Source of the DNA: Labrys monachus
GTDB taxonomy: Bacteria > Pseudomonadota > Alphaproteobacteria > Rhizobiales > Labraceae
Assembly: GCF_030814655.1 (NCBI RefSeq)
Contig: NZ_JAUSVK010000001.1
Span: 1,941,501-2,005,500 of the forward strand
Direction: 5' to 3'
Length of the DNA: 64,000 nucleotides
Position 1 is the stretch's first letter, and every line of letters begins with the position of its first letter. This document shows positions 1-64,000 of this stretch, piece by piece. Below the pieces are notes generated by a model. It was not told the origin of the DNA and searched no databases. It worked only from the letters and a program-made list of their open reading frames with translations. A program made the position numbers and the translations under genes.

Positions 1-523
1 TCGGCACCCATTCGGAGAGGTCGGCGCCGGAACCGATGTTGAGGAATTCTGGCGGCGCGCCGCCGCCGGGCCGCTCGAGGATGAGGAGGGCGACGCCGCC
101 CCAGATGAAGCCGGTGGTCAGCGTGACCACGACGTCGGGAATGCGCGAGACCGCGACGACCAGCCCGTTGAGCGCACCCTGCACGGCGCCGGCGACGAGG
201 ATGGCGGCGGCGATGAGGAGAGAATCGCGGAAGGAAGCCTGCTGCATCAGGCTCGCCGACAGCACGTTCGAGACGGCGATCAGCGAGCCGACCGACAGGT
301 CGATGCCGCCGCTGATGACGACGATCGTCTGCGCCGCGGCGGCCATGGCGAGGGGGAGGGCGCCGAGCGCCAGCGACTGTACGTCGAAGGAGCCGAAATT
401 GGGATGGACGAAGGCCGTCGACAGGATGGCGGCGAGGAAGACGAGGGGCATGCCATAGGCCCGGACCTGCCGGCCCAGGGCACCGAACATGCCGGATGCG
501 CGCGAGGGGGCGACAGGGGTCAT
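1..523 (-). CDS. Ribose-type sugar ABC transporter permease (partial, RbsC-like)
   Basis: Inner-membrane permease of a ribose/xylose-type (CUT2) sugar importer, cut by the left window edge; only about the first 174 codons are present. The reading shows hydrophobic segments and the conserved stretch GGIDLSVGSLIA near residue 80, which is diagnostic for the RbsC/AraH family. Its ATG lies within an ATGA overlap with the stop of the upstream ATPase gene, so the two are translationally coupled. It is the most distal visible gene of the leftward binding protein-ATPase-permease series. The substrate is not readable from the sequence; neighbours suggest a cyclitol, polyol or rare sugar. Confidence 0.93.
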   Translation of the reverse strand, partial: MTPVAPSRASGMFGALGRQVRAYGMPLVFLAAILSTAFVHPNFGSFDVQSLALGALPLAMAAAAQTIVVISGGIDLSVGSLIAVSNVLSASLMQQASFRDSLLIAAAILVAGAVQGALNGLVVAVSRIPDVVVTLTTGFIWGGVALLILERPGGGAPPEFLNIGSGADLSEWVP

Positions 524-2028
524 GGATGGGCCTCCACGGCATCGGGAGCGGACAGTCCGTGGGCGGCGTGGAGCAGGCGGGCTTCGTCGGCCTCCCCCGC
601 ATCCATGGCGCCGGAGATGCGGCCGCCGAACAGCACGATGGCGCGGTCGCAGGCGAGGCGGATCTCGGGAAGCTCCGAGGTGAACAGCAGCACGGAGGCG
701 CCCTGGGCCGCGATCTCGCGCAGCAGGGCATAGATCTGCCGTTTCGTGCCGATATCGATGCCGCGCGTCGGGTCGAAGCACAGCAGCGTGCGGAAGCCCG
801 AGGCCAGCCAGCGTGCGATCACCACCTTCTGCTGGTTGCCGCCGCTGAGCCGGCGCAGTTCCGGCGAGGCGCGCGTGTCGATCTGCAGCCGGCGGACGGC
901 ATCGTCGACGCGCCGCTTCTCCTCATCCATGGCGATCGGGCCCCAGGCCCGCAGGCGGCCGAAGGCGGCGAGGGCGACGTTCTCGCGGATCGAACGCTGC
1001 TGGAGCAGGGCCTGCAGCCGGTTGGCGGGCACCAGCACCAGCCCGGCCCGGATGGCATCGGCCGGATGGCGCAGGCGCAGCACCTCCCCATGGGTGCGGA
1101 TTTCGCCGGAAGAGGCCCGGCGCACGCCGGCGATGCAATCGAAGAGTTCCTCCTGCCCCTGTCCTTCGAGCGCGGCGACGCCGAGGACCTCGCCCGGCGC
1201 GACCCGGAAGGAGACGCCACGCAGCGCATGGCCATAGGCGAGATCGCGCACCTCGATCGCCGCGGGCCGATCCGCCACGGCGGCGGAGGCACGCCGCGCG
1301 GGCGCTTCGGCAGCGGCCCTCGCGACGTCGGTGCCGAGCATCATGTCGACGATCCGGCTCTCGGCGCCCGCCGTCGGGGTGACGCCGACCGTGATGCCGT
1401 CGCGCAGCACCGTCGCGCGGTCGCACAAGGCGGCGACCTCGGCCATGCGGTGCGAGATGAAGATGACGCTCCTGCCGCTCCGGCGCCATTCGCGCACCAG
1501 GGCGAAGACGCGCTCCGACAGATCGACGGGAAGGGCCGCCGTGATCTCGTCGAGCAGCAGGATGCTGGGATTGGAAGCGATGGCGCGCGACAGGTCGATC
1601 AGCCGCAGCAGCGCGAAATCGATGTCGCGGGCTGTGCGGGAGAGATCGATGTGGTCGATGCCGAGATCGCGCATCGCCGCCTTGACGGCATCGAGGGGGA
1701 CGCGTGCCAGCCGCATGTTCTGGGCGACGGTGAGGTCCGGCACGATGGCCGGGTCCTGGTAGACGGAAACGATGCCGGCCTTGCGCGCTTCGGCGGGCGA
1801 GCGGAACACGCTCGCCTTGCCGGACAGCGCGATCTCGCCGGCATCGGCCGGAAAGACGCCGGTGATGATCTTGACGAGGGTGCTCTTGCCGGCGCCGTTG
1901 GCGCCCATCAGGGCATGGACCTCGCCCGCCCGCACCTCGAGGTCGGCCGAACGCAGCGCCACCACCGAATCGAAGCGCTTGGCGACGCCGCGGATGCGCA
2001 GGAGCAGGTTGTCATCCGCGCTCATCAA
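520..2028 (-). CDS. Sugar ABC transporter ATP-binding protein, RbsA-like double NBD
   Basis: Cytoplasmic ATPase (502 aa) of the CUT2 sugar importer, with two fused nucleotide-binding domains. NBD1 has Walker A GANGAGKST near residue 45 and Walker B LLLDEITAALP, but where LSGGQ is expected it reads IDLSRAIASNPS, so its signature motif is degenerate. NBD2 has a degenerate Walker A (LEGQGQEE) but a good signature LSGGNQQKVVIARWL and Walker B-like LLCFDPTRG. Degenerate NBD2 Walker A is usual in this family; the NBD1 change is less common. The gene follows the binding-protein gene after a repeat-filled gap and overlaps the permease start by 4 bases. Confidence 0.95.
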   Translation of the reverse strand: MMSADDNLLLRIRGVAKRFDSVVALRSADLEVRAGEVHALMGANGAGKSTLVKIITGVFPADAGEIALSGKASVFRSPAEARKAGIVSVYQDPAIVPDLTVAQNMRLARVPLDAVKAAMRDLGIDHIDLSRTARDIDFALLRLIDLSRAIASNPSILLLDEITAALPVDLSERVFALVREWRRSGRSVIFISHRMAEVAALCDRATVLRDGITVGVTPTAGAESRIVDMMLGTDVARAAAEAPARRASAAVADRPAAIEVRDLAYGHALRGVSFRVAPGEVLGVAALEGQGQEELFDCIAGVRRASSGEIRTHGEVLRLRHPADAIRAGLVLVPANRLQALLQQRSIRENVALAAFGRLRAWGPIAMDEEKRRVDDAVRRLQIDTRASPELRRLSGGNQQKVVIARWLASGFRTLLCFDPTRGIDIGTKRQIYALLREIAAQGASVLLFTSELPEIRLACDRAIVLFGGRISGAMDAGEADEARLLHAAHGLSAPDAVEAHP

Positions 2029-2083
2029 TCCCCGCTCGAAAAGAGTGTCATGGCGTCACGTCTATAGAAAAGAGCGCGATCCT

Positions 2084-2226
2084 CCTTCTCCCGGGTGGGA
2101 GAAGGTGCCCCGAAGGGGCGGATGAGGGGCTGACGCTTGACAGCTGAAGCGCAGCTATCGAGCGCTACTCACTTCAGGTTCAGACCCTCATCCCCCTGCC
2201 GGGACCTTCTCCCGAATGGGAGAAGG
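2084..2226. repeat. Inverted pair of REP-like hairpin repeats
   Basis: CCTTCTCCC-GGGT-GGGAGAAGG at 2084-2105 runs into GATGAGGGG. The same module in reverse order (ACCCTCATCC to GGGAGAAGG) ends at 2226. Two head-to-head modules separated by about 50 bases form a REPIN-like unit filling the gap between the binding-protein and ATPase genes. On either strand it can form strong hairpins and may stabilise upstream mRNA or lower downstream expression. The same module recurs at least five times elsewhere in the window. Confidence 0.85.
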
Positions 2227-2293
2227 CTGCTAATTTATCTGCCCATCGCGCAGGAAGAGCGGACCGCCTCGTCACCGTTCCGGGAAACGGCGG

Positions 2294-3319
2294 TCACGGT
2301 CCCTTGCAGGCGAGGATCTGGTCCATCGTGTAGGTCGTGTAGGGCGGCACCGACACGGCGACGCCGTAGAACGGATCGAGCTTCGGATTATAGGCCTGCT
2401 TCAGCTGGGCGATGCCGGCGTCGGAGTTGTCCCACACCGTCGGGGTGATCTTCACGACGTGCGGATAGTCCTTCTTCTTCTCCAGCACGTCGAGCGCCAG
2501 GGCGAGGCCCGCGCCGCCCACCGCCGGCGGATTGCTGACGGCGACGCCGGTGAGGCCCTTGTCCTTCAGGCTGATCAACTGGCCGATGAAGCCGTTGTTG
2601 TCGGCGCCGACGACCGGCACAAACGGCTTCTGCGCCGTCTTGTAGGCGTCGACCACCGGTGAATCGAGGCCGGACGTCCACACGCCGTCGACCTGCTTGC
2701 CGGAGGCGAGAATGTCCTTCATGGTCTGCGAGGTCTTGTTGAGCGCCCAACCGGTGAAGACCGAGGTCACCTTGATGTTGGGATAATCCTTCAGGGCTTC
2801 GGTGAAGCCTTCATGGCGGTCGGCGTCGGCGGGCACGCCGTCGATGCCGCGCATCTCCAGCACGTCGCCCTTGCCGCCGAGCTTGTCGAACAGCCATTTG
2901 GCGCCGACCTTGCCATAGGCGACCTGATCGTTGCTCAGCACATAGGCCTCCGGCGCCGACACCGCCTGGTCGACGGCGACGACGACGATGCCCCTGGCCG
3001 CCGCCTGCTTGATCACCGGATTGAGCGCCTCGCGATCGGAGGGGTTGATGATGATGGCGTTGGCGCCGGCCGAGATCAGGTTGCGCATGTCGGCGATCTG
3101 CTCCGAGGGGCCACCATTGCGGTTGGCGACGATCACCTTGGAGACGAGGCCGGAGGCTTCGGCCTGGGCCTTGATCGAGCAGATCATTTCCTCGCGCCAG
3201 CCATTGCCGATCAGCGTGTTGGACACGCCCACGACATATTTGCCCGCCGCCATCGCGCCGTCGGCCATGAGCAGCGCGGACACCAGCGAAGCGCCGGCCA
3301 CCAGATATTTGCTTTTCAT
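2294..3319 (-). CDS. Sugar ABC transporter periplasmic substrate-binding protein
   Basis: Periplasmic binding protein (341 aa) of the CUT2 importer, Peripla_BP_4 / type-1 fold. The start at MKSKYLVAG is chosen because GAGAGGAAA sits just upstream and a typical Sec signal peptide follows, with cleavage near AMAAGKY. Typical family features include the NPSDREALNPVIKQAAARGI segment, VVAVDQAV, and a late hinge region VVGADNNGF. It is followed by a REP-like pair and then the ATPase and permease genes. The ligand cannot be named from sequence alone; the family binds pentoses, hexoses and cyclitols. Confidence 0.93.
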   Translation of the reverse strand: MKSKYLVAGASLVSALLMADGAMAAGKYVVGVSNTLIGNGWREEMICSIKAQAEASGLVSKVIVANRNGGPSEQIADMRNLISAGANAIIINPSDREALNPVIKQAAARGIVVVAVDQAVSAPEAYVLSNDQVAYGKVGAKWLFDKLGGKGDVLEMRGIDGVPADADRHEGFTEALKDYPNIKVTSVFTGWALNKTSQTMKDILASGKQVDGVWTSGLDSPVVDAYKTAQKPFVPVVGADNNGFIGQLISLKDKGLTGVAVSNPPAVGGAGLALALDVLEKKKDYPHVVKITPTVWDNSDAGIAQLKQAYNPKLDPFYGVAVSVPPYTTYTMDQILACKGP

Positions 3320-3446
3320 CGTTTCCTCTCCGGTCATGCGCGTTGCGGCTTCAGCCGTTCGATGGCGCAATGATTGCATTCAAACCGCTTTCGAGAAAAG
3401 TTGACAGGCCTTTCGACGGAAACGGCGGCAGAATTAGAGACAGAGG

Positions 3447-4634
3447 CTAGAGCAGGCGTGTGGAGACCCAGGCGCCGTCGTTGCGGCTCGAGGCGACGGC
3501 CGCCTCGATGAAGGCGATGCCGCGCGCCCCGTCGAGGACGTCCGGCGTCGAGGCGAGGGCGGCGGGGCTCGGCGCCCGCCCCGCCCGGCGGGCGCGGATC
3601 AGTTCGACGGCGTCGCGGTAGAGATTGGCGAAGCCCTCGACATAGCCCTCCGGATGGCCGCCCGGCATGCGCGAGCCGCGCCGCGCTTCGTCCGTATTGG
3701 CCGGGCCGCCGCGCTGCAGCAGCCGCGTCGGCTCGCCATAGGGGGTGAAGCGCAGGAATTCGGGCATCTCGCCGGCCCATTCGAGCCCCGCTTTGGTGCC
3801 GTAGACCTTGAGGCTGAGATTGTTGAGGTTGCCGACGGCGACCTGACTCGCCGTCAGCACGCCGCGGGCCCCGCCTGCAAAGCGCATCAGCACATGGGCG
3901 TTGTCGTCGAGCCGGCGGCCGGGCACGAAGGTGGCGAGGTCGGCCGAAACGCGGTCGAGTTCGAGGCCGGTGACGAACAAGGCGAGGTTGTGGGCGTGCA
4001 CGCCGATGTCGGCGAGGCAGGCCGAGGCGCCGGCGCGGGCGGGGTCGGTCCGCCATTCCGCCTGCTTCTGGCCGTCCGCCTCGATCGGGTTGGTCAGCCA
4101 GTCCTGGATATAGCTCGCATGGACGACGCGGATGTCGCCGATCTCGCCGGCGCGGATCATCTCGCGGGCCTGGCGCACCATCGGATAGCCGGTGTTGTTG
4201 AGCGTCACCGCGAGGACGAGGTTGCGCGCGCGGGTGAGGGCGACGAGGTCCCTGGCCTCTTCGAGCGAGGCGGACAGCGGCTTGTCGCAGATGACGTCGA
4301 TGCCGGCTTCGAGGAAGGCCCTGGCGACAGGGTGGTGCAGATGATTGGGCGTGACGATGACGACGGCCTCGATGCCATCCGGCCGCGCCGCCTCGCGCGC
4401 CGCCATCTCCCGATAGTCCGCATAGATGCGGTCCGGCGGCAGGCCGAGGTCGAGACCCGACAGCCTGGCATTCTCCGCATCGGCCGAGAGGGCGCCCGCG
4501 CTCAGCGTGATGAGGTCGTCGAGCCGCAGCGCCATGCGGTGGACGGCACCGATGAAGGCGTTGCGCCCGCCGCCGACCATGCCGACCCTGAGCCTTCCTT
4601 CGCCGCCGACGCCGTCTCCCGTCGCATAGACCAT
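3447..4634 (-). CDS. Gfo/Idh/MocA family NAD(P)-dependent oxidoreductase
   Basis: Dehydrogenase of 395 aa acting on a sugar, cyclitol or glycoside. The N-terminal Rossmann motif is VGMVGGGRNAFIG near residue 17. The family EKP-type motif appears as CDKPLSASLEEA with the conserved lysine. The C-terminal Gfo/Idh domain includes the DIGVHAHNL segment, with aspartate and histidine at the usual catalytic positions. It lies 3 bases downstream of a TIM-barrel isomerase gene, a pairing seen in inositol and 3-keto-glycoside catabolism, so a joint pathway is inferred. The binding-protein gene follows in the same direction. Confidence 0.92.
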   Translation of the reverse strand: MVYATGDGVGGEGRLRVGMVGGGRNAFIGAVHRMALRLDDLITLSAGALSADAENARLSGLDLGLPPDRIYADYREMAAREAARPDGIEAVVIVTPNHLHHPVARAFLEAGIDVICDKPLSASLEEARDLVALTRARNLVLAVTLNNTGYPMVRQAREMIRAGEIGDIRVVHASYIQDWLTNPIEADGQKQAEWRTDPARAGASACLADIGVHAHNLALFVTGLELDRVSADLATFVPGRRLDDNAHVLMRFAGGARGVLTASQVAVGNLNNLSLKVYGTKAGLEWAGEMPEFLRFTPYGEPTRLLQRGGPANTDEARRGSRMPGGHPEGYVEGFANLYRDAVELIRARRAGRAPSPAALASTPDVLDGARGIAFIEAAVASSRNDGAWVSTRLL

Positions 4635-4637
4635 GGG

Positions 4638-5696
4638 TCAGCCTCCGACGCCGAGCAGCCTGAGATTGGTGGCGCGGTCCGCCCCGGTGGCGGCGAAGTC
4701 GTCGAACACGCGGTCCGTCACCTCGATGATGTGATCGGCGATGAACTGGGCGCCTTTTCGCGCCGCGACTTCCGGGTGCTGCAGGCAGCACTCCCATTCA
4801 TAGACCGCCCAGCCGGCGAAATCATAGCCGGCCAGCTTGGAGAACACCGCCTTGAAGTTGACCTGGCCGTCGCCGAGCGAGCGGTCGCGGGCGGCTCGCT
4901 CCAGCCAGCCCTTGTAGCCGCCGAAGACGCCCTGCCGGGCGGTGGGATTGAACTCGGCGTCCTTGACGTGGAACATCTTGATGCGCTCGTGGAAGACGTC
5001 GATGAAGCCGAGATAGTCCATGCCCTGCTTGATGTAGTGGCTGGCGTCGTAATTGATGTTGCAGCGCCGGTGGCCGCCGACCGCATCGAGGAACATCTCG
5101 AAGGTGTCGCCGTCGAAGACGTCCTCGGTCGGATGGATCTCGTAGCAGAGGTCGACGCCGTTCTCGTCATAGAGATCGAGGATGGGCTGCCAGCGCCGCG
5201 CCTGCTCGGCGAAGCATTCCTCGATCAGGCCGGCGGGCCGCTGCGGATAGGGATAGAAATAGGGCCAGGCGAGCGAGCCGGTGAAGGTGACGTGCTCGGT
5301 CAGGCCGAAGCGACGCGAGACGCGCGCGGCCTTGCGAACCTGATCCACCGCCCATTCGTGCCGCTTCTGCGGGTTGCCGCGGACATGAGGCGGGCACTGG
5401 CCGTCGAACAGGGCGTCATAGGCCGGATGCACGGAGACCATCTGGCCCTGGAAATGGGTGGAGAATTCGCTGACGGCGATGCCGATATCGGCGAGCTTGC
5501 CCTTGACCTCGTCGCAATAGGCCTCACTCTCATAGGCCTCGTCGAGATCGAAGAAGCGGTGATCCCAGGTCGGGATCTGGATCGCCTTGTAGCCATAGCC
5601 CTTGGCCCAGCCCGCGATGCCCTCCAGCGTGTTGTGGGGCGGCGTATCGCGGGCGAACTGGGCGAGAAACAGGCCGGGGCCCTTGATGGTCCGCAT
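4638..5696 (-). CDS. Sugar phosphate isomerase/epimerase, TIM-barrel (AP endonuclease 2 fold)
   Basis: Metal-dependent isomerase/epimerase or keto-sugar lyase, 352 aa. The start is set at MRTIKGPGLFLAQ because GGGAGGCA precedes it at good spacing; an upstream in-frame extension has no family similarity. Probable metal ligands are visible in order: Glu of CYEIHPTEDV, Asp/His of NINYDASHYIKQG, His of MFHVKDAEF, and Glu of VYEWECCLQ. It is first in the leftward operon with a Gfo/Idh enzyme directly behind, as in IolE/IolI- or 3-keto-sugar-type pathways. The exact reaction is not determinable here. Confidence 0.9.
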   Translation of the reverse strand: MRTIKGPGLFLAQFARDTPPHNTLEGIAGWAKGYGYKAIQIPTWDHRFFDLDEAYESEAYCDEVKGKLADIGIAVSEFSTHFQGQMVSVHPAYDALFDGQCPPHVRGNPQKRHEWAVDQVRKAARVSRRFGLTEHVTFTGSLAWPYFYPYPQRPAGLIEECFAEQARRWQPILDLYDENGVDLCYEIHPTEDVFDGDTFEMFLDAVGGHRRCNINYDASHYIKQGMDYLGFIDVFHERIKMFHVKDAEFNPTARQGVFGGYKGWLERAARDRSLGDGQVNFKAVFSKLAGYDFAGWAVYEWECCLQHPEVAARKGAQFIADHIIEVTDRVFDDFAATGADRATNLRLLGVGG

Positions 5697-5771
5697 GCAT
5701 TGCCTCCCGATGCGCACACGGGTTCGAGCCCGTGATCGTCGTTGTTCTGGGAAAATTCCAGCTATTGAAGA

Positions 5772-5804
5772 GATAATCGCAATAAATTTCGATTTGTCAA
5801 ATCG
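5772..5804 (-). promoter_or_regulatory. Leftward promoter overlapping palindromic operator
   Basis: On the minus strand TTGACA (5800-5795) matches the -35 consensus; GATTAT (16-base spacer) or ATTATC (17-base spacer) is a 4/6-type -10. The -35 lies inside the perfect palindrome CGATTTG-T-CAAATCG (5790-5804). A protein bound there would block the polymerase. The RpiR regulator encoded at 8335 is the obvious candidate, by location only. Confidence 0.6.
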
Positions 5805-5819
5805 GTTGTCGGCCCATTT

Positions 5820-5970
5820 CACCCTCCCCTGGAGGGAGAGGGTCGACGCGCAGCGTCGGGGTGGGGTGGCTTCCGGCTCGGAATTTCATGTTATTTCATG
5901 GATAGGTCGAGCATCATCACCCCACCCCGGCCTTTCAGGCCGACCCTCCCCCTCCTGGGGAGGGTGGTGG
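5820..5970. repeat. REP-like inverted repeat pair (CCCTCCCC variant)
   Basis: CACCCTCCCCTGGAGGGAG at 5820 leads into GGGGTGGGGTGG, and the mirrored module begins CACCCCACCCCGGCC at 5919 and ends with GGGGAGGGTGG. It has the same architecture as the CCTTCTCCC elements but a variant hairpin sequence, and is placed between two divergent promoters. Confidence 0.75.
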
Positions 5971-6003
5971 AGACGGACTTGGATAGAAAGAATTTTCTGA
6001 TAT

Positions 6004-6031
6004 TTGACATTTGGAAATTCTCATCCACAAT
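6004..6031 (+). promoter_or_regulatory. Candidate rightward promoter for the SDR operon
   Basis: TTGACA at 6004-6009 is a perfect -35 match; CACAAT after 16 bases is a 4/6 -10. Around it AGAATTTTC and GGAAATTCT form an imperfect inverted repeat. Placement about 30-60 bases before the SDR start suits the operon. Confidence 0.5.
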
Positions 6032-6061
6032 TGCCGGAGGACGGGCAGGCGGCGGACCGGC

Positions 6062-6847
6062 ATGGAGACGCAGGTGGACGGGCGGATCGTTCTCGTCACG
6101 GGGGCAACGCAGGGGATCGGGCGCGCCATCGCGGTGGCGGCGGCGAAGGCGGGCGCCGAGGGCATCGTCCTGGTCGGGCGCGATCGGGGGCGCGGCGCGG
6201 ATGCGGCCGCCGAGGTCGCATCGCTCGGGGCCGCGGCGGCGTTCGTCGCCGCCGACCTCGGCGAGGCCTCGGCACCCGCGGCTGTCCTGGCGGCGGCGCT
6301 CGCCCGCTTCGGGCGCGTCGACGCGCTCGTCAACGCCGCGGCCGAGACTGATCGTGGCTCTGTCGCGCAGGCGCCTCCGGACTTGTGGGACCGTCTCTAC
6401 GCGGTCAACGCCCGGGCGCCCTTCTTCCTCATGCAGGGCGTCGTCAACCATCTCAGGGCGCGCGGCGCGCCGGGGGCGATCGTCAACATCCTCTCCATGA
6501 ACATGCATGGCGGCACGACGGACCTAGCCGTCTACGCCTCGACCAAGGCCGCGCTGGGGCTGCTGACGAAGAACGCCGCCTTCGCCCATCGCTTCGACCG
6601 CATCCGCATCAACGGCATCAATGTCGGCTGGGCCGACACGCCGGCCGAGCGCCGCATGCAGGCGGTGACGCTCGGACTCGGCGAGGGCTGGCTGGCGGCG
6701 GCCCAGGCGGCCCAGCCCTCCGGCCGCCTGTTCTCGCCCGACGACGTCGCGCGGCTGGCGCTGTTCCTCCTCGGCGACGCCTCGGGGCCGATGACCGGCT
6801 CCCTCATCGACCAGGAGCAGGCCTATGTCATCGGCGTCAGGGCCTGA
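6062..6847 (+). CDS. SDR family NAD(P)-dependent oxidoreductase
   Basis: Classical short-chain dehydrogenase of 261 aa. It has the cofactor motif TGATQGIG near residue 12, and the catalytic tyrosine and lysine in VYASTKAALG. The start is the ATG at 6062; an in-frame TTG 51 bases upstream would give an unlikely extension. The active-site serine region reads NILSMNMHGGTT. It is first in a rightward operon with a polyol dehydrogenase (11 bases on) and an RpiR regulator. Substrate is inferred to be a sugar alcohol or keto-sugar linked to the divergent ABC importer. Confidence 0.92.
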   Translation: METQVDGRIVLVTGATQGIGRAIAVAAAKAGAEGIVLVGRDRGRGADAAAEVASLGAAAAFVAADLGEASAPAAVLAAALARFGRVDALVNAAAETDRGSVAQAPPDLWDRLYAVNARAPFFLMQGVVNHLRARGAPGAIVNILSMNMHGGTTDLAVYASTKAALGLLTKNAAFAHRFDRIRINGINVGWADTPAERRMQAVTLGLGEGWLAAAQAAQPSGRLFSPDDVARLALFLLGDASGPMTGSLIDQEQAYVIGVRA

Positions 6848-6857
6848 GGCCGCGACC

Positions 6858-8342
6858 ATGCAGCGACTGACAGCGTCGACGCTTCACGCCGTTCCCGCCG
6901 ATATCCGCCGCCCGTGCTACGATCGCGAGCGGCTGGCGGTCGGCATGGCCCATATCGGCGTCGGTGCCTTCCACCGCTGCCACCAGGCCGACTATACCGA
7001 CGACATGCTCGAGGCGCGGTTCGGGCCCTGGGGCGTCGTCGGGATCAATCTGCATCCGCCGCGCCTCGCCGGCCCGCTCGGCGCGCAGGACGGCCTCTAC
7101 ACCCGCACGCTGCGGGAGGGCGGCAGGGCCGAGACGCGGGTGATCGGTTCGATCCGCCGCGTCATCGACGCACAGGATGCCGCCGGCGCCGAAGCCGCCA
7201 TCGCCGCCCTGGCTTCTCCCGCCGTGCGGGCGGTGACGATGACGGTGACGGAGAAGGGCTATTGCCATGTTCCGGCTTCCGGCGCGCTCGACTGGTCCAA
7301 CCCGCAGCTTTGCCGCGACCGCGATGGCGCGGGGGTGCCGGGCACGGTCCTCGGCCTGCTCGCCGCGGCCTTCGAGCGGCGCCGGGCCGCCGGCGCGCCC
7401 GGGCTGACCGTGATCAGCTGCGACAACGTTCCCGCCAATGGCGCATTGCTGCACGCCGTCCTCGCGGCGTTCCTGGATGTCCGTTCGCCGCCGCTCGCGG
7501 CATGGATGGAGGTCCATGTCGCCTTCCCCTCGACGATGGTGGACCGCATCGCGCCCGCGCCGACCGAGGCGGACAGGGCCTTCGCGGCCGAACGGACCGG
7601 TCTCATCGACGAGGCGGCGGTGGTCGGCGAGCCGTTTCGCCAATGGGTGATCGACGACCGTTTCATCGCCGAGCGGCCGCCCTGGGACCTCGCCGGCGCG
7701 CAGTTCGTCGCGGACGTGACGCCCTATGAGCTGATCAAGATGCGCGTCCTCAACGCGGCGCAGTCGACGCTGTCGCATCTGGGCGCCATCCTCGGCCACG
7801 ACTTCAGCTTCGAGGCGGCCTCGGATCCGCTGCTGTCGGCCCTGACGCGGCGCATGCTGGAGCGCGAGACGGCGACGACGCTGCCGGACGTGCCGGGCAT
7901 GGCGGCGGACGCCTATATCGCCACCTCGATGGCCCGCATCGCCAATCCCGCGATCCGCCATCGCTGCCACCAGATCGGCACCGACGGCTCGCAGAAGATC
8001 GTGCAGCGCTTGGTCAATCCGCTGCGCGAGCGTCTCGCCGCCGGCCATGCGCCGGGTCTGCTCGCCCTCGCGGTCGCGAGCTGGCTCGCCTACGCCCTGT
8101 GCGGGGCGCGGCGGTTCGGGGCGCGCTGGGTGCCGGACGATCCGCTGGCGCCGCGCGTCGTCGCGCTCGGCGAGGAGGCCGGCGGCGACTTCGAAGCCCT
8201 GGCGCGGGCGCTGCTCGGCATCGGGGCGATCTTCGGCACCGACCTCGCCGCCTCGCCCGCCTGCGCGGCGATCGCCCGGCATCTGGAGGGGCTGCTTTCG
8301 GTCGATCCGCGCTCCTATCTCGCCGGGGTCGCGCATGGATGA
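6858..8342 (+). CDS. Mannitol dehydrogenase family protein (fructuronate reductase/polyol dehydrogenase)
   Basis: Long-chain polyol dehydrogenase family member, 494 aa, normally interconverting a ketose or hexuronate and the matching polyol with NAD(H). The N-terminal family signature is GVGAFHRCHQADYTDDM. The catalytic segment reads ELIKMRVLNAAQSTLSHLG: lysine and asparagine are kept, but the usual histidine three residues after the asparagine (N-x-x-H) is glutamine. The C-terminal domain is intact in length. It overlaps the next gene by 8 bases. The glutamine may mark altered catalysis; homologues with this change would need comparison. Confidence 0.9.
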   Translation: MQRLTASTLHAVPADIRRPCYDRERLAVGMAHIGVGAFHRCHQADYTDDMLEARFGPWGVVGINLHPPRLAGPLGAQDGLYTRTLREGGRAETRVIGSIRRVIDAQDAAGAEAAIAALASPAVRAVTMTVTEKGYCHVPASGALDWSNPQLCRDRDGAGVPGTVLGLLAAAFERRRAAGAPGLTVISCDNVPANGALLHAVLAAFLDVRSPPLAAWMEVHVAFPSTMVDRIAPAPTEADRAFAAERTGLIDEAAVVGEPFRQWVIDDRFIAERPPWDLAGAQFVADVTPYELIKMRVLNAAQSTLSHLGAILGHDFSFEAASDPLLSALTRRMLERETATTLPDVPGMAADAYIATSMARIANPAIRHRCHQIGTDGSQKIVQRLVNPLRERLAAGHAPGLLALAVASWLAYALCGARRFGARWVPDDPLAPRVVALGEEAGGDFEALARALLGIGAIFGTDLAASPACAAIARHLEGLLSVDPRSYLAGVAHG

Positions 8343-9264
8343 CGATCGCGACACCACGGGCGATGTCGTTCCCGTGCTGAACAAGGGCGCGGACCGCGCC
8401 GCCCTCGGCTATTCGCGGCCGGAAAGCTACGAGGAACTGCGCGCGGTGCTCTCCTCCGGCACCGTGCGCCTGCCCAAGAAGCTGCGCCAGGTCGCGATCC
8501 ATCTGTGGCAGCACCCGACCGCGGTGGCGCTCGGCACGGTGACGAGCCTCGCCGAACAGGTCGGCGTGCAACCCTCGACCCTGGTCCGCTTCGCCCAGAC
8601 CTTCGGCTATTCCGGCTTTTCAGACCTGCAGGACATCTTCAAGGCCTATCTGCGCGGCGGGCAGGGCGCCGGCGAGGTGACGGCGCCTGCCGAGGGGGGC
8701 GCGGGGAGCGAGGCGGCCGGGCTGGTCGACGGCTTCGTCAGGTCTTCCACCCTGTCGCTGTCGCGCGTGCGCGACCGGCTGGACCTCGGCCAGTTCGAGG
8801 CGATCGCCGCCACGCTGGCCTGGGCCGAGCTGATCTACATCATCGGCTCGAAGCGCGCCTTCACGGTGTCGAGCTATATGTCGCTGGCGCTCTCCAAGCT
8901 CGGTATCCGCAACATCGCGGTCGACAATGTCGGCTCGGCCGCCTTCGAGCATCTGCGCTGCGCGACGCAGGCCGACGCGGTGCTCGCGATCAGCTTCACG
9001 CCCTACAACTCCATCACGCCCGAACTGGTCGCCTCGGCGGCGCAGCGCAACGTGCCGATCGTCTCGATCACCGATAGCGCCTTCAGCCCGCTGGTGCCGC
9101 TGTCGAAAGCCTATGTCGAAGTCGTCGAGGAGGATTTCGCCGGCTTCAAGTCGCTGGCGGCGACGCTTTCGGTGGCGATGGCGCTGGTGCTGCGGGTGGA
9201 GCAGATAAGGGGGGGAGATCAGTCGCCTTCTCCCGGTTGGGAGAAGGTCCCGGCAGGGGGATGA
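8335..9264 (+). CDS. MurR/RpiR family transcriptional regulator
   Basis: Regulator of 309 aa with an N-terminal HTH_6 domain (roughly residues 30-110: VTSLAEQVGVQPSTLVRFAQTFGYSGFSDLQ) and a C-terminal SIS sugar-phosphate-binding domain (IYIIGSKRAFTVSSYM, AISFTPYNSITPE). It probably controls the adjacent sugar genes in response to a phosphorylated intermediate. The start ATG lies within the previous gene's end. The last dozen or so codons are read from the hairpin of a REP-like repeat at 9226-9270, so the tail is repeat-derived and unlikely to be functional. Confidence 0.93.
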   Translation: MDDDRDTTGDVVPVLNKGADRAALGYSRPESYEELRAVLSSGTVRLPKKLRQVAIHLWQHPTAVALGTVTSLAEQVGVQPSTLVRFAQTFGYSGFSDLQDIFKAYLRGGQGAGEVTAPAEGGAGSEAAGLVDGFVRSSTLSLSRVRDRLDLGQFEAIAATLAWAELIYIIGSKRAFTVSSYMSLALSKLGIRNIAVDNVGSAAFEHLRCATQADAVLAISFTPYNSITPELVASAAQRNVPIVSITDSAFSPLVPLSKAYVEVVEEDFAGFKSLAATLSVAMALVLRVEQIRGGDQSPSPGWEKVPAGG

Positions 9265-9270
9265 GGGTCT
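9226..9270. repeat. REP-like hairpin, left arm of a pair split by an IS
   Basis: CCTTCTCCC-GGTT-GGGAGAAGG followed by GATGAGGG. Its mirrored partner is at 10698-10743, on the other side of the IS5-family element. It overlaps the end of the RpiR reading frame. Confidence 0.85.
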
Positions 9271-9293
9271 AAACTTTGCCGAATGGGACTTAG

Positions 9294-10665
9294 CAGGCTG
9301 CGGAAAAACGTGTTGCGTGGCCGCATATTTTGGCTGAGGGCCTGATTTTTTGGGCTCGGTTTGATTTTGGCGGCCGGTTTTCATGCAATGACCGCTGCCA
9401 AAACAGCATTTTGGATGCGTTTTCCGACATTTTGGCGCAGTTATCCTTTGATTTCGATCAATTTGGGCAATCGGATCAGATTGCAGGCCGCCGCCGTCAG
9501 CGTGAAGGACCAACCGACGCGTTCAGTGCCTCGATGGCGGGTCTTGCTCAGTCCGCCACAGGTCTTGATCCAGCCGAACCCTTCCTCGATCCGCTTGCGG
9601 ATGCGCTGGCTGAGAGCGTAGCCGGCATGCCGGGTGGTGCGCCCGTCAATGGCGGAACGCCGGTTGGTGGTGTTCTGCGCCACATGCGGGGTGACCTTGA
9701 TACTGCGCAGATCCGCCACAAAGCCAGCCACGTCATAGGCCTTGTCGGCAGCGACCGTGATGCGATGACGGGCGTTGCGGCGCCTGAGCATGCTCAGGGC
9801 CGCTTCCCGCTCGGCAGTGCCGGTCGCAAGCGTCAGTTCGGTGTCGACGATCAGGCCGTGGCGGTTCTCCATGAGGAAGTGCCCCATATGGCACAGCCTG
9901 GCCGCGGCGCCGCGGCCCTTCTTGTAGAGCCGGGCATCCGGATCGCTGGTCGAGGCATGGGTCCGGTTGCTGCGCTTCTCGCCATGGAAATCGCGCTCGG
10001 CATTGCGGCCGCCGGCGGGCTTGCCTTCCGGAGCCGCACCGGAAGCCGGCGGGACGCTGCCCGAACCGCCATCATCGTCCTTGTCCGGGCTGTCGGCCCT
10101 ATCGGCCTTGGGTTTGAAGCCCTTGATGCTCGCCCAGGCCTCGATCAGGGTGCCGTCCACCGAGAAATGATCCTCCGACAGCAAGGCCGTCACCCGCGGC
10201 TGGGACAGCAGCGCAGCCAGGAACTTGGCGGCGATATCGCCTTCCTGCAGGCGCTCGCGGTTCTTGGTGAACACCGTCACATCCCAGATCGGCGCATCCA
10301 TCGACAGCCCGGCAAACCAGCGGAACATCAGATTGTAATCCATCTGTTCCATCAGTTGCCGCTCCGAGCGGATCGTGAAGAAGGCCTGCAACAGCAGCGC
10401 ACGCAGCAGCTTCTCCGGCGGGATCGAAGGACGCCCATGCCTCGAATACAGCTTGTCGAACTCCGGCGACAACACCTCCAGCGCCTCGTCGACAATCGCA
10501 CGGATCGCACGCAGCGGATGATCCGCAGGAACCCGAGCTTCGCAGCTCACATACGAGAACAGACTCTCCGTTCGAACATCAACTCCGCGCATCAATCCGC
10601 TCCCGTTCCTGCACCAGCAGTGAATCAGCATGGAACGCTTCGAGGAAGACTTTTTCCGCAGCCTG
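9294..10665 (-). mobile_element. IS5-family insertion sequence (copy 1, 1372 bp)
   Basis: The element is bounded by perfect 15-base terminal inverted repeats CAGGCTGCGGAAAAA (9294-9308) and TTTTTCCGCAGCCTG (10651-10665). TTAG lies directly outside both ends (9290-9293 and 10666-10669), consistent with a YTAR-type target duplication of the IS5 family, although copy 2 only supports TTA. It carries one leftward transposase gene and sits between the two arms of a REP-like pair, so it disrupted no gene. It is related to but clearly diverged from the element at 59723. Confidence 0.92.
9441..10592 (-). CDS. IS5 family transposase
   Basis: DDE transposase of 383 aa with an N-terminal DUF772-type region (SMDAPIWDVTVFTKNRERL near residues 85-105) and a C-terminal DDE domain. 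Acidic residues are seen in HFSVDGTLIEAWAS, AADKAYDVAGF and the YREK-like RKRIEEGFGWIKTCGG. The start is placed at MRGVDVRTESLF, equivalent to MRGSDEQTGALF in the second copy; an ATG 39 bases upstream is possible. A low-complexity charged insert around residue 180 is longer than in copy 2. The frame looks intact, so the element may still be active. Confidence 0.93.
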   Translation of the reverse strand: MRGVDVRTESLFSYVSCEARVPADHPLRAIRAIVDEALEVLSPEFDKLYSRHGRPSIPPEKLLRALLLQAFFTIRSERQLMEQMDYNLMFRWFAGLSMDAPIWDVTVFTKNRERLQEGDIAAKFLAALLSQPRVTALLSEDHFSVDGTLIEAWASIKGFKPKADRADSPDKDDDGGSGSVPPASGAAPEGKPAGGRNAERDFHGEKRSNRTHASTSDPDARLYKKGRGAAARLCHMGHFLMENRHGLIVDTELTLATGTAEREAALSMLRRRNARHRITVAADKAYDVAGFVADLRSIKVTPHVAQNTTNRRSAIDGRTTRHAGYALSQRIRKRIEEGFGWIKTCGGLSKTRHRGTERVGWSFTLTAAACNLIRLPKLIEIKG

Positions 10666-10697
10666 TTAGTGACTGCGCTTGAATTGTCGAAGGTTAG

Positions 10698-10743
10698 GCC
10701 CCCATCCGGCGCTGCGCGCCACCTTCTCCCGCTCGGGAGAAGG
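10698..10743. repeat. REP-like hairpin, right arm of the pair split by an IS
   Basis: CCCATCCGGCGC...ACCTTCTCCC-GCTC-GGGAGAAGG is the inverted partner of the module at 9226-9270. It lies downstream of the BadF-family kinase gene. Confidence 0.8.
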
Positions 10744-10780
10744 GAATCGCGCTCTTTCCTGCAAGCCGAGCGCTCGCCGC

Positions 10781-11683
10781 CTATTCGAACACCATCCGCT
10801 CCGGCGGCGCCTCGCCGCGGGCGACCAACAGGCAGCCTTCGAGAGGGTCGCCGGCGGCGTCCTGCACCGGGCGGCCGATACGCTCGACCAGCCGGGGCTG
10901 CATCACCGGCGCGAGCCCGCCATTGAGATAGAGCGGCACGTCGGCGCAATCGAGCGAGCCGACGAGATCCGTGAGGTGGCCGACGGCCCTCGCCAGGATC
11001 GCGGCGGCGACCGGGCAGCCCTTTTCGGCGAGATCGAGCACCAGCGGCGCGAAGGCGGCGACGCGGTGGGCCGTCAGGCCGGAGAGGGCGCCTTCGAGCA
11101 GGCCCGTCACGCCGCCGATCTGCGCCATCACCGCCTCGGCCAGAAGCGACGGCGCGGCGATGCGGTCCCGTACCGCCAAGGCATGGCGGATCGCCCGCAC
11201 GCCCATCCAGGAGCCGCTGCCCCTGTCGCCGACGATCCAGCCCCAGGCGTCGCGCTGGATGGAGGAGCCGTCCGCGAACAGGCGATGGCCGGCGACGCCG
11301 GTGCCGATGGTGACGAGGGCGCAGGGCCGGCCGCCGCCGGCGCCGATCAGCGCCGCATAGCCGTCGCTCATGACGAAGACGGCCGCGAAGGCCGGGCCGC
11401 GGGCGAGGAACGCCTCGCGCGGGCCCTGCACATAGAGGCCGGCGCCGCCGATCGCGAAGGTCACGCCCGAAAGGTCCTGCGGGTCGCGCCCGGCTGCGGC
11501 ATTGAGGTCCCGCCACAGGTCGAGGAGACTGTCGGCGGCCTCCTCGCTGTCGTAGCTGGCATTGGCCGGCCCGGCTTCGGCGCTGGCGATCACCGTGCCC
11601 GAGCCGTCATAGAGCTGGCCGCGGCTGCGGGTGGCGCCGGCATCGACGCAGAAATAGAGCGGGGGGTGGTCGATGTCGGTCAT
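10781..11683 (-). CDS. BadF/BadG/BcrA/BcrD ATPase family sugar kinase (N-acetylglucosamine kinase-like)
   Basis: ASKHA-fold ATPase of 300 aa, probably a cytosolic sugar or amino-sugar kinase. Phosphate-1 motif is FCVDAGATRSRGQLYD at the N terminus, phosphate-2 is VTIGTGVAGHRLF near residue 130, and GWIVGDRGSGSWMG follows, as in GlcNAc kinases. The adenosine motif is near LYLNGGLAPV. It lies downstream of a Gfo/Idh gene in the same direction but separated by 440 bases of repeats, so co-transcription is uncertain. The substrate is inferred from family only. Confidence 0.88.
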   Translation of the reverse strand: MTDIDHPPLYFCVDAGATRSRGQLYDGSGTVIASAEAGPANASYDSEEAADSLLDLWRDLNAAAGRDPQDLSGVTFAIGGAGLYVQGPREAFLARGPAFAAVFVMSDGYAALIGAGGGRPCALVTIGTGVAGHRLFADGSSIQRDAWGWIVGDRGSGSWMGVRAIRHALAVRDRIAAPSLLAEAVMAQIGGVTGLLEGALSGLTAHRVAAFAPLVLDLAEKGCPVAAAILARAVGHLTDLVGSLDCADVPLYLNGGLAPVMQPRLVERIGRPVQDAAGDPLEGCLLVARGEAPPERMVFE

Positions 11684-12123
11684 GTTTTCCCACTCCTCGG
11701 CTGTGGGGGGGAGCCCCTGCCTCTGTTATCCCTTGGCGGCGCTGTTCACCGCCCGTCTCGCCCGGGCATTTCGAAACGCGGCGCCGACGGCCCCTTCTCC
11801 CCGGCCTTACGGGGAGAAGGTAAGGATGAGGGGCTGCGCTTCTCTCTCCGGAAAGATACCGGTGATACGGCAGCGGTCTCGGCGCCGCCCCTCACCTTTA
11901 TCCTCTCCCCGCGAGCGGGGAGAGGGGACATCGGCGTCGCGGCAGGCTATCGGCGTCGCCGTCTCGCCCGGCCCTTTCGAAACGCGGCGCCGGCCGCCCC
12001 TTCTCCCCGTTCCCGCGGGAACTCCGCATTTCCTGCGGAAATGCTTGGGGTAAGGATGAGGGGCGGCGCGACTGTATGGCAGATACCCGGCTCGATCGTC
12101 TCGTCCCGCCTCGACGCTGCCCC
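11684..12123. repeat. Repeat-filled intergenic region with three REP-like hairpins
   Basis: The gap between two leftward genes holds hairpin modules at 11791-11834 (CCCCTTCTCCCC/GGGGAGAAGG then GGATGAGGGG), 11889-11928 (CCTCTCCCC/GGGGAGAGG) and 11997-12064. Similar flanking words (CGAAACGCGGCGCCG) precede the first and third, suggesting local duplication. No ORF or promoter is convincing here. Confidence 0.75.
12026..12044. repeat. Nested GCATTTCC palindrome inside a REP-like element
   Basis: GCATTTCC-TGC-GGAAATGC is a perfect 8-3-8 inverted repeat inserted in the arm of the REP-like element at 11997-12064. The same 8-base arms with loop AAA occur in another REP-like element at 57685-57703. 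Confidence 0.8.
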
Positions 12124-13215
12124 TCAGAGTTCGACCATCCGCTTTTCCTTGATGCTCAGATCCGCCGCCAGCACGATCTTCAGGCTGTTGACGGCCGCTT
12201 CCATGTGTTCGTCGAGATCGCCGTCGTTGCGGATGGCGTCCAGCAGGTAGATCTGCTCGAGGCGGCAGATGGCGTCATGGTCCGGCTTGTCGACCACGGG
12301 GATGATCTCGTCGCCATGCACGAGCTTCTGGTCGGCATCGAGCGCGGCATGGTGGACGAGCACCGATTCCATCCTGCCATGGGTGTGGATGTCGGAGGAG
12401 AAGGTCCAGTCCGCGCCTTCCGGCGTGCCGAGCTTGTGCGAGGGCGGCACCACGCTGATGCTGCCCTTCGGCCCGATGATGTCCTTGACCATGAAGGCCG
12501 TCTCGCTGATCGAAGGGCCCCAGGCCGCCTCGTACCAGCCGATCGAGCCGTCGTCGAAGAAGACCTGGAGATGGCCGTAATTATACTGGTCGGGCGCGAT
12601 CTCGTCGCTGAGGCGCGCACCCATGCCGCTGACGCGCACGGGCTTGGCCAGCGTCATCTGGCACATGGCGTCGACATAGTGCACGCCGCAATCGACGATC
12701 GGCGACAGGGCCGAGAGCAGGTTCTTGTGCCAGGTCCAGGACGGGCCGATCGATTGCTGGTTGAGGTTCATGCGCATGACCAGCGGCTTGCCGAGGCCCT
12801 GCGCCAGTTCCACCACGCGCTTCCAGATCGGATTGTGGCGCATCGAATAGCCGACGACGAGCTTGCGGCCATGCTTGCGGGCGGCGGCGACGACGCGCTC
12901 GGCGTCCGCCGCCGTCTCGGCCAGCGGCTTTTCGATGAAGACATGGGCGCCGGCCTCGAAGGCGGCGACCGCGAAATCCGCATGCGTGTCCGGCCAGGTG
13001 TTGATGGAGACGACGTCCGGCTTCACCGCTGCGAGGGCTTCGTAATAATCGGCATAGCGCGGAAGGGCGGCCCAGGCCTCCGGCAGGTCCGTCCGCTTGT
13101 GCACGCCGCGCGCGCACAGCCCGGCGATCTCGTAGCCCTCCAGCCCGTCATAGGCGCGTCCATGCGCCATGCCCATATGGCCGAGCCCGACCAGCAGAAC
13201 CCGCAATGGCGGCAT
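12124..13215 (-). CDS. Gfo/Idh/MocA family oxidoreductase
   Basis: NAD(P)-dependent dehydrogenase of 363 aa. The start is at MPPLRVLLVGLGHMG, where GGGAGG precedes the ATG; longer in-frame starts lack similarity. The nucleotide motif is VGLGHMGMAHGRAYD, the EKP motif is present as FIEKPLAETAADAE, and the catalytic region is SPIVDCGVHYVDAM with Asp and His. Its similarity to the first Gfo/Idh enzyme is limited to family motifs, so they are not recent duplicates. It probably oxidises a sugar or cyclitol taken up by the nearby ABC importer. Confidence 0.92.
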   Translation of the reverse strand: MPPLRVLLVGLGHMGMAHGRAYDGLEGYEIAGLCARGVHKRTDLPEAWAALPRYADYYEALAAVKPDVVSINTWPDTHADFAVAAFEAGAHVFIEKPLAETAADAERVVAAARKHGRKLVVGYSMRHNPIWKRVVELAQGLGKPLVMRMNLNQQSIGPSWTWHKNLLSALSPIVDCGVHYVDAMCQMTLAKPVRVSGMGARLSDEIAPDQYNYGHLQVFFDDGSIGWYEAAWGPSISETAFMVKDIIGPKGSISVVPPSHKLGTPEGADWTFSSDIHTHGRMESVLVHHAALDADQKLVHGDEIIPVVDKPDHDAICRLEQIYLLDAIRNDGDLDEHMEAAVNSLKIVLAADLSIKEKRMVEL

Positions 13216-13567
13216 GTCCGAACCTCCCAATGCACCGGCGTCCGGGCCGGCTGGCATCGCCCGCGCCGGACGGGGCAAGGGCGCGTCGCGAAGCGTCGGA
13301 TGTTTGATTGGGAGCGAGCGTAAGGGGAAATCATGGGACGTCAAGCGGCGCGTCCGATGGTTTTGGCGCGGCCGGCGGCTCCTTCGCCGCAAGGCCGCCT
13401 TGGCCATGCGCGACCGAGAGGCGAGGAACCCCGTCAGTCACCCGGGGCTAGGCCAGGAGAGAAGCGTCCGTCTGTACTCCCTACGGTTTCCATCCTCCTC
13501 CCATGTCCATAATTGTGCCGTCATCTTCGATATTTAAGAATAAGAGCTGAGATAGGAGTTAAACAAC
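13216..13567. other. Gene-free interval upstream of the beta-lactamase
   Basis: About 350 bases between two divergent genes. The part near 13500-13560 is AT-rich relative to its surroundings and is where promoters for both genes would be expected, but no box matches consensus well enough to call. No small ORF is credible. Confidence 0.5.
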
Positions 13568-14431
13568 GTGACCATGCTGAACCGCCGTGCCGTGGTGATC
13601 GGTCTGCCTCTTTCGGTCGGGCTTGGCGTTCGCAGTGCCATGGCCCGGGACGACGGGACGCTGGCCGCCATCGAGAAACGGCATGGCGGGCGGCTCGGTG
13701 TCTTTGCCCTCGATACGGCAAGCGGGCGCACCCTTGCCCATAGGGCGGACGAACGTTTCCTGATGTGCAGCACCTTCAAGGGGCTCCTCGTGGCCCAGGT
13801 CTTCGCCAAGGTCGACGCGGGCCGGGAGAGCCTGTCGCGGATGATCGCCTACACCGCGAGCGACCTGATCTTTACGTCGCCGGTCACGAAAGCCAATCTC
13901 GGCAAGGGAGAGATGTCGGTCGGCGAGCTGGCGCGGGCCGTCCTTGAATACAGCGACAACACCGCGGCCATCCTGCTGATGCGAAGCGCCGGGGGCCCGC
14001 CCGGCCTCACGGCATTCCTGCGAAGCCTCGGCGATACGGTGACTCGTTCGGATCGCTATGAGCCGACATCGAACCGATATAGCGGCGCGCTCGATACCAC
14101 GACGCCACGCGCCATCGTCGGCTCGGCTCACAAGATACTCCTCGGGGATGTATTGAAGGCCGACACCAGGGCGCAGCTCGAGGCCGGTATGGCCGCCTGC
14201 AAGCCGGGTGGCAGACGCATCCGGGCTTCGCTGCCCGAAGGATGGTTCATCGGAGACCGGACCGGCGAGAACGTCACCGAGGAATCGAACGACTACGCGA
14301 TTGTCCGTCCGCCGGGGCGCGCGCCGTTGCTCATAGCCGTCTACTACCACTCGCCGAAGATGAGCGCGGCGGAGCGTGAGGCGGTGATCCGCGAAGCGGG
14401 TTCCGCCTTCGTCGCTTGGGCGCAAGGATAG
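13568..14431 (+). CDS. bla: Class A beta-lactamase
   Basis: Periplasmic serine beta-lactamase, 287 aa. The catalytic motif STFK (Ser70/Lys73 equivalents) is in FLMCSTFKGLL. SDN is in EYSDNTAAIL. The omega-loop Glu166 equivalent is in RYEPTSNRYS, where the normal EPELN reads EPTSN. The KTG box reads RTG in FIGDRTGEN, as in carbenicillinase-type enzymes. The N terminus has adjacent arginines (LNRRAVVIG) and a hydrophobic stretch ending SAMA, compatible with a Tat or Sec signal. GTG at 13568 has GGAG nine bases upstream; the ATG at 13574 is the alternative. No AmpR-like regulator is adjacent. Confidence 0.93.
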   Translation: MTMLNRRAVVIGLPLSVGLGVRSAMARDDGTLAAIEKRHGGRLGVFALDTASGRTLAHRADERFLMCSTFKGLLVAQVFAKVDAGRESLSRMIAYTASDLIFTSPVTKANLGKGEMSVGELARAVLEYSDNTAAILLMRSAGGPPGLTAFLRSLGDTVTRSDRYEPTSNRYSGALDTTTPRAIVGSAHKILLGDVLKADTRAQLEAGMAACKPGGRRIRASLPEGWFIGDRTGENVTEESNDYAIVRPPGRAPLLIAVYYHSPKMSAAEREAVIREAGSAFVAWAQG

Positions 14432-14448
14432 CGGTGTTTCCCGGGAGC

Positions 14449-14465
14449 GCGGACGTCCCGTCCGC
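14449..14465. repeat. GCGGAC-GTCCC-GTCCGC interspersed hairpin
   Basis: A perfect 6-base stem with a 5-base loop, within the longer word CCCGGGAGCGCGGACGTCCC. Near-identical words recur at 57407-57430, and related versions at 44011-44027 and 62100-62111. It lies just downstream of the beta-lactamase gene between convergent ORFs. Confidence 0.6.
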
Positions 14466-14579
14466 TCTCGCCGACCCCGAGCGCGCCGTTCGACCAGCAG
14501 ACGCTACGGGAGCCGTCAAAGAAATTGGCCCGCGTTCGAAGCGGTGGGTCCCCGGTAGTGGCTCGTTCCGAGCGCCGCT

Positions 14580-15485
14580 TCAACCCTTCACCCGCACGGC
14601 GTCGATGAAGGCGCGCAGCGCCGGCGCCATCTGGCGTTGCTGCGGGTAGCACAGGAACAGGCCCGGAAACGGGGCGGACCAGGGTTCCAGCAGCTTCACG
14701 AGGCGGCCGGCGGCGATGTCGTCGGCGACCGTCTGTTCCACGGCGAAGCCGATGCCGATGCCCTGGAGGGTGGCCCGGCGCGCCGTCTCCTTGTCGTCGA
14801 CGATCAGCGGCCCGTCCACCACGACGGAGAACCAGCGCCCGTCCTCGAAGAATTCCCAGGCATAGGGCACGGCATGGCCCGGCCAGCGCCAGCGGACACA
14901 GCGATGATGCACGAGGTCGCGCGGATGCTCCGGGCGGCCATGCGCGGCGAGATAGGCGGGCGCGGCGACCGCGACCTGGCGCAGGTCCGGGCCGAGGCGC
15001 AGGGCGATGAGGTCGCGCTCGATCACCTCGCCGATGCGGATCGCCGCATCGAAGCCGCCGCCGACGATGTCGACCACCTCGTCGTCGACGGCGATGTCGA
15101 GCACGACATCCGGACAGGCCTGCGCGAAGGCGGGCAGGATCGGCTCGATATAAGTCTCGACGGCCGAGCGGAACGCATGGATGCGGACGGTGCCGGCGGG
15201 GCGCTCGCGATAGCGCCGCACCTGGCCGACGGCGTCGCCGAGCTCCGAGACGGCCGGCCGCACCCGGTGGAAGAGGTTCTGCCCGGCCTCCGTCAGCGCG
15301 ACGCTGCGGGTCGTGCGGTTGAACAGCCGCACGCCGACGCGTTCCTCGAAGCCGCGCACCATCTGGCTCAGCGCCGATGGCGAGACGCCGAGGATCTCTG
15401 CGGCACGGGAAAAGCTCAAGAGTTCGCCGACGACGACGAAGGCGCGGAGCTGGTTGTAGTCGCTGCCCGAGAGAGGAGAGTCCAT
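14580..15485 (-). CDS. LysR family transcriptional regulator
   Basis: LTTR of 301 aa with an N-terminal winged HTH (LSFSRAAEILGVSPSALSQMVRGFEERVG, residues about 24-52) and a C-terminal LysR substrate-binding domain. It is of the subgroup with HHRCVRWRWPG-type loops that often sits opposite an SDR gene. It is divergent from the SDR at 15594, with a LysR-type operator between them at 15498-15522. Inferred role: control of that SDR and of itself. The start ATG at 15485 directly precedes the HTH at the usual distance. Confidence 0.93.
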   Translation of the reverse strand: MDSPLSGSDYNQLRAFVVVGELLSFSRAAEILGVSPSALSQMVRGFEERVGVRLFNRTTRSVALTEAGQNLFHRVRPAVSELGDAVGQVRRYRERPAGTVRIHAFRSAVETYIEPILPAFAQACPDVVLDIAVDDEVVDIVGGGFDAAIRIGEVIERDLIALRLGPDLRQVAVAAPAYLAAHGRPEHPRDLVHHRCVRWRWPGHAVPYAWEFFEDGRWFSVVVDGPLIVDDKETARRATLQGIGIGFAVEQTVADDIAAGRLVKLLEPWSAPFPGLFLCYPQQRQMAPALRAFIDAVRVKG

Positions 15486-15497
15486 GGCGCATTCCAC

Positions 15498-15522
15498 CAC
15501 TTTTAAGCTGGACTTACAAGTG
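15498..15522. promoter_or_regulatory. LysR-type operator between lysR and SDR genes
   Basis: CACTTTTAAG-CTGGA-CTTACAAGTG is an inverted repeat with 9 of 10 matched positions, the size and symmetry of an LTTR recognition site. It lies 12 bases from the regulator start and about 70 bases from the SDR start. Confidence 0.75.
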
Positions 15523-15593
15523 CTGTCAGATGCCGAGGTATTCTGAACGGGCGGCGCCGGGACTATCTCCCGAGTCCCTGAAGGAGACTTCTC

Positions 15594-16418
15594 ATGAAGA
15601 CATGGTTCATCACCGGTATTTCGCGCGGCCTCGGCCTCGCGCTCGCCAAGGCGGCTTTGGCCGAGGGCGACACCGTCATCGGCACGGTGCGCAGCGGCAC
15701 GCCCGATCTCGACGCCGGGCCGGGCACGCTGCACGTCCTGTCCGTCGATATCGCCGACGGCGCGGCGGCGGAAGCGGCGGTCGAGCGGGCCTTCGCCCTC
15801 GCCGGCCGCATCGACGTCATCGTCAACAATGCCGGCTACGGCCTGCTCGGCGCCGCCGAGAAGGCCACCGACGCGGAGATGACGCGCCTGTTCGAGGTCG
15901 ACGTGTTCGGGCCGTTCCGCATCATCCGCGCCGCCCTGCCGCATCTGCGGGCGCAGGGATCCGGCCACATCGTCAACATCACCTCGATCGCCGGGCGGGC
16001 GCCCGGGCCGGCCTCCGTCCTCTACGCGGCGGCCAAGCACGCGCTCGAAGGGCTCTCGGCGAGCCTCGCCCAGGAGGTGGGGCCGCTCGGTCTCAAGGTG
16101 ACGGCGGTGGCGCCCGGCGCCTTCCGTACGGATTTCCTCTCCACCCATTCGATCCGCAAGAGCGAGACGGAGGATCCGGCCTATGCGCCGAGCGTCGGAC
16201 GCGCCGCGGCGGCCTTCGACGGCATGGCCGGCAAGCAGCTCGGCGATCCCGACCGGGCGGCCCAGGCTATCCTCGCCGCCGTCGCCGCCGCCGAGCCGCC
16301 GCTGCACCTGCTGCTCGGAACCGACGCGCTGCGGCGGGCCCGGACGAAGCTTGATGCCGTCATCGAGGAGATGGACCGCTGGGAAGAGGTGACGCGCGGC
16401 ACGGATTTTCCCGGCTGA
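15594..16418 (+). CDS. SDR family oxidoreductase
   Basis: Short-chain dehydrogenase of 274 aa. It has cofactor motif TGISRGLG at residue 7, NNAGYG, and active site SVLYAAAKHALEG with Tyr and Lys. Its C-terminal region (RRARTKLDAVIEEMDRWEEVT) matches the broad group annotated as oxidoreductases downstream of LysR regulators. It is transcribed away from the LysR gene and should be its regulated target. Substrate unknown. Confidence 0.93.
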   Translation: MKTWFITGISRGLGLALAKAALAEGDTVIGTVRSGTPDLDAGPGTLHVLSVDIADGAAAEAAVERAFALAGRIDVIVNNAGYGLLGAAEKATDAEMTRLFEVDVFGPFRIIRAALPHLRAQGSGHIVNITSIAGRAPGPASVLYAAAKHALEGLSASLAQEVGPLGLKVTAVAPGAFRTDFLSTHSIRKSETEDPAYAPSVGRAAAAFDGMAGKQLGDPDRAAQAILAAVAAAEPPLHLLLGTDALRRARTKLDAVIEEMDRWEEVTRGTDFPG

Positions 16419-16504
16419 GGCAGCGTTGCGACAGGCACCAAAACCGTACGGCCGGGCCGGCCGTACGGACCCCCGCCCGTATCACGATTGATCGGAGGAG
16501 CACG

Positions 16505-16747
16505 ATGCAGGACCATCCCTATCTCGGCATGTGGGTAACCGCCGACGGCCATATCCGCCAGGAACTCCTGCCGGACGGCCGCTATGACGAGCAACGCGGC
16601 ACGCGCAGGAGCGCCTATCGGGGGCGCTATGAGGTGCGCGGCACCCATATCGACTATTGGGACGATACCGGCTTCACCGCCGACGGCACCTTCGTCGGCG
16701 AGGACCGGCTGCACCATGGCGGCATGGTCTTCCTGCGCGAACGATAG
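16505..16747 (+). CDS. Atu4866 domain-containing protein
   Basis: Small protein of 80 aa matching the Atu4866 family seen mostly in Rhizobiales and related bacteria. Characteristic stretches are YLGMWVTADGHIRQELLPDG, GRYEVRGTHIDYWDDTGF and HGGMVFLRER, which form a small beta-rich fold. The RBS GGAGGAG is directly upstream. It may be co-transcribed with the upstream SDR (86-base gap). Function is not known; homologues are often found next to oxidoreductases. Confidence 0.85.
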   Translation: MQDHPYLGMWVTADGHIRQELLPDGRYDEQRGTRRSAYRGRYEVRGTHIDYWDDTGFTADGTFVGEDRLHHGGMVFLRER

Positions 16748-16780
16748 GCGTGCGCCCTTCGTGAACCGTGGCTGTCCGGC

Positions 16781-18031
16781 CTATGCGCCCAGCAGGGCCT
16801 GCCGGCGCTGCAGGAAGCGCCGCACGGCCGGATCGCCTTCGAGGCCGATGGCGATCTCGTAGGCCTCGTGGGCCTGCCGGCGCGCGCCGGTGCGGGAGAG
16901 CAGGGCGGCCCGGGCGGCCCAATAGGGCTGGTAGCCGGCAAGGCGCCTGTCGGTCTCGACGTCGGGCATCGCGTCGAGCGCCGCGGCCGGGCCCTGCCAT
17001 TCGGCGAGAGCGAGGGCGCGGTTGAGCGCCACCACGGGCGAATCCAGGAAGGCGGCCAGGGCGTCGTAGAGGTGCACGACCGCCTCCCAGTTCGGCCGGC
17101 CGGTCCGGCAGCGGTGGACATGCGCCGATTGCAGCGCCGCCTCGAGCTGGTAGCGCCCGATGGCGCCGAGCGAGCGCGCCTGCCGCAGCAGGCCTTCAGC
17201 CTCGCCGATCATGCGCCGGTCCCACAGGGCGGTGTCCTGCTCGTCGAGCGGGACGAACTCGCCGTCGCCGCCGCGCCGGGCCGGGCGGCGGGCCTCCGCA
17301 TGCAGCATCAGTGCCAGCAGACCATGGATCTCGGGCTCTCGCGGCAGCAGCTCCGAGACGATGCGGGCCAGGAAGATAGCCTCCGCCGCCAAGTCGCGGC
17401 GTGCCTGGTCGAGGCCGGCCGGGTCGGCCCACCCGGCGGTGAAGGCGGCATAGACGGCATCGAGCACCGCCTGCAGGCGCGCCGGCAGTTCGGCATGGTC
17501 CGGCACCTCGAAGGGGATGCCGGCCTGGCGGATCTTCTCCTTGGCGCGCACGAGGCGCTTGCCCATCGCCGCGGGGGAGGCGAGGAAGGCCGAGCCGATC
17601 AGGCGGGCGTCGAGGCCGAGCACCGCCTGCAGCATCAGCGGCGCATGAATGCCGGCCTCGATCGCCGGATGGGCGCAGGCGAACATCAGCGCGAGGCGGC
17701 GATCGGGAATGTCCGGCGCGGCTTCCATGGCCTCCAGCCCCTGGGCGAGGACGAGCAGCTGGCCGGCGGCGGCCTCGCCGGTCCGCATCCGCCGGCTGCC
17801 GTCGACCAGCTTGCGCCGGGCGACGGTCAGCAGCCATGCTTCGGGGTTCGAGGGGCAGCCTTTCGCCGGCCAGTCGGCGAGCGCCGCCGCGAAGGCGTCG
17901 GCCAGGGCGTCCTCGGCCTGGGCGACGTCGCGCGTGCGGGCGGCGAGGAAGGCGACGAGCCGCCCATAGCTGCGGCGGGCGGCCAGCTCCGCCGTATCGC
18001 GCGCCGCACCGTCGCCCGCCGGCCCGTTCAC
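16781..18031 (-). CDS. ECF RNA polymerase sigma factor with C-terminal TPR-like domain (ECF42-type)
   Basis: Sigma factor of 416 aa. It has region 2 (SYGRLVAFLAARTRDVAQAEDALADAF near the N terminus), region 4 around ASPAAMGKRLVRAKEKIR, and a long DUF6596-like C-terminal extension ending in helical repeats. GTG start overlaps the stop of the upstream DGPF/YciI gene as GTGA, so the pair is translationally coupled. No anti-sigma factor is seen. In ECF42-type systems the C-terminal extension, not an anti-sigma factor, is thought to control activity. The regulon is unknown. Confidence 0.9.
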   Translation of the reverse strand: MNGPAGDGAARDTAELAARRSYGRLVAFLAARTRDVAQAEDALADAFAAALADWPAKGCPSNPEAWLLTVARRKLVDGSRRMRTGEAAAGQLLVLAQGLEAMEAAPDIPDRRLALMFACAHPAIEAGIHAPLMLQAVLGLDARLIGSAFLASPAAMGKRLVRAKEKIRQAGIPFEVPDHAELPARLQAVLDAVYAAFTAGWADPAGLDQARRDLAAEAIFLARIVSELLPREPEIHGLLALMLHAEARRPARRGGDGEFVPLDEQDTALWDRRMIGEAEGLLRQARSLGAIGRYQLEAALQSAHVHRCRTGRPNWEAVVHLYDALAAFLDSPVVALNRALALAEWQGPAAALDAMPDVETDRRLAGYQPYWAARAALLSRTGARRQAHEAYEIAIGLEGDPAVRRFLQRRQALLGA

Positions 18032-18381
18032 GCCGTCATCGACCAGATCGGCCTGACCTCGACGACGCCATGGGCGGCGCCGGGGCAGCGCCCTGCCCAG
18101 GACAGTGCCGCGTCCAGGTTCGGCACGTCGATGAGGAAATAGCCGCCGAGCTGCTCGCGGGCCTCCGCATACGGACCGTCGAGGACCTGCGGCCGGCCGT
18201 TTGCGAGGCGCACGGTGGTGGAGGCCGAGCTCGGCTGGAGGCGGCCGCTCGCCCGCAGCACGTCCGCCTGCTTGAGCGCCTCGATATAGGCGCCATAGGC
18301 GGCCAGGCCCTGTTCCTGCTCGGCCTTCGACATTGCGGGCCACTTGGCCTCGTCCACATAGACCATCAGCATATATTGCAT
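18028..18381 (-). CDS. YciI/DGPF domain protein paired with ECF sigma factor
   Basis: Protein of 117 aa with the ferredoxin-like YCII fold. MQYMLMVYVDEAKWPAMSK starts it, and the DGPF motif is present as DGPYAEAREQLGGYFLIDV near residue 75. DGPF proteins are regularly encoded next to ECF42 sigma factors and may be their target or sensor. It overlaps the sigma gene by 4 bases. Enzymatic function has not been established for the family. Confidence 0.92.
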   Translation of the reverse strand: MQYMLMVYVDEAKWPAMSKAEQEQGLAAYGAYIEALKQADVLRASGRLQPSSASTTVRLANGRPQVLDGPYAEAREQLGGYFLIDVPNLDAALSWAGRCPGAAHGVVEVRPIWSMTA

Positions 18382-18527
18382 GGGAATTCTCCTTCGGTTG
18401 CGGCGGAGGATCGCTTCCGCCGCTTCCATGACGCGCCGGCCATCCTCATTTGGACAGGCACGGCGCCATCCGGTCGCTTCGTACGGGCCACCGCCTCGCG
18501 GCGGATCGACGAGGCCGCCCGCCGGCT

Positions 18528-18884
18528 TCAGAAAGGCCCGCGCGAGGCGATGGCGTCCATCACCGCGCCGAGCTCGGCGATCCGCCTTCGATAGGCTTCG
18601 GCGAGGCAGGAGACGTCGCCGCCGCAGGCATCGCGCGTCTTCAGCCATCGCTTCTGCGCATCCCCGATGTCGCCCCGCTGGCCCATGGCGACGAGCGACG
18701 TCGTGATGCCGAACAAGGTCGCCATGCGAGCTTCGGCCTGGCCGAGCGAATAGGTGCGGCAGATGGCGAGCTCGGCCGGGGAGGAGGCCTTGGCGCAATC
18801 GATCGGTGCATAGTCGGCGGCGCAGGCCGCGAACGGGAAGGCGGAGGCCGCGGCGGCGATCGCGAGGACAAGCCATGTCTTCAT
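18528..18884 (-). CDS. LprI-like/DUF1311 periplasmic protein
   Basis: Secreted protein of 118 aa. A Sec signal peptide (KTWLVLAIAAAASAFPFAACA) is followed by the DUF1311 signature IDCAKASSPAELAICRTYSLGQAEARM. Further cysteines in RDACGGDVSCLAEAY suggest disulfides in the periplasm. Family members include inhibitors of lysozyme, but many have no known role. It is probably an independent gene, with 146 bases to the next gene downstream. Confidence 0.85.
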   Translation of the reverse strand: MKTWLVLAIAAAASAFPFAACAADYAPIDCAKASSPAELAICRTYSLGQAEARMATLFGITTSLVAMGQRGDIGDAQKRWLKTRDACGGDVSCLAEAYRRRIAELGAVMDAIASRGPF

Positions 18885-19130
18885 TGCGTTTCCTCATTCC
18901 CTGCGTGGCTCAAAGCGCGAACGCATCGAAATCGGGCGTCCGGCACCTTTCGATCGTGGCCTATCGTAGACGGAGAGGCGACGCGTGCCAACCGACCGGC
19001 GGCGGCACAAGCTCTTCGCGGCACGCGCCAGGGAAGCGGAGCATGAAGCCGAAGAGAACGGGCGAGCGCGCGGCTTCCAAGGCATTTTCCTATTCGAGAA
19101 GCCGATCAACTTTCCCGGAAAATGCTCTGG

Positions 19131-19718
19131 CTAGACATATACCCCAACCCAAACGATCACGGCAGGCACGGTCGCCGACGGATTGCGTGAGCGGTAGGTC
19201 GAAGAGCGGCTGAACCGGTAGCTGTCTCCTTCCGACAGAACGAATTTCTCTTCGTCTATCCAGAGTTCGAGCTGGCCCTTCAGCAGCAGTCCATATTCGG
19301 CGCCCGTGGTCGGCACATTCTTGGCCTCGGTTTCCAGTCCGGGTTCGAAGGTGGAAATCATGAACTCCAGTTTTGGATCGAGTTCCGGAGACAGCAACTC
19401 GGTGCGGGCGCCTTCATGCAACATGAAGCGGCGCTGGCCGCTGCGGACGATGAATCCCTTTTCACGAAGGTCCTCGCCGCTGGTTTGGTTCAGATCGACG
19501 AACCAGCTCATGGGAACACCGAAGATGGTGCACGCGGCGTAGAGGTCCTTCAAAGTGGGTTGGGAGATGCCGCGCTCCAGCTGGCTGACATACCCGGTCG
19601 AGCGGTTGAGCCCCTTGGCGAGCTGCTGGATCGTGATCCGGCGCGAACGCCTGAGCTCACGCAGGGTTTTGCCCACATGCGAGGGCGCCGGCGTGGACGC
19701 TTCATCGTTTTCTGGCAT
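19131..19718 (-). CDS. XRE family regulator with C-terminal cupin domain
   Basis: DNA-binding protein of about 195 aa. The HTH_3 domain spans roughly residues 15-70 (LRELRRSRRITIQQLAKGL, STGYVSQLERGISQPTLKDL). A cupin_2 domain follows (TTGAEYGLLLKGQLELWIDEEKFVLSEGDSYRFS). Such regulators usually sense a small catabolite. It is the last gene of the leftward operon with a Liv-type transporter and two SDRs, so it probably regulates that operon. The start is uncertain: an in-frame ATG 51 bases upstream exists and neither has a strong ribosome site. Confidence 0.9.
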   Translation of the reverse strand: MPENDEASTPAPSHVGKTLRELRRSRRITIQQLAKGLNRSTGYVSQLERGISQPTLKDLYAACTIFGVPMSWFVDLNQTSGEDLREKGFIVRSGQRRFMLHEGARTELLSPELDPKLEFMISTFEPGLETEAKNVPTTGAEYGLLLKGQLELWIDEEKFVLSEGDSYRFSRSSTYRSRNPSATVPAVIVWVGVYV

Positions 19719-19850
19719 GCGAACTATTCTTGCCGTTTCCACAATCATGACGGGATTGCCGAACTGCATCGGCTTGTCAATGCAGCGGCTCCCCTCGAGA
19801 CCGGTTACACCGCGTTTCTCGGAAGCCGCCGTCTCGTTGCGGCGAAGGGC

Positions 19851-20618
19851 CTATCCGAAGGTACCGGCCGTGGTGCCGCCATCGAGCACATAGACCATGC
19901 CGTTGGCATAGCTCGCCTGCGGCGACAGCAGGTGACGGATGGCGTCCGCCACTTCGTCGGCTCGCGCGAAGCGCCCGAGCGGAATGCGGCTTTCATAGAA
20001 GGCGCGATCGTAGCGCCCGCCCTCCCTGAGCAGCTCATCGGCCATCGGCGTGTCGACGAATGTCGGACAGACGACATTGCTCCGAACCCCATGAGGGCCA
20101 TGGTCAAGCGCCATGCAGCGCACGAGGCCGATCACGCCGTGCTTGGAAGCACTGTAGGCGGCATAGCCACTCGACCCTCGCACGCCGGAATCGGAACTGA
20201 CGGCCACGAAGGCGGATGGAGAGCGGGCGATCAGATGCGGCATCGCGTGGCGCGCCATCAGGAAGGTGCCGGTCAGATTGACGGCCAGCGTCTTGTTCCA
20301 CACCTCATCGGTAAGTGTCGTGACATTCCCCTTCAAGGCGATGCCGGCCGCGCAAACCACGGCTGACAAGCATCCAAATCTTTCCACCAGGCCCGCAACC
20401 GCGCCGGCCACATCGCTATCGCTGGAGACGTCGCCGGGCATCGACATCGCGCGCGCGCCGAGCGCTTCACAGTCGGCCGCCACCGATGCAAGCGCCGCTG
20501 CGTTGAGATCGAACAGGCCGAGGCGTGCGCCCTCGGCAGCGAGCTTCAGCGCCGTCGCTCGTCCGATACCGGAAGCGGCACCGGAAATCAGCACGGCCGC
20601 CTGATTTGCTTCGACCAT
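19851..20618 (-). CDS. SDR family oxidoreductase
   Basis: Classical SDR of 255 aa, FabG-like. It has SGAASGIG in the cofactor loop, NLTGTFLMARH, active site AAYSASKHGVIGL with Tyr and Lys, and the C-terminal ANGMVYVLDGGTTAG typical of the family. It lies 14 bases after the LivF-type gene. It is one of two SDRs in the operon, at opposite ends of the transporter genes, so both may act on the imported acid or its reduction product. Confidence 0.92.
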   Translation of the reverse strand: MVEANQAAVLISGAASGIGRATALKLAAEGARLGLFDLNAAALASVAADCEALGARAMSMPGDVSSDSDVAGAVAGLVERFGCLSAVVCAAGIALKGNVTTLTDEVWNKTLAVNLTGTFLMARHAMPHLIARSPSAFVAVSSDSGVRGSSGYAAYSASKHGVIGLVRCMALDHGPHGVRSNVVCPTFVDTPMADELLREGGRYDRAFYESRIPLGRFARADEVADAIRHLLSPQASYANGMVYVLDGGTTAGTFG

Positions 20619-20632
20619 GTCGTCCTCCGGAA

Positions 20633-21394
20633 TTACGCGCCGAGATAGGCGGCTTTCAGGTCCGGATCGGCCAGCACCTTGTGGGCCCCGCCTTCGACCG
20701 TGCAGCGGCCGGCGTCGAAGACATAGGCATAATCAGCGAGTTCGAGCGCGACCGCGGCGTTCTGCTCGACGATGACCAGGCTGATGCCCGCCTTTGAGAG
20801 GCCGATGATGATTTCGAAGATCTGGTTGATGATCTTCGGCGCGAGCCCCAGCGACGGTTCGTCCAGCATCAGCAGATCGGGCGACGCCATCAGCGAGCGG
20901 CCGATGGCGAGCATTTGCTGCTGGCCGCCGCTCATTCGGCTGGCCGGCGAATTGCGCCGTTCCTTGAGTACAGGGAACATCTGGTAGACGTCCGAGCGGA
21001 TCGCCTCGAAGGTTCGGCCGCGATTGGGAATGTAGCCGGCGAGAAGGTTCTCCTCCACGCTCAGCCGCTGCAGGATCTGCCGGCCTTCCGGACAATGTGC
21101 GAGGCCGAGGCGCGTGATTTCCTCCGGAGCGGTGCCCCGGATGGACCGGCCCTTGAATTCGATCGTGCCGGAATAGACCTGCGTCAGGCCGGAGATCGAG
21201 CGCAGCGTCGTCGTCTTGCCGGCGCCATTGGCGCCGATGATGGTGACGATCTCGCCGGCATGGAGTTCGAGATCAATGCCGAACAATATCTGCGTTCGAC
21301 CGTAGCCGGCCTTGAGCCCTGCGACCTTCAGCAAGCCTTTGGATGGCGTCGAGCTCTGCGGTCGTTCCAAGATATGCCTCCTGCACTCTTTCAT
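20633..21394 (-). CDS. livF: Branched-chain-type ABC transporter ATP-binding protein (LivF-like)
   Basis: NBD of 253 aa with Walker A GANGAGKTT, signature RMSGGQQQMLAIGRSL, Walker B LLMLDEPSLGL and the LivF-type VEQNAAVALELADYAYVFD. The longest frame overlaps the LivG gene by 122 bases, which is unusual; an internal TTG (GLLKVAGLKAGYG) would shorten it to the normal start of the family. I keep the ATG but flag the start as doubtful. It works with LivG, LivH, LivM and the binding protein. Confidence 0.92.
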   Translation of the reverse strand: MKECRRHILERPQSSTPSKGLLKVAGLKAGYGRTQILFGIDLELHAGEIVTIIGANGAGKTTTLRSISGLTQVYSGTIEFKGRSIRGTAPEEITRLGLAHCPEGRQILQRLSVEENLLAGYIPNRGRTFEAIRSDVYQMFPVLKERRNSPASRMSGGQQQMLAIGRSLMASPDLLMLDEPSLGLAPKIINQIFEIIIGLSKAGISLVIVEQNAAVALELADYAYVFDAGRCTVEGGAHKVLADPDLKAAYLGA

Positions 21395-22097
21395 TGCTTC
21401 GAACCACCTCCGGCGTGCCGGAGCAGAGCAGTTCGCCGTGGTTCAGGACATCGATGCGGTCGGATATCGACATCACCAGATCCATGTCGTGCTCGACCAG
21501 GATGATCGCGCGGTCGGCGCGTTTCAGGCTGGCGATCATCCGCGCCATGTCCCTGGTTTCGGTATGGTTCAGGCCAGCCGCCGGTTCATCGAGGAGCACG
21601 ACGGGCGCCTCGGTCACGAAGGCCCGCGCGAGCTCCAGCACCTTCTGGCGTCCATAGGGAAGGTCGCCGGCAAGCAGGTCGGCGACATCGGTCAGGCCGA
21701 AACGCTCCAGGCATGCATGGCAGCGTTCGAGGCGCGAAGCCTTGTTCAGCCGGCTTCGTCCGCCGAACAAGGAGGGCCAGGACTGCGGAAAGAAGCACAC
21801 CTCCAGATTTTCCAACACGGTCATCCCGTCGAAAAGGCGCAGGTTCTGGTAGGTCCGCGCAATACCGAGCCGCGCCACCCTGTATTTCGGCAGGTTGCTG
21901 AGGATCGTCGCTCCGAGCCGGATGGTGCCCGAGCTCACCGCATAGGATCCGGCGATCATGTTGACCACGGTCGACTTGCCCGCGCCGTTCGGGCCGATGA
22001 TCGAATAGATCGAGCCGACATCGAAGGCGAGCGACAGCTCCTTGACGGCGACCAGGGAACCGAAAAGCTTGCTTACGTTCTCGAGGGTGAGAGCCAT
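21273..22097 (-). CDS. livG: Branched-chain-type ABC transporter ATP-binding protein (LivG-like)
   Basis: NBD of 274 aa: Walker A GPNGAGKST at about residue 37, IARTYQNLRLFDGMTVLENL typical of LivG, Walker B VVLLDEPAAGLNHTE and the H-loop LVEHDMDLVMSISDRIDVL. The signature LPYGRQKVLELARA is the LivG version of LSGGQ. The tail after VQEAYLGT is longer than usual and reads into the following gene. The start overlaps the end of LivM by 25 bases. Confidence 0.94.
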   Translation of the reverse strand: MALTLENVSKLFGSLVAVKELSLAFDVGSIYSIIGPNGAGKSTVVNMIAGSYAVSSGTIRLGATILSNLPKYRVARLGIARTYQNLRLFDGMTVLENLEVCFFPQSWPSLFGGRSRLNKASRLERCHACLERFGLTDVADLLAGDLPYGRQKVLELARAFVTEAPVVLLDEPAAGLNHTETRDMARMIASLKRADRAIILVEHDMDLVMSISDRIDVLNHGELLCSGTPEVVRSNERVQEAYLGTTAELDAIQRLAEGRRAQGRLRSNADIVRH

Positions 22098-23068
22098 AGG
22101 GACCTGACCTTCTGGAGGAAATAGCCGAGGTTGTAACGGGGAGAGACGAGCCCCGTAGGCCGCAGCACGATAACGGTCACCAGCACCACGCCGTAGATCA
22201 GCAACCGGTACTGCGTCGCGAAATGAAGGACCTCCGGCAGGATTACCAGCATGATGGCGCCGGCGATCACGCCGACGATGTTGCCGACGCCGCCGATGAT
22301 GATGATCAGCACGACCAGCAGGGATTCCTGGAAGGTGAAGCTCTCCGGGCTGACGAAGCGCTGGAACGAGCCGAATATGACGCCGCCGGCGCCGCCGATC
22401 GACGCGCTGATGGCGAAGGCGGCCAGCTTCAGGGTCGTGGTGTCGATGCCAAGCCCGCGCACGACGTCCTGGTCCTCGCGAAGTGCCCGCCAGGCCTTGC
22501 CGAGGATGGACCTTTCCATGAAATACACGCAGGCGCAGACGATCACCGCCAGGACAAGAAGCAGCCAGTAGAAATGCACGGGGCTCGTCAGCGGCAGACC
22601 GAAGATGCTGGCCCGGTCGAGTGCCGCGATCCCCTGCGGACCATTGGTCAGGCCATCGGCATTGTTGATGGCGATGCGGATGATCTCGCCGAAGCTGAGC
22701 GTGACGATGGCCAGATAGTCGCCCCGCAGCTTGAGCACCGGAAAGCCGAGAAGGATCCCCGCCACGCCGCCGGCGAGCGCCCCGATCAGCAGGATCACGA
22801 TGAAGGGCAGGTGGATGTCGAACTGGCCGCTCGCCAGAAGCGCATAGGTGTAGGCGCCGACCGCATAGAAGGCGATGAAACCGAGATCGAGCAGGCCGGC
22901 ATATCCGACCACCAGATTGAGGCCGACCGCAAGGATGATGTAGATCAGGATGCTGTCGGCGACGCGAACGTAATAGGGCGACAGATGCGGGACCGCCGCC
23001 AGAAGAGCAAGGCAGATGACCAGCGCCGCGAGAAGGCCGAGCCTTCTCGCAAGAACCGAATTGGCCAT
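22073..23068 (-). CDS. livM: Branched-chain-type ABC transporter permease (LivM-like)
   Basis: Inner-membrane permease of 331 aa with about eight to ten hydrophobic segments. The family motif VGYAGLLDLGFIAFYAVGAY lies near residue 55 and LSFGEIIRIAINNADGLTNG near residue 130. It follows LivH by 3 bases. Together with LivH it forms the channel for an amino acid or a short organic acid. Confidence 0.94.
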   Translation of the reverse strand: MANSVLARRLGLLAALVICLALLAAVPHLSPYYVRVADSILIYIILAVGLNLVVGYAGLLDLGFIAFYAVGAYTYALLASGQFDIHLPFIVILLIGALAGGVAGILLGFPVLKLRGDYLAIVTLSFGEIIRIAINNADGLTNGPQGIAALDRASIFGLPLTSPVHFYWLLLVLAVIVCACVYFMERSILGKAWRALREDQDVVRGLGIDTTTLKLAAFAISASIGGAGGVIFGSFQRFVSPESFTFQESLLVVLIIIIGGVGNIVGVIAGAIMLVILPEVLHFATQYRLLIYGVVLVTVIVLRPTGLVSPRYNLGYFLQKVRSLWLSPSRT

Positions 23069-23071
23069 GGC

Positions 23072-24022
23072 TCAGTAATCCTTCTTTGCGACGGTGGTTT
23101 CTTCCGAAACCGTTTCACCCAGCAGACCCGCCGGCTTGAACAGAAGAACCACGATGAGCACGGCGAACGAGAAGACGTCCCGATATTCGGTGCCGATCAG
23201 GCCGCCCGAAACGATCGGCAGGAAAGCAGTGCCGAAGACTTCGATCGCGCCCAGCAGGAATCCGCCCAGCATGGCTCCGGGGATGGAGCCGATTCCGCCC
23301 AGGATCGCGGCGGTAAAGGCCTTCAACCCGATGGTGGACCCCATGGTCGGCTGCATGATGCCGTAATAGGACGCGTACATGATACCCGCCAGGGCGCCCA
23401 GTCCGGGGCCGATGAAGAAGATCAAGCTGACGGCGCGATTGACGCGGATGCCGAGCAGGCTCGAAGTCACCCAGCTTTCCGAGGCGGCGCGGATCCAGAT
23501 GCCGAGCCGGGTGCCGTTGACGAACATCGTCAGCCCGGCCATCAGCGATATCGCGGCAACGAGGATACCGATCTGCACCGTCGTCACCATGCCACCCAGC
23601 ATGTCGATCGGCGAATTGGGAATGATGGCCGGGAAATGGATCGGCTGTGGACCGACGAAGACGCGAACCGCGCTCTGCAGGATGATCGACATGCCGAGCG
23701 CGCTCAGCATCGGCGCCAGCCTGCCATAACCGCGCAGCGGCCGGTAGGCGAAGCGCTCGACCGCGACGCCCAGCAAGCCGATGGCGATGAAGCTTGTGAC
23801 GATCGCGAGCGTGGAATCGAGCACCGGCGTCACGCCGCCGATGGCAACGAGCCCCGTCAGCACGAAGGTGTAGACATAGGGACCCAGCATGAAGAACTCG
23901 CCATGGGCGAAGTTGATCAGCCGCATCACGCCATAGACCATCGTGTAGCCAAGCGCGATCAGCCCGTAGATCGCGCCGATCGCCAGCGCGAAGATGAGTT
24001 GTTGAAGGAAATAGTCGAGCAA
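23072..24022 (-). CDS. livH: Branched-chain-type ABC transporter permease (LivH-like)
   Basis: Permease of 316 aa with the LivH signature YGVMRLINFAHGEFFMLG near the N terminus and GLKAFTAAILGGIGSIPGA near residue 240. Multiple hydrophobic segments predict an integral membrane protein. It is followed directly by LivM and preceded by the binding-protein gene. Confidence 0.94.
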   Translation of the reverse strand: MLDYFLQQLIFALAIGAIYGLIALGYTMVYGVMRLINFAHGEFFMLGPYVYTFVLTGLVAIGGVTPVLDSTLAIVTSFIAIGLLGVAVERFAYRPLRGYGRLAPMLSALGMSIILQSAVRVFVGPQPIHFPAIIPNSPIDMLGGMVTTVQIGILVAAISLMAGLTMFVNGTRLGIWIRAASESWVTSSLLGIRVNRAVSLIFFIGPGLGALAGIMYASYYGIMQPTMGSTIGLKAFTAAILGGIGSIPGAMLGGFLLGAIEVFGTAFLPIVSGGLIGTEYRDVFSFAVLIVVLLFKPAGLLGETVSEETTVAKKDY

Positions 24023-24093
24023 TGAGCCGCCCTCTGTCGCCTGGGGCCGACGCGCACGGCGCCAGCCCCGATGAAGCCACCCGATAGGCGCGG

Positions 24094-25209
24094 TCAGCCC
24101 TTGATCAGCTCGAATTTTCCATCCTTCACGATATAAAGATACATCGGAGCGTCGACGCTCTCGCCGTTCGCATCGAACGAAACCGGTCCTAGAAGGGTAT
24201 CGACCTTGACGTTGCGCAGCTGTGCCAGAACACCTTCGCGATCCAGCGCGTGCGCCTTCTCGACGGCAGCGGCCATCACCTGCGCATTGACGTAGCCGAG
24301 CGAGGCGTAAGGTCCGGGCGCACGGCCGAAATGCTTCTGGTGGCGCTCGGTGAAGTCCTTCAGCTCCGGCGAGGAATCATAGGGCGGCAGCTGGAAGGTG
24401 AACAGGGCGCCTTCCGCGAAGGCTGGGCTGGCCTGGGTGATCAGATCGGCCGTGAAGCCGATGTCGGGGCCGATGAATTGGGCCTTGAGGCCCTGTTCGC
24501 GCATCTGCTTTAGAAAGAGCGCGAGCTGCGGCATGCCGGCGCCCATGTAGACCACATCCGGGTTTTCGAGCTTGATGTTGGCGATCAAGGCCGAAAAGTC
24601 GACATCCTCGGGATTGACGCCATAGGTGCCGGCGACCTTGCCGCCGCCCTTGACGAAATTTTCCTTGAATACGCCGGTGATGCCCTGGCCGAACACGGTC
24701 TTGTCATTCACCAGAACGGCGTTTTTGAGGGTGAGCTTGGTGACGGCGTATGTTGCCGGCAGCGCGCCCTGCACGAAATCGTTGGCCACCGGACGCACGA
24801 CCGTCTTGAAGCCCATCCGCATCAGTTGAGGATTGGTCGCCGGGACGATCTGCGGCATGCCGCACTCCGAATAGATGTCGAGGGCGGGCATGGTGACGCC
24901 GCTGTTCATATGGCCGATGACGCCGAGGACAGCCGGGTCGTCGCAGAATTGCTGCGCCACGAGCGTGCCCTGCCGCGGGTCGGCCCGGTCGTCGAGAGGG
25001 CGAAACACGACCTTGTTGCCGTTGATGCCGCCCTTTTCGTTCAGCTGGTCGAAGAACAGCTGGGCGCCGTCAATCTGGGACTGGCCGAACTCGGCCTGTG
25101 CGCCGGACATCGGAGCGCTGCCGCCAACCACGATCTCGGCCGCCGAAGCGGGCAGTATGCTTGACGCCAGCACGAAGGCGAGCGCCGAAAGGATATTGGT
25201 TCTTGTCAT
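24094..25209 (-). CDS. Branched-chain-type ABC transporter substrate-binding protein
   Basis: Periplasmic Peripla_BP_6 protein of 371 aa with a signal peptide cleaved near LPASAAE. Characteristic stretches are GGSAPMSGAQAEFGQSQIDG, KGGINGNKVVFRPLDD, and GVIGHMNSGVTMPALDIYSE. The operon context (decarboxylase-like protein and SDRs) suggests a keto or hydroxy acid, or an aromatic acid, instead of leucine. LivH follows after 71 bases. Confidence 0.93.
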   Translation of the reverse strand: MTRTNILSALAFVLASSILPASAAEIVVGGSAPMSGAQAEFGQSQIDGAQLFFDQLNEKGGINGNKVVFRPLDDRADPRQGTLVAQQFCDDPAVLGVIGHMNSGVTMPALDIYSECGMPQIVPATNPQLMRMGFKTVVRPVANDFVQGALPATYAVTKLTLKNAVLVNDKTVFGQGITGVFKENFVKGGGKVAGTYGVNPEDVDFSALIANIKLENPDVVYMGAGMPQLALFLKQMREQGLKAQFIGPDIGFTADLITQASPAFAEGALFTFQLPPYDSSPELKDFTERHQKHFGRAPGPYASLGYVNAQVMAAAVEKAHALDREGVLAQLRNVKVDTLLGPVSFDANGESVDAPMYLYIVKDGKFELIKG

Positions 25210-25362
25210 TCTGGTGGTTCCCCTTTGGTCATTTCATCGTTGAACGTGTCGGGTCGAAAGTGCAGACCGGGCGACATCGACGTGAATTTTGAATGTTATT
25301 TTTTCATTTTCGTGATGACGATGCGAACGTCATCGGCCCGTCCTCCTGAGAAACGCGTTGGA

Positions 25363-26148
25363 TTAGGTGGCGAGGTAGCCGCCATCGACGGCCAGCACGT
25401 GGCCCGTCGTCATCGACGAAGCGCCGCTTGCCAGGAAGATCATGGCCGCGGCGACCTCGTCCGGCTCGGCCAGGCGCTGCATCGGCGTCAACTGGCGGAT
25501 CTTCTCCATCTGCACGGGATCGCGCATGAGATGATCGATCAACGCTGTCCGAACCCAGGTCGGCGCAACGGCGTTCACCCTGATCCCGGCGCCGGCCCAT
25601 TCCACGGCAAGGGCCCGGGTGAGGTTCACCACCCCGGCCTTGGCGGATTGGTAGGAGATGTTCGGGTGCAGTCCCCCTCCCGAATAGCTCATGATCGATG
25701 CCGTGTTGACGATAGCGCCTGCCGCCTGTCGCGATAGCCACGAGCGTGCGGCGGTGCGCGAGCACAGGAACATTCCGGTCAGGTTGACGGCGATCACCTT
25801 GTTCCAGTCCGCCAGCGCGAGTTCGGCGGACGGCTTGCGGATGGATATGCCGGCATTGTTGACGAGAATGTCGAGTCCGCCGGATTGTGTCTCGGCCTCG
25901 GAAAAGGCATCCAGAACCGAGGCTTCGTCCGTGACGTCCATCACATAGGCGGCAGCGGTGCCGCCCCGCGCCTTCACCGCCTCAGCCACCGTGCGTCCGG
26001 CCTCGTCGTCGCTGTCGAAGATAGCGACGTCAGCGCCGAACGAAGCGAACATGAGTGCCGCCGCCCGTCCGATACCGCCCCCGCCGCCGGTGATGAATGC
26101 CCGCTGGCCGTCGAGGCGAAACATCTTCTCCGGAGCGGTGGGCGACAT
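25363..26148 (-). CDS. SDR family oxidoreductase
   Basis: SDR of 261 aa starting at [18 protein letters not shown]. It has the cofactor motif [22 protein letters not shown], active site [18 protein letters not shown] and C-terminal [13 protein letters not shown]. It lies 32 bases behind the decarboxylase-like gene and ahead of the transporter genes. Probable role: oxidation of a hydroxy group in the imported compound before or after decarboxylation. Confidence 0.93.
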
Positions 26149-26180
26149 TGCTTCGACCTTGCGTTGGAAGTCGGGTGGGC

Positions 26181-26876
26181 TCAGCCGATGATCTTGCCGA
26201 ATGACAGCACGAAATTGGCGACGATCATCTCGGCGCCGACGATTTCGCGGATCTCGAAATCCGAAAAGGGATCGCTTGCGTTGCCGCCGATCCTGATCTC
26301 GGCCGTGCCGACGGCGTGGCGGATGATCGACGAGCCGCCCAGCGAGTTCTCGATGATCTGCGTCTCGACGGCAGGGCTTTCGGGGGAGGGGATGATTCGC
26401 GTCTGGAACCGCGGCTGCAGCGCCGGCTTCTCGAATTGCGGGCCATCCACCTTGAAATCGATCTCGATCAGCGAAGTGCCGCGACGCGACAGCTTGGCCC
26501 TGACGGCGTTGTCGTCGGCCTGCCATTCCACGTCGCCCATCTTCTTGGGGTAGCCCCAGACCTCGCGTCCGACAGCCATGGAATCATCGTTGGTGACGAT
26601 CTCGTAGAGGACATGGCCGCCCGGTCGTCCCTTGTAGCTCATCGGCACAACGATGCCGCCCTCGGCATAGGCGCCGAGCGAGCCGCCCGCCGGCACGTCC
26701 ATGATGAAGAACTCGATGACATCGCCGCGCACGTCGAACTGTGCGGGCAGCGCGCCGCGAATGGCAGCCTCGTCGACCCGGCAAAAAACGCTGACCTTGC
26801 TGAAGGCTTTGTAGTCGAATGGCGGCGCCTGGTAGAGCGGCGAACGCTGAGGAATGGAATAGGCCGGCTGGGACAT
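26181..26876 (-). CDS. Acetoacetate decarboxylase family protein
   Basis: Cytosolic protein of 231 aa in the ADC superfamily. The start MSQPAYSIPQRSP is preceded by AAGGA. The hallmark is GREVWGYPKKMGDVEW, with the Schiff-base lysine region (YPKK), and the family glycine-rich stretch YEIVTNDDSMAVGREVWG just before it. ADC-like members also include hydratase-aldolases and lyases, so decarboxylation of a beta-keto acid is probable but not proven. It is first in a leftward operon reaching to the XRE-cupin regulator. Confidence 0.88.
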   Translation of the reverse strand: MSQPAYSIPQRSPLYQAPPFDYKAFSKVSVFCRVDEAAIRGALPAQFDVRGDVIEFFIMDVPAGGSLGAYAEGGIVVPMSYKGRPGGHVLYEIVTNDDSMAVGREVWGYPKKMGDVEWQADDNAVRAKLSRRGTSLIEIDFKVDGPQFEKPALQPRFQTRIIPSPESPAVETQIIENSLGGSSIIRHAVGTAEIRIGGNASDPFSDFEIREIVGAEMIVANFVLSFGKIIG

Positions 26877-26911
26877 TGAATGCGTCATCCTTGGCTTGAT
26901 CGATCCCTGCA

Positions 26912-26957
26912 ATATTTCACATAAATGATAAAAACTGTCAATAATTTCATTTATGTG
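26912..26957 (-). promoter_or_regulatory. Promoter with flanking inverted repeat before the ADC-Liv operon
   Basis: On the minus strand TTGACA (26941-26936) is a perfect -35, with AAATAT after 18 bases as a 4/6 -10. Perfect 11-base arms CACATAAATGA (26918-26928) and TCATTTATGTG (26947-26957) bracket the -35. Each arm carries CATwwATG, so it may be two sites for a dimeric regulator, possibly the XRE-cupin protein of the same operon. Confidence 0.65.
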
Positions 26958-27171
26958 ATGTTCCAAGGCCGACGATACGCCTCGCGTGTTCGGCAAGGTC
27001 GACGCGCGTAGCGCGGCCCATCGCGTCCTTGCCGGCAAGGCCTGCTGAAATAGCCCCGCCGCCGGGATGCACTCCCTCATGGCCCGGTTCCGAACAACAG
27101 GCGGCTTCGACGTCTCTCGAACTGACAATCCCCGAGTTGCGCCGTCGGTGGAGCGGGACGATCCGGCCTTT

Positions 27172-28148
27172 TCAGAACAGAACGGCAGGAGACAACCGGT
27201 CCTGCGAATTCGACGGCCTTGCCAGGCTGAGAAGATCGACCGGATGAGGATCTTCCGTCGGCTTCATCACGGCCGCGTATAAGGAAAAGAAGCTTGCGGC
27301 GGGATAACGGACAAGGGCGTTGCACCTCGCCAGCAGCACCATTTCGATCAGGGCGTCGTCCAGGCGGGCTGCCGCGTCGGGGCCGTGATGAAGCTCTCCG
27401 TGCCCCGGCGGTCGATAGGGCTTCGGGCGGCAGATCACGCCCGGAATCGTGCGTGTTATTTCCGACTGGACATCGCTGCTGTCCGTGCACAGCAGCACCA
27501 ATGCCTGCTTGCCCAGACGCTCGCGCGCGACGTCGACGGCCCGCCGGATCCGCATCATCGCCGTGCCGAACGCTTGCCAGGAGAAAGCATGCCCCATGAT
27601 GTCGCCGCCATTGCCGTGGCGGACATGCAGGCCGATAAAGGGGGCGTCCTCGACATGTGCTTCGAGGAAGGCGTCGGCGGCATCGGCCACCCGCCTGACG
27701 GGGCGCAGGGCTTCGAAACACGAGCGGGCATCGCCGAACGCGACGATGCCATCGTTGATGCAAGCGTTGAACACCACCGTTGAAGCGGCGACATCCGCCC
27801 CGGACCGTATCAGCGCGACGGCCCGGATGCGCTCTTCGGGAAAGGCATCCGCCGGCACCTGCCAGGGAGAGGCGATCAGTGCCTCTTTCTCCCATATCGC
27901 GGGATGGGGCGAGGCAGGCTGGCGGTGTCGATCGCTCGATCCGCGATGAGTGAAACGCCGGCGAGTTCACCAGCCGGCTCGAAACAAGCCGGAAATAGAT
28001 TGCTGTCCCCAACGGAATAGAGCGACCGACGCCAGTCGACGACGAGTGTGCGCCGCGTATCCCTTGCGAACTTCCATGCAGCAGCGAGACAAATCAGGCG
28101 ATCCCCAAGTCCGGTCCTGCGAAGGGAAACGACATATCGTCGGTTCAT
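27172..28148 (-). pseudogene. NodZ-like fucosyltransferase, frameshifted
   Basis: Two adjoining frames together encode a GT23-type protein. The N-terminal part starts MNRRYVVSLRRTGLGDRLI (28148 down to about 27890), with a GLGDRL motif typical of NodZ. The C-terminal part carries FIGLHVRHGNGGDIMGH, the arginine-containing site of NodZ, then LLCTDSS and later a conserved tail. The frame change falls near 27893; restoring one base within CGATATGGGAG would give RYWEKEALIASPWQVPADAF and rejoin them. Either a true pseudogene or an assembly error. It lies next to the glycosyltransferase cluster, separated by a porin gene. Confidence 0.8.
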
Positions 28149-28270
28149 CAGTCGAGTTTGGCCCTTCGGAGGGGGGCATTGCCGCCGGTCATCGGACCCG
28201 ATCGGGCAACGCAGCCGGTTTTCGCGGGAATAGCGCTGCGGTTCATCCCGTCCGGGAGGCAAGCGCTCAC

Positions 28271-28300
28271 AAAAAAGCCCGGCTGTTCGCCGGGCTTTTG
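28271..28300. terminator. Bidirectional intrinsic terminator
   Basis: AAAAGCCCGGC-GAACA-GCCGGGCTTTTTT on the minus strand: an eight to nine base GC stem flanked by A and T tracts. It ends transcription of the porin gene from the right. Confidence 0.9.
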
Positions 28301-28322
28301 CTCTCATATCGAGAAAGCGCGA

Positions 28323-29039
28323 TCAGAACTTGTAGCTGATGCCCGCCGTCGCGGTGGTCTGGTTCCAGCCGGCCTTGACCGGGCCATCCAGCGTCTGGAA
28401 GCTCTTCTTTTCGAAGTCGCTGTAGCGGACTTCGATACGGCCGATCCAGTTCTGGGTGAAGGCATATTCGATGCCGCCGCCCGCCGTCCAGCCGACATGC
28501 GTGTTGCTGGAGCTCTCGCCGGCGGTCGACAGCTTGGCATCGGCGAAGGCGACGCCGCCCGTCACGTAGAGCAGGAGATTGTCGATGGCGTAGCCGGCCC
28601 GCAGGCGGGCCGAACCCTGCCAGTCGCTCTTCAGCTTAAGTGAGCCGGTGACAGTGCCGAGATCGTAGCTGTAGAAGTGGTCGCCCTTGAGGGCGGAATA
28701 GTCGATATCGCCTTCGGCGCCGACCACGAACTGGTTGAACTGGAAGTTGTAGCCGGCATGGGCACCGCCGATGAAGCCGTTCATGTTGAAATGATCGGCC
28801 GGCGGCCCGTTTTCCGAGAACAAGGAACTCTGGTCGTCGTGCTCACGACCCCAGCCATAGCCGGCATGCAGACCGATATAGGGGCCGGACCAGTCGAAAG
28901 GCAGGACGACGGGAGCCGCAGGCTCGACCGCCTGGGGAGCAAGATCGGCTGCCGAAGCAGGCTGCGATGCGAAAAGCAGGGCTGCTCCAGCTGAGAGCAC
29001 CACGGCCATCGCCGTCGTTTCAAAAAGACCCTTCGACAT
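28323..29039 (-). CDS. Outer membrane beta-barrel porin-like protein (Omp25/Omp31 family)
   Basis: Surface protein of 238 aa. A Sec signal peptide ends near FASQPASAADLA, followed by a proline-rich linker and the alphaproteobacterial OMP_b-brl motif DWSGPYIGLHAGYGWG near residue 50. Alternating strands lead to the C-terminal TATAGISYKF with terminal Phe, the assembly signal of barrel proteins. A good promoter lies upstream and a strong terminator downstream, so it is an independent, probably well-expressed gene. Confidence 0.93.
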   Translation of the reverse strand: MSKGLFETTAMAVVLSAGAALLFASQPASAADLAPQAVEPAAPVVLPFDWSGPYIGLHAGYGWGREHDDQSSLFSENGPPADHFNMNGFIGGAHAGYNFQFNQFVVGAEGDIDYSALKGDHFYSYDLGTVTGSLKLKSDWQGSARLRAGYAIDNLLLYVTGGVAFADAKLSTAGESSSNTHVGWTAGGGIEYAFTQNWIGRIEVRYSDFEKKSFQTLDGPVKAGWNQTTATAGISYKF

Positions 29040-29106
29040 GATCTGCTCTTCTTCCTGTAGATCTCAACCCCATCGGCACGTAACGAGCACCGAATTCAAT
29101 ACAATA

Positions 29107-29136
29107 AAAATAGCGATCCTTAGCTCCGCCCGTCAA
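29107..29136 (-). promoter_or_regulatory. Promoter of the porin gene
   Basis: TTGACG (29136-29131) and TATTTT (29112-29107) with an 18-base spacer on the minus strand, about 65 bases before the start codon. Confidence 0.55.
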
Positions 29137-29245
29137 AGGAAATGCGGCCATAGGCAATGGCGCAACATGATTTTCCGGACCATTGTGACAAATCAGCCAC
29201 GGTTATGCCCCGCCGACGCCGCAATAGGGGCACGCGGCGAGCTGC

Positions 29246-30040
29246 TTACTCGTCGGCATGCCGTATCTCCAAGCCCGGAAGGCCCCAGCATTGCGCGCCC
29301 ATGTCGAGGGCCATGATCCCGAAGCCCTCCGTCTCCATCTCGCCCTGTCCCCAGAGGGGATGATGCGGGCGAATCCTGGGGTTGGCCACGCCATAGGGAA
29401 AGGGCGGAAAAATCAGGCCGTCGCGGTGGAGATCGGCCTTGACCAGCAGCATCGTGCCGCCGACGGCGTCCAGGCGGACGGCCTCGCGCCCGCGGAAATC
29501 CTCGAGCGTGGCGTTTGCGTGGCGGCACCACGCATTGCGATCGAATGTGGGGCCGCCGGGTTCCCTGACGCAATGGGGATGGACGATCTGAAAGCCAGTC
29601 GCCAGCAGGCGGGAAAGGATGTCGGCGGGATAGTCGACGACATCCACGTCGAGCCAGAGAACCCAATCCTCCTCGCGCAGGGCGCGGAACAGCAGCTGGT
29701 TGCGCGCCCGGGCGAGGATGGAGCGCCGCAATTGCTGGATTTCGGGCGCCCAGCGCGGCACACCGTCCGGAATCCTGAAGCCGTAGTCGCGCTTGACCAG
29801 CGCCACCCGGGCCGCGCGCTGCGCGAGCGCCGGCTCGGCCTCGCACAGCCTGTCCCAGCTGCCGTCGGTGCTGTCGCTTTCCAGGATCCCGAGCGAAAGG
29901 CATTCCCGCGGCCATTCCAGCCTGCCGAGCAGCGCGGTGTAGCGGCCGAGATGCGAGGCGGCATTTTTGAGCGGCGTCAGGACGAGAACCGACGGGTATG
30001 TGGCCTCACATGCGGGCGGGGGAGCGGGGGAGGCCTGCAT
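29246..30040 (-). CDS. Anp1-like (GT62) glycosyltransferase
   Basis: Protein of 264 aa related to the fungal Anp1/Mnn9 mannan polymerase family (GT62). Family traits: VLVLTPLKNAASHLGRYTAL near residue 18, LESDSTDGSWD, VLWLDVDVVDYPADIL (DxD-like metal site near residue 130) and a long HPHCVREPGGPTFDRNAW loop. It lacks the N-terminal membrane anchor of fungal members, so it is cytosolic. It is last in the leftward cluster, 55 bases behind the ATP-grasp gene. It probably adds a mannose-like sugar to the cluster's product. Confidence 0.85.
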   Translation of the reverse strand: MQASPAPPPACEATYPSVLVLTPLKNAASHLGRYTALLGRLEWPRECLSLGILESDSTDGSWDRLCEAEPALAQRAARVALVKRDYGFRIPDGVPRWAPEIQQLRRSILARARNQLLFRALREEDWVLWLDVDVVDYPADILSRLLATGFQIVHPHCVREPGGPTFDRNAWCRHANATLEDFRGREAVRLDAVGGTMLLVKADLHRDGLIFPPFPYGVANPRIRPHHPLWGQGEMETEGFGIMALDMGAQCWGLPGLEIRHADE

Positions 30041-30095
30041 CGTTGTTCACCAGGAGATGGGCGGCGGGCACGGGGGTAGGATAGCAGGATCCGTT

Positions 30096-31028
30096 CTAGA
30101 TCGCCTCGGCCCGGGTCCGGTCGACGAGGACGCGGGCGCAGGTGCGGAAGGCGTCGAACGGCGCCGCCAGGTCCTCGATGCCGAGCCGCTCCTTGTAGCC
30201 GGCTGCTGCTGGACTGGAGAACATCCAGGTTCCCCCGCCGGGGTTGACCTCGAGGAGATAGAACTCGCCATCCTTGGCCCGAAGGATGTCGCAGGCCTGG
30301 AGAGCCGCCTCCGGCATGGCTTCATAGGCGGAGGCCGCGAATGCCAGGATCGCCGGATCATGGCTGACATAGACATTGGTGTTGGGAGGCGTCGGCATGA
30401 AATCCTTCTGCTCGAACGGCCCTTCCCGGCCGTCCAGCGCCAGGGGGAGGGTCGATTCGCGCAGATAGGAAAAGATCGGGACGCCGAACAAGGTCAGGAC
30501 GCGGCAGGTCATCGCGTAGCCGCAATCGACGAACTTCTGGGCGATCATCGGTCCCTGCCGTCCGGGGTGACGGTCCGGGAAATCGGATGGTGCGCGGTAG
30601 CGGACGTGCTCCGTCCGCAGGAGTTCGACGCCCTGGCCCCAGGAAGCGAGCGCGAAGGACGGCTTCACCACGGTGTAGGGGCCGTAGGCGGCAGGCGAGA
30701 GGAGGGTCCAGGGACAGATTTCCTCGAAAGGCGGCACGGCGATGCCGGCGGCCGCGAAACGCTGGATTTCCGCCAGCTTCGACATCGGCTGCCCGGCATA
30801 GACCTTGCCGCGATCCGGACTGAAGCTCAGCAGCTTGATCGGCGAAAAGACCAGGGACGGCCGGGCCGCGGCCTTCTTGCGGGTATAGGACGAACGGGAC
30901 GCATTCGACGCGATGTACACTTCGATATCCGGTGCCATCGCCTCGATGTGAGCCTTGATCGCCTCGAAGTCCGCGATGTCCTGCCAGCCCTCGGTATGGA
31001 CCAGCACGAGGTTCCGGCTTGCCGCCAT
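30096..31028 (-). CDS. ATP-grasp family protein
   Basis: Protein of 310 aa with an ATP-grasp fold. The nucleotide-binding strand is TVVKPSFALASWGQGVELLR near residue 130, a second strand region is MIAQKFVDCGYAMTCRVLTL, and the metal-binding carboxylate and asparagine are in EFYLLEVNPGGGTWMFS near residue 255. Such enzymes form amide or ester bonds through acyl-phosphates. Encoded between GT2 and GT62 genes, it may crosslink or extend the peptide of 32320-32499, as graspetide ligases do. A role in polysaccharide decoration is the main alternative. GGAG precedes the ATG by 8 bases. Confidence 0.82.
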   Translation of the reverse strand: MAASRNLVLVHTEGWQDIADFEAIKAHIEAMAPDIEVYIASNASRSSYTRKKAAARPSLVFSPIKLLSFSPDRGKVYAGQPMSKLAEIQRFAAAGIAVPPFEEICPWTLLSPAAYGPYTVVKPSFALASWGQGVELLRTEHVRYRAPSDFPDRHPGRQGPMIAQKFVDCGYAMTCRVLTLFGVPIFSYLRESTLPLALDGREGPFEQKDFMPTPPNTNVYVSHDPAILAFAASAYEAMPEAALQACDILRAKDGEFYLLEVNPGGGTWMFSSPAAAGYKERLGIEDLAAPFDAFRTCARVLVDRTRAEAI

Positions 31029-31043
31029 GGGTTCAACTCCGCA

Positions 31044-32162
31044 TCAGGGCGCGACGCGCGCGGGGCCGTTCAGGGCGATCGCCTTGATCCGGTAGGCGGC
31101 ATCACCCGGGGCCAGCCGCGCGGCGGCGGCGAACTGCGCCGCAGCCTCCCGGCGACGGCCGAGGCGCAGGCAGGCGAGGGCCGCCAGTTCGCAGGCCTTC
31201 TCGCGGAAGATGGCACGGTCATAGGCCAGCAGCCCGTCGCACAGATCCTCCGGATCGATGGCCTGCAGCCTTTCCGCCATCTCGAGGGCCTCGCCCGGCC
31301 GCCCCGCCCGGAGCAGGGCCTGCCCGCGCAGAAACCACAGGGCGTGGTCGTCCGGCATCCGCGCCAGGCCGGCCTCGATGACATCGAGGGGATCGCCGCC
31401 CAGTTCGGCCTCGATCCGCGCCAGGAACTGGACGATGAGACTGGCCGGAGCCCGCTGGTCGTTCGAAAGATCCCGATCCGCGCGCGCCAGGCCCTCGCGC
31501 GCCGCCGCGACCGCCTCCTGCACGCGGCCGAGCGCCGCGAGGGTCTCGGCCATGTGATGCCAGCAATAGACCCGGTCGGGATCGGCGCGAACCGCGATTT
31601 CAAGCAAAGCAAGGTTGCGGCCATGCTTGTGCGACTGGTCGCCGTCATAGCCGATGTGATCGAGTTCCACCTCGGTCCGGACGATGGGCAGCCCCTCGCG
31701 GGCGCTGAGCAGCCTGACGGCGGGCTTGATCGTTTCGTGGATCTTCCCGGCAAAACGGATGCGCGGGTCGCTGCGGAACAGCCGCCACTCCCGATAGCGC
31801 GTATAGCCGGTCTTGGGCCGGAAGCGGACGAACCCCGCGACGGCGCCGGGATCGATATAGTCCGCGACGACGCCGCCCTTCGGCAGGCCCAGTCGTTCGT
31901 CGGCGTCGATATACAAGATCCAGTCACCGGAAGCCGCATCGAGGGCGACATTGCGCGCGGCGGCAAAATCATCGTTCCAGCGGTGATGCAGCAGACGGAC
32001 GCCTGGCGTCCGTCCGGCGATGCCGACCGTATCGTCACTCGAACCGGTATCGACGACGACGATCTCCTCGACGCGTCCCGACAGCGATTCGAGGCAACCT
32101 GCCAGGAAACGCTCTTCGTTCCTGACGATCATGGCCGCGGAGACACGAACCCGGCCCGTCAT
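31044..32162 (-). CDS. Glycosyltransferase family 2 with C-terminal TPR-like repeats
   Basis: Protein of 372 aa. The N-terminal GT2 (GT-A) domain shows SAAMIVRNEERFLAGCLESL, IVVVDTGSSDDTV and the DxD motif WILYIDADERLGL. The C-terminal half (from about residue 200) has helical repeats with YCWHHMAETLAALGRVQEA and LWFLRGQALLRAGRPGEALE. This layout is shared by peptide S/O-glycosyltransferases of the glycocin class and by polysaccharide enzymes. It follows the small peptide gene and its terminator. An in-frame upstream ATG at 32252 would cover the terminator and is less likely. Confidence 0.88.
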   Translation of the reverse strand: MTGRVRVSAAMIVRNEERFLAGCLESLSGRVEEIVVVDTGSSDDTVGIAGRTPGVRLLHHRWNDDFAAARNVALDAASGDWILYIDADERLGLPKGGVVADYIDPGAVAGFVRFRPKTGYTRYREWRLFRSDPRIRFAGKIHETIKPAVRLLSAREGLPIVRTEVELDHIGYDGDQSHKHGRNLALLEIAVRADPDRVYCWHHMAETLAALGRVQEAVAAAREGLARADRDLSNDQRAPASLIVQFLARIEAELGGDPLDVIEAGLARMPDDHALWFLRGQALLRAGRPGEALEMAERLQAIDPEDLCDGLLAYDRAIFREKACELAALACLRLGRRREAAAQFAAAARLAPGDAAYRIKAIALNGPARVAP

Positions 32163-32249
32163 GGGTGGGAACCACGAATCGTCGCATGGCCGATAGGATG
32201 GAGCCACGCTCCCCACGACGGCTGCAAGAGCATCACAGGCTACCGAAAA

Positions 32250-32290
32250 CAAAAAAATCAGGCGAAAGAGATATCCTCTCCATCGCCTGA
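32250..32290 (-). terminator. Intrinsic terminator after the small peptide gene
   Basis: On the minus strand TCAGGCGA (32290-32283) pairs with TCGCCTGA (32265-32258), an inner GAGA/TCTC pair extends the hairpin, and TTTTTTTG follows. It lies 30 bases after the stop of the 59-codon ORF and before the GT2 gene. This is the usual arrangement for a precursor made in excess over its modifying enzymes. Confidence 0.85.
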
Positions 32291-32319
32291 CCGACGTTCA
32301 AGCACCGGAGACTTGCAGA

Positions 32320-32499
32320 TCAACCAGCGTTCCCGGCCATCGAAAGCGCATGGGACGTCTTCATTTCCCGGATCGGAAAGGAGACGACCTTCGGCGCCTC
32401 ATAGGGCGTCTTCGCAGCGAGCGAACGAACCTTTGCCACGACATCCCTGGAGACGGCGTCAACTTCCTTCAGGCGAAGCGAATTTGCGTTAGCACCCAT
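32320..32499 (-). CDS. Candidate RiPP precursor peptide, 59 aa
   Basis: Small ORF read ATG to TGA, starting MGANANSLRLKEVDAVSRD and ending SMAGNAG. It has no cysteine; it contains several serines and threonines (targets for a kinase or glycosyltransferases) and one tyrosine in KTPYEAP. Support for a real gene: a TTGACA promoter with 17-base spacer upstream, GGAAGG seven bases before the ATG, and a strong terminator just after the stop. It is flanked by an HprK-related kinase and PqqD-like protein on one side and GT2, ATP-grasp and GT62 genes on the other. The amphipathic first half could be a leader and the second half a core. I recognise no family; function is inference. Confidence 0.7.
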   Translation of the reverse strand: MGANANSLRLKEVDAVSRDVVAKVRSLAAKTPYEAPKVVSFPIREMKTSHALSMAGNAG

Positions 32500-32559
32500 T
32501 CAACACCTTCCGCGAGCCATCAAGGCTCATCTAGAATCCTCATTCCGCGAACGATATAT

Positions 32560-32588
32560 TTTGTAACCACGAGTTGCCGAACTGTCAA
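32560..32588 (-). promoter_or_regulatory. Promoter of the 59-aa peptide gene
   Basis: Perfect -35 TTGACA (32588-32583) with exact 17-base spacing to TACAAA (32565-32560; 4 of 6 -10 matches). It overlaps the stop codon of the HprK-like gene and lies about 60 bases before the peptide start, so the peptide can be transcribed separately from the upstream operon. Confidence 0.7.
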
Positions 32589-33466
32589 TTGAACGAACAA
32601 TCCGGCACGCCGCCCGCGCATGCACCCTCGACGCGTTCTGCGGCCCGTTCCGGACATCCGACCTGCAGCCTGTAGGCGGGCGCCGCTGCCAGCGCCAACC
32701 TCAGGCCGGCGGCCCCGGCGCCGCTGATCCGGTCGGCGCCCAGGATCAATCCCCGGCGGAAGGCTGCATCCCGGTCGAGCAGCGAGATGGCGCCGCGACT
32801 TCCGTCTGCGCGGTCGAGGAAGAACATCGCCGCGACGGGGCCGGCCTGCAGCCGCCAGGGACTGCCGAAGGACCGGGGGTCGACGGCATGCACGTTTCTC
32901 GACAGGTCGACGGGGAGGAGCGGAGCGTTCGCGGCGAACCCGCGCAGGAAGGCCGGCAGGGCCGCAGGTTTTTCGTCGATGCGTATGGTGCGGGGCAGGG
33001 CGCACAGGCCGCCGAGCCGGACGGCGGCCCAGGCGTCTCCCTCGATCTGCCAGCCGCGGGCCATCAGCGCCAGGGCGATCCAGCTCTTGCCGGCCCGCGC
33101 GCCGCCGACCAGCGCGATCCGCTGCTCGGCGGGGCTGCGAAGGAGGGCCGCCGGCAGGATCAGCGCGTCGCGTTCGGCGGCCGTCGCCTGCCGCGATATC
33201 CGCGCATCGACCTGCAGCAGGCATTCCCGCAGCGACCCCAGCGCCGCCAGCCCGGATGGGAACAGCAGCCGGTAATGGCCGCCTGCCGGCGCGATCACCA
33301 CCTCCTCCGGCACAGGTTCGGGTCCCGGCAGCTCCGGCGTCGTGCGCAAGGCCTCGAGCGGCCGCCCGATCGTGCCGGGAGCGATGACGAAGCTGCGCTT
33401 CAGGCCGCGGACGAGGACGGGCTGCAAGACGTCACGAGACCTTGTGAGGCGAGCGAGAGGAGGCAC
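32585..33466 (-). CDS. HprK-related kinase (HPr-rel-A type)
   Basis: Protein of about 293 aa related to the C-terminal kinase domain of HPr kinase/phosphorylase. The P-loop reads ALVGGARAGKSWIALALM near residue 145, and AWAAVRLGGLCALPRTIRI and MFFLDRADGSRGAISLLD follow at positions expected for the fold. HprK relatives next to PqqD-type proteins occur in the HPr-rel-A system and in lasso-peptide clusters, where they phosphorylate the precursor. GTG at 33466 overlaps the PqqD gene by 67 bases; a TTG further in would remove most of this overlap. Probable substrate: a serine of the nearby peptide. Confidence 0.82.
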   Translation of the reverse strand: MPPLARLTRSRDVLQPVLVRGLKRSFVIAPGTIGRPLEALRTTPELPGPEPVPEEVVIAPAGGHYRLLFPSGLAALGSLRECLLQVDARISRQATAAERDALILPAALLRSPAEQRIALVGGARAGKSWIALALMARGWQIEGDAWAAVRLGGLCALPRTIRIDEKPAALPAFLRGFAANAPLLPVDLSRNVHAVDPRSFGSPWRLQAGPVAAMFFLDRADGSRGAISLLDRDAAFRRGLILGADRISGAGAAGLRLALAAAPAYRLQVGCPERAAERVEGACAGGVPDCSFN

Positions 33467-33696
33467 GCGTCGACCTCGCCGCGAGGCGGCGCCGAAAGGT
33501 CGAACAGGTCCTGCAGGACATCCGCGATGGCTTCGGCGCTGCTTCGCCCGTCGCAGAGCTCGAAGACGGCCGCGGCCGTCAGGTTGAGATAATGCACGCT
33601 CTCGGAGACATGGTCATAGATGACGTAGCCGTCCGGAACCTCGTTGCATTCGAAATCTCCCATGCGCTTGAAATAGGCTTGGCTTTCGTCGGTCAT
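33400..33696 (-). CDS. PqqD family peptide-binding protein (HPr-rel-A type, RRE-like)
   Basis: Protein of 98 aa with the winged-helix PqqD fold, a RiPP recognition element that holds a precursor leader. The signature is DGYVIYDHVSESVHYLNLTA, then AVFELCDGRSSAEAIADVL. The start at MTDESQAYFKRMG is preceded by GGAG. It lies 37 bases behind the interrupted GT4 gene and overlaps the kinase gene, so the two are probably made together. Its presence is the strongest hint that a ribosomal peptide is handled here. Confidence 0.87.
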   Translation of the reverse strand: MTDESQAYFKRMGDFECNEVPDGYVIYDHVSESVHYLNLTAAAVFELCDGRSSAEAIADVLQDLFDLSAPPRGEVDACLLSLASQGLVTSCSPSSSAA

Positions 33697-33733
33697 TCGT
33701 CGCTCCGTTCCTCCGTTCAGGCTTTGCCTGCTT

Positions 33734-34792
33734 CTAGGCCATCGCAAGCGATCGGGAAATTCGAATCACGAGGTTTTCCCTCGCGTGATGCCGCCGCACC
33801 CAGTCCAGCCCGAGTGCCGCGCGCCGCTGCCGCTCGGCGGGCTGGGCGAGGGCGTCGCGGCAGGCCTCGGCGAAATGGTTCGGCGCCGCTGCGATCCACC
33901 CGCCGGTGCCGGCGGGCCAGCCGAGCCCTTCGGCGCCCGTCGGCGTCGAGATGCTGGCGACGCCGTGCGCAGCCGCCTCCAGCAGCTTGATGCGGGTGCC
34001 GCCGCCGGCCTGCAGGGGCGCGAGGGCCAGGGTCGAGCGGCGATAGAGGGCGCTGACGTCCCCGACACGGCCGAGTACCGAAATGCGGGGGTGGCGGCCG
34101 AGGGCGGACACCGCCTGCGGCGGCTGCGGGCCAGCGATCAGGAGGCGGCAGGCCCCGCCGCCGGCGGCCCTCAGGCGCGGCAGCACCGTGCGGCAGAACC
34201 AGAGGATGCCCTCCGCATTGGGCGCATAGGAGAGCGAGCCGAGGAACATGAGGGTCGCGCCGTCGTCGCGCGCGGCGGCCCGTGGCGGAATCTCGACCGC
34301 GTTCGCCATCGGCTCGCAGGCGAGGCCGGGGTGCCGGCGGCCGAGCAGGCGGGCTTCCTGCCGGCTCGCCACGAAGACACGCCGGAAGCGCGGGCCGAAA
34401 CGCGCGACGAGCGCGTCGCAGGCCCGGCCCTCCTGCTCCAGCCAATCGGCGCGCATCCGGCCTGCGCCGTCACGCGCGAGCGCGAGACGGGCCAGGGAGG
34501 AGAAGGCGGCGCGGTCGTCTTCGTCCAGATCCAGCGTCGCGGCGGTTCCCGGCGGGACGGCGTCGAGGCAGGGCGCCATATAGGAGCGCCCGATATGAAC
34601 GAGATCGGGCGCGCAGGCCTCGATGAGGCCCGCGATCTGCGCCAGGACCGGAGCCGACAGGAAGCTGGCGAGGCTCGGCCGGCCATAGGCGCGGAAGGCT
34701 TCGAGGCGCATGCTCTCGTCGGAGATCCGCGACAACAGGGCGAAATGCGTGTCGTTGCGTCCACTGACCGGGACGATGTGGAGGCGGGCGCC
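33734..34792 (-). pseudogene. GT4 glycosyltransferase, 3' part, cut off by IS630
   Basis: Reads from GARLHIVPVSGRNDTHFALL through LDLDEDDRAAFSSL, ATLMFLGSLSYAPNAEGILW (start of the GT-B C-terminal domain), RISVLGRVGDVSALYRRS, and GTRIKLLEAAAHGVASISTPTGAEG, the nucleotide-sugar site of GT4 enzymes. Removing the IS630 element and one TA copy joins it in frame to the 5' part at 35853-36029, giving a 411-aa protein. Translation from inside the IS could make a fragment starting in IS sequence, lacking part of the acceptor domain. Confidence 0.92.
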
Positions 34793-34794
34793 TA

Positions 34795-35852
34795 GAGCGG
34801 AATTTGTCTGAGTGGAATCGGAAGGGATTCCACTGGATGGCTTAGTGTGATTCATAGGTTTCCGGGCTATTCCGGAGATGAAGCATGACGAAGCGTGGTG
34901 AAGCCTATTCGCAGGATTTGCGAGATCGTGTGCTTGGGGCGCTGGATAGCGGGATGTCGGCGAGCACAATCGCACCAATCTTCAGGGTGAGTGTGTCCTA
35001 CATCTACAAGGCGGCCGCGCGGCGGCGCGCGACGGGGGAGGTCAGTGCCCGCCCCCAGCGCAATCATGTTCCGCTCAAGCTTGCCAAGCATGAAGAGGTT
35101 CTGCGGGCCAAGGTCGCGGCTGATCCGGATGCGCGTGTCGCGGATCTGCGGGCCTGGGCGGAGGAAGAATTGGGGGTCAGCATCAGCCATGCCCCGATGT
35201 GGCATATGCTCAAGCGGCTTGGGCTGACATATAAAAAAAGACGATCCACGCCAGCGAGCAAAAACGCCCCGATGTCGCGGCCGCTCGCCGCAAATGGCAC
35301 AGCAACCAAATCTGGCTGAGGCCCTCGCGTCTGGTCTTCATTGACGAGACCTGGGCCTCGACCGCGATGGCGCGCCACTACGGCAGGTGCAAGCGCGGAC
35401 AGCGCCTGATCGACTACGTGCCGCATGGCCATTGGAAAACCACGACCTTCATTGGCGCTCTGCGCAGCGGGGGATTGACAGCTCCCTGCGTGCTCGACGG
35501 CCCAGTCAACGGCGATTGCTTCAAGGCCTATGTCGCGCAGATCCTCGTTCCCACCCTCAATTACGGCGATATCGTCATCATGGACAATCTGAGCAGCCAC
35601 AAAGTCCCGGGTGTGCGCCAAGCCATCGAGGCCGCAGGGGCGGAACTGCTTTACTTGCCCGCCTACTCCCCCGATCTCAATCCGATCGAGAACCTCTTCG
35701 CAAAGCTCAAAGCTCTCCTGCGCGCGGCTGCAACCCGATCCATCCACGATCTCTGGGACGAAATCGCCAAAACTCTCCCGCGCTTCTCCCCGTCCGAATG
35801 CAGAAATTACTTCTCTAATGCTGGATATTCTACAGTCTGAACAATTTCGCTC
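34795..35852 (+). mobile_element. IS630-family insertion sequence (copy 1, 1058 bp)
   Basis: Terminal repeats GAGCGGAATTTGTCTGAGTG and, reversed, GAGCGAAATTGTTCAGACTG match imperfectly. Both ends are flanked by TA (34793-34794 and 35853-35854), the target duplication of Tc1/mariner-IS630 elements. It is inserted in a GT4 gene. It differs from the copy at 60995 at only four positions that I could find. Confidence 0.95.
34885..35840 (+). CDS. IS630 family transposase, two frames joined by -1 frameshift
   Basis: The first frame (34885-35319) encodes the HTH domain (STIAPIFRVSVSYIYKAAAR) and linker. The second (35367-35840 as an ATG frame, open further upstream) encodes the DDE domain: LVFIDETWAS, VIMDNLSSHK and YSPDLNPIENLFAKLK. 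The frames overlap at an A7G run (35233-35240). A -1 slip there reads TYKKKTIHASEQKRPD and leads into the DDE frame without a gap. Both copies in the window have the same arrangement, so this is programmed frameshifting and not decay. Confidence 0.92.
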
Positions 35853-36029
35853 TAGGCCCTGCAGGAAGGCATCGGCCTGCGTCGGGCCTCCGGCCACGGG
35901 GGCGACGACGACGTCGACCTCGGCGATCCGGCATAGAGCCTCCAGGAACAGGCCCATGCGCATCGCCAGGCCGTTTCCCGCGCGCGCCGGCACGATCGGG
36001 CTGATGAACACCGCCTTGCGCGGGCGCAT
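35853..36029 (-). pseudogene. GT4 glycosyltransferase, 5' part, cut off by IS630
   Basis: The first 59 codons, MRPRKAVFISPIVPARAGNG onward, containing the GxGxAxR-type N-terminal loop of GT-B enzymes (GNGLAMRMGLFLEAL). Its ATG overlaps the stop of the GT71-like gene (ATGA). The frame runs into the IS after AFLQGL. The remainder lies at 33734-34792. Confidence 0.92.
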
Positions 36030-37306
36030 CAGATATCCCCGTCATTCGCCAGCACGTAGCGGCCGGCGAATATCCACTGCCTCCAGGCGGTATCGGAGGC
36101 GTGGGAACTCTTCCTCACGCCCTCCGCCGCGGCATAGGCCTCGATCGCGGGGTCGGCGACCGAGGCGCCGTACCAGTGCCGGTTGGCCTGGTATTCGAGG
36201 CGCCAGCACGGGCCGAACGCATCGTGGATGACGAGGTGAAGCGCTCCGTCCTTCTCGTCGCACCACCAGTTCATGCGGTCGGCGGCCCGGCTCCTGCCGA
36301 TCTCGCCGTCGGGCAGCAATTCGAGCGTGACGGCGGCCTGTCCGGGAACGATGAAGGCGAGCGTTCGGAAGGAAGCCCATTCCCGTTCCGTCCGAAGCGC
36401 ATGCGCGCTCCTCGGAGGGGCATGGAACACCAGCCCGTTCCAGCCCTTGCGGAGCTGCGCGAGCGCGGTCATGCAGGCTTCAAGGCCCACGAAGCCCGCC
36501 GGTTCCTCCTGCCCGCCGGCGTAGCGCCATTTGGCGCCGGTCCTGTGCTGGAAGAGCACGCGTCCCTCGAAATCATGCTGGTGGAGGCAGAGGCCGACAT
36601 CGGGCAGCGGCCGATGGGGAATGACGGCGAAGCGCGAGTCCGCCATGAGGAGCCCCAACAGGTAGGTCTCCTTGTCGCCATACATCATGCGGTAGTAGAA
36701 GTCGGCGTGCCGGTTGAGATGCAGCGCGAGCTGAATCGCCGGCCATTTCCTGGCCTTGTGGATGAGCAACTGGCCGGATTCGATCGCCGGCGCGGAGCGC
36801 GGCGCCAGGCCGCAGGCGTCCCAGACCGGGTTTTCGGGAATCAGGTCGACGATGTCGGGCCAGAGGACCGCCCCCGTCTCCCGGTAGTCCGCCCATTCGA
36901 ACACCTCGGCGGGATCCCTGGTCGGAACCTGGTCGGCGTCGAGGAGCAGGACCTCCTCGAAGGACGACCAGGCGAGCGCATGGGCCTTCAGCTGCCAGCC
37001 GTCGACGATCCAGGCATGATCTGCGTCGCCCGCGGTGGCGTCGACGACGCGCACGCCGAAGGCGCCGAGCATTGCCGCCATCCTCGCCGACATTTCGGCG
37101 GGGCCCAGATGCCATACTTCGATGGGCAGGCGGCACTGGAGAGCCTCGCGCAGGACATGCACGAGCACATAGGCATTGGTGAAGAAGGAGGGTCCCCCGG
37201 CGCAGACGACGATCCCTCGACCGGCAAACCGCGCTCCAGGATAGGGCTCCAGGCTGTTCAGACGTTCCGCCAGCAATGTCTGCTGGCGCGCATTCTCGAC
37301 GATCAT
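36029..37306 (-). CDS. MNN1-like (GT71) mannosyltransferase-related protein
   Basis: Protein of 425 aa resembling the alpha-mannosyltransferase family of fungal MNN1 (Mannosyl_trans3). Motifs: RGIVVCAGGPSFFTNAYVLV near residue 30, LPIEVWHLGPAEM, EEVLLLDADQVPTRDPAEVF with the DxD site near residue 125, and ESGQLLIHKARKW followed by YGDKETYLLGLL. There is no signal or anchor, so it is cytosolic. The C-terminal 100 residues are an extra beta-rich region ending in a WRQWIFAGRYVLAND stretch. It is first in the leftward cluster and translationally coupled to the GT4 gene. Confidence 0.84.
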   Translation of the reverse strand: MIVENARQQTLLAERLNSLEPYPGARFAGRGIVVCAGGPSFFTNAYVLVHVLREALQCRLPIEVWHLGPAEMSARMAAMLGAFGVRVVDATAGDADHAWIVDGWQLKAHALAWSSFEEVLLLDADQVPTRDPAEVFEWADYRETGAVLWPDIVDLIPENPVWDACGLAPRSAPAIESGQLLIHKARKWPAIQLALHLNRHADFYYRMMYGDKETYLLGLLMADSRFAVIPHRPLPDVGLCLHQHDFEGRVLFQHRTGAKWRYAGGQEEPAGFVGLEACMTALAQLRKGWNGLVFHAPPRSAHALRTEREWASFRTLAFIVPGQAAVTLELLPDGEIGRSRAADRMNWWCDEKDGALHLVIHDAFGPCWRLEYQANRHWYGASVADPAIEAYAAAEGVRKSSHASDTAWRQWIFAGRYVLANDGDI

Positions 37307-37402
37307 GGCGGCGAACCTACTCTCACGGACAGGCGATAGGCAATCGGCAGGCGATCACGGAGCTGTGGCAAAGCCCGCGCGCCGCGTCGCTGCGCATTTT
37401 TC

Positions 37403-38320
37403 CTACGCGGCCGGCCCCTCGGCCTTGCTCAGCAGCCATCGGCGGAACAGGTCGACCGCCGGCTTCAGCGGACGGGCGGCCGAGGCGGTGAGATAGATCG
37501 ACTGGCCGGAGCGGTAGCCGGTCTGGAGCGGGCGCACGAGCCGGCCGGAGCGGACATAGTCGTCGACGAGATGGTTCCATCCCAGAACCACGCCCTGGCC
37601 GAGCGCGGCGGCCTCGGTGGCGGCCAGCGCATCGGAGAACACGACGTCCTCGATGACGTTGGCGGCCGGCACGCCCATGCGCCGGAGCCATTCGTTCCAG
37701 CCGATGCGCCTGCGGTAGCGTTCGGTGAAATGCAGCAGCCGGTGCCGCGGCAGGTCCGCCGCCGTCTCGATCGGGCCATGCTCTTCGAGATAGGACGGGC
37801 TGCACACCGCCGAGACGTCCTCGGCGGTGAAGAGCCAGCTGCGGATACCCGGCCACGCCCCGTCGCCGAGGCGCGCGGACAGGTCGATGGTGTCGTCGGC
37901 GAAGTCGATGTCGTCGCGGCTGCTCTCCTCGATGTTGAGGGCGACATCGGTGTGCAGCGCCTTGAACTCGTGCAGGCGCGGCAGCAGCCAGAGATAGACG
38001 AAGGAGGTCGAGAACGACACGCGGACGATATCGCGGTCGCCCTGCCGGCGCATCGTCGAGATGGCCTTGTAGATCTGGTCGAAGCAGGCCTGCGTCTCCT
38101 CGTAGAGCCGCTGGCCGTCCGCAGTCAGCCGCAGGCGCGCGCTCTCCCGGTGGAACAGCTTCAGGCCGGTCGACCGTTCGAGGATGCGGATGGTCTTGCT
38201 CACGGCCGGCTGGGTGACGTTCAGCTCCCGGGCTGCCGCGGTGAAGCTCAGCCGCCGGGCCGCCGCCTCGAAAACGAAGAGGTGATTGGCCGAGGGAACC
38301 ACGGAGCGAAGCTTATGCAT
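37403..38320 (-). CDS. LysR family transcriptional regulator
   Basis: LTTR of 305 aa, GcvA-like subgroup. The HTH is RLSFTAAARELNVTQPAVSKTIRILE near residue 25, followed by the substrate-binding domain (VRVSFSTSFVYLWLLPRLHEF). It is divergent from the flavoprotein gene at 38418. A perfect palindrome with T-N11-A spacing overlaps its own start codon, indicating autoregulation together with control of the divergent catabolic operon. Confidence 0.94.
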   Translation of the reverse strand: MHKLRSVVPSANHLFVFEAAARRLSFTAAARELNVTQPAVSKTIRILERSTGLKLFHRESARLRLTADGQRLYEETQACFDQIYKAISTMRRQGDRDIVRVSFSTSFVYLWLLPRLHEFKALHTDVALNIEESSRDDIDFADDTIDLSARLGDGAWPGIRSWLFTAEDVSAVCSPSYLEEHGPIETAADLPRHRLLHFTERYRRRIGWNEWLRRMGVPAANVIEDVVFSDALAATEAAALGQGVVLGWNHLVDDYVRSGRLVRPLQTGYRSGQSIYLTASAARPLKPAVDLFRRWLLSKAEGPAA

Positions 38321-38333
38321 AACTTCAAGTTAT
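38319..38333. promoter_or_regulatory. LysR-type palindromic operator
   Basis: ATAACTT-C-AAGTTAT is a perfect 15-base palindrome with the T-N11-A form of LTTR boxes. It overlaps the start codon of the lysR gene and lies about 85 bases before the flavoprotein start. Confidence 0.75.
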
Positions 38334-38417
38334 CGATGGCGCGATTTTTTTCAAGCTCGCCGTTGTCGTCCATGCCCCTATGATCGCTGCAAACAGATCA
38401 TCCGGAGCGTTGGGTCC

Positions 38418-40859
38418 ATGCAGTCTCATGCACGCGTCGTCGTCATCGGCGGAGGATGCGTCGGCGCCGCCACCCTCTACGGCCTCGCCAAGCGCGGCTG
38501 GACCGACGTGGCCCTGCTGGAACGCACCCAGCTGACGGCGGGTTCGACTTGGCACGCGGCCGGCCTCATTCCCTCCTATGCCCGCAACCGCAATATCGGC
38601 CGCATGATCGCGCGGAGCATCGCGATCTATGAAGGGCTGGAGGCGGAGACCGGGCAGACGGTCGGCTGGCACAAATGCGGCCAGCTGCGCATCGCCAACA
38701 CCCGCGAGCGCATGGACGAGTTCCACAGCTATATCGGCGTCGCCGAGGCGCAGGGCACCCGGGCCCGCATCGTCACGCCGGCCGAGGCGCGCGAGCTGTG
38801 GCCGCTGCTCGAGAACAACAAGACGATGATCGGCGGGCTCCACCATCCCGACGACGGCCATATCGCGCCGGCCGATGTCACCCAGGCGATGGCGAAGGGC
38901 GCGCGCGACCGCGGCGCGAAAATCTATCTCAATACCGAGGTGACGGGCTTCGAAGCCCTGCCGGGCGGCGAATGGCGGGTGAAGACCAGCAAGGGCGATA
39001 TCATCTGCGAGCATATCGTCAGCGCCACCGGCAATTACGCACGCCAGACGGGCGCCATGCTCGGGCTCGACATTCCCGCCATCCCGATCCTGCACCAATA
39101 CTGGATCACCGAGGCGGTCCCCGAAATCGTCGAGCGCCGCGCCAGGGGCCTGCCGGAAATGCCGATCCTGCGCGACGAGGCGTTCGCGGGCTATCTGCGC
39201 GAGGAGGGCGAGGGCCTGATGTTCGGGCCCTATGAGAAGACGGAGCACCTCAAGCTGTTCGCGGTCGACGGCGTTCCCGAATGGTTCGGCGCCGACCTGC
39301 TGCCCGAGGATTTCGATGCCGTCGCCGAGAACTGGGAGGTGGCGACGGAGCTCGTGCCCGCTTTGGCGCGTGCCGGCATCAAGAGCAATGTCCGCGGGCC
39401 GTTCCAGATGACGGCCGACGAATTGCCGCTGGCGGGGCCGGCCTGGGGCCTGCGCAATGTCTGGCTCGCCGAGGGCGTGCCGGGCGGCATCCTGTGGGGC
39501 GGCGCCCTTGGCCATTACCTATCGGAATGGATCGTCGAGGGCGATACCGGCATCGACATGTCCGACATCGATCCGCGCCGCTTCGGGCGCTACGCCAACA
39601 AGGCGTGGACGCGCGAGAAGGTGCAGGAGACCTGGGGCACCCATGCCGAACTGCATTTCCCCGGCGAGGACCTGCCGGCGGCGCGCCCGGCTAAGACCGC
39701 GCCGGCCTATGACCGGCTGTCGCAGCTCGGTGCGGTGTGGGGCGTCCTCAACGGCTGGGAGATCGCCAACTGGTACGCGCCGCCCGGCGTCGAGCCGAAG
39801 GACGATTACAGCCATCGCCGCACCCGGCATGCCGGCCATGTCGAGGCCGAGGTGCGGGCGGTCCGCAGCGGCGTCGGCCTCGTCGACATCAGCCCGATGA
39901 CCAAATATGAGGTTCGCGGCCCGGGCGCCGCGGCATGGCTGGACGGGCTCCTCGCCAACCGACTGCCGAAGCCGGGACGCATCGCCCTGTGCCACCACCT
40001 CACCGACAAGGGCTGCGTCCAGGGCGAATACACTGTCACCCGTCTCGCCGAAGACGCCTTCTACCTCGTTTCGACCCCGCGCGCCGAGCGCCTGAATTTC
40101 GACGTGCTGTGGCGCCTCCTGCCCTCGGACGGCAGCGTGACGCTGGCCAACGTCACCGACGAGAGGGGCTGCTTCACCGTGGTCGGCCCGCACGCTCGCG
40201 ACCTCCTGCAGTCGCTGACCGAGACGGATCTGGGCAATGCCGCCTTCCCCTGGATGAGCTTCCGGACCGGGGGCATCGGGCTTGCCGAGGATGTCCGCAT
40301 GCTCAGGGTCAATTATGAGGGCGAGCTCGGCTGGGAACTCTACCATCCGATGCCCTATCAGCGGCATCTGCTCGATGCGCTGCTGCGGGCGGGGGCGCCG
40401 CTCGGCCTGAAGCTGGTCGGCCTGCAGGCCCTGGAATCGCTGCGCCTGGAAAAATCCTACCGTGCCATGTATCGCGACATGAACACTGAGCTGACGGCCT
40501 TCGAAAGCGGGCTCGACCGCTTCGTCAAGTTCGACAAGGGGGACTTTTCCGGCCGGCAGGCGCTCGCGGTGCAACGGCATGCGGGCCTGCGGCAGCGTCT
40601 CACCACCATCGCCATCGATACCGATGAGTCGAGCGTGCTGGCGCATGAGGGTGTATACAGCAAGGGCGCTCTGGTCGGACGGATCTCCTCGGGCGGCTAT
40701 TCCTACCATCTGGGCCACGACCTCGCCTTCGCCCTGCTGCCCGAGGCGCTGTGGGCTGTCGGCACGGAGCTGGAGGTCCTCGTCCTCGGCCAGGCCCGCA
40801 AGGCCCGGGTCATCGCGGAATCGCCCTACGATCCGGCCAATGCGCGGTGCCGCATGTGA
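38418..40859 (+). CDS. FAD-dependent dimethylglycine/sarcosine dehydrogenase-like protein with GcvT domain
   Basis: Flavoprotein of 813 aa: an N-terminal DAO domain (VVVIGGGCVGAATLYGLAKRG; STWHAAGLIPSYARN with the His that binds FAD in this family), an FAO-M central region, and C-terminal GCV_T and GCV_T_C domains (GLVDISPMTKYEVRGPGAAAW; ESLRLEKSYRAMYRDM). The family oxidatively demethylates N-methyl amino acids and passes formaldehyde to tetrahydrofolate. The start at MQSHARVVVIGG fits the Rossmann fold. It heads a rightward operon with a polar amino acid importer, which probably brings in the substrate. Confidence 0.93.
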   Translation: MQSHARVVVIGGGCVGAATLYGLAKRGWTDVALLERTQLTAGSTWHAAGLIPSYARNRNIGRMIARSIAIYEGLEAETGQTVGWHKCGQLRIANTRERMDEFHSYIGVAEAQGTRARIVTPAEARELWPLLENNKTMIGGLHHPDDGHIAPADVTQAMAKGARDRGAKIYLNTEVTGFEALPGGEWRVKTSKGDIICEHIVSATGNYARQTGAMLGLDIPAIPILHQYWITEAVPEIVERRARGLPEMPILRDEAFAGYLREEGEGLMFGPYEKTEHLKLFAVDGVPEWFGADLLPEDFDAVAENWEVATELVPALARAGIKSNVRGPFQMTADELPLAGPAWGLRNVWLAEGVPGGILWGGALGHYLSEWIVEGDTGIDMSDIDPRRFGRYANKAWTREKVQETWGTHAELHFPGEDLPAARPAKTAPAYDRLSQLGAVWGVLNGWEIANWYAPPGVEPKDDYSHRRTRHAGHVEAEVRAVRSGVGLVDISPMTKYEVRGPGAAAWLDGLLANRLPKPGRIALCHHLTDKGCVQGEYTVTRLAEDAFYLVSTPRAERLNFDVLWRLLPSDGSVTLANVTDERGCFTVVGPHARDLLQSLTETDLGNAAFPWMSFRTGGIGLAEDVRMLRVNYEGELGWELYHPMPYQRHLLDALLRAGAPLGLKLVGLQALESLRLEKSYRAMYRDMNTELTAFESGLDRFVKFDKGDFSGRQALAVQRHAGLRQRLTTIAIDTDESSVLAHEGVYSKGALVGRISSGGYSYHLGHDLAFALLPEALWAVGTELEVLVLGQARKARVIAESPYDPANARCRM

Positions 40860-40892
40860 CGGTTGCGGCAACGCATGGAGGGACGATGCCAA

Positions 40893-41762
40893 ATGAACGC
40901 AGAGCCGCACTTCCTTGCAGACCCTGGGGCCGGGCATGCCGGCCGCGCCGCGCCCGGAGCCGCGCCCATGCAGGCTGAAGCAGCCGGCACCGATGCCGGG
41001 AGGGCAGAGGCCCGGCCCCTCATCGTCCTGGACAAGGTCGTCAAGCGCTACGGCACGCATACCGTGCTCAGCGGCATCGACCTGGAAGTGCATGCCGGCA
41101 ACGTCATGGCCATCATCGGGCCCAGCGGCTCGGGCAAGAGCACGCTGCTGCGCTGCATCAACTATCTCGAACCGCCCAGCAGCGGCACGATCATGCTCGA
41201 CGGCATCCGCCTGGAGGCGGGCAGGGCGACCTCGCGCAAGGACCTTGCCCTGCTGAGGCGCTCGGTCGGCATGGTCTTCCAGTCCTTCAACCTGTTCCCG
41301 CACATGTCCGTCCTCAGGAATGTCAGCCTGGCGCAGGAACGGGTGGCGGGCCGCAGCCGCAAGGAGGCGGACGAGCGTTCGATGCAGCTGCTGTCCCGCG
41401 TCGGCCTGGCGGACAAGGCGCATCAATATCCGCTGCGCTGCTCGGGCGGTCAGCAGCAGCGCGTCGCCATCGCCCGGGCGCTCGCCCTCGATCCCAAGGT
41501 CATGCTGTTCGACGAGCCGACCTCCTCGCTCGATCCCGAGCTCGGGCTGGAGGTGCTGGCGGTGATGCGGGAGCTGGCCGATGACGGCATGACCATGATC
41601 GTCGTGACCCACGAGATGCGCTTCGCCGAAAACGTCTCGGACACCGTGCTGGTGATGGCGGACGGCATCATCGTCGAGCAGGGACCGAGTGCCGAGGTGA
41701 TGCGCAATCCCCGGCAGGAGCGGACGAAGCGCTTCCTGCGCGCCGTCAACGACCGCACATGA
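40893..41762 (+). CDS. Polar amino acid ABC transporter ATP-binding protein (GlnQ-like)
   Basis: NBD of 289 aa with a 45-residue low-complexity N-terminal extension before VLDKVVKRYGTHTVLSGIDL. It has Walker A GPSGSGKSTLLRCINYLEPP (typical of the HisP/GlnQ group), signature LRCSGGQQQRVAIARAL and Walker B VMLFDEPTSSLDPEL. GGAGGG precedes the ATG. The stop overlaps the first permease start as ATGA. Confidence 0.94.
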   Translation: MNAEPHFLADPGAGHAGRAAPGAAPMQAEAAGTDAGRAEARPLIVLDKVVKRYGTHTVLSGIDLEVHAGNVMAIIGPSGSGKSTLLRCINYLEPPSSGTIMLDGIRLEAGRATSRKDLALLRRSVGMVFQSFNLFPHMSVLRNVSLAQERVAGRSRKEADERSMQLLSRVGLADKAHQYPLRCSGGQQQRVAIARALALDPKVMLFDEPTSSLDPELGLEVLAVMRELADDGMTMIVVTHEMRFAENVSDTVLVMADGIIVEQGPSAEVMRNPRQERTKRFLRAVNDRT

Positions 41763-42397
41763 GCGACATGCTCGCCATCCTGAGCGGCCTGCCATGGACG
41801 ATGGCGCTGACCGCGGTCGCCCTCGCCCTCGGCGTCTTCTTCGGCGTTCCCCTCGCCTTGGCGCGCCGCTCGCGCCACGCCGCCGTCTGGCTGGCGGCGG
41901 CCGCCGTCATCGCGCTGATCCGCAGCATCCCGCCGCTGGTGTGGCTGTTCATCCTCTTCTTCGGCCTCGGCACCGGCTATATCCAGATTTCTCCCTTCCT
42001 TGCCGCGGCGGTGGCCTTCGGGCTGATCGCGACCGCCAACATGGCGGAGATCTATCGCGGCGGGCTGATGGCCATCCAGCACGGGCAATGGGACGCCGCC
42101 GAGGCCCTCGGCCTCAGCCGCTTCCACACCTTCGCCGACGTCGTCGCGCCGCAGGCCCTGCGCGTATCGCTGCCCTCCGCGGCGAGCTATGCGATCGGCC
42201 TGCTGAAGGATACCGCGACGGCGTCCACCATCGGCGTGATGGAACTGACCTTCCAGGCCAACCAGCTCTCCCAGCGCACCTTCAGCGGGCTCTACGCCTT
42301 CGGCATCGCGGCGGCCATCTATATCCTGATCAGCCTGCCGGTCGCCTGGCTCGCCCGCTCGGCGGACAGCTATCTGCGGACGAAGGTGGCACGCTGA
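41759..42397 (+). CDS. Polar amino acid ABC transporter permease
   Basis: Inner-membrane permease of 212 aa with about five hydrophobic segments. It has the family motif IRSIPPLVWLFILFFGLG and the EAA loop AAEALGLSRFHTFADVVAPQAL. It overlaps the next permease gene at TGATG. The two form the heterodimeric channel. Confidence 0.93.
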   Translation: MSDMLAILSGLPWTMALTAVALALGVFFGVPLALARRSRHAAVWLAAAAVIALIRSIPPLVWLFILFFGLGTGYIQISPFLAAAVAFGLIATANMAEIYRGGLMAIQHGQWDAAEALGLSRFHTFADVVAPQALRVSLPSAASYAIGLLKDTATASTIGVMELTFQANQLSQRTFSGLYAFGIAAAIYILISLPVAWLARSADSYLRTKVAR

Positions 42398-43059
42398 TGG
42401 ATGTGTCCCTCGCCGATATCGCCGCCTGGCTCCCCGACCTGACCGACGGTCTGACGGTCAGCCTGATCGTGACCGCCGGCAGCCTCCTGCTCGGCATTCC
42501 CCTCGGACTGCTGCTGGCGCTCGGGGTCCAGGCGCAGTGGCGGCCGCTGCGCGGCGCCTGCCTGGCGTTCGTCGAGATCGGCCGCGGCACGCCGGCTTTG
42601 GTCCTGCTGCAATTCGTCTATTTCGGCCTGCCGGCGGTGGGGCTGACCATGACATCCTATGCGGCCGCCATCCTGGCGCTCGCCTGCAATACCGGCGCCT
42701 ATACCAGCGAGATCATCCGCGCCGGGCTCCAGTCGGTGCCGCACGGCCAGCGGGAGGCCGCGACGGCGATCGGGCTCTCGCGGCTCGACGAGCTGCGCTA
42801 CGTCCTCCTGCCCCAGGGGCTGCGCATCGCGGTTCCCGCGCTGCTCGGCTTCTCGATCCTGATCTTCCAGGGCACGTCTCTGTGCTTCGTCGTCGCGCTG
42901 CCGGAGCTGCTGAGCCGGGCCTACGAGATCGGCTCGACGACCTTCGAATATTTTCCCGCCCTTCTCGCGGCGGCCTGCCTCTACGCGGTCATCTGCATAC
43001 CGGCCTCCATTCTCGTGGGGGCGGTGGAACGTCGCGCCGGGCACTATTCCCGGCGCTAA
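42397..43059 (+). CDS. Polar amino acid ABC transporter permease
   Basis: Permease of 220 aa. EIGRGTPALVLLQFVYFGLP and the EAA loop EAATAIGLSRLDELRYVLLP match the HisM/GlnP family, as does YTSEIIRAGLQSVPHGQ. The ATG overlaps the stop of the first permease gene. Confidence 0.93.
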   Translation: MDVSLADIAAWLPDLTDGLTVSLIVTAGSLLLGIPLGLLLALGVQAQWRPLRGACLAFVEIGRGTPALVLLQFVYFGLPAVGLTMTSYAAAILALACNTGAYTSEIIRAGLQSVPHGQREAATAIGLSRLDELRYVLLPQGLRIAVPALLGFSILIFQGTSLCFVVALPELLSRAYEIGSTTFEYFPALLAAACLYAVICIPASILVGAVERRAGHYSRR

Positions 43060-43085
43060 GATCAATAACATCAGAGGAGAAAGTC

Positions 43086-43916
43086 ATGCGGTTCTTGAAG
43101 TCACTGAGCGCGGTTTCCATGGCGCTCTGCGCCTCGGTCGTCATCGGCGATGCCGCCCTCGCGGCCTGCACGCCGAAGCACACATTCACGACGGTGGAAG
43201 CGGGCTCGCTCACCATCGCCGTCACCACCTATGCCCCGTATTCCTTCCTGGACGGTGGCAAGGCGTCGGGCGTCGACGGCGACATCGCCACCAAGATCGC
43301 CGAGATGGAATGCCTGGCGCTGAAGCCCACCGCAGTCGATCCGGCGGCGGCGATCCAGTACGTTCTGTCCGGGCGGGCCGACATCGCCACCGGCGACTGG
43401 TACCGCACCGCCGAGCGCGCCAAGGTCATGAACCTCTCCGCGCCGCTCTACACCGACCAGATGGGGCTCTATTCCAAGGCCGGCGTCACCAAGGTGCAGG
43501 ACCTCGTCGGCAAGCAGGTCGGCACGGTGCAGGGCTATCTGTGGGTCGAGGACCTCAAGAAGCTGCTGGGCGCCAGCCTCAAGCTCTATCCGAACTCGGT
43601 CGGCATGCAGCAGGACCTCAAGACCGGGCGCATCGAGATCGGCGTCGACGGCTATTCGACCGGCGTCGTCGCCAAGAAGGCCGGCGCGATGGGCGATATC
43701 GAGGTCAAGGTTGCCGAGCCCGATGCGCGCGTGAAGGCGACCAAGGAAGCGGCGCAGGCCGGCTTCCCCTATGCCAAGGCCAACAAGGCGTTCGGCGAGG
43801 CCTTCGACGCCGACATCGAGAGCCTGCACAAGGACGGCACCATCGCCAAGATCCTGACCTCCTACGGGATGGACGCCTCGGCGGCCGACACCGGCGCCGC
43901 GCGCCTGCTCCAATAG
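43086..43916 (+). CDS. Polar amino acid ABC transporter substrate-binding protein
   Basis: Periplasmic SBP_bac_3 protein of 276 aa with signal peptide ending near GDAALAACTP. The start of the mature domain, SLTIAVTTYAPYSFLDGG, and the hinge region GTVQGYLWVEDLKKLL are typical. Cysteines occur just after the cleavage site and in AEMECLALKP. The context suggests an N-methylated amino acid or betaine as ligand. Confidence 0.92.
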   Translation: MRFLKSLSAVSMALCASVVIGDAALAACTPKHTFTTVEAGSLTIAVTTYAPYSFLDGGKASGVDGDIATKIAEMECLALKPTAVDPAAAIQYVLSGRADIATGDWYRTAERAKVMNLSAPLYTDQMGLYSKAGVTKVQDLVGKQVGTVQGYLWVEDLKKLLGASLKLYPNSVGMQQDLKTGRIEIGVDGYSTGVVAKKAGAMGDIEVKVAEPDARVKATKEAAQAGFPYAKANKAFGEAFDADIESLHKDGTIAKILTSYGMDASAADTGAARLLQ

Positions 43917-43930
43917 GGCCGGCCAGATGT

Positions 43931-44103
43931 GTGCCGGTCGGGGACCGGCGCACCGGTGGGCGGGGTTGCGGCCCCGCCTCCTGCGACTTCGGTATACCCG
44001 TCCCGGCAGGGCGGACTTCCAGTCCGCTCTTTGGGCAGCAGGCGCAGCGGCTCCGTGCCGGTCCGGAGACCGGCACACCGGTGGGCGGGTCACCCGACCC
44101 GCC
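43931..44103. repeat. Two copies of a tandem hairpin module
   Basis: Each copy has GTGCCGGTC...GACCGGC(G/A)CACCGGTGGGCGGG followed by a second GC hairpin closing with CCCGCC (43931-43978 and 44055-44103). Between them is GCGGAC-TTCCA-GTCCGC (44011-44027). The module fills the gap between the binding-protein and racemase genes. Confidence 0.7.
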
Positions 44104-44168
44104 TTCTTCCCTCCCGGCGCTGGCCCGGGGGTGGAAATCCTCCCTCATCGTCACGAAACGGATGCGCC

Positions 44169-44903
44169 ATGACGGTCTACAGCATTTCCCGCAAGAGCCA
44201 GTCCTGGTACGGCGAATCGATCGGCATCCTGATCCTCGACGCCGCCTATCCCTGCGTGCCCGGCAATGTCGGCAACGCCACTACCTATGATTTCCCGGTG
44301 CGCTACCAGGAAGTCAGGGGCGCCTCGATCGACCGGCTGCTCAACCAGCGCGACCCGGAACTGCTCGACGCCTTCATCGAGGCGGCGACCGAGCTGCGCG
44401 ACCGCGGCGTCAAGGCGATCACCGGCGCCTGCGGCTTCATGGCCTATTTCCAGGAGGAGGTGGCGGCGGCGGTCGACATCCCCGTCTTCCTGTCGAGCCT
44501 GATGCAGATCCCCTTCATCCATGCCGTCACCAACAAGCCGATCGGCATCGTCACCGCCAATGCCGAACGCCTGACGCCGCGCCATTTCGAGGCGAGCCGC
44601 ATCGCCTCGTCCATCCCGCTGGTCGTCGCCGGCATGCAGGACCAGACCGAGTTCCGCGAGGCGATCCTCGAAGAGAAGGGCACGCTCGATTCGGCGGCGA
44701 TCGAGCGCGAGGTGGTCGGCGTCGCCGGGCGCATGATCGAGGCTCATCCCGAGATCGGGGCGATCCTGCTCGAATGCAGCGACCTGCCGCCCTATGCCCA
44801 CGCCATCCAGGCGGCGACGGGCCGGCCGGTGTTCGACTTCATCACCATGATCAATTACGTGCAGGCCAGCGTCGCCCGCCGCCCCTATGCGGGCAGCATG
44901 TAA
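44169..44903 (+). CDS. Aspartate/glutamate racemase family protein
   Basis: Cytosolic protein of 244 aa of the Asp/Glu/hydantoin racemase superfamily. Two catalytic-type cysteines are present: GACGFMAYFQ near residue 86 and LLECSDLPPYAH near residue 202. The family may racemise amino acids or hydantoins, or act as arylmalonate decarboxylase or maleate isomerase. It sits after the transporter genes and before an aldo/keto reductase, so it probably acts in the same pathway. Confidence 0.87.
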   Translation: MTVYSISRKSQSWYGESIGILILDAAYPCVPGNVGNATTYDFPVRYQEVRGASIDRLLNQRDPELLDAFIEAATELRDRGVKAITGACGFMAYFQEEVAAAVDIPVFLSSLMQIPFIHAVTNKPIGIVTANAERLTPRHFEASRIASSIPLVVAGMQDQTEFREAILEEKGTLDSAAIEREVVGVAGRMIEAHPEIGAILLECSDLPPYAHAIQAATGRPVFDFITMINYVQASVARRPYAGSM

Positions 44904-44940
44904 CCCGTCAAAGGCGCCCGGCGCGCAGGAGGCTGACGAC

Positions 44941-46065
44941 ATGGCGCTCGACCATTATTACCTGCTCGGCCGCTCGGGCCTGCGTGTCAGCCGCCTCGCC
45001 CTGGGCACCATGACCTTCGGAACGGAGGGCATACGCGGCATTTCGGGCGCATGGGGGGCGCCGAAGGAGGTCTCGCGGGCGATCTTCGACCGCTACATCG
45101 AGGCCGGCGGCAATTTCATCGACACGGCGGATTCCTACACCGCCGGCACCAGCGAGACGATGATCGGCGAATTCGTCGCCGAGAAGGGCCTGCGCGACCG
45201 CGTCGTCATCGCCACCAAATTCAGCAACAACCTCGATCCCGGCAATCCCAATGCCGGCGGCAACGGGCGCAAGAACATGATGCGCGCCGTCGAGGCCTCG
45301 CTCCGCCGGCTGCGCACCGACTATATCGACCTCTACCTGCTGCACACCTGGGACCGCATCACCCCGGCCGAGGAGGTGATGCGCGGCTTCGACGATCTCG
45401 TCCGGGCCGGCAAGATCCGCTATGCCGGCCTGTCGGACGTGCCCGGCTGGTACGCCGCCCGGGCCCAGACCTGGGCGGAGGCGCATGCGCTGGCCCCGAT
45501 CGTCAGCCTGCAGCTGCCCTATTCGCTCATCGACCGGGCGATCGAGCAGGAATTCGTGCCCCTGGGCCAGCATCTCGGCATCGGCCTCACCGCCTGGAGC
45601 CCGCTCGGCATGGGCATGCTCTCGGGCAAATATCGTCCGGGCGGCAGCGGGGAGGGGCGGCTGACGCTGCACGAGGGCAGCGGCGGCCTCGGCCATTTCA
45701 CCGAACGCAACTGGCGCATCGTCGCCGTGCTGGAACAGGTCGCCGCCGAACTCGGCCGCAGCATGGCGCAAATCGCCCTCAACTGGGCGGCGAACCGCCC
45801 CGGCATCGGCGCGGCGATCATCGGCGCCAGCAAGGCGAGCCAGATCGAGGACAACCTCACGGCGCTGGACTTCGCCATCCCCGACCCGCTGCGCGCCCGG
45901 CTGGACGAGGCGAGCGCCGTGGCGCCGACCTATCCCTATGCCCTCTTCACCGACGCCTATCAGGCGGGCATCCTCAACCCCGGCTGCACGGTCGGCGACA
46001 AGCCGGCCGGCTATGCGCCGCCGGTGCTCGCCGAGAAGATCGAGGATTTCGCCTTCCGGGCGTGA
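44941..46065 (+). CDS. Aldo/keto reductase
   Basis: NADPH-dependent oxidoreductase of 374 aa with a TIM barrel. The catalytic tetrad is readable: Asp and Tyr in NFIDTADSYTAG, Lys in VIATKFSNN and His in LYLLHTWDR. The cofactor end AAIIGASKASQIEDNL matches the family. It is 37 bases behind the racemase-like gene and ends the rightward operon. Confidence 0.94.
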   Translation: MALDHYYLLGRSGLRVSRLALGTMTFGTEGIRGISGAWGAPKEVSRAIFDRYIEAGGNFIDTADSYTAGTSETMIGEFVAEKGLRDRVVIATKFSNNLDPGNPNAGGNGRKNMMRAVEASLRRLRTDYIDLYLLHTWDRITPAEEVMRGFDDLVRAGKIRYAGLSDVPGWYAARAQTWAEAHALAPIVSLQLPYSLIDRAIEQEFVPLGQHLGIGLTAWSPLGMGMLSGKYRPGGSGEGRLTLHEGSGGLGHFTERNWRIVAVLEQVAAELGRSMAQIALNWAANRPGIGAAIIGASKASQIEDNLTALDFAIPDPLRARLDEASAVAPTYPYALFTDAYQAGILNPGCTVGDKPAGYAPPVLAEKIEDFAFRA

Positions 46066-46285
46066 GAGGCCGGCTGGGTTGCGGGTGAAATCCCAGTCGG
46101 TTCAATCGCAGGGTCATTGCCGCCAGGTCACGGAAAAGCATCACGATTGGAGAGAAATGCCTCGATCCTGATTCCGGGCATTGTTCCCTGCGCCGGGGGC
46201 GGGCCGGAACGGCGACAGCAGCGAACGGTGTGTCGCGCTTGCCGGAGCCACAGGAGCTTGCCGACAGCCAAAGACGGGTTCGCCA

Positions 46286-46314
46286 TTGCAGCCGATACTA
46301 GTTCCTAGTAATCT
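46286..46314 (+). promoter_or_regulatory. parDE promoter/operator
   Basis: The perfect palindrome TACTAG-TTC-CTAGTA (46296-46310) lies 23 bases before the antitoxin ATG, between a possible -35 TTGCAG (46286-46291) and a weak -10 TAATCT (46309-46314). Autorepression by the ParD ribbon-helix-helix dimer is the expected role. Confidence 0.65.
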
Positions 46315-46332
46315 TCTCGCTGGAGAGATGCG

Positions 46333-46584
46333 ATGAGCAAAACCACGTCGTTCAGCCTCGGTGACCATTTCATGGGCTTCATCAGCGGACAGGTCGAGCA
46401 GGGACGTTATGGCTCGGCCAGCGAGGTCGTACGAGCCGGCTTGCGTCTGCTCGAAGAGCAGGAGGCCCGCCTGGCCGCTTTGCGAGCCGCTCTGATAGAG
46501 GGTGAGAACAGCGGTGTTTCGACGCCCTTTGATTTCGATGCTTTCATAGCCGGTAAGCGGGACAGGGGCGGCTCGGAGACGTGA
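46333..46584 (+). CDS. parD: Type II antitoxin, ParD family
   Basis: Antitoxin of 83 aa. The N-terminal ribbon-helix-helix is [20 protein letters not shown] then [19 protein letters not shown], and an acidic flexible C terminus binds the toxin. GGAGAG is just before the ATG. The stop overlaps the toxin GTG start. Confidence 0.94.
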
Positions 46585-46871
46585 ACCCCTATGTTCTTTC
46601 CCCGCGCGCGCATGCGGATCTCCATGAAATCTGGGATTATACGCAGGTGCGTTGGAGCGGTGCCCAAGCCGAGGCCTATATTCGGAACATTCAAGGGGCG
46701 ATCGAGGCCGTGGCGGCAAATCCACAGCGGGGGCGTCGCTGCGACGAGATACGAGCCGGATACATGAAATTTTCCGTAGGAGCGCACGTCTTGTTTTATC
46801 GCGTCTCCGCAGGACGATTGGACGTCGTGCGCATCCTGCATCAGAGGATGGATTTCGGGAGCCGTTTATAG
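46581..46871 (+). CDS. parE: Type II toxin, RelE/ParE family
   Basis: Toxin of 96 aa, GTG start. It has [40 protein letters not shown] and [20 protein letters not shown], as in ParE gyrase-targeting toxins. It is translationally coupled with ParD. Downstream TATAGGC/GCCTATA (46867-46892) can form a hairpin without a T tract. Confidence 0.94.
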
Positions 46872-47048
46872 GCGGCAATTGCCCAGCCTATATGGTCCCC
46901 TCATCCGCTTGGGAGCTTGCTCGACGGTAACCCGTCGCTGAAGGGACCGAGCGACATCGCGGAATGCCAAGCGACCAGGCGGCAAGGTCGTCCTGGTGCC
47001 ACGACGGCGGATAGGTTCTCAAACGCCTTGCAAAACGAGGGCCTGTGA

Positions 47049-47690
47049 ATGGCGACGGTCTTCCTCCATGACGGCCCCGACGATGCCGGATACACCATCC
47101 TCCTGGCCCACGGTGCCGGCGCACCGATGGATTCGCCGTGGATGAACGCCGCCGCCGCGGCGCTGGCCGGGGCGGGACTGCGCGTCGTCCGCTTCGAGTT
47201 CGGCTATATGGCGGCACGCCGGACGTCGGCGGGGCGCAAGCCGCCGCCGCGGGCGGAGACGCTGACGTCGGAATATCTCGCCGCTGTCGACGCCCTCGAT
47301 GCCAGGGGAGCGGTGGTCATCGGCGGCAAGTCGATGGGTGGGCGCGTGGCCAGCATGGTCGCCGACGAGCTGCACGCCGCCGGCCGGATCGCCGGCCTGC
47401 TGTGCCTCGGCTATCCCTTCCATCCTCCCGGCAAGCCGGCGCAACTGCGCACCGCGCATCTCGCCGCGATGACGACGCCGGCCCTGATCGCGCAGGGCAC
47501 GCGCGATCCGTTCGGAACCCGCGAGGACGTCCGCGGCTATGCGCTGTCGAAGGCGATCGAGCTGCTGTGGCTGGAGGACGGCGACCATGACCTCAAGCCG
47601 CGCAGAAACGTCTCGGGCCTGACGATGGACGACAATCTGGGCAGGCTGGCGGCCGGGGTCGCGGCCTGGGCGGGGCGGATCGGGCCGTAG
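47049..47690 (+). CDS. Alpha/beta hydrolase, KANL3/Tex30 family
   Basis: Hydrolase of 213 aa. Nucleophile elbow VIGGKSMGGRVASMVA near residue 97, acid Asp in IAQGTRDPFGTRE and His in LEDGDHDLKPRR form the triad. The N-terminal TILLAHGAGAPMDSPWMN is the family's oxyanion region. It is cytosolic; substrate is unknown. Probably monocistronic; the neighbour is convergent. Confidence 0.92.
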   Translation: MATVFLHDGPDDAGYTILLAHGAGAPMDSPWMNAAAAALAGAGLRVVRFEFGYMAARRTSAGRKPPPRAETLTSEYLAAVDALDARGAVVIGGKSMGGRVASMVADELHAAGRIAGLLCLGYPFHPPGKPAQLRTAHLAAMTTPALIAQGTRDPFGTREDVRGYALSKAIELLWLEDGDHDLKPRRNVSGLTMDDNLGRLAAGVAAWAGRIGP

Positions 47691-47724
47691 AAGAAACAGG
47701 CAGCCGCGAGGCGCGTATGCTCGG

Positions 47725-49350
47725 TCACGCCGCGCCGACAAGGCTCTGTGCCACCGCCTCCGCCACCCTGATGCCGTCCACCGCCGCGGAGAGGATGCCG
47801 CCGGCATAGCCCGCGCCTTCGCCGGCCGGGAAGAGGCCGGCGGTGTTGAGGCTCTGGAAATCCTTGCCGCGGCCGATGCGGACAGGGGAGGAGGTGCGGG
47901 TCTCCACTCCGGTCATCACCGCGTCGGGATGGTCGTAGCGCGGGATCTGGCGGCCGAAGGCGGGAAGCGCTTCCCGCAGGGCCTCGACGGCGAAGCCGGG
48001 CAGGCATTCGGCGAGGTCCGTCAGATGGACCCCCGGCTTGTAGGAGGGGATGACCTCGCCGAATTCGGTCGAGGCGCGCCCGGCGAGGAAGTCGCCGACC
48101 TTCTGGCCCGGCGCCTCATAGGTCGAGCCGCCCGCGACATAGGCGAGCGATTCCCAGTGCCGCTGCAACTCGATGCCGGCGAGCGGGTGGCCGGGATAGT
48201 CGCGGGCGGGATCGATGCCGACGACGAGGCCGGAATTGGCGTTGAACTCCTGGCGCGAATATTGGCTCATGCCGTTGGTGACCACGCGGCCGGGCTCGGA
48301 CGTCGCCGCCACCACGCGGCCGCCCGGGCACATGCAGAAGCTGTAGACCGTCCGCCCGTTGCGGCAGTGATGCGACAGGCTGTAGGCGGCGGCGCCGAGG
48401 TCGGGATGGCCGGCGCAGGCGCCGAAGCGTGCTCTGTCGATCCAGGACTGCGGATGCTCGATGCGCACGCCGATCGAGAAGGGCTTGGCTTCGATGTGCA
48501 CCCCGCGGCCGTACAGCATGCCGAAGGTGTCGCGCGCGCTGTGGCCGACCGCGAGGACGACACGGTCGGCTTCGAGGTAGCTGCCGTCGTGCAGATGCAG
48601 GCCGCGCACGCGGCGGATGCCGTCGGCGCCGGCGGCGATATCGAGATCCTCGACGCGGTGCCCGAAGCGGTATTCGCCGCCGAGGGCCTCGATCGTGCTC
48701 CGCATATGCTCCACCATCGTCACCAGGCGGAAGGTGCCGATATGCGGATGGGCCTCGGTCAGGATTTCCGGCGGCGCGCCGGCCGCGACGAATTCGGTCA
48801 GCACCTTGCGGCCGAGATGGCGCGGATCCTTGATCTGGCTGTAGAGCTTACCGTCCGAGAAGGTGCCGGCGCCGCCCTCGCCGAACTGGACGTTGGATTC
48901 GGGATCGAGCACGCCGCGCCGCCACAGGCCCCAGGTGTCCCTGGTGCGCTCGCGCACCACCCTGCCGCGCTCCAGGATGATGGGGCGAAAGCCCATCTGG
49001 GCCAGGATCAGGGTGGCGAACAGGCCGCAGGGGCCGGCGCCGATGACCACGGGGCGCGGCCCGCCGCTATTCGCAGGCGCCTTGCCGACGAAGCGATAGC
49101 CGGTGTCGGGCGCGGGCTGGACGTGGTGATCGCCGGCAAAGCGGGCGAGGACCGCGGCTTCGTCTCTCAGCGTCACGTCGACCGAATAGACCATCAGGAT
49201 GGCGGACTTCCGGCGTGCGTCATTGGCGCGCCGGGCGACGGCAAAATCGATCATGTCCGCCGGCTCGATGTCCAGGCGCTCGCGGATGGCGGCAGGCAAC
49301 GCTTCGGGCGCATGGCCGAGCGGCAGCTTCAGTTCGGTGAGACGCAGCAT
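47725..49350 (-). CDS. Large FAD-dependent dehydrogenase (COG2509-like)
   Basis: Flavoprotein of 541 aa. An N-terminal approximately 95-residue domain with DFAVARRANDARRKSAIL precedes the Rossmann fold VVIGAGPCGLFATLILAQMG. FGEGGAGTFSDGKLYSQIKD and CMCPGGRVVAATSEPGRVV are typical of this uncharacterised dehydrogenase family. C-terminal GEGAGYAGGILSAAVDGIRV closes the FAD site. It is widely conserved in bacteria; its reaction is unknown. Confidence 0.9.
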   Translation of the reverse strand: MLRLTELKLPLGHAPEALPAAIRERLDIEPADMIDFAVARRANDARRKSAILMVYSVDVTLRDEAAVLARFAGDHHVQPAPDTGYRFVGKAPANSGGPRPVVIGAGPCGLFATLILAQMGFRPIILERGRVVRERTRDTWGLWRRGVLDPESNVQFGEGGAGTFSDGKLYSQIKDPRHLGRKVLTEFVAAGAPPEILTEAHPHIGTFRLVTMVEHMRSTIEALGGEYRFGHRVEDLDIAAGADGIRRVRGLHLHDGSYLEADRVVLAVGHSARDTFGMLYGRGVHIEAKPFSIGVRIEHPQSWIDRARFGACAGHPDLGAAAYSLSHHCRNGRTVYSFCMCPGGRVVAATSEPGRVVTNGMSQYSRQEFNANSGLVVGIDPARDYPGHPLAGIELQRHWESLAYVAGGSTYEAPGQKVGDFLAGRASTEFGEVIPSYKPGVHLTDLAECLPGFAVEALREALPAFGRQIPRYDHPDAVMTGVETRTSSPVRIGRGKDFQSLNTAGLFPAGEGAGYAGGILSAAVDGIRVAEAVAQSLVGAA

Positions 49351-49407
49351 GGCGTTGCTTTAGCGGCCCGCCAACCGCCATGCAATGCGGGCCGCCGCAG
49401 GGTGGTC

Positions 49408-50466
49408 TCAATCGGCGACCAGCACCGTGTGTTCGGGCGACCATGCCAGCGTCGCGGCCTGTCCGACCGCCGGCACGCTGGCCTCGCGGTTCTGCGCCAG
49501 GACCTTGATCGGGGTGCCGTCCGGGCCCTCGGCAAGGAAGGTCGAGACGGAGCCGGCATAGATCACCTCCCGCAGGATGACGGCGCAGCTGTTCTGCCCG
49601 CGCTCCTCGGGCGTTCCCTGCGGCAGCAGGCGCATCTTCTCCGGCCGCACGGCCGCGGTGACCCGGGTGCCCGGCGAGGGCAGCCTGTCGGCGGTGCGGA
49701 TCAGCCCGCCCGCTGCCTCGATGCCGTCGGCGCCCGCCGTTCCCGTGAAGAAATTGGCGTCGCCGAGGAAGGAGGCGGCAAAGCGCGTGCGCGGGCGCTC
49801 ATAGATGTCGAGCGGGGCGCCTTCCTGCACGATGTGGCCGCGATCGAGGATCGCCACCGTGTCGGACAGGGTCAGCGCCTCCTCCTGGTCGTGGGTGACG
49901 AAGATGGTGGTGAGGCCGCTCTCGCGCTGGATGCGGCGAAGCTCGATCTGCATGTCCTGGCGCAGGCGCCGGTCGAGCGCCGACAGCGGCTCGTCCAGCA
50001 GCAGCACGCGCGGCTTGGTGACGATGGCCCGGGCGAGGGCGACGCGCTGCTGCTGGCCGCCGGACAACTGCCGGGGCTTGCGTTGTTCCAACCCCGTCAG
50101 GTGGACCATTTCCAGCGCTTCGGCGACCTGCCGGCGCGCCGCCTCGCCCCGGATGCCGCGGCGGTTGAGGCCGAAGACGACATTGTCCTGCACGCTCATA
50201 TGCGGGAACAGCGCATAGGACTGAAAGACCATGCCGACCTTGCGCTGCCAGAGCGGGACGTGGGTGACGTCTTCGCCGCCGAAGCGGACCGCGCCTTCGT
50301 CCGGTTCGATGAAGCCGCCGATGATGCGCAGCAGCGTGGTCTTGCCGGAGCCCGACGGGCCGAGCAGGCTGGTGAACTGCCCCGCCTTGAAGGAGGCGCT
50401 GACCTGGTCGAGCACGCGCAGCGTGCCGTAACCCTTGCCGATGGAAGAGACGTCAACGCCGATCAC
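49408..50466 (-). CDS. Spermidine/putrescine-type ABC transporter ATP-binding protein (PotA-like)
   Basis: NBD of 352 aa with Walker A LLGPSGSGKTTLLRIIGGFI, signature QLSGGQQQRVALARAI and Walker B LLLDEPLSALDRRLRQ. A C-terminal TOBE domain follows (RVTAAVRPEKMRLLP). It ends the leftward operon that begins with a GntR regulator. It overlaps the PotC-like gene by 14 bases. Confidence 0.94.
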   Translation of the reverse strand: MIGVDVSSIGKGYGTLRVLDQVSASFKAGQFTSLLGPSGSGKTTLLRIIGGFIEPDEGAVRFGGEDVTHVPLWQRKVGMVFQSYALFPHMSVQDNVVFGLNRRGIRGEAARRQVAEALEMVHLTGLEQRKPRQLSGGQQQRVALARAIVTKPRVLLLDEPLSALDRRLRQDMQIELRRIQRESGLTTIFVTHDQEEALTLSDTVAILDRGHIVQEGAPLDIYERPRTRFAASFLGDANFFTGTAGADGIEAAGGLIRTADRLPSPGTRVTAAVRPEKMRLLPQGTPEERGQNSCAVILREVIYAGSVSTFLAEGPDGTPIKVLAQNREASVPAVGQAATLAWSPEHTVLVAD

Positions 50467-51232
50467 GGTTTCCTCCGAGGTTGGACAATTGCGCGAAGAC
50501 GAGCACGAGAACCGCGGACACGCCGAGGAAGATCGCCGAGATCGCGTTGATCTCGGGGGTGAAGCCCTTGCGGATCGACGTGTAGATCTCGACCGGCAGC
50601 GTGCTGACGCCCGGGGTCGCCAGGAAATAGGACACCACGAACTGATCGAGCGACACCGCGAAGGCGAAGAGCAGCGCTGCGACGATGCTCGGGGCCAGCA
50701 GGGGCAGGGTGATCGCGAAGAAGGCGTGGAGCGGCGTTGAGCCGAGGCTCATCGCCGCCTCCTCGAGCTCGGCGCGCAGGTTCTGCATGCCGGCGCCGAC
50801 GATGAGCACGACATAGGGAATGGCGAGCGCGACATGGCCGATCAGCATGGCGTGGAGGCCCCGGCCGATGCCGGTCCAGAAGAAGAACAGCAGCATGGCG
50901 GTGCCGGTGATCAGCCAGGGGATGGCGATCGGCGGCAGGAGCAGCACCTTCAGCAGCGACTGCCCGCGGAAGCTGCGCCGGTTGAGCGCGAGCGAGGCGA
51001 GGGTGCCGACGGCGGTCGCGATCACCGCGGTCGCCAGGGCGAGGACGAGGCTGTTGGAGGTCGCCGCCAGCAGCGGACCGTTCTGCGCCAGCACGCCGAA
51101 CCAGTGGAAGGTCGGTTCGAGCGGCAGCGTGTAGAGCGGCGAGGCGTTGAAGGCCATCGCCACCATCACCGCGATCGGCAGATAGAGGAAGACGAGGGTC
51201 GCCGCCAGGAAGGCCCGTCCCAATGCGATCAT
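50453..51232 (-). CDS. Spermidine/putrescine-type ABC transporter permease (PotC-like)
   Basis: Permease of 259 aa with about six hydrophobic segments and the EAA loop LEEAAMSLGSTPLHAFFAITLP. The N-terminal YLPIAVMVAMAFNASPLYTLP is typical of PotC. It lies 9 bases behind PotB. Confidence 0.93.
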   Translation of the reverse strand: MIALGRAFLAATLVFLYLPIAVMVAMAFNASPLYTLPLEPTFHWFGVLAQNGPLLAATSNSLVLALATAVIATAVGTLASLALNRRSFRGQSLLKVLLLPPIAIPWLITGTAMLLFFFWTGIGRGLHAMLIGHVALAIPYVVLIVGAGMQNLRAELEEAAMSLGSTPLHAFFAITLPLLAPSIVAALLFAFAVSLDQFVVSYFLATPGVSTLPVEIYTSIRKGFTPEINAISAIFLGVSAVLVLVFAQLSNLGGNRDRR

Positions 51233-51241
51233 GCCGGGCTC

Positions 51242-52144
51242 CTATTGCAGGGCGCCGCCGGCGCGCAGGACGCGCGCGGAGGCGGCGAAGATGACGAGGA
51301 CGACGGCGAGCATGATGAAGGACAGGGCCGCCCCGAGCGGCCAGTTGAAGGCCGCGGTGAACTGGTCCTCGATCACCGTGCCCATGGTCACGCCGATGCG
51401 TCCGCCGAGGATGCGCGGCTCCATGAAGCTGCCGATCACCGGCACGAAGATCAGGATCGAGCCGGAGATCAGGCCCGGCAGCGACAAAGGCAGCAGGATC
51501 TTCCAGAACACCACCGGCGTGCGGGCGCCCAGGCTGCGCGCCGCCTCGACATAGCCGTCCTCGATGGCGGAGGCGGAGAGATAGCAGGTGAGGATCATGT
51601 AGGGCAGGTAGGCGTGCACCAGCCCGATGATGATCGCGGGGAAACTGTAGAGCAGCGAGAAGGCCGGCGCGCCGGGGATGACGAGATGGAGGGCGTAGTC
51701 GAGCAGGCCGCCTTCGCGCAGCACCATGGTCCAGGAGAACACCCGCACCAGGCCGTTGGTCCAGAACGGCAGGATGATCAGCAGGAAGAGCACATGCTTT
51801 GAGCGCCCGCTGGTCGCCCGGGCCAGAGCGAGCGCGGCCGGCAGGCCGATGACGGCGCACAGGCCCGTGGTCCACAGCCCGATCCGGATCGAGGTCCAGG
51901 CGACGTCGAAGAGATAGGGCCGGTTGATGAAGGCGAGATAGTTGTTGACCGTGTAGAACAGCGGCCGGCCGGGGAGGGGCGAGGTCTTCAGGAAGCTGAA
52001 GAACAGCATGGCGCAGAGCGGCAGGAACACCGCCAGCAGGAGCCAGCCATAGGCCGGCGCCAGCAGGGCCGCCGTCGCCCAGCCCTGGCGCCGGCGGCGG
52101 GCGGGTCTCGGGATGTTCACCTCGACTTCATGGGCCATCGGCAT
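51242..52144 (-). CDS. Spermidine/putrescine-type ABC transporter permease (PotB-like)
   Basis: Permease of 300 aa: charged N terminus, first membrane segment LLAPAYGWLLLAVFLPLCAM, EAA loop VEAARSLGARTPVVFWKILL. The start may be the second ATG (MAHEVEVNIP), six bases in. A REP-like pair separates it from the binding-protein gene. Confidence 0.93.
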   Translation of the reverse strand: MPMAHEVEVNIPRPARRRRQGWATAALLAPAYGWLLLAVFLPLCAMLFFSFLKTSPLPGRPLFYTVNNYLAFINRPYLFDVAWTSIRIGLWTTGLCAVIGLPAALALARATSGRSKHVLFLLIILPFWTNGLVRVFSWTMVLREGGLLDYALHLVIPGAPAFSLLYSFPAIIIGLVHAYLPYMILTCYLSASAIEDGYVEAARSLGARTPVVFWKILLPLSLPGLISGSILIFVPVIGSFMEPRILGGRIGVTMGTVIEDQFTAAFNWPLGAALSFIMLAVVLVIFAASARVLRAGGALQ

Positions 52145-52187
52145 GGTCGCCCGGGCTGGAGGAACGTGTTGGGATGTGGCGCGATCT

Positions 52188-52331
52188 CCTTCTCCCGAAT
52201 GGGAGAAGGTGGCGCGCAGCGCCGGATGAGGGTCTGGCGTTCGACGATTTGAGCGAGGACTCGCAGAGTCCCGCTTGTCCAGGTTTCGTCCCTCATCCGC
52301 CTGCCGGCACCTTCTCCCGAACGGGAGAAGG
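52188..52331. repeat. Inverted pair of REP-like hairpin repeats
   Basis: CCTTCTCCC-GAAT-GGGAGAAGG with GGATGAGGG at 52188-52233, and the mirror CCCTCATCC to GGGAGAAGG at 52290-52331, between the binding-protein and permease genes. It has the same position within a transporter operon as the pair at 2084-2226. Confidence 0.85.
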
Positions 52332-52347
52332 ATCCAATCCGGCTATC

Positions 52348-53415
52348 CTATTTCGCGTAGAACGCCTTCACTTCCTCCCAGGCGTCGTTGAAGGCCTGGC
52401 GCCGGTCGTCCGGCAGGGCCGACATGAATTGCAGCTTGCTCAGATAGTCTTCCTTGTGGATCTGGCGGTTGAGGTCGTCGGCCGGCAGCTTCGCCATGGC
52501 CGCCTGGTTGGCCGAGGCCGGCGCGCCCGACTCGTTCGCCCAGGTCAGATAGAAGGTCGGGTCGATCATGTAGTCGATGAACTTCAGCGCATCGTCCTTC
52601 TTCGTGCTGGAGGTGGGGACGGCGAGGCTGTCGAGCCAGCCGATCGCGCCCTCCTTCGGGATGATGAATTCGGCCGGCAGCTTGCTGACATGGATCGAGC
52701 GCACCACCGCGCCCGACCAGTAGACCGAGATGTCGAAGGCGTTGGCCGCGAAGGCCTTGTTCCATTCGTCCTCGCTCGACCATGTCAGCTTGACGTTGGG
52801 CTTCATCGCCTTGAGCTTGTCGACGATCGCCTTGAGGTCCTTGGGATCGTTGATGTCCTGGCCCGTCAGCAGGGCCCCGATGCCGATTTCGGTGACCGCG
52901 TCGTCGAACAAAGCGAGGCGGCCGGCATATTTCGGATCGGTGAAGATCGACCAGCTGTCGGCGGCGATGCCCTTGCGCACGGTGAGCGAATTCATGCCCC
53001 ACAGCCAGGACAGGCCGTAGGCCTTGCCGTCGACCGTCAGGTTGGCGTGGTTCTTCAAGGCGGGCGCAAGGCCGGCCGAATTCGGCACCTTGGCGAAATC
53101 GATCGGATCGATCAGGCCTTCGCTCTCAGCCTGCTGGATGCGCGCCGAGTTGATCAGCACCACGTCATAGGCGCCGGGATTGGTGCGCAGCTTGGTCAGC
53201 ATCTCCGGTTCGGAGTTGAAATAATCGTGCTTGACGGTGATGCCGGTCTTGTCGGCGAAGGCCTTGAGGGCGAAGGCTTCGTCGGTGCCGTAGCCCTTCC
53301 AGTTGAGGACGATGATTTCCTTGGCGTCGGCAAAGCCGGGCCGCGCCCAGGCCCCGGCGATGGCGGCGCCGCCGAGGGCGGCCGTGAAGCGGCGGCGTGT
53401 GATCTGATAGGTCAT
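52348..53415 (-). CDS. Spermidine/putrescine-type ABC transporter substrate-binding protein (PotD-like)
   Basis: Periplasmic protein of 355 aa. The N terminus TYQITRRRFTAALGGAAIAG has a twin-arginine motif and hydrophobic stretch, ending near RPGFADA. EIIVLNWKGYGTDEAFALKAF and LRTNPGAYDVVLINS match SBP_bac_8/PotD. In this operon the ligand may be a nucleoside or sugar derivative, not a polyamine, given the kinase and glycohydrolase neighbours. Confidence 0.92.
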   Translation of the reverse strand: MTYQITRRRFTAALGGAAIAGAWARPGFADAKEIIVLNWKGYGTDEAFALKAFADKTGITVKHDYFNSEPEMLTKLRTNPGAYDVVLINSARIQQAESEGLIDPIDFAKVPNSAGLAPALKNHANLTVDGKAYGLSWLWGMNSLTVRKGIAADSWSIFTDPKYAGRLALFDDAVTEIGIGALLTGQDINDPKDLKAIVDKLKAMKPNVKLTWSSEDEWNKAFAANAFDISVYWSGAVVRSIHVSKLPAEFIIPKEGAIGWLDSLAVPTSSTKKDDALKFIDYMIDPTFYLTWANESGAPASANQAAMAKLPADDLNRQIHKEDYLSKLQFMSALPDDRRQAFNDAWEEVKAFYAK

Positions 53416-53541
53416 GGTTTCGTTCCCTGGCTCGATGATGACGGACGAATTCACGCGGGTTCGGTCTTGTCGTTCTGCCGTGTCCTGGGCGTTCGCCTCT
53501 CCTGCGAGAGATTCGCCCTATCTTCTTGTATTCCCGGCCTT

Positions 53542-54486
53542 TCAGGCCGCGATAAAAGCCTCCAGCTCCGCGGTGCCCGGCGCCGTCGCCGGCCCGCGCC
53601 GCGTCACCGCGAGAGCGGCGGCGGCGTTGGCGCGCCGGGCGGCCTGCGGCGGGTCGAGACCCGCGGCGAGGGAGGCGACGAACACGCCGGTGTGGGCGTC
53701 GCCCGCGCCGGTCGAATCCACCATGCGCACGGCGGGCGCCGGCACCGAAAGCCCTGCCGGCGGCATGTCCCCGCCGACGAGGAGGCAGCCGGCCGCCCCA
53801 TCGCGGACGATGAGGAGGGCGGCGGCCGGGAGGCGGCGGGCGATCCGGCCGGCCGCTTCCCGAAGGTCGTCCGAGCCGGCGAGCAGGCCGGCCTCGCGGC
53901 GATTGAGCGTGAGCACGTCGACGCGCGCCAGCACCGCATCGGAGACGGAAGGCGGGATGTCGGCGACCAGGGGCCCGGGATCGAGGACGAGCGTCGCGGT
54001 CGCCGGCAGCGTCGCGATCCATGCGGCGATGGCGGGGCCGAGCTCGGGGTAGCAGAGGTCGTAGCCGGAGACGAACACCGCGTCGGCCGGCCCGGGCGGC
54101 AGGCTGCGCAGGCCGGCGGCGCCGGGACGGGCCTCGACGCCGGGGCTGGTGATGAAGGTGCGTTCGCCGTCCGGCTCGACCAGCACGACGCAGAAGCCGC
54201 TGTCGCCCTCGCGGCTCGGCGGCATGAGCGCGGCGATGCCTTCCGCCACGAGATCCGCCCGGATGCGCTCGCCATGGGGGCCGGTGCCGTGCTGCCCGCC
54301 GAAGGCGGCTTTGAGGCCGTTGCGGGCCGCCGCCGCCAGGATGTTGAAGCCGCCGCCGGCGCTGACCGTGGCCGGCGAGCCGAGGACGTCGCCGCCGCGC
54401 GGCGGCAAGGCGGGCACGTCGATGCGGATGTCGGCGATGATGCTGCCGACCGACAACAGGCGCGTCGGGTTGGGCCTGTGCCTCAT
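53542..54486 (-). CDS. PfkB family carbohydrate kinase (YegV-like)
   Basis: Sugar or nucleoside kinase of 314 aa. N-terminal VGSIIADIRIDVPALPPRGG, GGGFNILAAAARNG, and the PfkB signature 2 VDSTGAGDAHTGVFVASLAAG with the catalytic Asp. Its ATG overlaps the stop of the ADP-ribosylglycohydrolase gene (ATGA). With that gene and GntR it mirrors E. coli yegV-yegU-yegW. Confidence 0.93.
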   Translation of the reverse strand: MRHRPNPTRLLSVGSIIADIRIDVPALPPRGGDVLGSPATVSAGGGFNILAAAARNGLKAAFGGQHGTGPHGERIRADLVAEGIAALMPPSREGDSGFCVVLVEPDGERTFITSPGVEARPGAAGLRSLPPGPADAVFVSGYDLCYPELGPAIAAWIATLPATATLVLDPGPLVADIPPSVSDAVLARVDVLTLNRREAGLLAGSDDLREAAGRIARRLPAAALLIVRDGAAGCLLVGGDMPPAGLSVPAPAVRMVDSTGAGDAHTGVFVASLAAGLDPPQAARRANAAAALAVTRRGPATAPGTAELEAFIAA

Positions 54487-55508
54487 GCCGGCCGCGCCCC
54501 CAGGCGTGCCGCCACGAGATCGGCCGCGAGCGCATGCACGCCGGCGAGGTCGATGCCCTTCAGGCCCGCGACGGCGTCGGCGGGCAGGCGGGCGAAGCCG
54601 GTGCAGGCCCCCGCCACGCCGGCGGCGATCGCCCCGATCGTGTCGGTATCGCCGCCGAGATTGGCGGCGATGATGGCGGCCTGCAGAGGATCGCCCTCCG
54701 CGATTTCGAGGACGGCGAAGGCTGCCGGCACCGATTCCTGCGCCGCGACGCCGGTGCCGACGAGGTCGACCACCTGCCCGATCGCCTCGGCTCTCGCCCG
54801 GCCGCGGACGAGGCCTTGCGCCCAGTCGATGCGGGCGGCGATGCTGCCGCCGGTGACCCAGTGCCCCCTCGACGCGCCCAGCCTCGCGGCGGCGACGGCG
54901 AGGACGGAGGCGGCACGCCAATCGCCGCCCGAGACGCCGCAGCTCACCGCCGCCGCCACCGCGGCGGCCGAGGCGATGGCGATGGCGGTGTTGTGCGTCG
55001 CCCGGCAGGTCTCGGCGACCTTGTCGACCAGCGCGTCGAGCGGTTCGGGCGGCATCAGGATGCCGACCGGGGCGATGCGCATCGCCGCGCCGTTGGTGTC
55101 GCCGTGGCGGCCCGCCTCCTCGACCGGCACGCCGGCATTGATGGCGTCGATCGCCCGCTTGGTCGAAGGGCCGAGCAGGTCGTAGCTGCCGCGCGCCTTC
55201 ATGTCCTGCTCCCAGCCGAGCAGCGCGTTCACCCAGCTCTTATGGTCGAAGCGGGGCCCGGATCGCAGGAGCGCCCGACCGAGCAGCAGCGCCTGCTCGG
55301 TGTCGTCGGTGACGGCGCCGGCCGGCAGGCCCTTCGAGACGGGGTGGTCGGCGGCCGGCGCGACGAGATGGTCGACGAAGCCGTAGGCGGCCCGGATCTC
55401 GCCCGGCGACAGCAATTGCGTCGGCATGCCGAAGGCATCGCCCAGGGCGCCGCCGACCAGCGCGCCCGTGGCGCGGTCGACGAGATCTTCGGGTCGCATG
55501 CTCGGCAT
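54483..55508 (-). CDS. ADP-ribosylglycohydrolase family protein (YegU-like)
   Basis: Hydrolase of 341 aa. Metal-binding acidic motifs: GAVTDDTEQALLLGRALL near residue 65, GRHGDTNGAAMRIAPVG near residue 140 and AANLGGDTDTIGAIAAG near residue 285. Family members cleave N- or O-glycosidic bonds of ADP-ribose adducts or related ribosides. Coupled to a PfkB kinase gene and 3 bases from a GntR gene. A ribosyl-type substrate delivered by the adjacent ABC importer is inferred. Confidence 0.93.
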   Translation of the reverse strand: MPSMRPEDLVDRATGALVGGALGDAFGMPTQLLSPGEIRAAYGFVDHLVAPAADHPVSKGLPAGAVTDDTEQALLLGRALLRSGPRFDHKSWVNALLGWEQDMKARGSYDLLGPSTKRAIDAINAGVPVEEAGRHGDTNGAAMRIAPVGILMPPEPLDALVDKVAETCRATHNTAIAIASAAAVAAAVSCGVSGGDWRAASVLAVAAARLGASRGHWVTGGSIAARIDWAQGLVRGRARAEAIGQVVDLVGTGVAAQESVPAAFAVLEIAEGDPLQAAIIAANLGGDTDTIGAIAAGVAGACTGFARLPADAVAGLKGIDLAGVHALAADLVAARLGARPA

Positions 55509-55511
55509 GGT

Positions 55512-56237
55512 TCAGAATTCCAGATGGAGCGCGAAATGCGCGGGGTTGAGCAGGCTGGTGACATATTCGATCGGCTGGCCGCCGGCGTCCCGCGCCAGGC
55601 GGCGCGAACGCAGGAACGGCGCGCCTTCCGCGCATCCAAGGACGGCGGCGTCCCGGGCGTCGAGCATTTCGATGTCGACCCATTCCTCGCCATGATCGGG
55701 CACGACGCCGACGCTGCGCAGCGTCTCGTAGAGCGAGCCTTCGCGCAGGCCCCTCAGCGGGATCTCCTCCAGCTTGGGCGTGAGGGGCAGGCGGCTGCGT
55801 TCGATGGAAATGCCGTGTCCGTCGGCCGCGTTGCTGCGCAGGCGGTCGAGCGCGATGAAGAAGGGACTCTCCAAGGCGAGCCTTGCCGCCAGATCGGGAT
55901 CCTCGATGATCTCGAGCCTGAGGATGCGGGTCTCGGCATTGGCGCCGACATCGGCGAGCGCCCGCGACCAGCCGACGGCGTCGTCGACGATCTTGCCGTC
56001 GAAGGTGACGAAGGATCCGATGCCGACCCTGGTGGCGATCAGGCCGCGGTTCGAGAGTTCTTCGAGGCCCTTGCGGACAGTATTGCGGCTGGCGGAAAAG
56101 CGCTGGACGAGTTCGCTCTCGCTTTGGAGGCGGTCGCCGAAGCCCAGCTTGCCCGAACGGATCTCCTGTTCGAGCGCCGTCGCGATCTGTGCGGGCTTGC
56201 TTGCTCCGGGGGCTGTCCTGGCGACGGATCGCGCCAT
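55512..56237 (-). CDS. GntR family regulator with UTRA domain (YegW-like)
   Basis: Regulator of 241 aa, HutC subfamily. The winged HTH reads SESELVQRFSASRNTVRKGL then LSNRGLIATRVGIGSFV; the UTRA ligand domain follows from about residue 90 to DAGGQPIEYVTSLLNPAHF. It is first in the leftward operon and probably represses it. Between it and the next gene, TATACTATACTTGTTTACAC (56249 onward) is AT-rich and may hold its promoter and operator. Confidence 0.93.
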   Translation of the reverse strand: MARSVARTAPGASKPAQIATALEQEIRSGKLGFGDRLQSESELVQRFSASRNTVRKGLEELSNRGLIATRVGIGSFVTFDGKIVDDAVGWSRALADVGANAETRILRLEIIEDPDLAARLALESPFFIALDRLRSNAADGHGISIERSRLPLTPKLEEIPLRGLREGSLYETLRSVGVVPDHGEEWVDIEMLDARDAAVLGCAEGAPFLRSRRLARDAGGQPIEYVTSLLNPAHFALHLEF

Positions 56238-56323
56238 ATATGCACCTGTATACTATACTTGTTTACACCTGTTCAATCAGGGGTAGAGCGGCGCGCGGAG
56301 GATGTCAATGGCCGGATGCGGGC

Positions 56324-57355
56324 TCAGGCCGGAACCGGGGCGTCCTCGCGCAGCAGCTTCTCATGCTTCAGTTCGGCCCAGAGGTCGGCGGGGGCGGGAT
56401 GGGCGAAGGCGGCGAGGTTCTGGGCGACCTGCCGCCGGCTGATCGCGCCGGGAATGACCGAGGCGACGAGGGGATGGCCGAGCGGGAACTGCAGCGCGGC
56501 CGCCGCCAGCGGCACCCCGTGGCGCCGGCACACCGCCTCCATCCTGGCGACCTTGTCGAGGATCTCCGGCCCGGCCGGCGCGTAATTGTGCATGGCGCCG
56601 GGCACCGCTCCGGTGGCGAGGATGCCCGAATTATAGGTGCCGCCGATGACGATGCCGACGCCGCGCTCGGCGCAGCGCGGAAACTCGGCGTCCAGCACGT
56701 CCTGCTCGAGCAGGGTGTAGCGCATGGCGATCAGGAAGAAGTCGATGTCGAACAGGTCGAGATAGCGCGGAATCGTCCCCATCGTGTTGAAGCCGGCGCC
56801 GATGCCCTTGATCACGCCCTGGTCGCGCAACTCCTCCAGGGCCCGCCAGCCGCTGGTATAGAGCTGGTTCATATAGGCGCCGACCTTGGCCTCGAGCTTG
56901 AAATGCCAGGGATCGAGGTCATGGATGAGAAGCACATCGATGCGGTTGATGCCGAGGCGCTGCAGGCTGTCCTCGAAGGAGCGCATGATGCCATCATAGC
57001 TGTAGTCGAACACCGCATCGAATTCGAGACCGCCGAGCCAGTCGCCGCGTTCGAACGGGCCCGGCTTCAGCGGCCGGCGGAGCGTGCGGCCGACCTTGCT
57101 GGAGATCACGAATTCCCCGCGCGGGCGGCGGTAGAGCGCGCGGCCGACACGATGTTCGGCCTGTCCCTTGCCGTACCAGGGCGAGGTATCGAAATAACGG
57201 ATGCCGCCGTCCCATGCGGCCTGGAGCAGCGCCTCCGCCTCGTCGTCCTCGACCACGTCGAAGAGATCGCCGAGCGGGGCGGTGCCCAGCCCGAGCTCCG
57301 AGACCGAGACAGGGGCTCGGCCGAGGCGGCGGGTCTTCAAGGCGGAAACCGTCAT
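56324..57355 (-). CDS. Aldo/keto reductase (D-threo-aldose/pyridoxal dehydrogenase-like)
   Basis: Oxidoreductase of 343 aa starting at MTVSALKTRRLG with GGAGAG upstream. Tetrad: Asp and Tyr in RYFDTSPWYGKGQAEHRVG, Lys in FVISSKVGRTLR, His in VLLIHDLDPWH. The GKGQAEHRVGRALYRRPR region is characteristic of the L-fucose/D-threo-aldose dehydrogenase and pyridoxal 4-dehydrogenase group. Likely sugar or aldehyde oxidation with NAD(P). It is not clearly in an operon. Confidence 0.93.
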   Translation of the reverse strand: MTVSALKTRRLGRAPVSVSELGLGTAPLGDLFDVVEDDEAEALLQAAWDGGIRYFDTSPWYGKGQAEHRVGRALYRRPRGEFVISSKVGRTLRRPLKPGPFERGDWLGGLEFDAVFDYSYDGIMRSFEDSLQRLGINRIDVLLIHDLDPWHFKLEAKVGAYMNQLYTSGWRALEELRDQGVIKGIGAGFNTMGTIPRYLDLFDIDFFLIAMRYTLLEQDVLDAEFPRCAERGVGIVIGGTYNSGILATGAVPGAMHNYAPAGPEILDKVARMEAVCRRHGVPLAAAALQFPLGHPLVASVIPGAISRRQVAQNLAAFAHPAPADLWAELKHEKLLREDAPVPA

Positions 57356-57793
57356 GGGGTGTCTCTCCAGGGATGAGGTGTTGCGGCGTGTCCGGATCGT
57401 TCTTCCCGGGAGCGCGGACGTCCCGCCCGCCTCTTCCCATCCGCAGGAACGACGGCTGATCGCAGGAAGCATCCCGTGCGTCTGCCGGCGATCGCGGTGC
57501 TTCCGGCTGCGGGCGAGACGCCCATAAGCGCTAACTTTGCCGACCATAGCGCGATTTTCCTTCTCCCATGCGGGAGAAGGTGGCGCGAAGCGCCGGATGA
57601 GGGTTTAGACTTCCGCAATACCAGCGCGACTATTGAGCTATCTGCGTTGAAGTTTAGACCCTCATCCCCCTGCCGGGACCCCAAGCATTTCCAAAGGAAA
57701 TGCGGTGTCCCGAGCCGGGAGAAGGCGGATCTTGCCTTTATGTTAGCGCATATGGGCACGACGCCCGCGCTCCCAGGCAGCCTTCCGCACGCC
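57356..57793. repeat. Repeat-filled intergenic region
   Basis: The gap holds the GCGGAC-GTCCC hairpin word at 57407-57430, a REP-like module at 57559-57605 (CCTTCTCCC/GGGAGAAGG then GGATGAGGG), and its mirror at 57659-57724, which is interrupted by the palindrome GCATTTCC-AAA-GGAAATGC (57685-57703). No ORF is convincing. Confidence 0.8.
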
Positions 57794-59590
57794 TCAGCTC
57801 AGATGGTGCACCTCGGGCATGCCGAAGACCGGGGTCGGCAGGCCTTCCATCCGCGCCTTCAGCTGCAAGGCCAGATATTGGGAATAATGCCGCGACTGGT
57901 GCAGGTTGCCGCCATGGAACCACAGGGCTTCCTGCCGCGTCGGCTTCCACATGTTGCGCGGCTCGCCCTCCCAGGGGCCGGGATCCTTGGTGGTGCCGGA
58001 GCCGAGTCCCCAGACCTTGCCGACCTTGTCCGCCACCTCCTGCGAGATCAGCTTGCCGGCCCAGCCGTTCATCGAGCCGTAGCCGGTGGCGTAGACGATC
58101 AGATCGGCCGGCAGCTCGGTGCCGTCGGCGAGCAGGACGCCGCTTTGCGTGATCTCCCGGATCCCGACGCCGCTCTTCAGCTTGATGTCGCCGTTGGCGA
58201 TCAGTTCGGAGGCACCGACATCGATGTAGTAGCCCGAGCCGCGGCGCATATATTTGAGGAACAGCCCCGACTCGTCGTCGCCGAAATCGAGCAGGAATCC
58301 CACTTTTTCCAGCCGGCGCAGCAGGTCGGCGTCATCGGCCCGGATGGCGGCGGTGACCGGCCTCAGCAGTTCGGGCAACAGGCCATAGGGCACCGACGCG
58401 TTGAGCAGGTCCGCCTTGTCGGTGGTGATGCCGCGCTCAAGCGCCGCTTCCGAATAGAGCTTGCTGGTGCCGTGCCGGAACAGCGCGTCCGACGAGGCGA
58501 CATGGGTGGAGCTGCGCTGCACCATGGTGACGTCGGCGCCATTCTCCCAGAGGTCGGCGCAGATGTCGTGGGCCGAATTGTTCGAGCCGATGACGACGCA
58601 TTTGCGGCCGCGATAGGCCTCGCTGCTCCGGTAGCGGCTCGAATGATACTGTTCGCCGCCGAAGCGCTGCATGCCCGGAAAATCCGGCTGGTTGGGCAGG
58701 CCCGACATGCCCGTGGCCAGCACCAGCTGTCTGGGGTGCAGCGTCACCGGCGTGCCGTCGCGCACGACCTCCACCGTCCATGTGCCGCTGCCGGCGTCGA
58801 AGGAGGCCTGCCGGCACGCCGTCGAGGTCCAGACGTCGAGCTCCATGATCCGGGCATAGCTCTCCAGCCAGTCCGCCATCTTGTCCTTGGGCGTGTAGAC
58901 GGGCCAGTCGCCCGGGAAGGGCAGATAGGGCATGTGGTCGTACCAGACCGGATCGTGCAGGCAGAGCGACTTGTAGCGCCGGCGCCAGGAATCGCCCGGG
59001 CGCTCCAGCGCCTCGACCAGGATGGTGGGCACGCCGAGCCGCTTGAGGCGGGCGCCGAGCGCCAGGCCGCCCTGGCCGGCGCCGACGATCAGGCAATAGG
59101 GCTGGCGCTCGCGGCCGAGTGCGGCCTCTTCCTCCTGCCGGCGTTCGAGCCAGGTCTTGCGGTTGCGATGGATGCCATGCTCGGCGCCGAAGACGCGGTT
59201 GCGCCCCTTCTTCTCCTCGAATCCCTTGAGCTCCTCCATCGAGGTGAGCAGCGTCCATGCCTTGCCGCCCCGCAGGCGCAGATGGGCCTTGCAGCGGGCC
59301 GCCTGCGTCTCGAAATCGAACCAGCCTTCGACGACGCCGTCGGCCGTCGCCGTCTCGCCCGAGGGCGCGAAGCCGCTCGGCCGGGCCTGCTCCAGGGTGG
59401 CGTCGAGCATCGCCGCCACGGCGGGCTTGCCCTCCGCGGTATGGAGATTCCAGCTGAAGGCGAGAAGGTCGCGCCAGTAGCAGTCGTCGTTGAAGAGAGA
59501 CAGCACCGCCTGCCTGTCGTTCGCCGCCAATGCGGCGCCGAACTGGTCGAGCCATGTGGAGAGGTGATGCGTCGCCTGTGAGCCATCCAT
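57794..59590 (-). CDS. Flavin monooxygenase with N-terminal SnoaL-like domain
   Basis: Protein of 598 aa. Residues about 1-130 (STWLDQFGAALAANDRQAVL, FNDDCYWRDLLAFSWNLH) are a SnoaL/NTF2-like domain. Then come FAD motif CLIVGAGQGGLALGARLKRLG, FMO motif RFGGEQYHSSRYR, NADPH motif CVVIGSNNSAHDICADL and the ATGYGS motif. This is a class B monooxygenase: Baeyer-Villiger or N-hydroxylating reaction on a small molecule. GGAAGAG precedes the ATG. The fusion is found in many bacteria and fungi. Confidence 0.92.
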   Translation of the reverse strand: MDGSQATHHLSTWLDQFGAALAANDRQAVLSLFNDDCYWRDLLAFSWNLHTAEGKPAVAAMLDATLEQARPSGFAPSGETATADGVVEGWFDFETQAARCKAHLRLRGGKAWTLLTSMEELKGFEEKKGRNRVFGAEHGIHRNRKTWLERRQEEEAALGRERQPYCLIVGAGQGGLALGARLKRLGVPTILVEALERPGDSWRRRYKSLCLHDPVWYDHMPYLPFPGDWPVYTPKDKMADWLESYARIMELDVWTSTACRQASFDAGSGTWTVEVVRDGTPVTLHPRQLVLATGMSGLPNQPDFPGMQRFGGEQYHSSRYRSSEAYRGRKCVVIGSNNSAHDICADLWENGADVTMVQRSSTHVASSDALFRHGTSKLYSEAALERGITTDKADLLNASVPYGLLPELLRPVTAAIRADDADLLRRLEKVGFLLDFGDDESGLFLKYMRRGSGYYIDVGASELIANGDIKLKSGVGIREITQSGVLLADGTELPADLIVYATGYGSMNGWAGKLISQEVADKVGKVWGLGSGTTKDPGPWEGEPRNMWKPTRQEALWFHGGNLHQSRHYSQYLALQLKARMEGLPTPVFGMPEVHHLS

Positions 59591-59722
59591 GAGTCGTCTC
59601 TTCCCGGAACATGAAACGGGTGCCCTTCTGCGGGAGCACGCCTTGTGACCCGGAGCCTGCGACAGTCGGCAGGCAAGATCAAGCGTCCGAACGACAAATG
59701 CCGGGCTTCGAACCCGGGTTAG

Positions 59723-60991
59723 CAGGCTGCGGAAATTCACTACCCGAAGCGCGAGCGATCTGATTCACTGATTGTTGTGGATTGCTTGGAGGGGCTGATG
59801 CGCGGATCGGATGAACAGACGGGTGCGCTCTTTAGTTATCAGAGCCCTGAATCGCTTGTTCCTCGCGATCATCCGCTACGTGCCATCCGCCTTGTGGTGA
59901 ACGCGGCTCTCGAACGGTTGTCCGAGCCGTTCTCGAAGCTCTATTCGCCGTATGGCCGCGCCTCGATCGCACCGGAGAAACTGCTGCGGGCCTTGTTGGT
60001 GCAGGCCTTCTTCGGCATCCGTTCCGAGCGCCAGCTCATGGAGCAGGTGCGCTACAACATGCTGTTCCGCTGGTTCATCGGCCTGTCGATGGATGCGCCG
60101 ATCTGGGATGTGACGGTGTTCACCAAGAACCGCGACCGGCTTTTGGAGGGCGACATCGCGCGGGAATTTCTGCTTGCGATCCTGGCCGATCCGCAGGTCA
60201 AGCCCTTGCTGTCGAGCGAGCATTTTTCGGTGGACGGCACGCTGATCGCCGCCTGGGCGTCGATGAAGAGCTTTCAGCCCAAGGATGGCAGCGGGTCACC
60301 GCCCGGGCCGGGCCGCAATGGCGAGCGCGATTTCCGGGGCGAGAAGCGCTCCAACGAGACCCATGAGAGCACCACCGACCCGGATGCCCGGCTTTATCGC
60401 AAGGCGGACGGCCAGCCCGCCAAGCTGGCCTATCTCGGCCATGTCCTCATGGAGAACCGCAACGGCCTCATCGTCGATGCCGAACTGACGAAGGCCACCG
60501 GCTGGGCCGAGCGGGCGGCGGCCGAGGCGATGATCGAGGACGCCGCGCCGGCCGGCCGTGTCACCCTGGGCGCCGACAAGGCCTATGACGTCGCTGCGCA
60601 TGTGGCCAGGTTGCGCGCTCTCGGCGTGACGCCGCATGTCGCGCAGAACGCCACCAACCGCCGGTCAGCCATCGATCGGCGCACGACACGCCACCCCGGA
60701 TATGCCCTCAGCCAGACGATCCGCAAACGCATCGAAGAGCCGTTCGGCTGGATCAAGGAAGCCGGCGGCTTCCGGCAAACAAAACACCGAGGCCAAGAAC
60801 GGGTCGGATGGATGTTCACTCTCAGAGCCGCAGCCTACAACCTCATCCGACTTCCCAAACTCTTCGCAACGACTTGAACCGGAATACCGGAAAAACGCAT
60901 CGATACCCGATCCAAATCCGTCAGAAATCCCACTCCAACTGCATGAGCAAAAACGAAAATCACCTATACAGATGTCAATTTCCGCAGCCTG
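59723..60991 (+). mobile_element. IS5-family insertion sequence (copy 2, 1269 bp)
   Basis: Perfect 15-base inverted repeats CAGGCTGCGGAAATT (59723-59737) and AATTTCCGCAGCCTG (60977-60991). Left flank is TTAG (59719-59722), right flank TTA, where IS630 copy 2 has entered. It is shorter than copy 1 and clearly diverged in its transposase, so it is a related but distinct element. Confidence 0.92.
59798..60877 (+). CDS. IS5 family transposase
   Basis: DDE transposase of 359 aa starting MRGSDEQTGALFSYQSPESL; an in-frame ATG 21 bases earlier is possible. SMDAPIWDVTVFTKNRDRLL is near-identical to copy 1. Catalytic regions: HFSVDGTLIAAWASMK, GADKAYDVAAHV, RKRIEEPFGWIKEAGG. Frame intact. Confidence 0.93.
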   Translation: MRGSDEQTGALFSYQSPESLVPRDHPLRAIRLVVNAALERLSEPFSKLYSPYGRASIAPEKLLRALLVQAFFGIRSERQLMEQVRYNMLFRWFIGLSMDAPIWDVTVFTKNRDRLLEGDIAREFLLAILADPQVKPLLSSEHFSVDGTLIAAWASMKSFQPKDGSGSPPGPGRNGERDFRGEKRSNETHESTTDPDARLYRKADGQPAKLAYLGHVLMENRNGLIVDAELTKATGWAERAAAEAMIEDAAPAGRVTLGADKAYDVAAHVARLRALGVTPHVAQNATNRRSAIDRRTTRHPGYALSQTIRKRIEEPFGWIKEAGGFRQTKHRGQERVGWMFTLRAAAYNLIRLPKLFATT

Positions 60992-60994
60992 TTA

Positions 60995-62052
60995 GAGCGG
61001 AATTTGTCTGAGTGGAATCGGAAGGGATTCCACTGGATGGCTTAGTGTGATTCATAGGTTTCCGGGCTATTCCGGAGATGAAGCATGACGAAGCGTGGTG
61101 AAGCCTATTCGCAGGATTTGCGAGATCGTGTGCTTGGGGCGCTGGATAGCGGGATGTCGGCGAGCACGATCGCACCAATCTTCAGGGTGAGTGTGTCCTA
61201 CATCTACAAGGCGGCAGCGCGGCGGTGCGCGACGGGGGAGGTCAGTGCCCGCCCCCAGCGCAATCATGTTCCGCTCAAGCTTGCCAAGCATGAAGAGGTT
61301 CTGCGGGCCAAGGTCGCGGCGGATCCGGATGCGCGTGTCGCGGATCTGCGGGCCTGGGCGGAGGAAGAATTGGGGGTCAGCATCAGCCATGCCCCGATGT
61401 GGCATATGCTCAAGCGGCTTGGGCTGACATATAAAAAAAGACGATCCACGCCAGCGAGCAAAAACGCCCCGATGTCGCGGCCGCTCGCCGCAAATGGCAC
61501 AGCAACCAAATCTGGCTGAGGCCCTCGCGTCTGGTCTTCATTGACGAGACCTGGGCCTCGACCGCGATGGCGCGCCACTACGGCAGGTGCAAGCGCGGAC
61601 AGCGCCTGATCGACTACGTGCCGCATGGCCATTGGAAAACCACGACCTTCATTGGCGCTCTGCGCAGCGGGGGATTGACAGCTCCCTGCGTGCTCGACGG
61701 CCCAGTCAACGGCGATTGCTTCAAGGCCTATGTCGCGCAGATCCTCGTTCCCACCCTCAATTACGGCGATATCGTCATCATGGACAATCTGAGCAGCCAC
61801 AAAGTCCCGGGTGTGCGCCAAGCCATCGAGGCCGCAGGGGCGGAACTGCTTTACTTGCCCGCCTACTCCCCCGATCTCAATCCGATCGAGAACCTCTTCG
61901 CAAAGCTCAAAGCTCTCCTGCGCGCGGCTGCAACCCGATCCATCCACGATCTCTGGGACGAAATCGCCAAAACTCTCCCGCGCTTCTCCCCGTCCGAATG
62001 CAGAAATTACTTCTCTAATGCTGGATATTCTACAGTCTGAACAATTTCGCTC
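60995..62052 (+). mobile_element. IS630-family insertion sequence (copy 2, 1058 bp)
   Basis: Same length and ends as the copy at 34795, with TA at 60993-60994 and 62053-62054. It entered the base pairs directly abutting the right end of IS5 copy 2. Same orientation as copy 1. Confidence 0.95.
61085..62040 (+). CDS. IS630 family transposase, two frames joined by -1 frameshift
   Basis: First frame 61085-61519, second frame ATG at 61567 to 62040, joined by a -1 slip at the A7G run 61433-61440. The only amino acid change found against copy 1 is Arg to Cys in the segment AAARRCATGEV. DDE residues as in copy 1. Confidence 0.92.
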
Positions 62053-62099
62053 TAATTTTCCGGCATGCCGGCCCCGTTTCGGCGTTACCGCCGGGTGCG

Positions 62100-62163
62100 G
62101 GGACGTCTCGTCCGCTCTTTTCAACCGCAGCCGCTGCGTTCCCCGGCGCGAACGAGACGTCCC
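62100..62163. repeat. Inverted repeat GGGACGTCTCGT
   Basis: GGGACGTCTCGT (62100-62111) and ACGAGACGTCCC (62152-62163) pair perfectly over 12 bases, enclosing 40 bases. The words belong to the GGACGTCCCGTCCGC repeat family of this window. Lies between IS630 copy 2 and the amidase gene end, where it could also act as a hairpin at the end of the operon. Confidence 0.65.
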
Positions 62164-62225
62164 GCGCCGGGAAAACACCTCCGATCAGCCCTCATAAGGG
62201 CGGCAGGCATCCGGGAGGGCGCCCT

Positions 62226-63572
62226 TCACAGCGCCGGCCTGGCCGTGAAGCCCAGCACGGCTTCCACCGCCGCGGCGGCCGAGAGCAGTCCGGCATCGTC
62301 GCCGCGGCGGCCCATGAGCTGGAGGCCGACGGGCAGGCCCTCGCTCAGGCCGCAGGGGAGGCTGATGGCGGGCTGGCCGGTCATGTTGGCGAGGCCGGAG
62401 GACAGGCCTTCGGCGTCGCCGTCCTCGCCGCCGATCGCTGGATCCTCGATCGGGGAGACGAAGGCGACGGAGGGGCTGAGCAGGACGTCGAATTCGGCGA
62501 AAAGGGCCTCGATCGTCTCGGTGAGCCCGGCGCGGAAGCGCTGCGCCCGCACATAGTCGGTCGCCGGCACCCCGAAGCCGGCCTCGACCTGCGCGCGCGT
62601 GCCGGGCGCATAGCCTTCCGGACGCCGCGCGAGGATCGGCTCGTGGATGAGGCTGGCCTCCGGATGCAGGATGGCGATCAGCTCCGCCGATACCCGCTCA
62701 TGGCCTTCGAAGGAGACCGGCCGGGCCGTGGCGCCGGCCTCGACCAGGCGCGCGACCGCCGCCTCGACCGCGGCCGAGACGCCGGGCCTGACCAAAGGCG
62801 AGGCGAGATGCGGTTCGAGGAGGCCGATGCGCAGCCCCTCGATCCGGCGCGGCGCCAGCGCAACAGGGCTGCCGGTCAGGCCGCCGAGCAGGAAGGCGGC
62901 GTCCGCCACGCTGCGGGCGAGGGGGCCGGCATGGTCGAGCGACCAGGAGAGCGGGAACACGCCCTGCGTCGAGACGGCGCCGTAGCTCGGCTTGAGGCCG
63001 ACGATGCCGCAATAGGCGGCGGGAATGCGGATCGAGCCGCCGGTGTCGGTGCCGACGGCGAGCGGCACGATGCCGGCGGAGACCAGCGCCGCCGAGCCGC
63101 CGCTCGACCCGCCCGAGGTGCGGCCGGTGTCGAAGGGATTGTTGGTCTGGCCGAGGGCCGGATGGGCGATGCCATAGGCGAATTCGAGCAGGTTGGTCTT
63201 GCCGAGGAAGACGGCGCCGGCTGCGCGCAGCCGCGCGACCAGGGCTGCATCCTGCTCGGGCAAAGCGGGATCGAGCGCCCGGGTGGCATAGCCGGTCGGC
63301 ACGCCCTCGATGTCGATGATGTCCTTGATGGCGACGGGGATGCCGTGCAGCGGCCCGCGGTCGCGGCCGGCCTTCAATTCATCCTGCGCCCGGGCCGCCA
63401 TGGCGAAAGCGAGGTCGCGCAGCGGATCGATCACGGCGTTGAGCCGCGGCTCCAGCCGGTCGAGGCGCGCCAGCGCGGCCTCGACGAGCGCGCGCGGCGA
63501 CAGCGAGCCGTCCCGGAAGGCGGCCCCGATGGCGGCCACGCCGGCATAGGCGAATGCGGATGCGTCAGCCAT
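62226..63572 (-). CDS. Amidase (amidase signature family)
   Basis: Cytosolic amidase of 448 aa. Ser-cisSer-Lys triad: Lys in [12 protein letters not shown] near residue 82, cis-Ser in [18 protein letters not shown] and nucleophile Ser in [17 protein letters not shown] near residue 180. [26 protein letters not shown] is typical of the family. It overlaps the end of the upstream M20 peptidase gene by 8 bases, so the two probably act in sequence on an amide or dipeptide-like compound. Confidence 0.94.
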
Positions 63573-64000
63573 GGCCCTTGAGCTCCTTCAGCCGGTCGAT
63601 GAGGCGGGCCCAGGCGACGAGCCCAAGGCGGAAATTGGCGAGGCGGAAGAACTCGTTGGGGGCGTGATAGTCCTCGTCCGAGGTCGAGAAGGAGAAGAAC
63701 ACGGTGGGCGCCCCCAATCGGCTCCGGAAGACCGCGCCGATCGGGATGGTGGCGCCCATGGCGACGCGCAGGGGCCGGCGCCCGAGCAGTTCGCCGAGGA
63801 TGTCCTGCGTCATGCGCAGGCCGCGGTCGTCGGGATCGAGCGCGAAGGCCGGCGAGCCCGGCCCGTGCTCGACCGTTTCGAGCCGATAGCCGCTCGGCAG
63901 CCGCGCCTGCAGGTGGCGTCGGATCGCCTCCCGCACCGCCGCCGGATCCTGCCCGGCGACCAGGCGGCAGGTGATCTTGGCCTGGGCCTGCGAGGGGATC
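63565..64000 (-). CDS. M20 family metallopeptidase, C-terminal part
   Basis: The last 144 codons of a gene continuing beyond the right edge. The reading enters at IPSQAQAKITCRLVAGQDP, typical of the M20 dimerisation domain, and contains the end of the catalytic domain with the metal-ligand His in TSDEDYHAPNEFFRLANFR. The family cleaves dipeptides, N-acyl amino acids or carbamoyl compounds. It is coupled to the amidase gene. Confidence 0.9.
   Translation of the reverse strand, partial: IPSQAQAKITCRLVAGQDPAAVREAIRRHLQARLPSGYRLETVEHGPGSPAFALDPDDRGLRMTQDILGELLGRRPLRVAMGATIPIGAVFRSRLGAPTVFFSFSTSDEDYHAPNEFFRLANFRLGLVAWARLIDRLKELKGHG

Follow-up and report, generated by a model that had tools for sequence, protein, structure and literature searches.

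A conserved short peptide gene beside a PqqD-type protein and a SunS/GmaR-like glycosyltransferase in Labrys monachus and its relatives: probable precursor of a glycosylated ribosomal peptide

Introduction

The described family nearest to the peptide system reported here is that of the linear polyphosphorylated peptides (LPP) of Bacillota (Popov et al., 2026; PMC13381572). As far as the accessible part of that paper goes, LPP clusters are rich in glycosyltransferases, hold one to three precursors each, and include a discrete RiPP recognition element (RRE), an HprK-like kinase and a PF14907 nucleotidyltransferase, together with an SpI peptidase and an MsbA-type transporter, but no cyclase. In the LPP recognition element LppB, N33 fixes the proline kink of the leader, D70 bonds the leader tyrosine and Y60 lies in the pocket. 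The same portion of the text describes an HprK-like kinase in paeninodin-type lasso clusters, a gene also found in part of our loci. Fusions of RREs to GT2-type glycosyltransferases are reported in the available part of PMC12710340, and hence the pairing of an RRE with a glycosyltransferase is not new as such; in the open-licence literature, we found no paper on an RRE combined with a SunS/GmaR-type GT2 in Alphaproteobacteria.

Here we analyse 64,000 nucleotides of the Labrys monachus genome (the window), in which a reading made from the sequence alone (the sequence-only reading) had taken a short open reading frame (ORF) for the precursor of a ribosomal peptide. Compared with LPP as described in the accessible text, the system shares the discrete RRE, a YxxPxV leader motif and N33/D70-type contact residues, and part of its loci share the HprK-like kinase and the nucleotidyltransferase; both systems are glycosyltransferase-rich, and no cyclase was among the families listed for the present loci. 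It differs in its host range (one order of Alphaproteobacteria), in its constant enzyme (a SunS-type GT2), in the motif tail after YxxPxV and in the existence of a Phe-type variant. Lasso peptides with a discrete B1 RRE (TfuB1/FusB1, paeninodin) resemble it in RRE class and YxxP leader recognition. Glycocins, made with the S-glycosyltransferases SunS and ThuS, resemble it in having a helical-tailed GT2 beside a small peptide gene and give the best fold match, but the GT2 described here falls below the SunS cut-off, most of its peptides lack cysteine, and an RRE is present. Finally, the HPr-rel-A system of NCBIfam (TIGR04352 / TIGR04353) likewise joins PqqD-type and HprK-related proteins, although the best scores among the proteins scanned lie under both cut-offs (52 bits where 200 are needed, and 31.8 where 35 are).

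Layout of the locus

The features of the window are as follows; genomes are referred to by number, G000 being the window's own (6.92 Mb, one contig), in which the peptide matches once.

32320..32499, minus strand: gene of a putative 59-aa precursor peptide, with homologues in 13 loci and purifying selection
32560..32588, minus strand: promoter-like TTGACA-N17-TACAAA (TTGACA 32588-32583, TACAAA 32565-32560), from the letters; TTGACA recurs upstream in related loci
32506..32511, minus strand: Shine-Dalgarno-like GGAAGG
32251..32292, minus strand: terminator-like hairpin and seven T, between peptide and GT2
33400..33696, minus strand: PqqD-type protein, a discrete RRE (Pfam PqqD 3.2e-9; profile matches to TfuB1 6jx3, PqqD 5sxy/5vrd and LppB 9x8z)
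32585..33466, minus strand: HprK-like protein with the Walker A sequence GGARAGKS kept (homologues in G068 and G082; PEPCK/HprK fold in the model)
31044..32162, minus strand: GT2 with a TPR tail, a SunS/ThuS/GmaR-like protein glycosyltransferase by profile and fold matches
30096..31028, minus strand: ATP-grasp protein, from weak ATPgrasp_ST / Ddl matches below cut-off
29246..30040, minus strand: Anp1-type glycosyltransferase, presumably GT62 (Pfam Anp1 3.1e-43; also in G002, G082, G068, G160 and G334)
36029..37306, minus strand: Mannosyl_trans3 glycosyltransferase (Pfam 3.4e-33; also in G082, G068, G160 and G334)
28323..29039, minus strand: outer-membrane beta-barrel protein (Pfam OMP_b-brl), of unsure membership in the system
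27172..28307, minus strand: NodZ-type fucosyltransferase gene, which we take to be GT23, split in two frames (27876-28307 and 27172-27858)
33734..36029, minus strand: interrupted GT4 gene (the GT4 of G002 matches at 36062-35853 and 35008-33716)

The 59-aa minus-strand ORF is present as the sequence-only reading had given it and translates to MGANANSLRLKEVDAVSRDVVAKVRSLAAKTPYEAPKVVSFPIREMKTSHALSMAGNAG. It carries YEAPKV at residues 33-38, a predicted RRE-binding motif, followed by Ser40 and by a Gly-Asn at the C-terminus. The signals claimed around it are likewise there in the letters: the promoter-like element upstream, GGAAGG (32511-32506) at a spacing of 6 nt from the ATG, and, after the stop, a hairpin (32292-32256) with a run of seven T (32257-32251). 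The PqqD-type, HprK-like, GT2, ATP-grasp and Anp1 neighbours had also been named correctly, the ATP-grasp protein being identified by weak matches only.

The HprK-like protein of the window had no Pfam or NCBIfam match by itself; its predicted model matched PEPCK first (2e-7) and HprK next (1e-4), while two of its relatives (one from G068 and the one from G082) matched HprK_rel_A below cut-off. The beta-barrel protein was considered as a further part of the system, but with 13 matches in the genome its adjacency is weak evidence. On the plus strand, an 841-aa open frame (29967-32489) runs antisense to the GT2 and ATP-grasp genes and is probably a high-GC shadow ORF.

A family of related peptides

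Searching 100 relatives with the peptide gave matches in six genomes at E <= 0.1, with real peptides in G000, G001, G002 and G003 and a second, weaker copy on the other replicon of G001. A profile of five peptides matched 8 of the 397 genomes of the order at E <= 0.01, namely G000-G003, G246, G346, G082 and G318. The window's GT2 was found in 12 of the same 397 genomes at E <= 1e-40: the seven with real peptides, plus G136, G186, G068, G160 and G334. In these last five, we read the DNA upstream of GT2 directly, and each proved to hold a peptide carrying the family motif. The family thereby comes to 21 homologous peptides, spread over 13 loci in 12 genomes of a single order, with seven tandem copies in G068, three in G160 and two loci in G001 (G001a and G001b).

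Several matches were set aside. In G068, the first search had hit a stretch with internal stops (the true G068 peptides lie elsewhere), and the matches in G087 and G318 fall inside frames of 720 and 600 aa, so that G318 is not counted as real. Outside the order, three matches came from G725 and G419: one is a CutA-like frame containing YECPAIISFPI, and the other two span 18-20 residues. The matches in G560 and G559 read like an ArsR-type regulator and a ParE-type protein. In class-wide samples of 385 and 308 genomes, we saw no true member beyond the order, using a profile that misses G136-type peptides; rarer or more distant members may exist there. A plasmid search with GT2 at E <= 1e-20 returned nothing, and on viral contigs a scan picked out GT2-like stretches at 32 loci, with identities of 26-63% over part of their length.

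The motif [YF]xxPxxx[ST][FYM] occurs in all 21 peptides and is followed by 16-25 residues in 20 of them. Eight peptides are Tyr-type and 13 Phe-type, after the first motif residue. Every peptide has an asparagine among its last 10 residues, and 12 have N-x-S/T near the C-terminus, although ten of these 12 are paralogues from two genomes. Tyr-type C-termini consist of Gly-Asn and then 1-2 residues; all seven G068 copies have NGSGV, with the last three residues varying. Cysteine is absent from 19/21 peptides. It is present in the G186 peptide (L095:10653-10925, minus strand), in which a 12-residue unit occurs three times, as three exact QGVNCLNVASVT repeats, and which is a candidate multi-core precursor. 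None of the peptides scanned matched a library model (Pfam, NCBIfam). The discrete RRE with a YxxPxV leader, as in the accessible description of LPP, is found with the eight Tyr-type peptides, whereas the 13 Phe-type peptides differ; the full LPP motif YxxPxVLxHQxIxFETxxS does not appear in the peptide alignment.

Among ORFs of 40-110 aa in 14 loci, 23 of 1,886 carry the family motif near the C-terminus (20 members and 3 background), a count made with a motif picked after the family had been seen; the 21st peptide, that of G186, is outside it and fails the distance rule alone. The sequence-only reading had set down beforehand that a lack of conserved homologues beside the gene pair, or substitutions unlike those of coding DNA, would speak against its proposal, which withstood both checks: homologues are conserved, and purifying selection is what we found. 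The peptide genes of G000 and G002 have a pN of 0.26 and a pS of 0.49, and dN/dS in six pairs of G068 copies ranges from about 0.07 in the most constrained to 0.46 in the least. Conservation and substitution pattern together rule out a chance ORF; on this comparative evidence, the short ORF is a real, conserved gene.

Conserved partners

In 11 of the 12 genomes with a close GT2, the peptide gene precedes GT2 by 23-157 nt and is read from the same strand. The twelfth is G003, where the two are about 47 kb apart on the same contig and the peptide has the RRE and a GT10 gene at its side. Over the whole family, 12/13 loci have a PqqD-type RRE no more than 6 kb from the peptide; in G136 it is encoded on the other strand, and in G001b it lies 3' of the peptide. 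The stretch fetched for G001b contained no GT2, and that for G001a (L009) no RRE. The sequence-only reading had expected homologues beside a PqqD/HprK-like pair, which holds for the PqqD-type member but not for the HprK-like one, found in just five of the 13 loci: G000, G082, G068 (two), G160 (two) and G334. In two cases, the copy adjoining the RRE (L096:15743-16573 and L098:4703-5596) has the Walker A lysine replaced while a second copy alongside keeps it, and the lysine-less copies are possibly non-catalytic partners. The PF14907 nucleotidyltransferase occurs in G082, G068, G160 and G334.

The ATP-grasp gene is similarly patchy. Close copies adjoin the peptide in five of 13 loci (G000, G001a, G002, G246 and G346), the four outside the window being 66-72% identical to its own; in G003, the gene is beside GT2, and G136 has a more distant copy about 3 kb from the peptide. 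Distant relatives of the ATP-grasp protein occur in 15 further genomes of the order. Profile searches of their loci, and of those of further G246 copies, brought up neither peptide nor RRE nor GT2, except in G136, where they found RRE and GT2 but missed the peptide, which we found by reading. Profiles also found none of the three in the two ATP-grasp loci that a collection of named genomes gave outside Labrys, those of Brucella sp. 21LCYQ03 and of a Xanthobacteraceae MAG. Judged by gene content, the constant partners of the peptide are thus the PqqD-type RRE and GT2, not the HprK-like or ATP-grasp proteins.

A fucosyltransferase gene is near the peptide in eight of 13 loci, of the NodZ type in G000, G002 and G001b and of the GT10 type in G003, G246, G082, G160 and G334. 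A gmd gene and a second epimerase gene adjoin G001a, and in G000 a single gmd scored over cut-off, at another place in the genome.

Predicted leader recognition

A profile of 12 RREs from these loci had its top match in TfuB1 (2e-5), a lasso-peptide RRE whose structure was solved with a YxxP leader, followed by PqqD and by LppB (9x8z, 0.002). The residue equivalent to LppB N33 is asparagine in all 12. The D70 equivalent is Asp or Glu in 7/7 Tyr-type loci and in two of five Phe-type loci, the other three having Met. At the Y60 position, all seven Tyr-type loci have Phe and all five Phe-type loci have Tyr. Tyrosine and phenylalanine are thereby swapped reciprocally between the peptide and the RRE pocket. 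Fisher tests of these RRE residues against peptide type gave 0.0013 and 0.045, values that ignore relatedness and come from few, related lineages. In a GT2 tree in which most forks are unresolved, the Phe-type G186 falls inside a group with Tyr-type genomes (96/96), which suggests that the Tyr/Phe switch took more than one event. From the motif and the contact residues, we infer that the RRE of each cluster binds the [Y/F]xxPx[V/I] leader motif of its peptide. The natural pair of Tyr and Phe variants should be useful for studies of RRE specificity.

The GT2 and a possible glycosylation step

The best solved relatives of GT2 by sequence profile are GmaR (7e-38) and SunS (1.2e-29). Its predicted model (mean pLDDT 87) matches SunS/ThuS at 3e-19 to 6e-18, with a TM-score of 0.57-0.60 over the query, and the next family in the fold search follows at 6e-8. 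Against the SunS model of NCBIfam, scores were 76.3 and 78.4 bits with a cut-off of 350, and GT2 is not a member by that cut-off. GmaR adds sugars to Ser/Thr of flagellin and SunS to a Cys of sublancin. Since these relatives act on polypeptides, the first sugar step is assigned to GT2, and since 19/21 peptides have no cysteine, its acceptor must differ from that of SunS. Glycosylation by GT2 would be the best-supported step of the pathway, its chemistry being argued from these relatives.

Search for a peptidase, an exporter and a cyclase

Pfam scans of neighbouring proteins covered 131 ORFs from these 13 loci (129 out of 204 called ORFs, plus two by hand), with the best 25 of 33, 56, 36 and 30 families per list and full tables for 30 ORFs. 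The families listed for these 131 ORFs included neither a cyclase nor a radical SAM, signal-peptidase-type, C39-type or ABC-exporter membrane family, and among them was neither a leader peptidase nor an exporter dedicated to peptides. Nor did they include an SpI-like peptidase or MsbA-like transporter, as in the available description of LPP, or the Asn-synthetase-like cyclase and transglutaminase-like B2 peptidase of lasso peptides. The transport and hydrolase families listed were ABC_tran in two proteins (one member each of A10 and A13) and MFS_1 in one (A13); G246 also has an EamA-type protein and an alpha/beta hydrolase (Hydrolase_4). None of these was taken as part of the system, as none directly adjoins a peptide gene and none recurs. 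With no leader peptidase or exporter among the families listed, processing and export are left unexplained.

Putative transcription signals

Of the eight Tyr-type loci, five have TTGACA in the 110 nt before the peptide, whereas random stretches of that length from the loci contain it in 1.0% of cases (p 6e-9; leaving the window out, 4e-7). In G246 it stands at -71, and in the other four (G000, G001a, G002 and G346) at -86 to -89. None of the 13 regions upstream of Phe-type peptides contained TTGACA, and four had TTGAC. In the window, the HprK-like gene has the TGA of this hexamer as its stop codon; TTGACA is however not merely a by-product of coding, since G001a has it with no HprK-like gene found upstream. 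A consensus promoter scan of 30000-35000 gave 0 promoter-like sites under a rule that demands a final T, which TACAAA does not have.

The stretch holding the hairpin folds at -27.7 kcal/mol (z -2.85), with 1/200 shuffles equally good; a terminator scan listed 3 sites elsewhere and not the hairpin. Hairpins 3' of the peptide are also found in G001a and G002, without the seven-T run, and among the 21 peptides only that of G000 has both. As the hairpin and T-run lie between peptide and GT2, a separate peptide transcript in excess of the enzymes, as the sequence-only reading proposed, is plausible from the sequence.

Proposed function and alternatives

The ORF is probably the precursor gene of a linear ribosomal peptide (RiPP) that becomes glycosylated. 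Its general features are those of RiPPs: a short precursor beside candidate modifying enzymes, a conserved leader and a variable C-terminus. A conserved RiPP-type precursor is well supported by sequence comparison, and the original idea of a ribosomal peptide precursor gains from the PqqD-type gene in 12/13 loci, the position directly before GT2 in 11/13 and the tandem arrays in two genomes. We infer that the neighbours modify the peptide. The RRE would hold the leader motif as a beta strand in its cleft, and GT2 would attach a first sugar to the C-terminal segment that follows this motif. GT4, Anp1, Mannosyl_trans3 and a NodZ/GT10 fucosyltransferase, varying by locus, would probably extend the glycan, and the ATP-grasp ligase, or the HprK-like kinase with the nucleotidyltransferase, may add a further group. 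Steps beyond GT2 are guesses, ordered by the constancy of the neighbours. Such a system would give the peptide family a name and an enzyme set, joining leader recognition of the lasso/LPP type with a SunS/GmaR-type glycosyltransferase.

Perhaps the HprK-like kinase instead makes the defining modification, giving a phosphorylated linear peptide of the LPP type in which GT2 is secondary. RRE and HprK-like protein do occur together in five loci, four of them (G082, G068, G160 and G334) with PF14907, which amounts to part of the LPP set in the accessible text of PMC13381572, and the Tyr-type peptides carry the YxxPxV motif. We nevertheless consider this unlikely: an HprK-like gene was not found in 8/13 loci while GT2 is adjacent in 11/13, two HprK-like copies (L096:15743 and L098:4703) are without the Walker A lysine, and the LPP motif differs from that of the peptide family. 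Slightly less likely still is a peptide that keeps its leader and stays attached as a cytoplasmic anchor (carrier or primer) for an oligosaccharide. This would fit the scans, with no leader peptidase or exporter among the families listed, as well as the short C-terminal segment with Asn in 21/21 and the clustering of up to five glycosyltransferase genes around the peptide (GT2, GT4, Anp1, NodZ and Mannosyl_trans3 in the window), but the pairing of a leader with an RRE, and final residues that vary in G068, resemble RiPP precursors, and tandem arrays suit precursors better.

It seems more improbable than either that the peptide is an unmodified regulatory small protein or a structural adaptor of a glycosyltransferase operon. 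Its small size, the recurring promoter element and the constant position 5' of GT2 might be read that way, yet the motif matches RRE ligands, the RRE contact residues covary with it, and there are tandem copies and an internal repeat. As to the product of the preferred glycosylated RiPP pathway, Anp1, Mannosyl_trans3 and the NodZ- and GT10-type fucosyltransferases are homologues of eukaryotic N-glycan enzymes. An N-glycan-like mannose/fucose oligosaccharide might be built in the cytoplasm on the C-terminal Asn, by GT2 and then Anp1/Mannosyl_trans3/NodZ/GT10, to give a surface or secreted glycopeptide that could mimic host glycans; we hold this to be about as doubtful as the anchor.

Interrupted genes in the window strain

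The frames of the peptide, RRE, HprK-like, GT2 and ATP-grasp genes are open in the window strain. The GT4 gene is cut: an IS630-type transposase (34885-35840, plus strand; HTH_Tnp_IS630 and DDE_3 in two frames) sits inside it, between the two matches to the G002 protein, and homology in the 35008-33716 match is clear from about 34840. The NodZ-type gene is split here and intact in G002 (Labrys sp. WJW; 333 aa). With GT4 interrupted and NodZ split, the full pathway may be impaired and its activity in this strain is uncertain. Transposase remains also lie near the G346 cluster, where two Mutator-type fragments were seen at L024 2140-3210.
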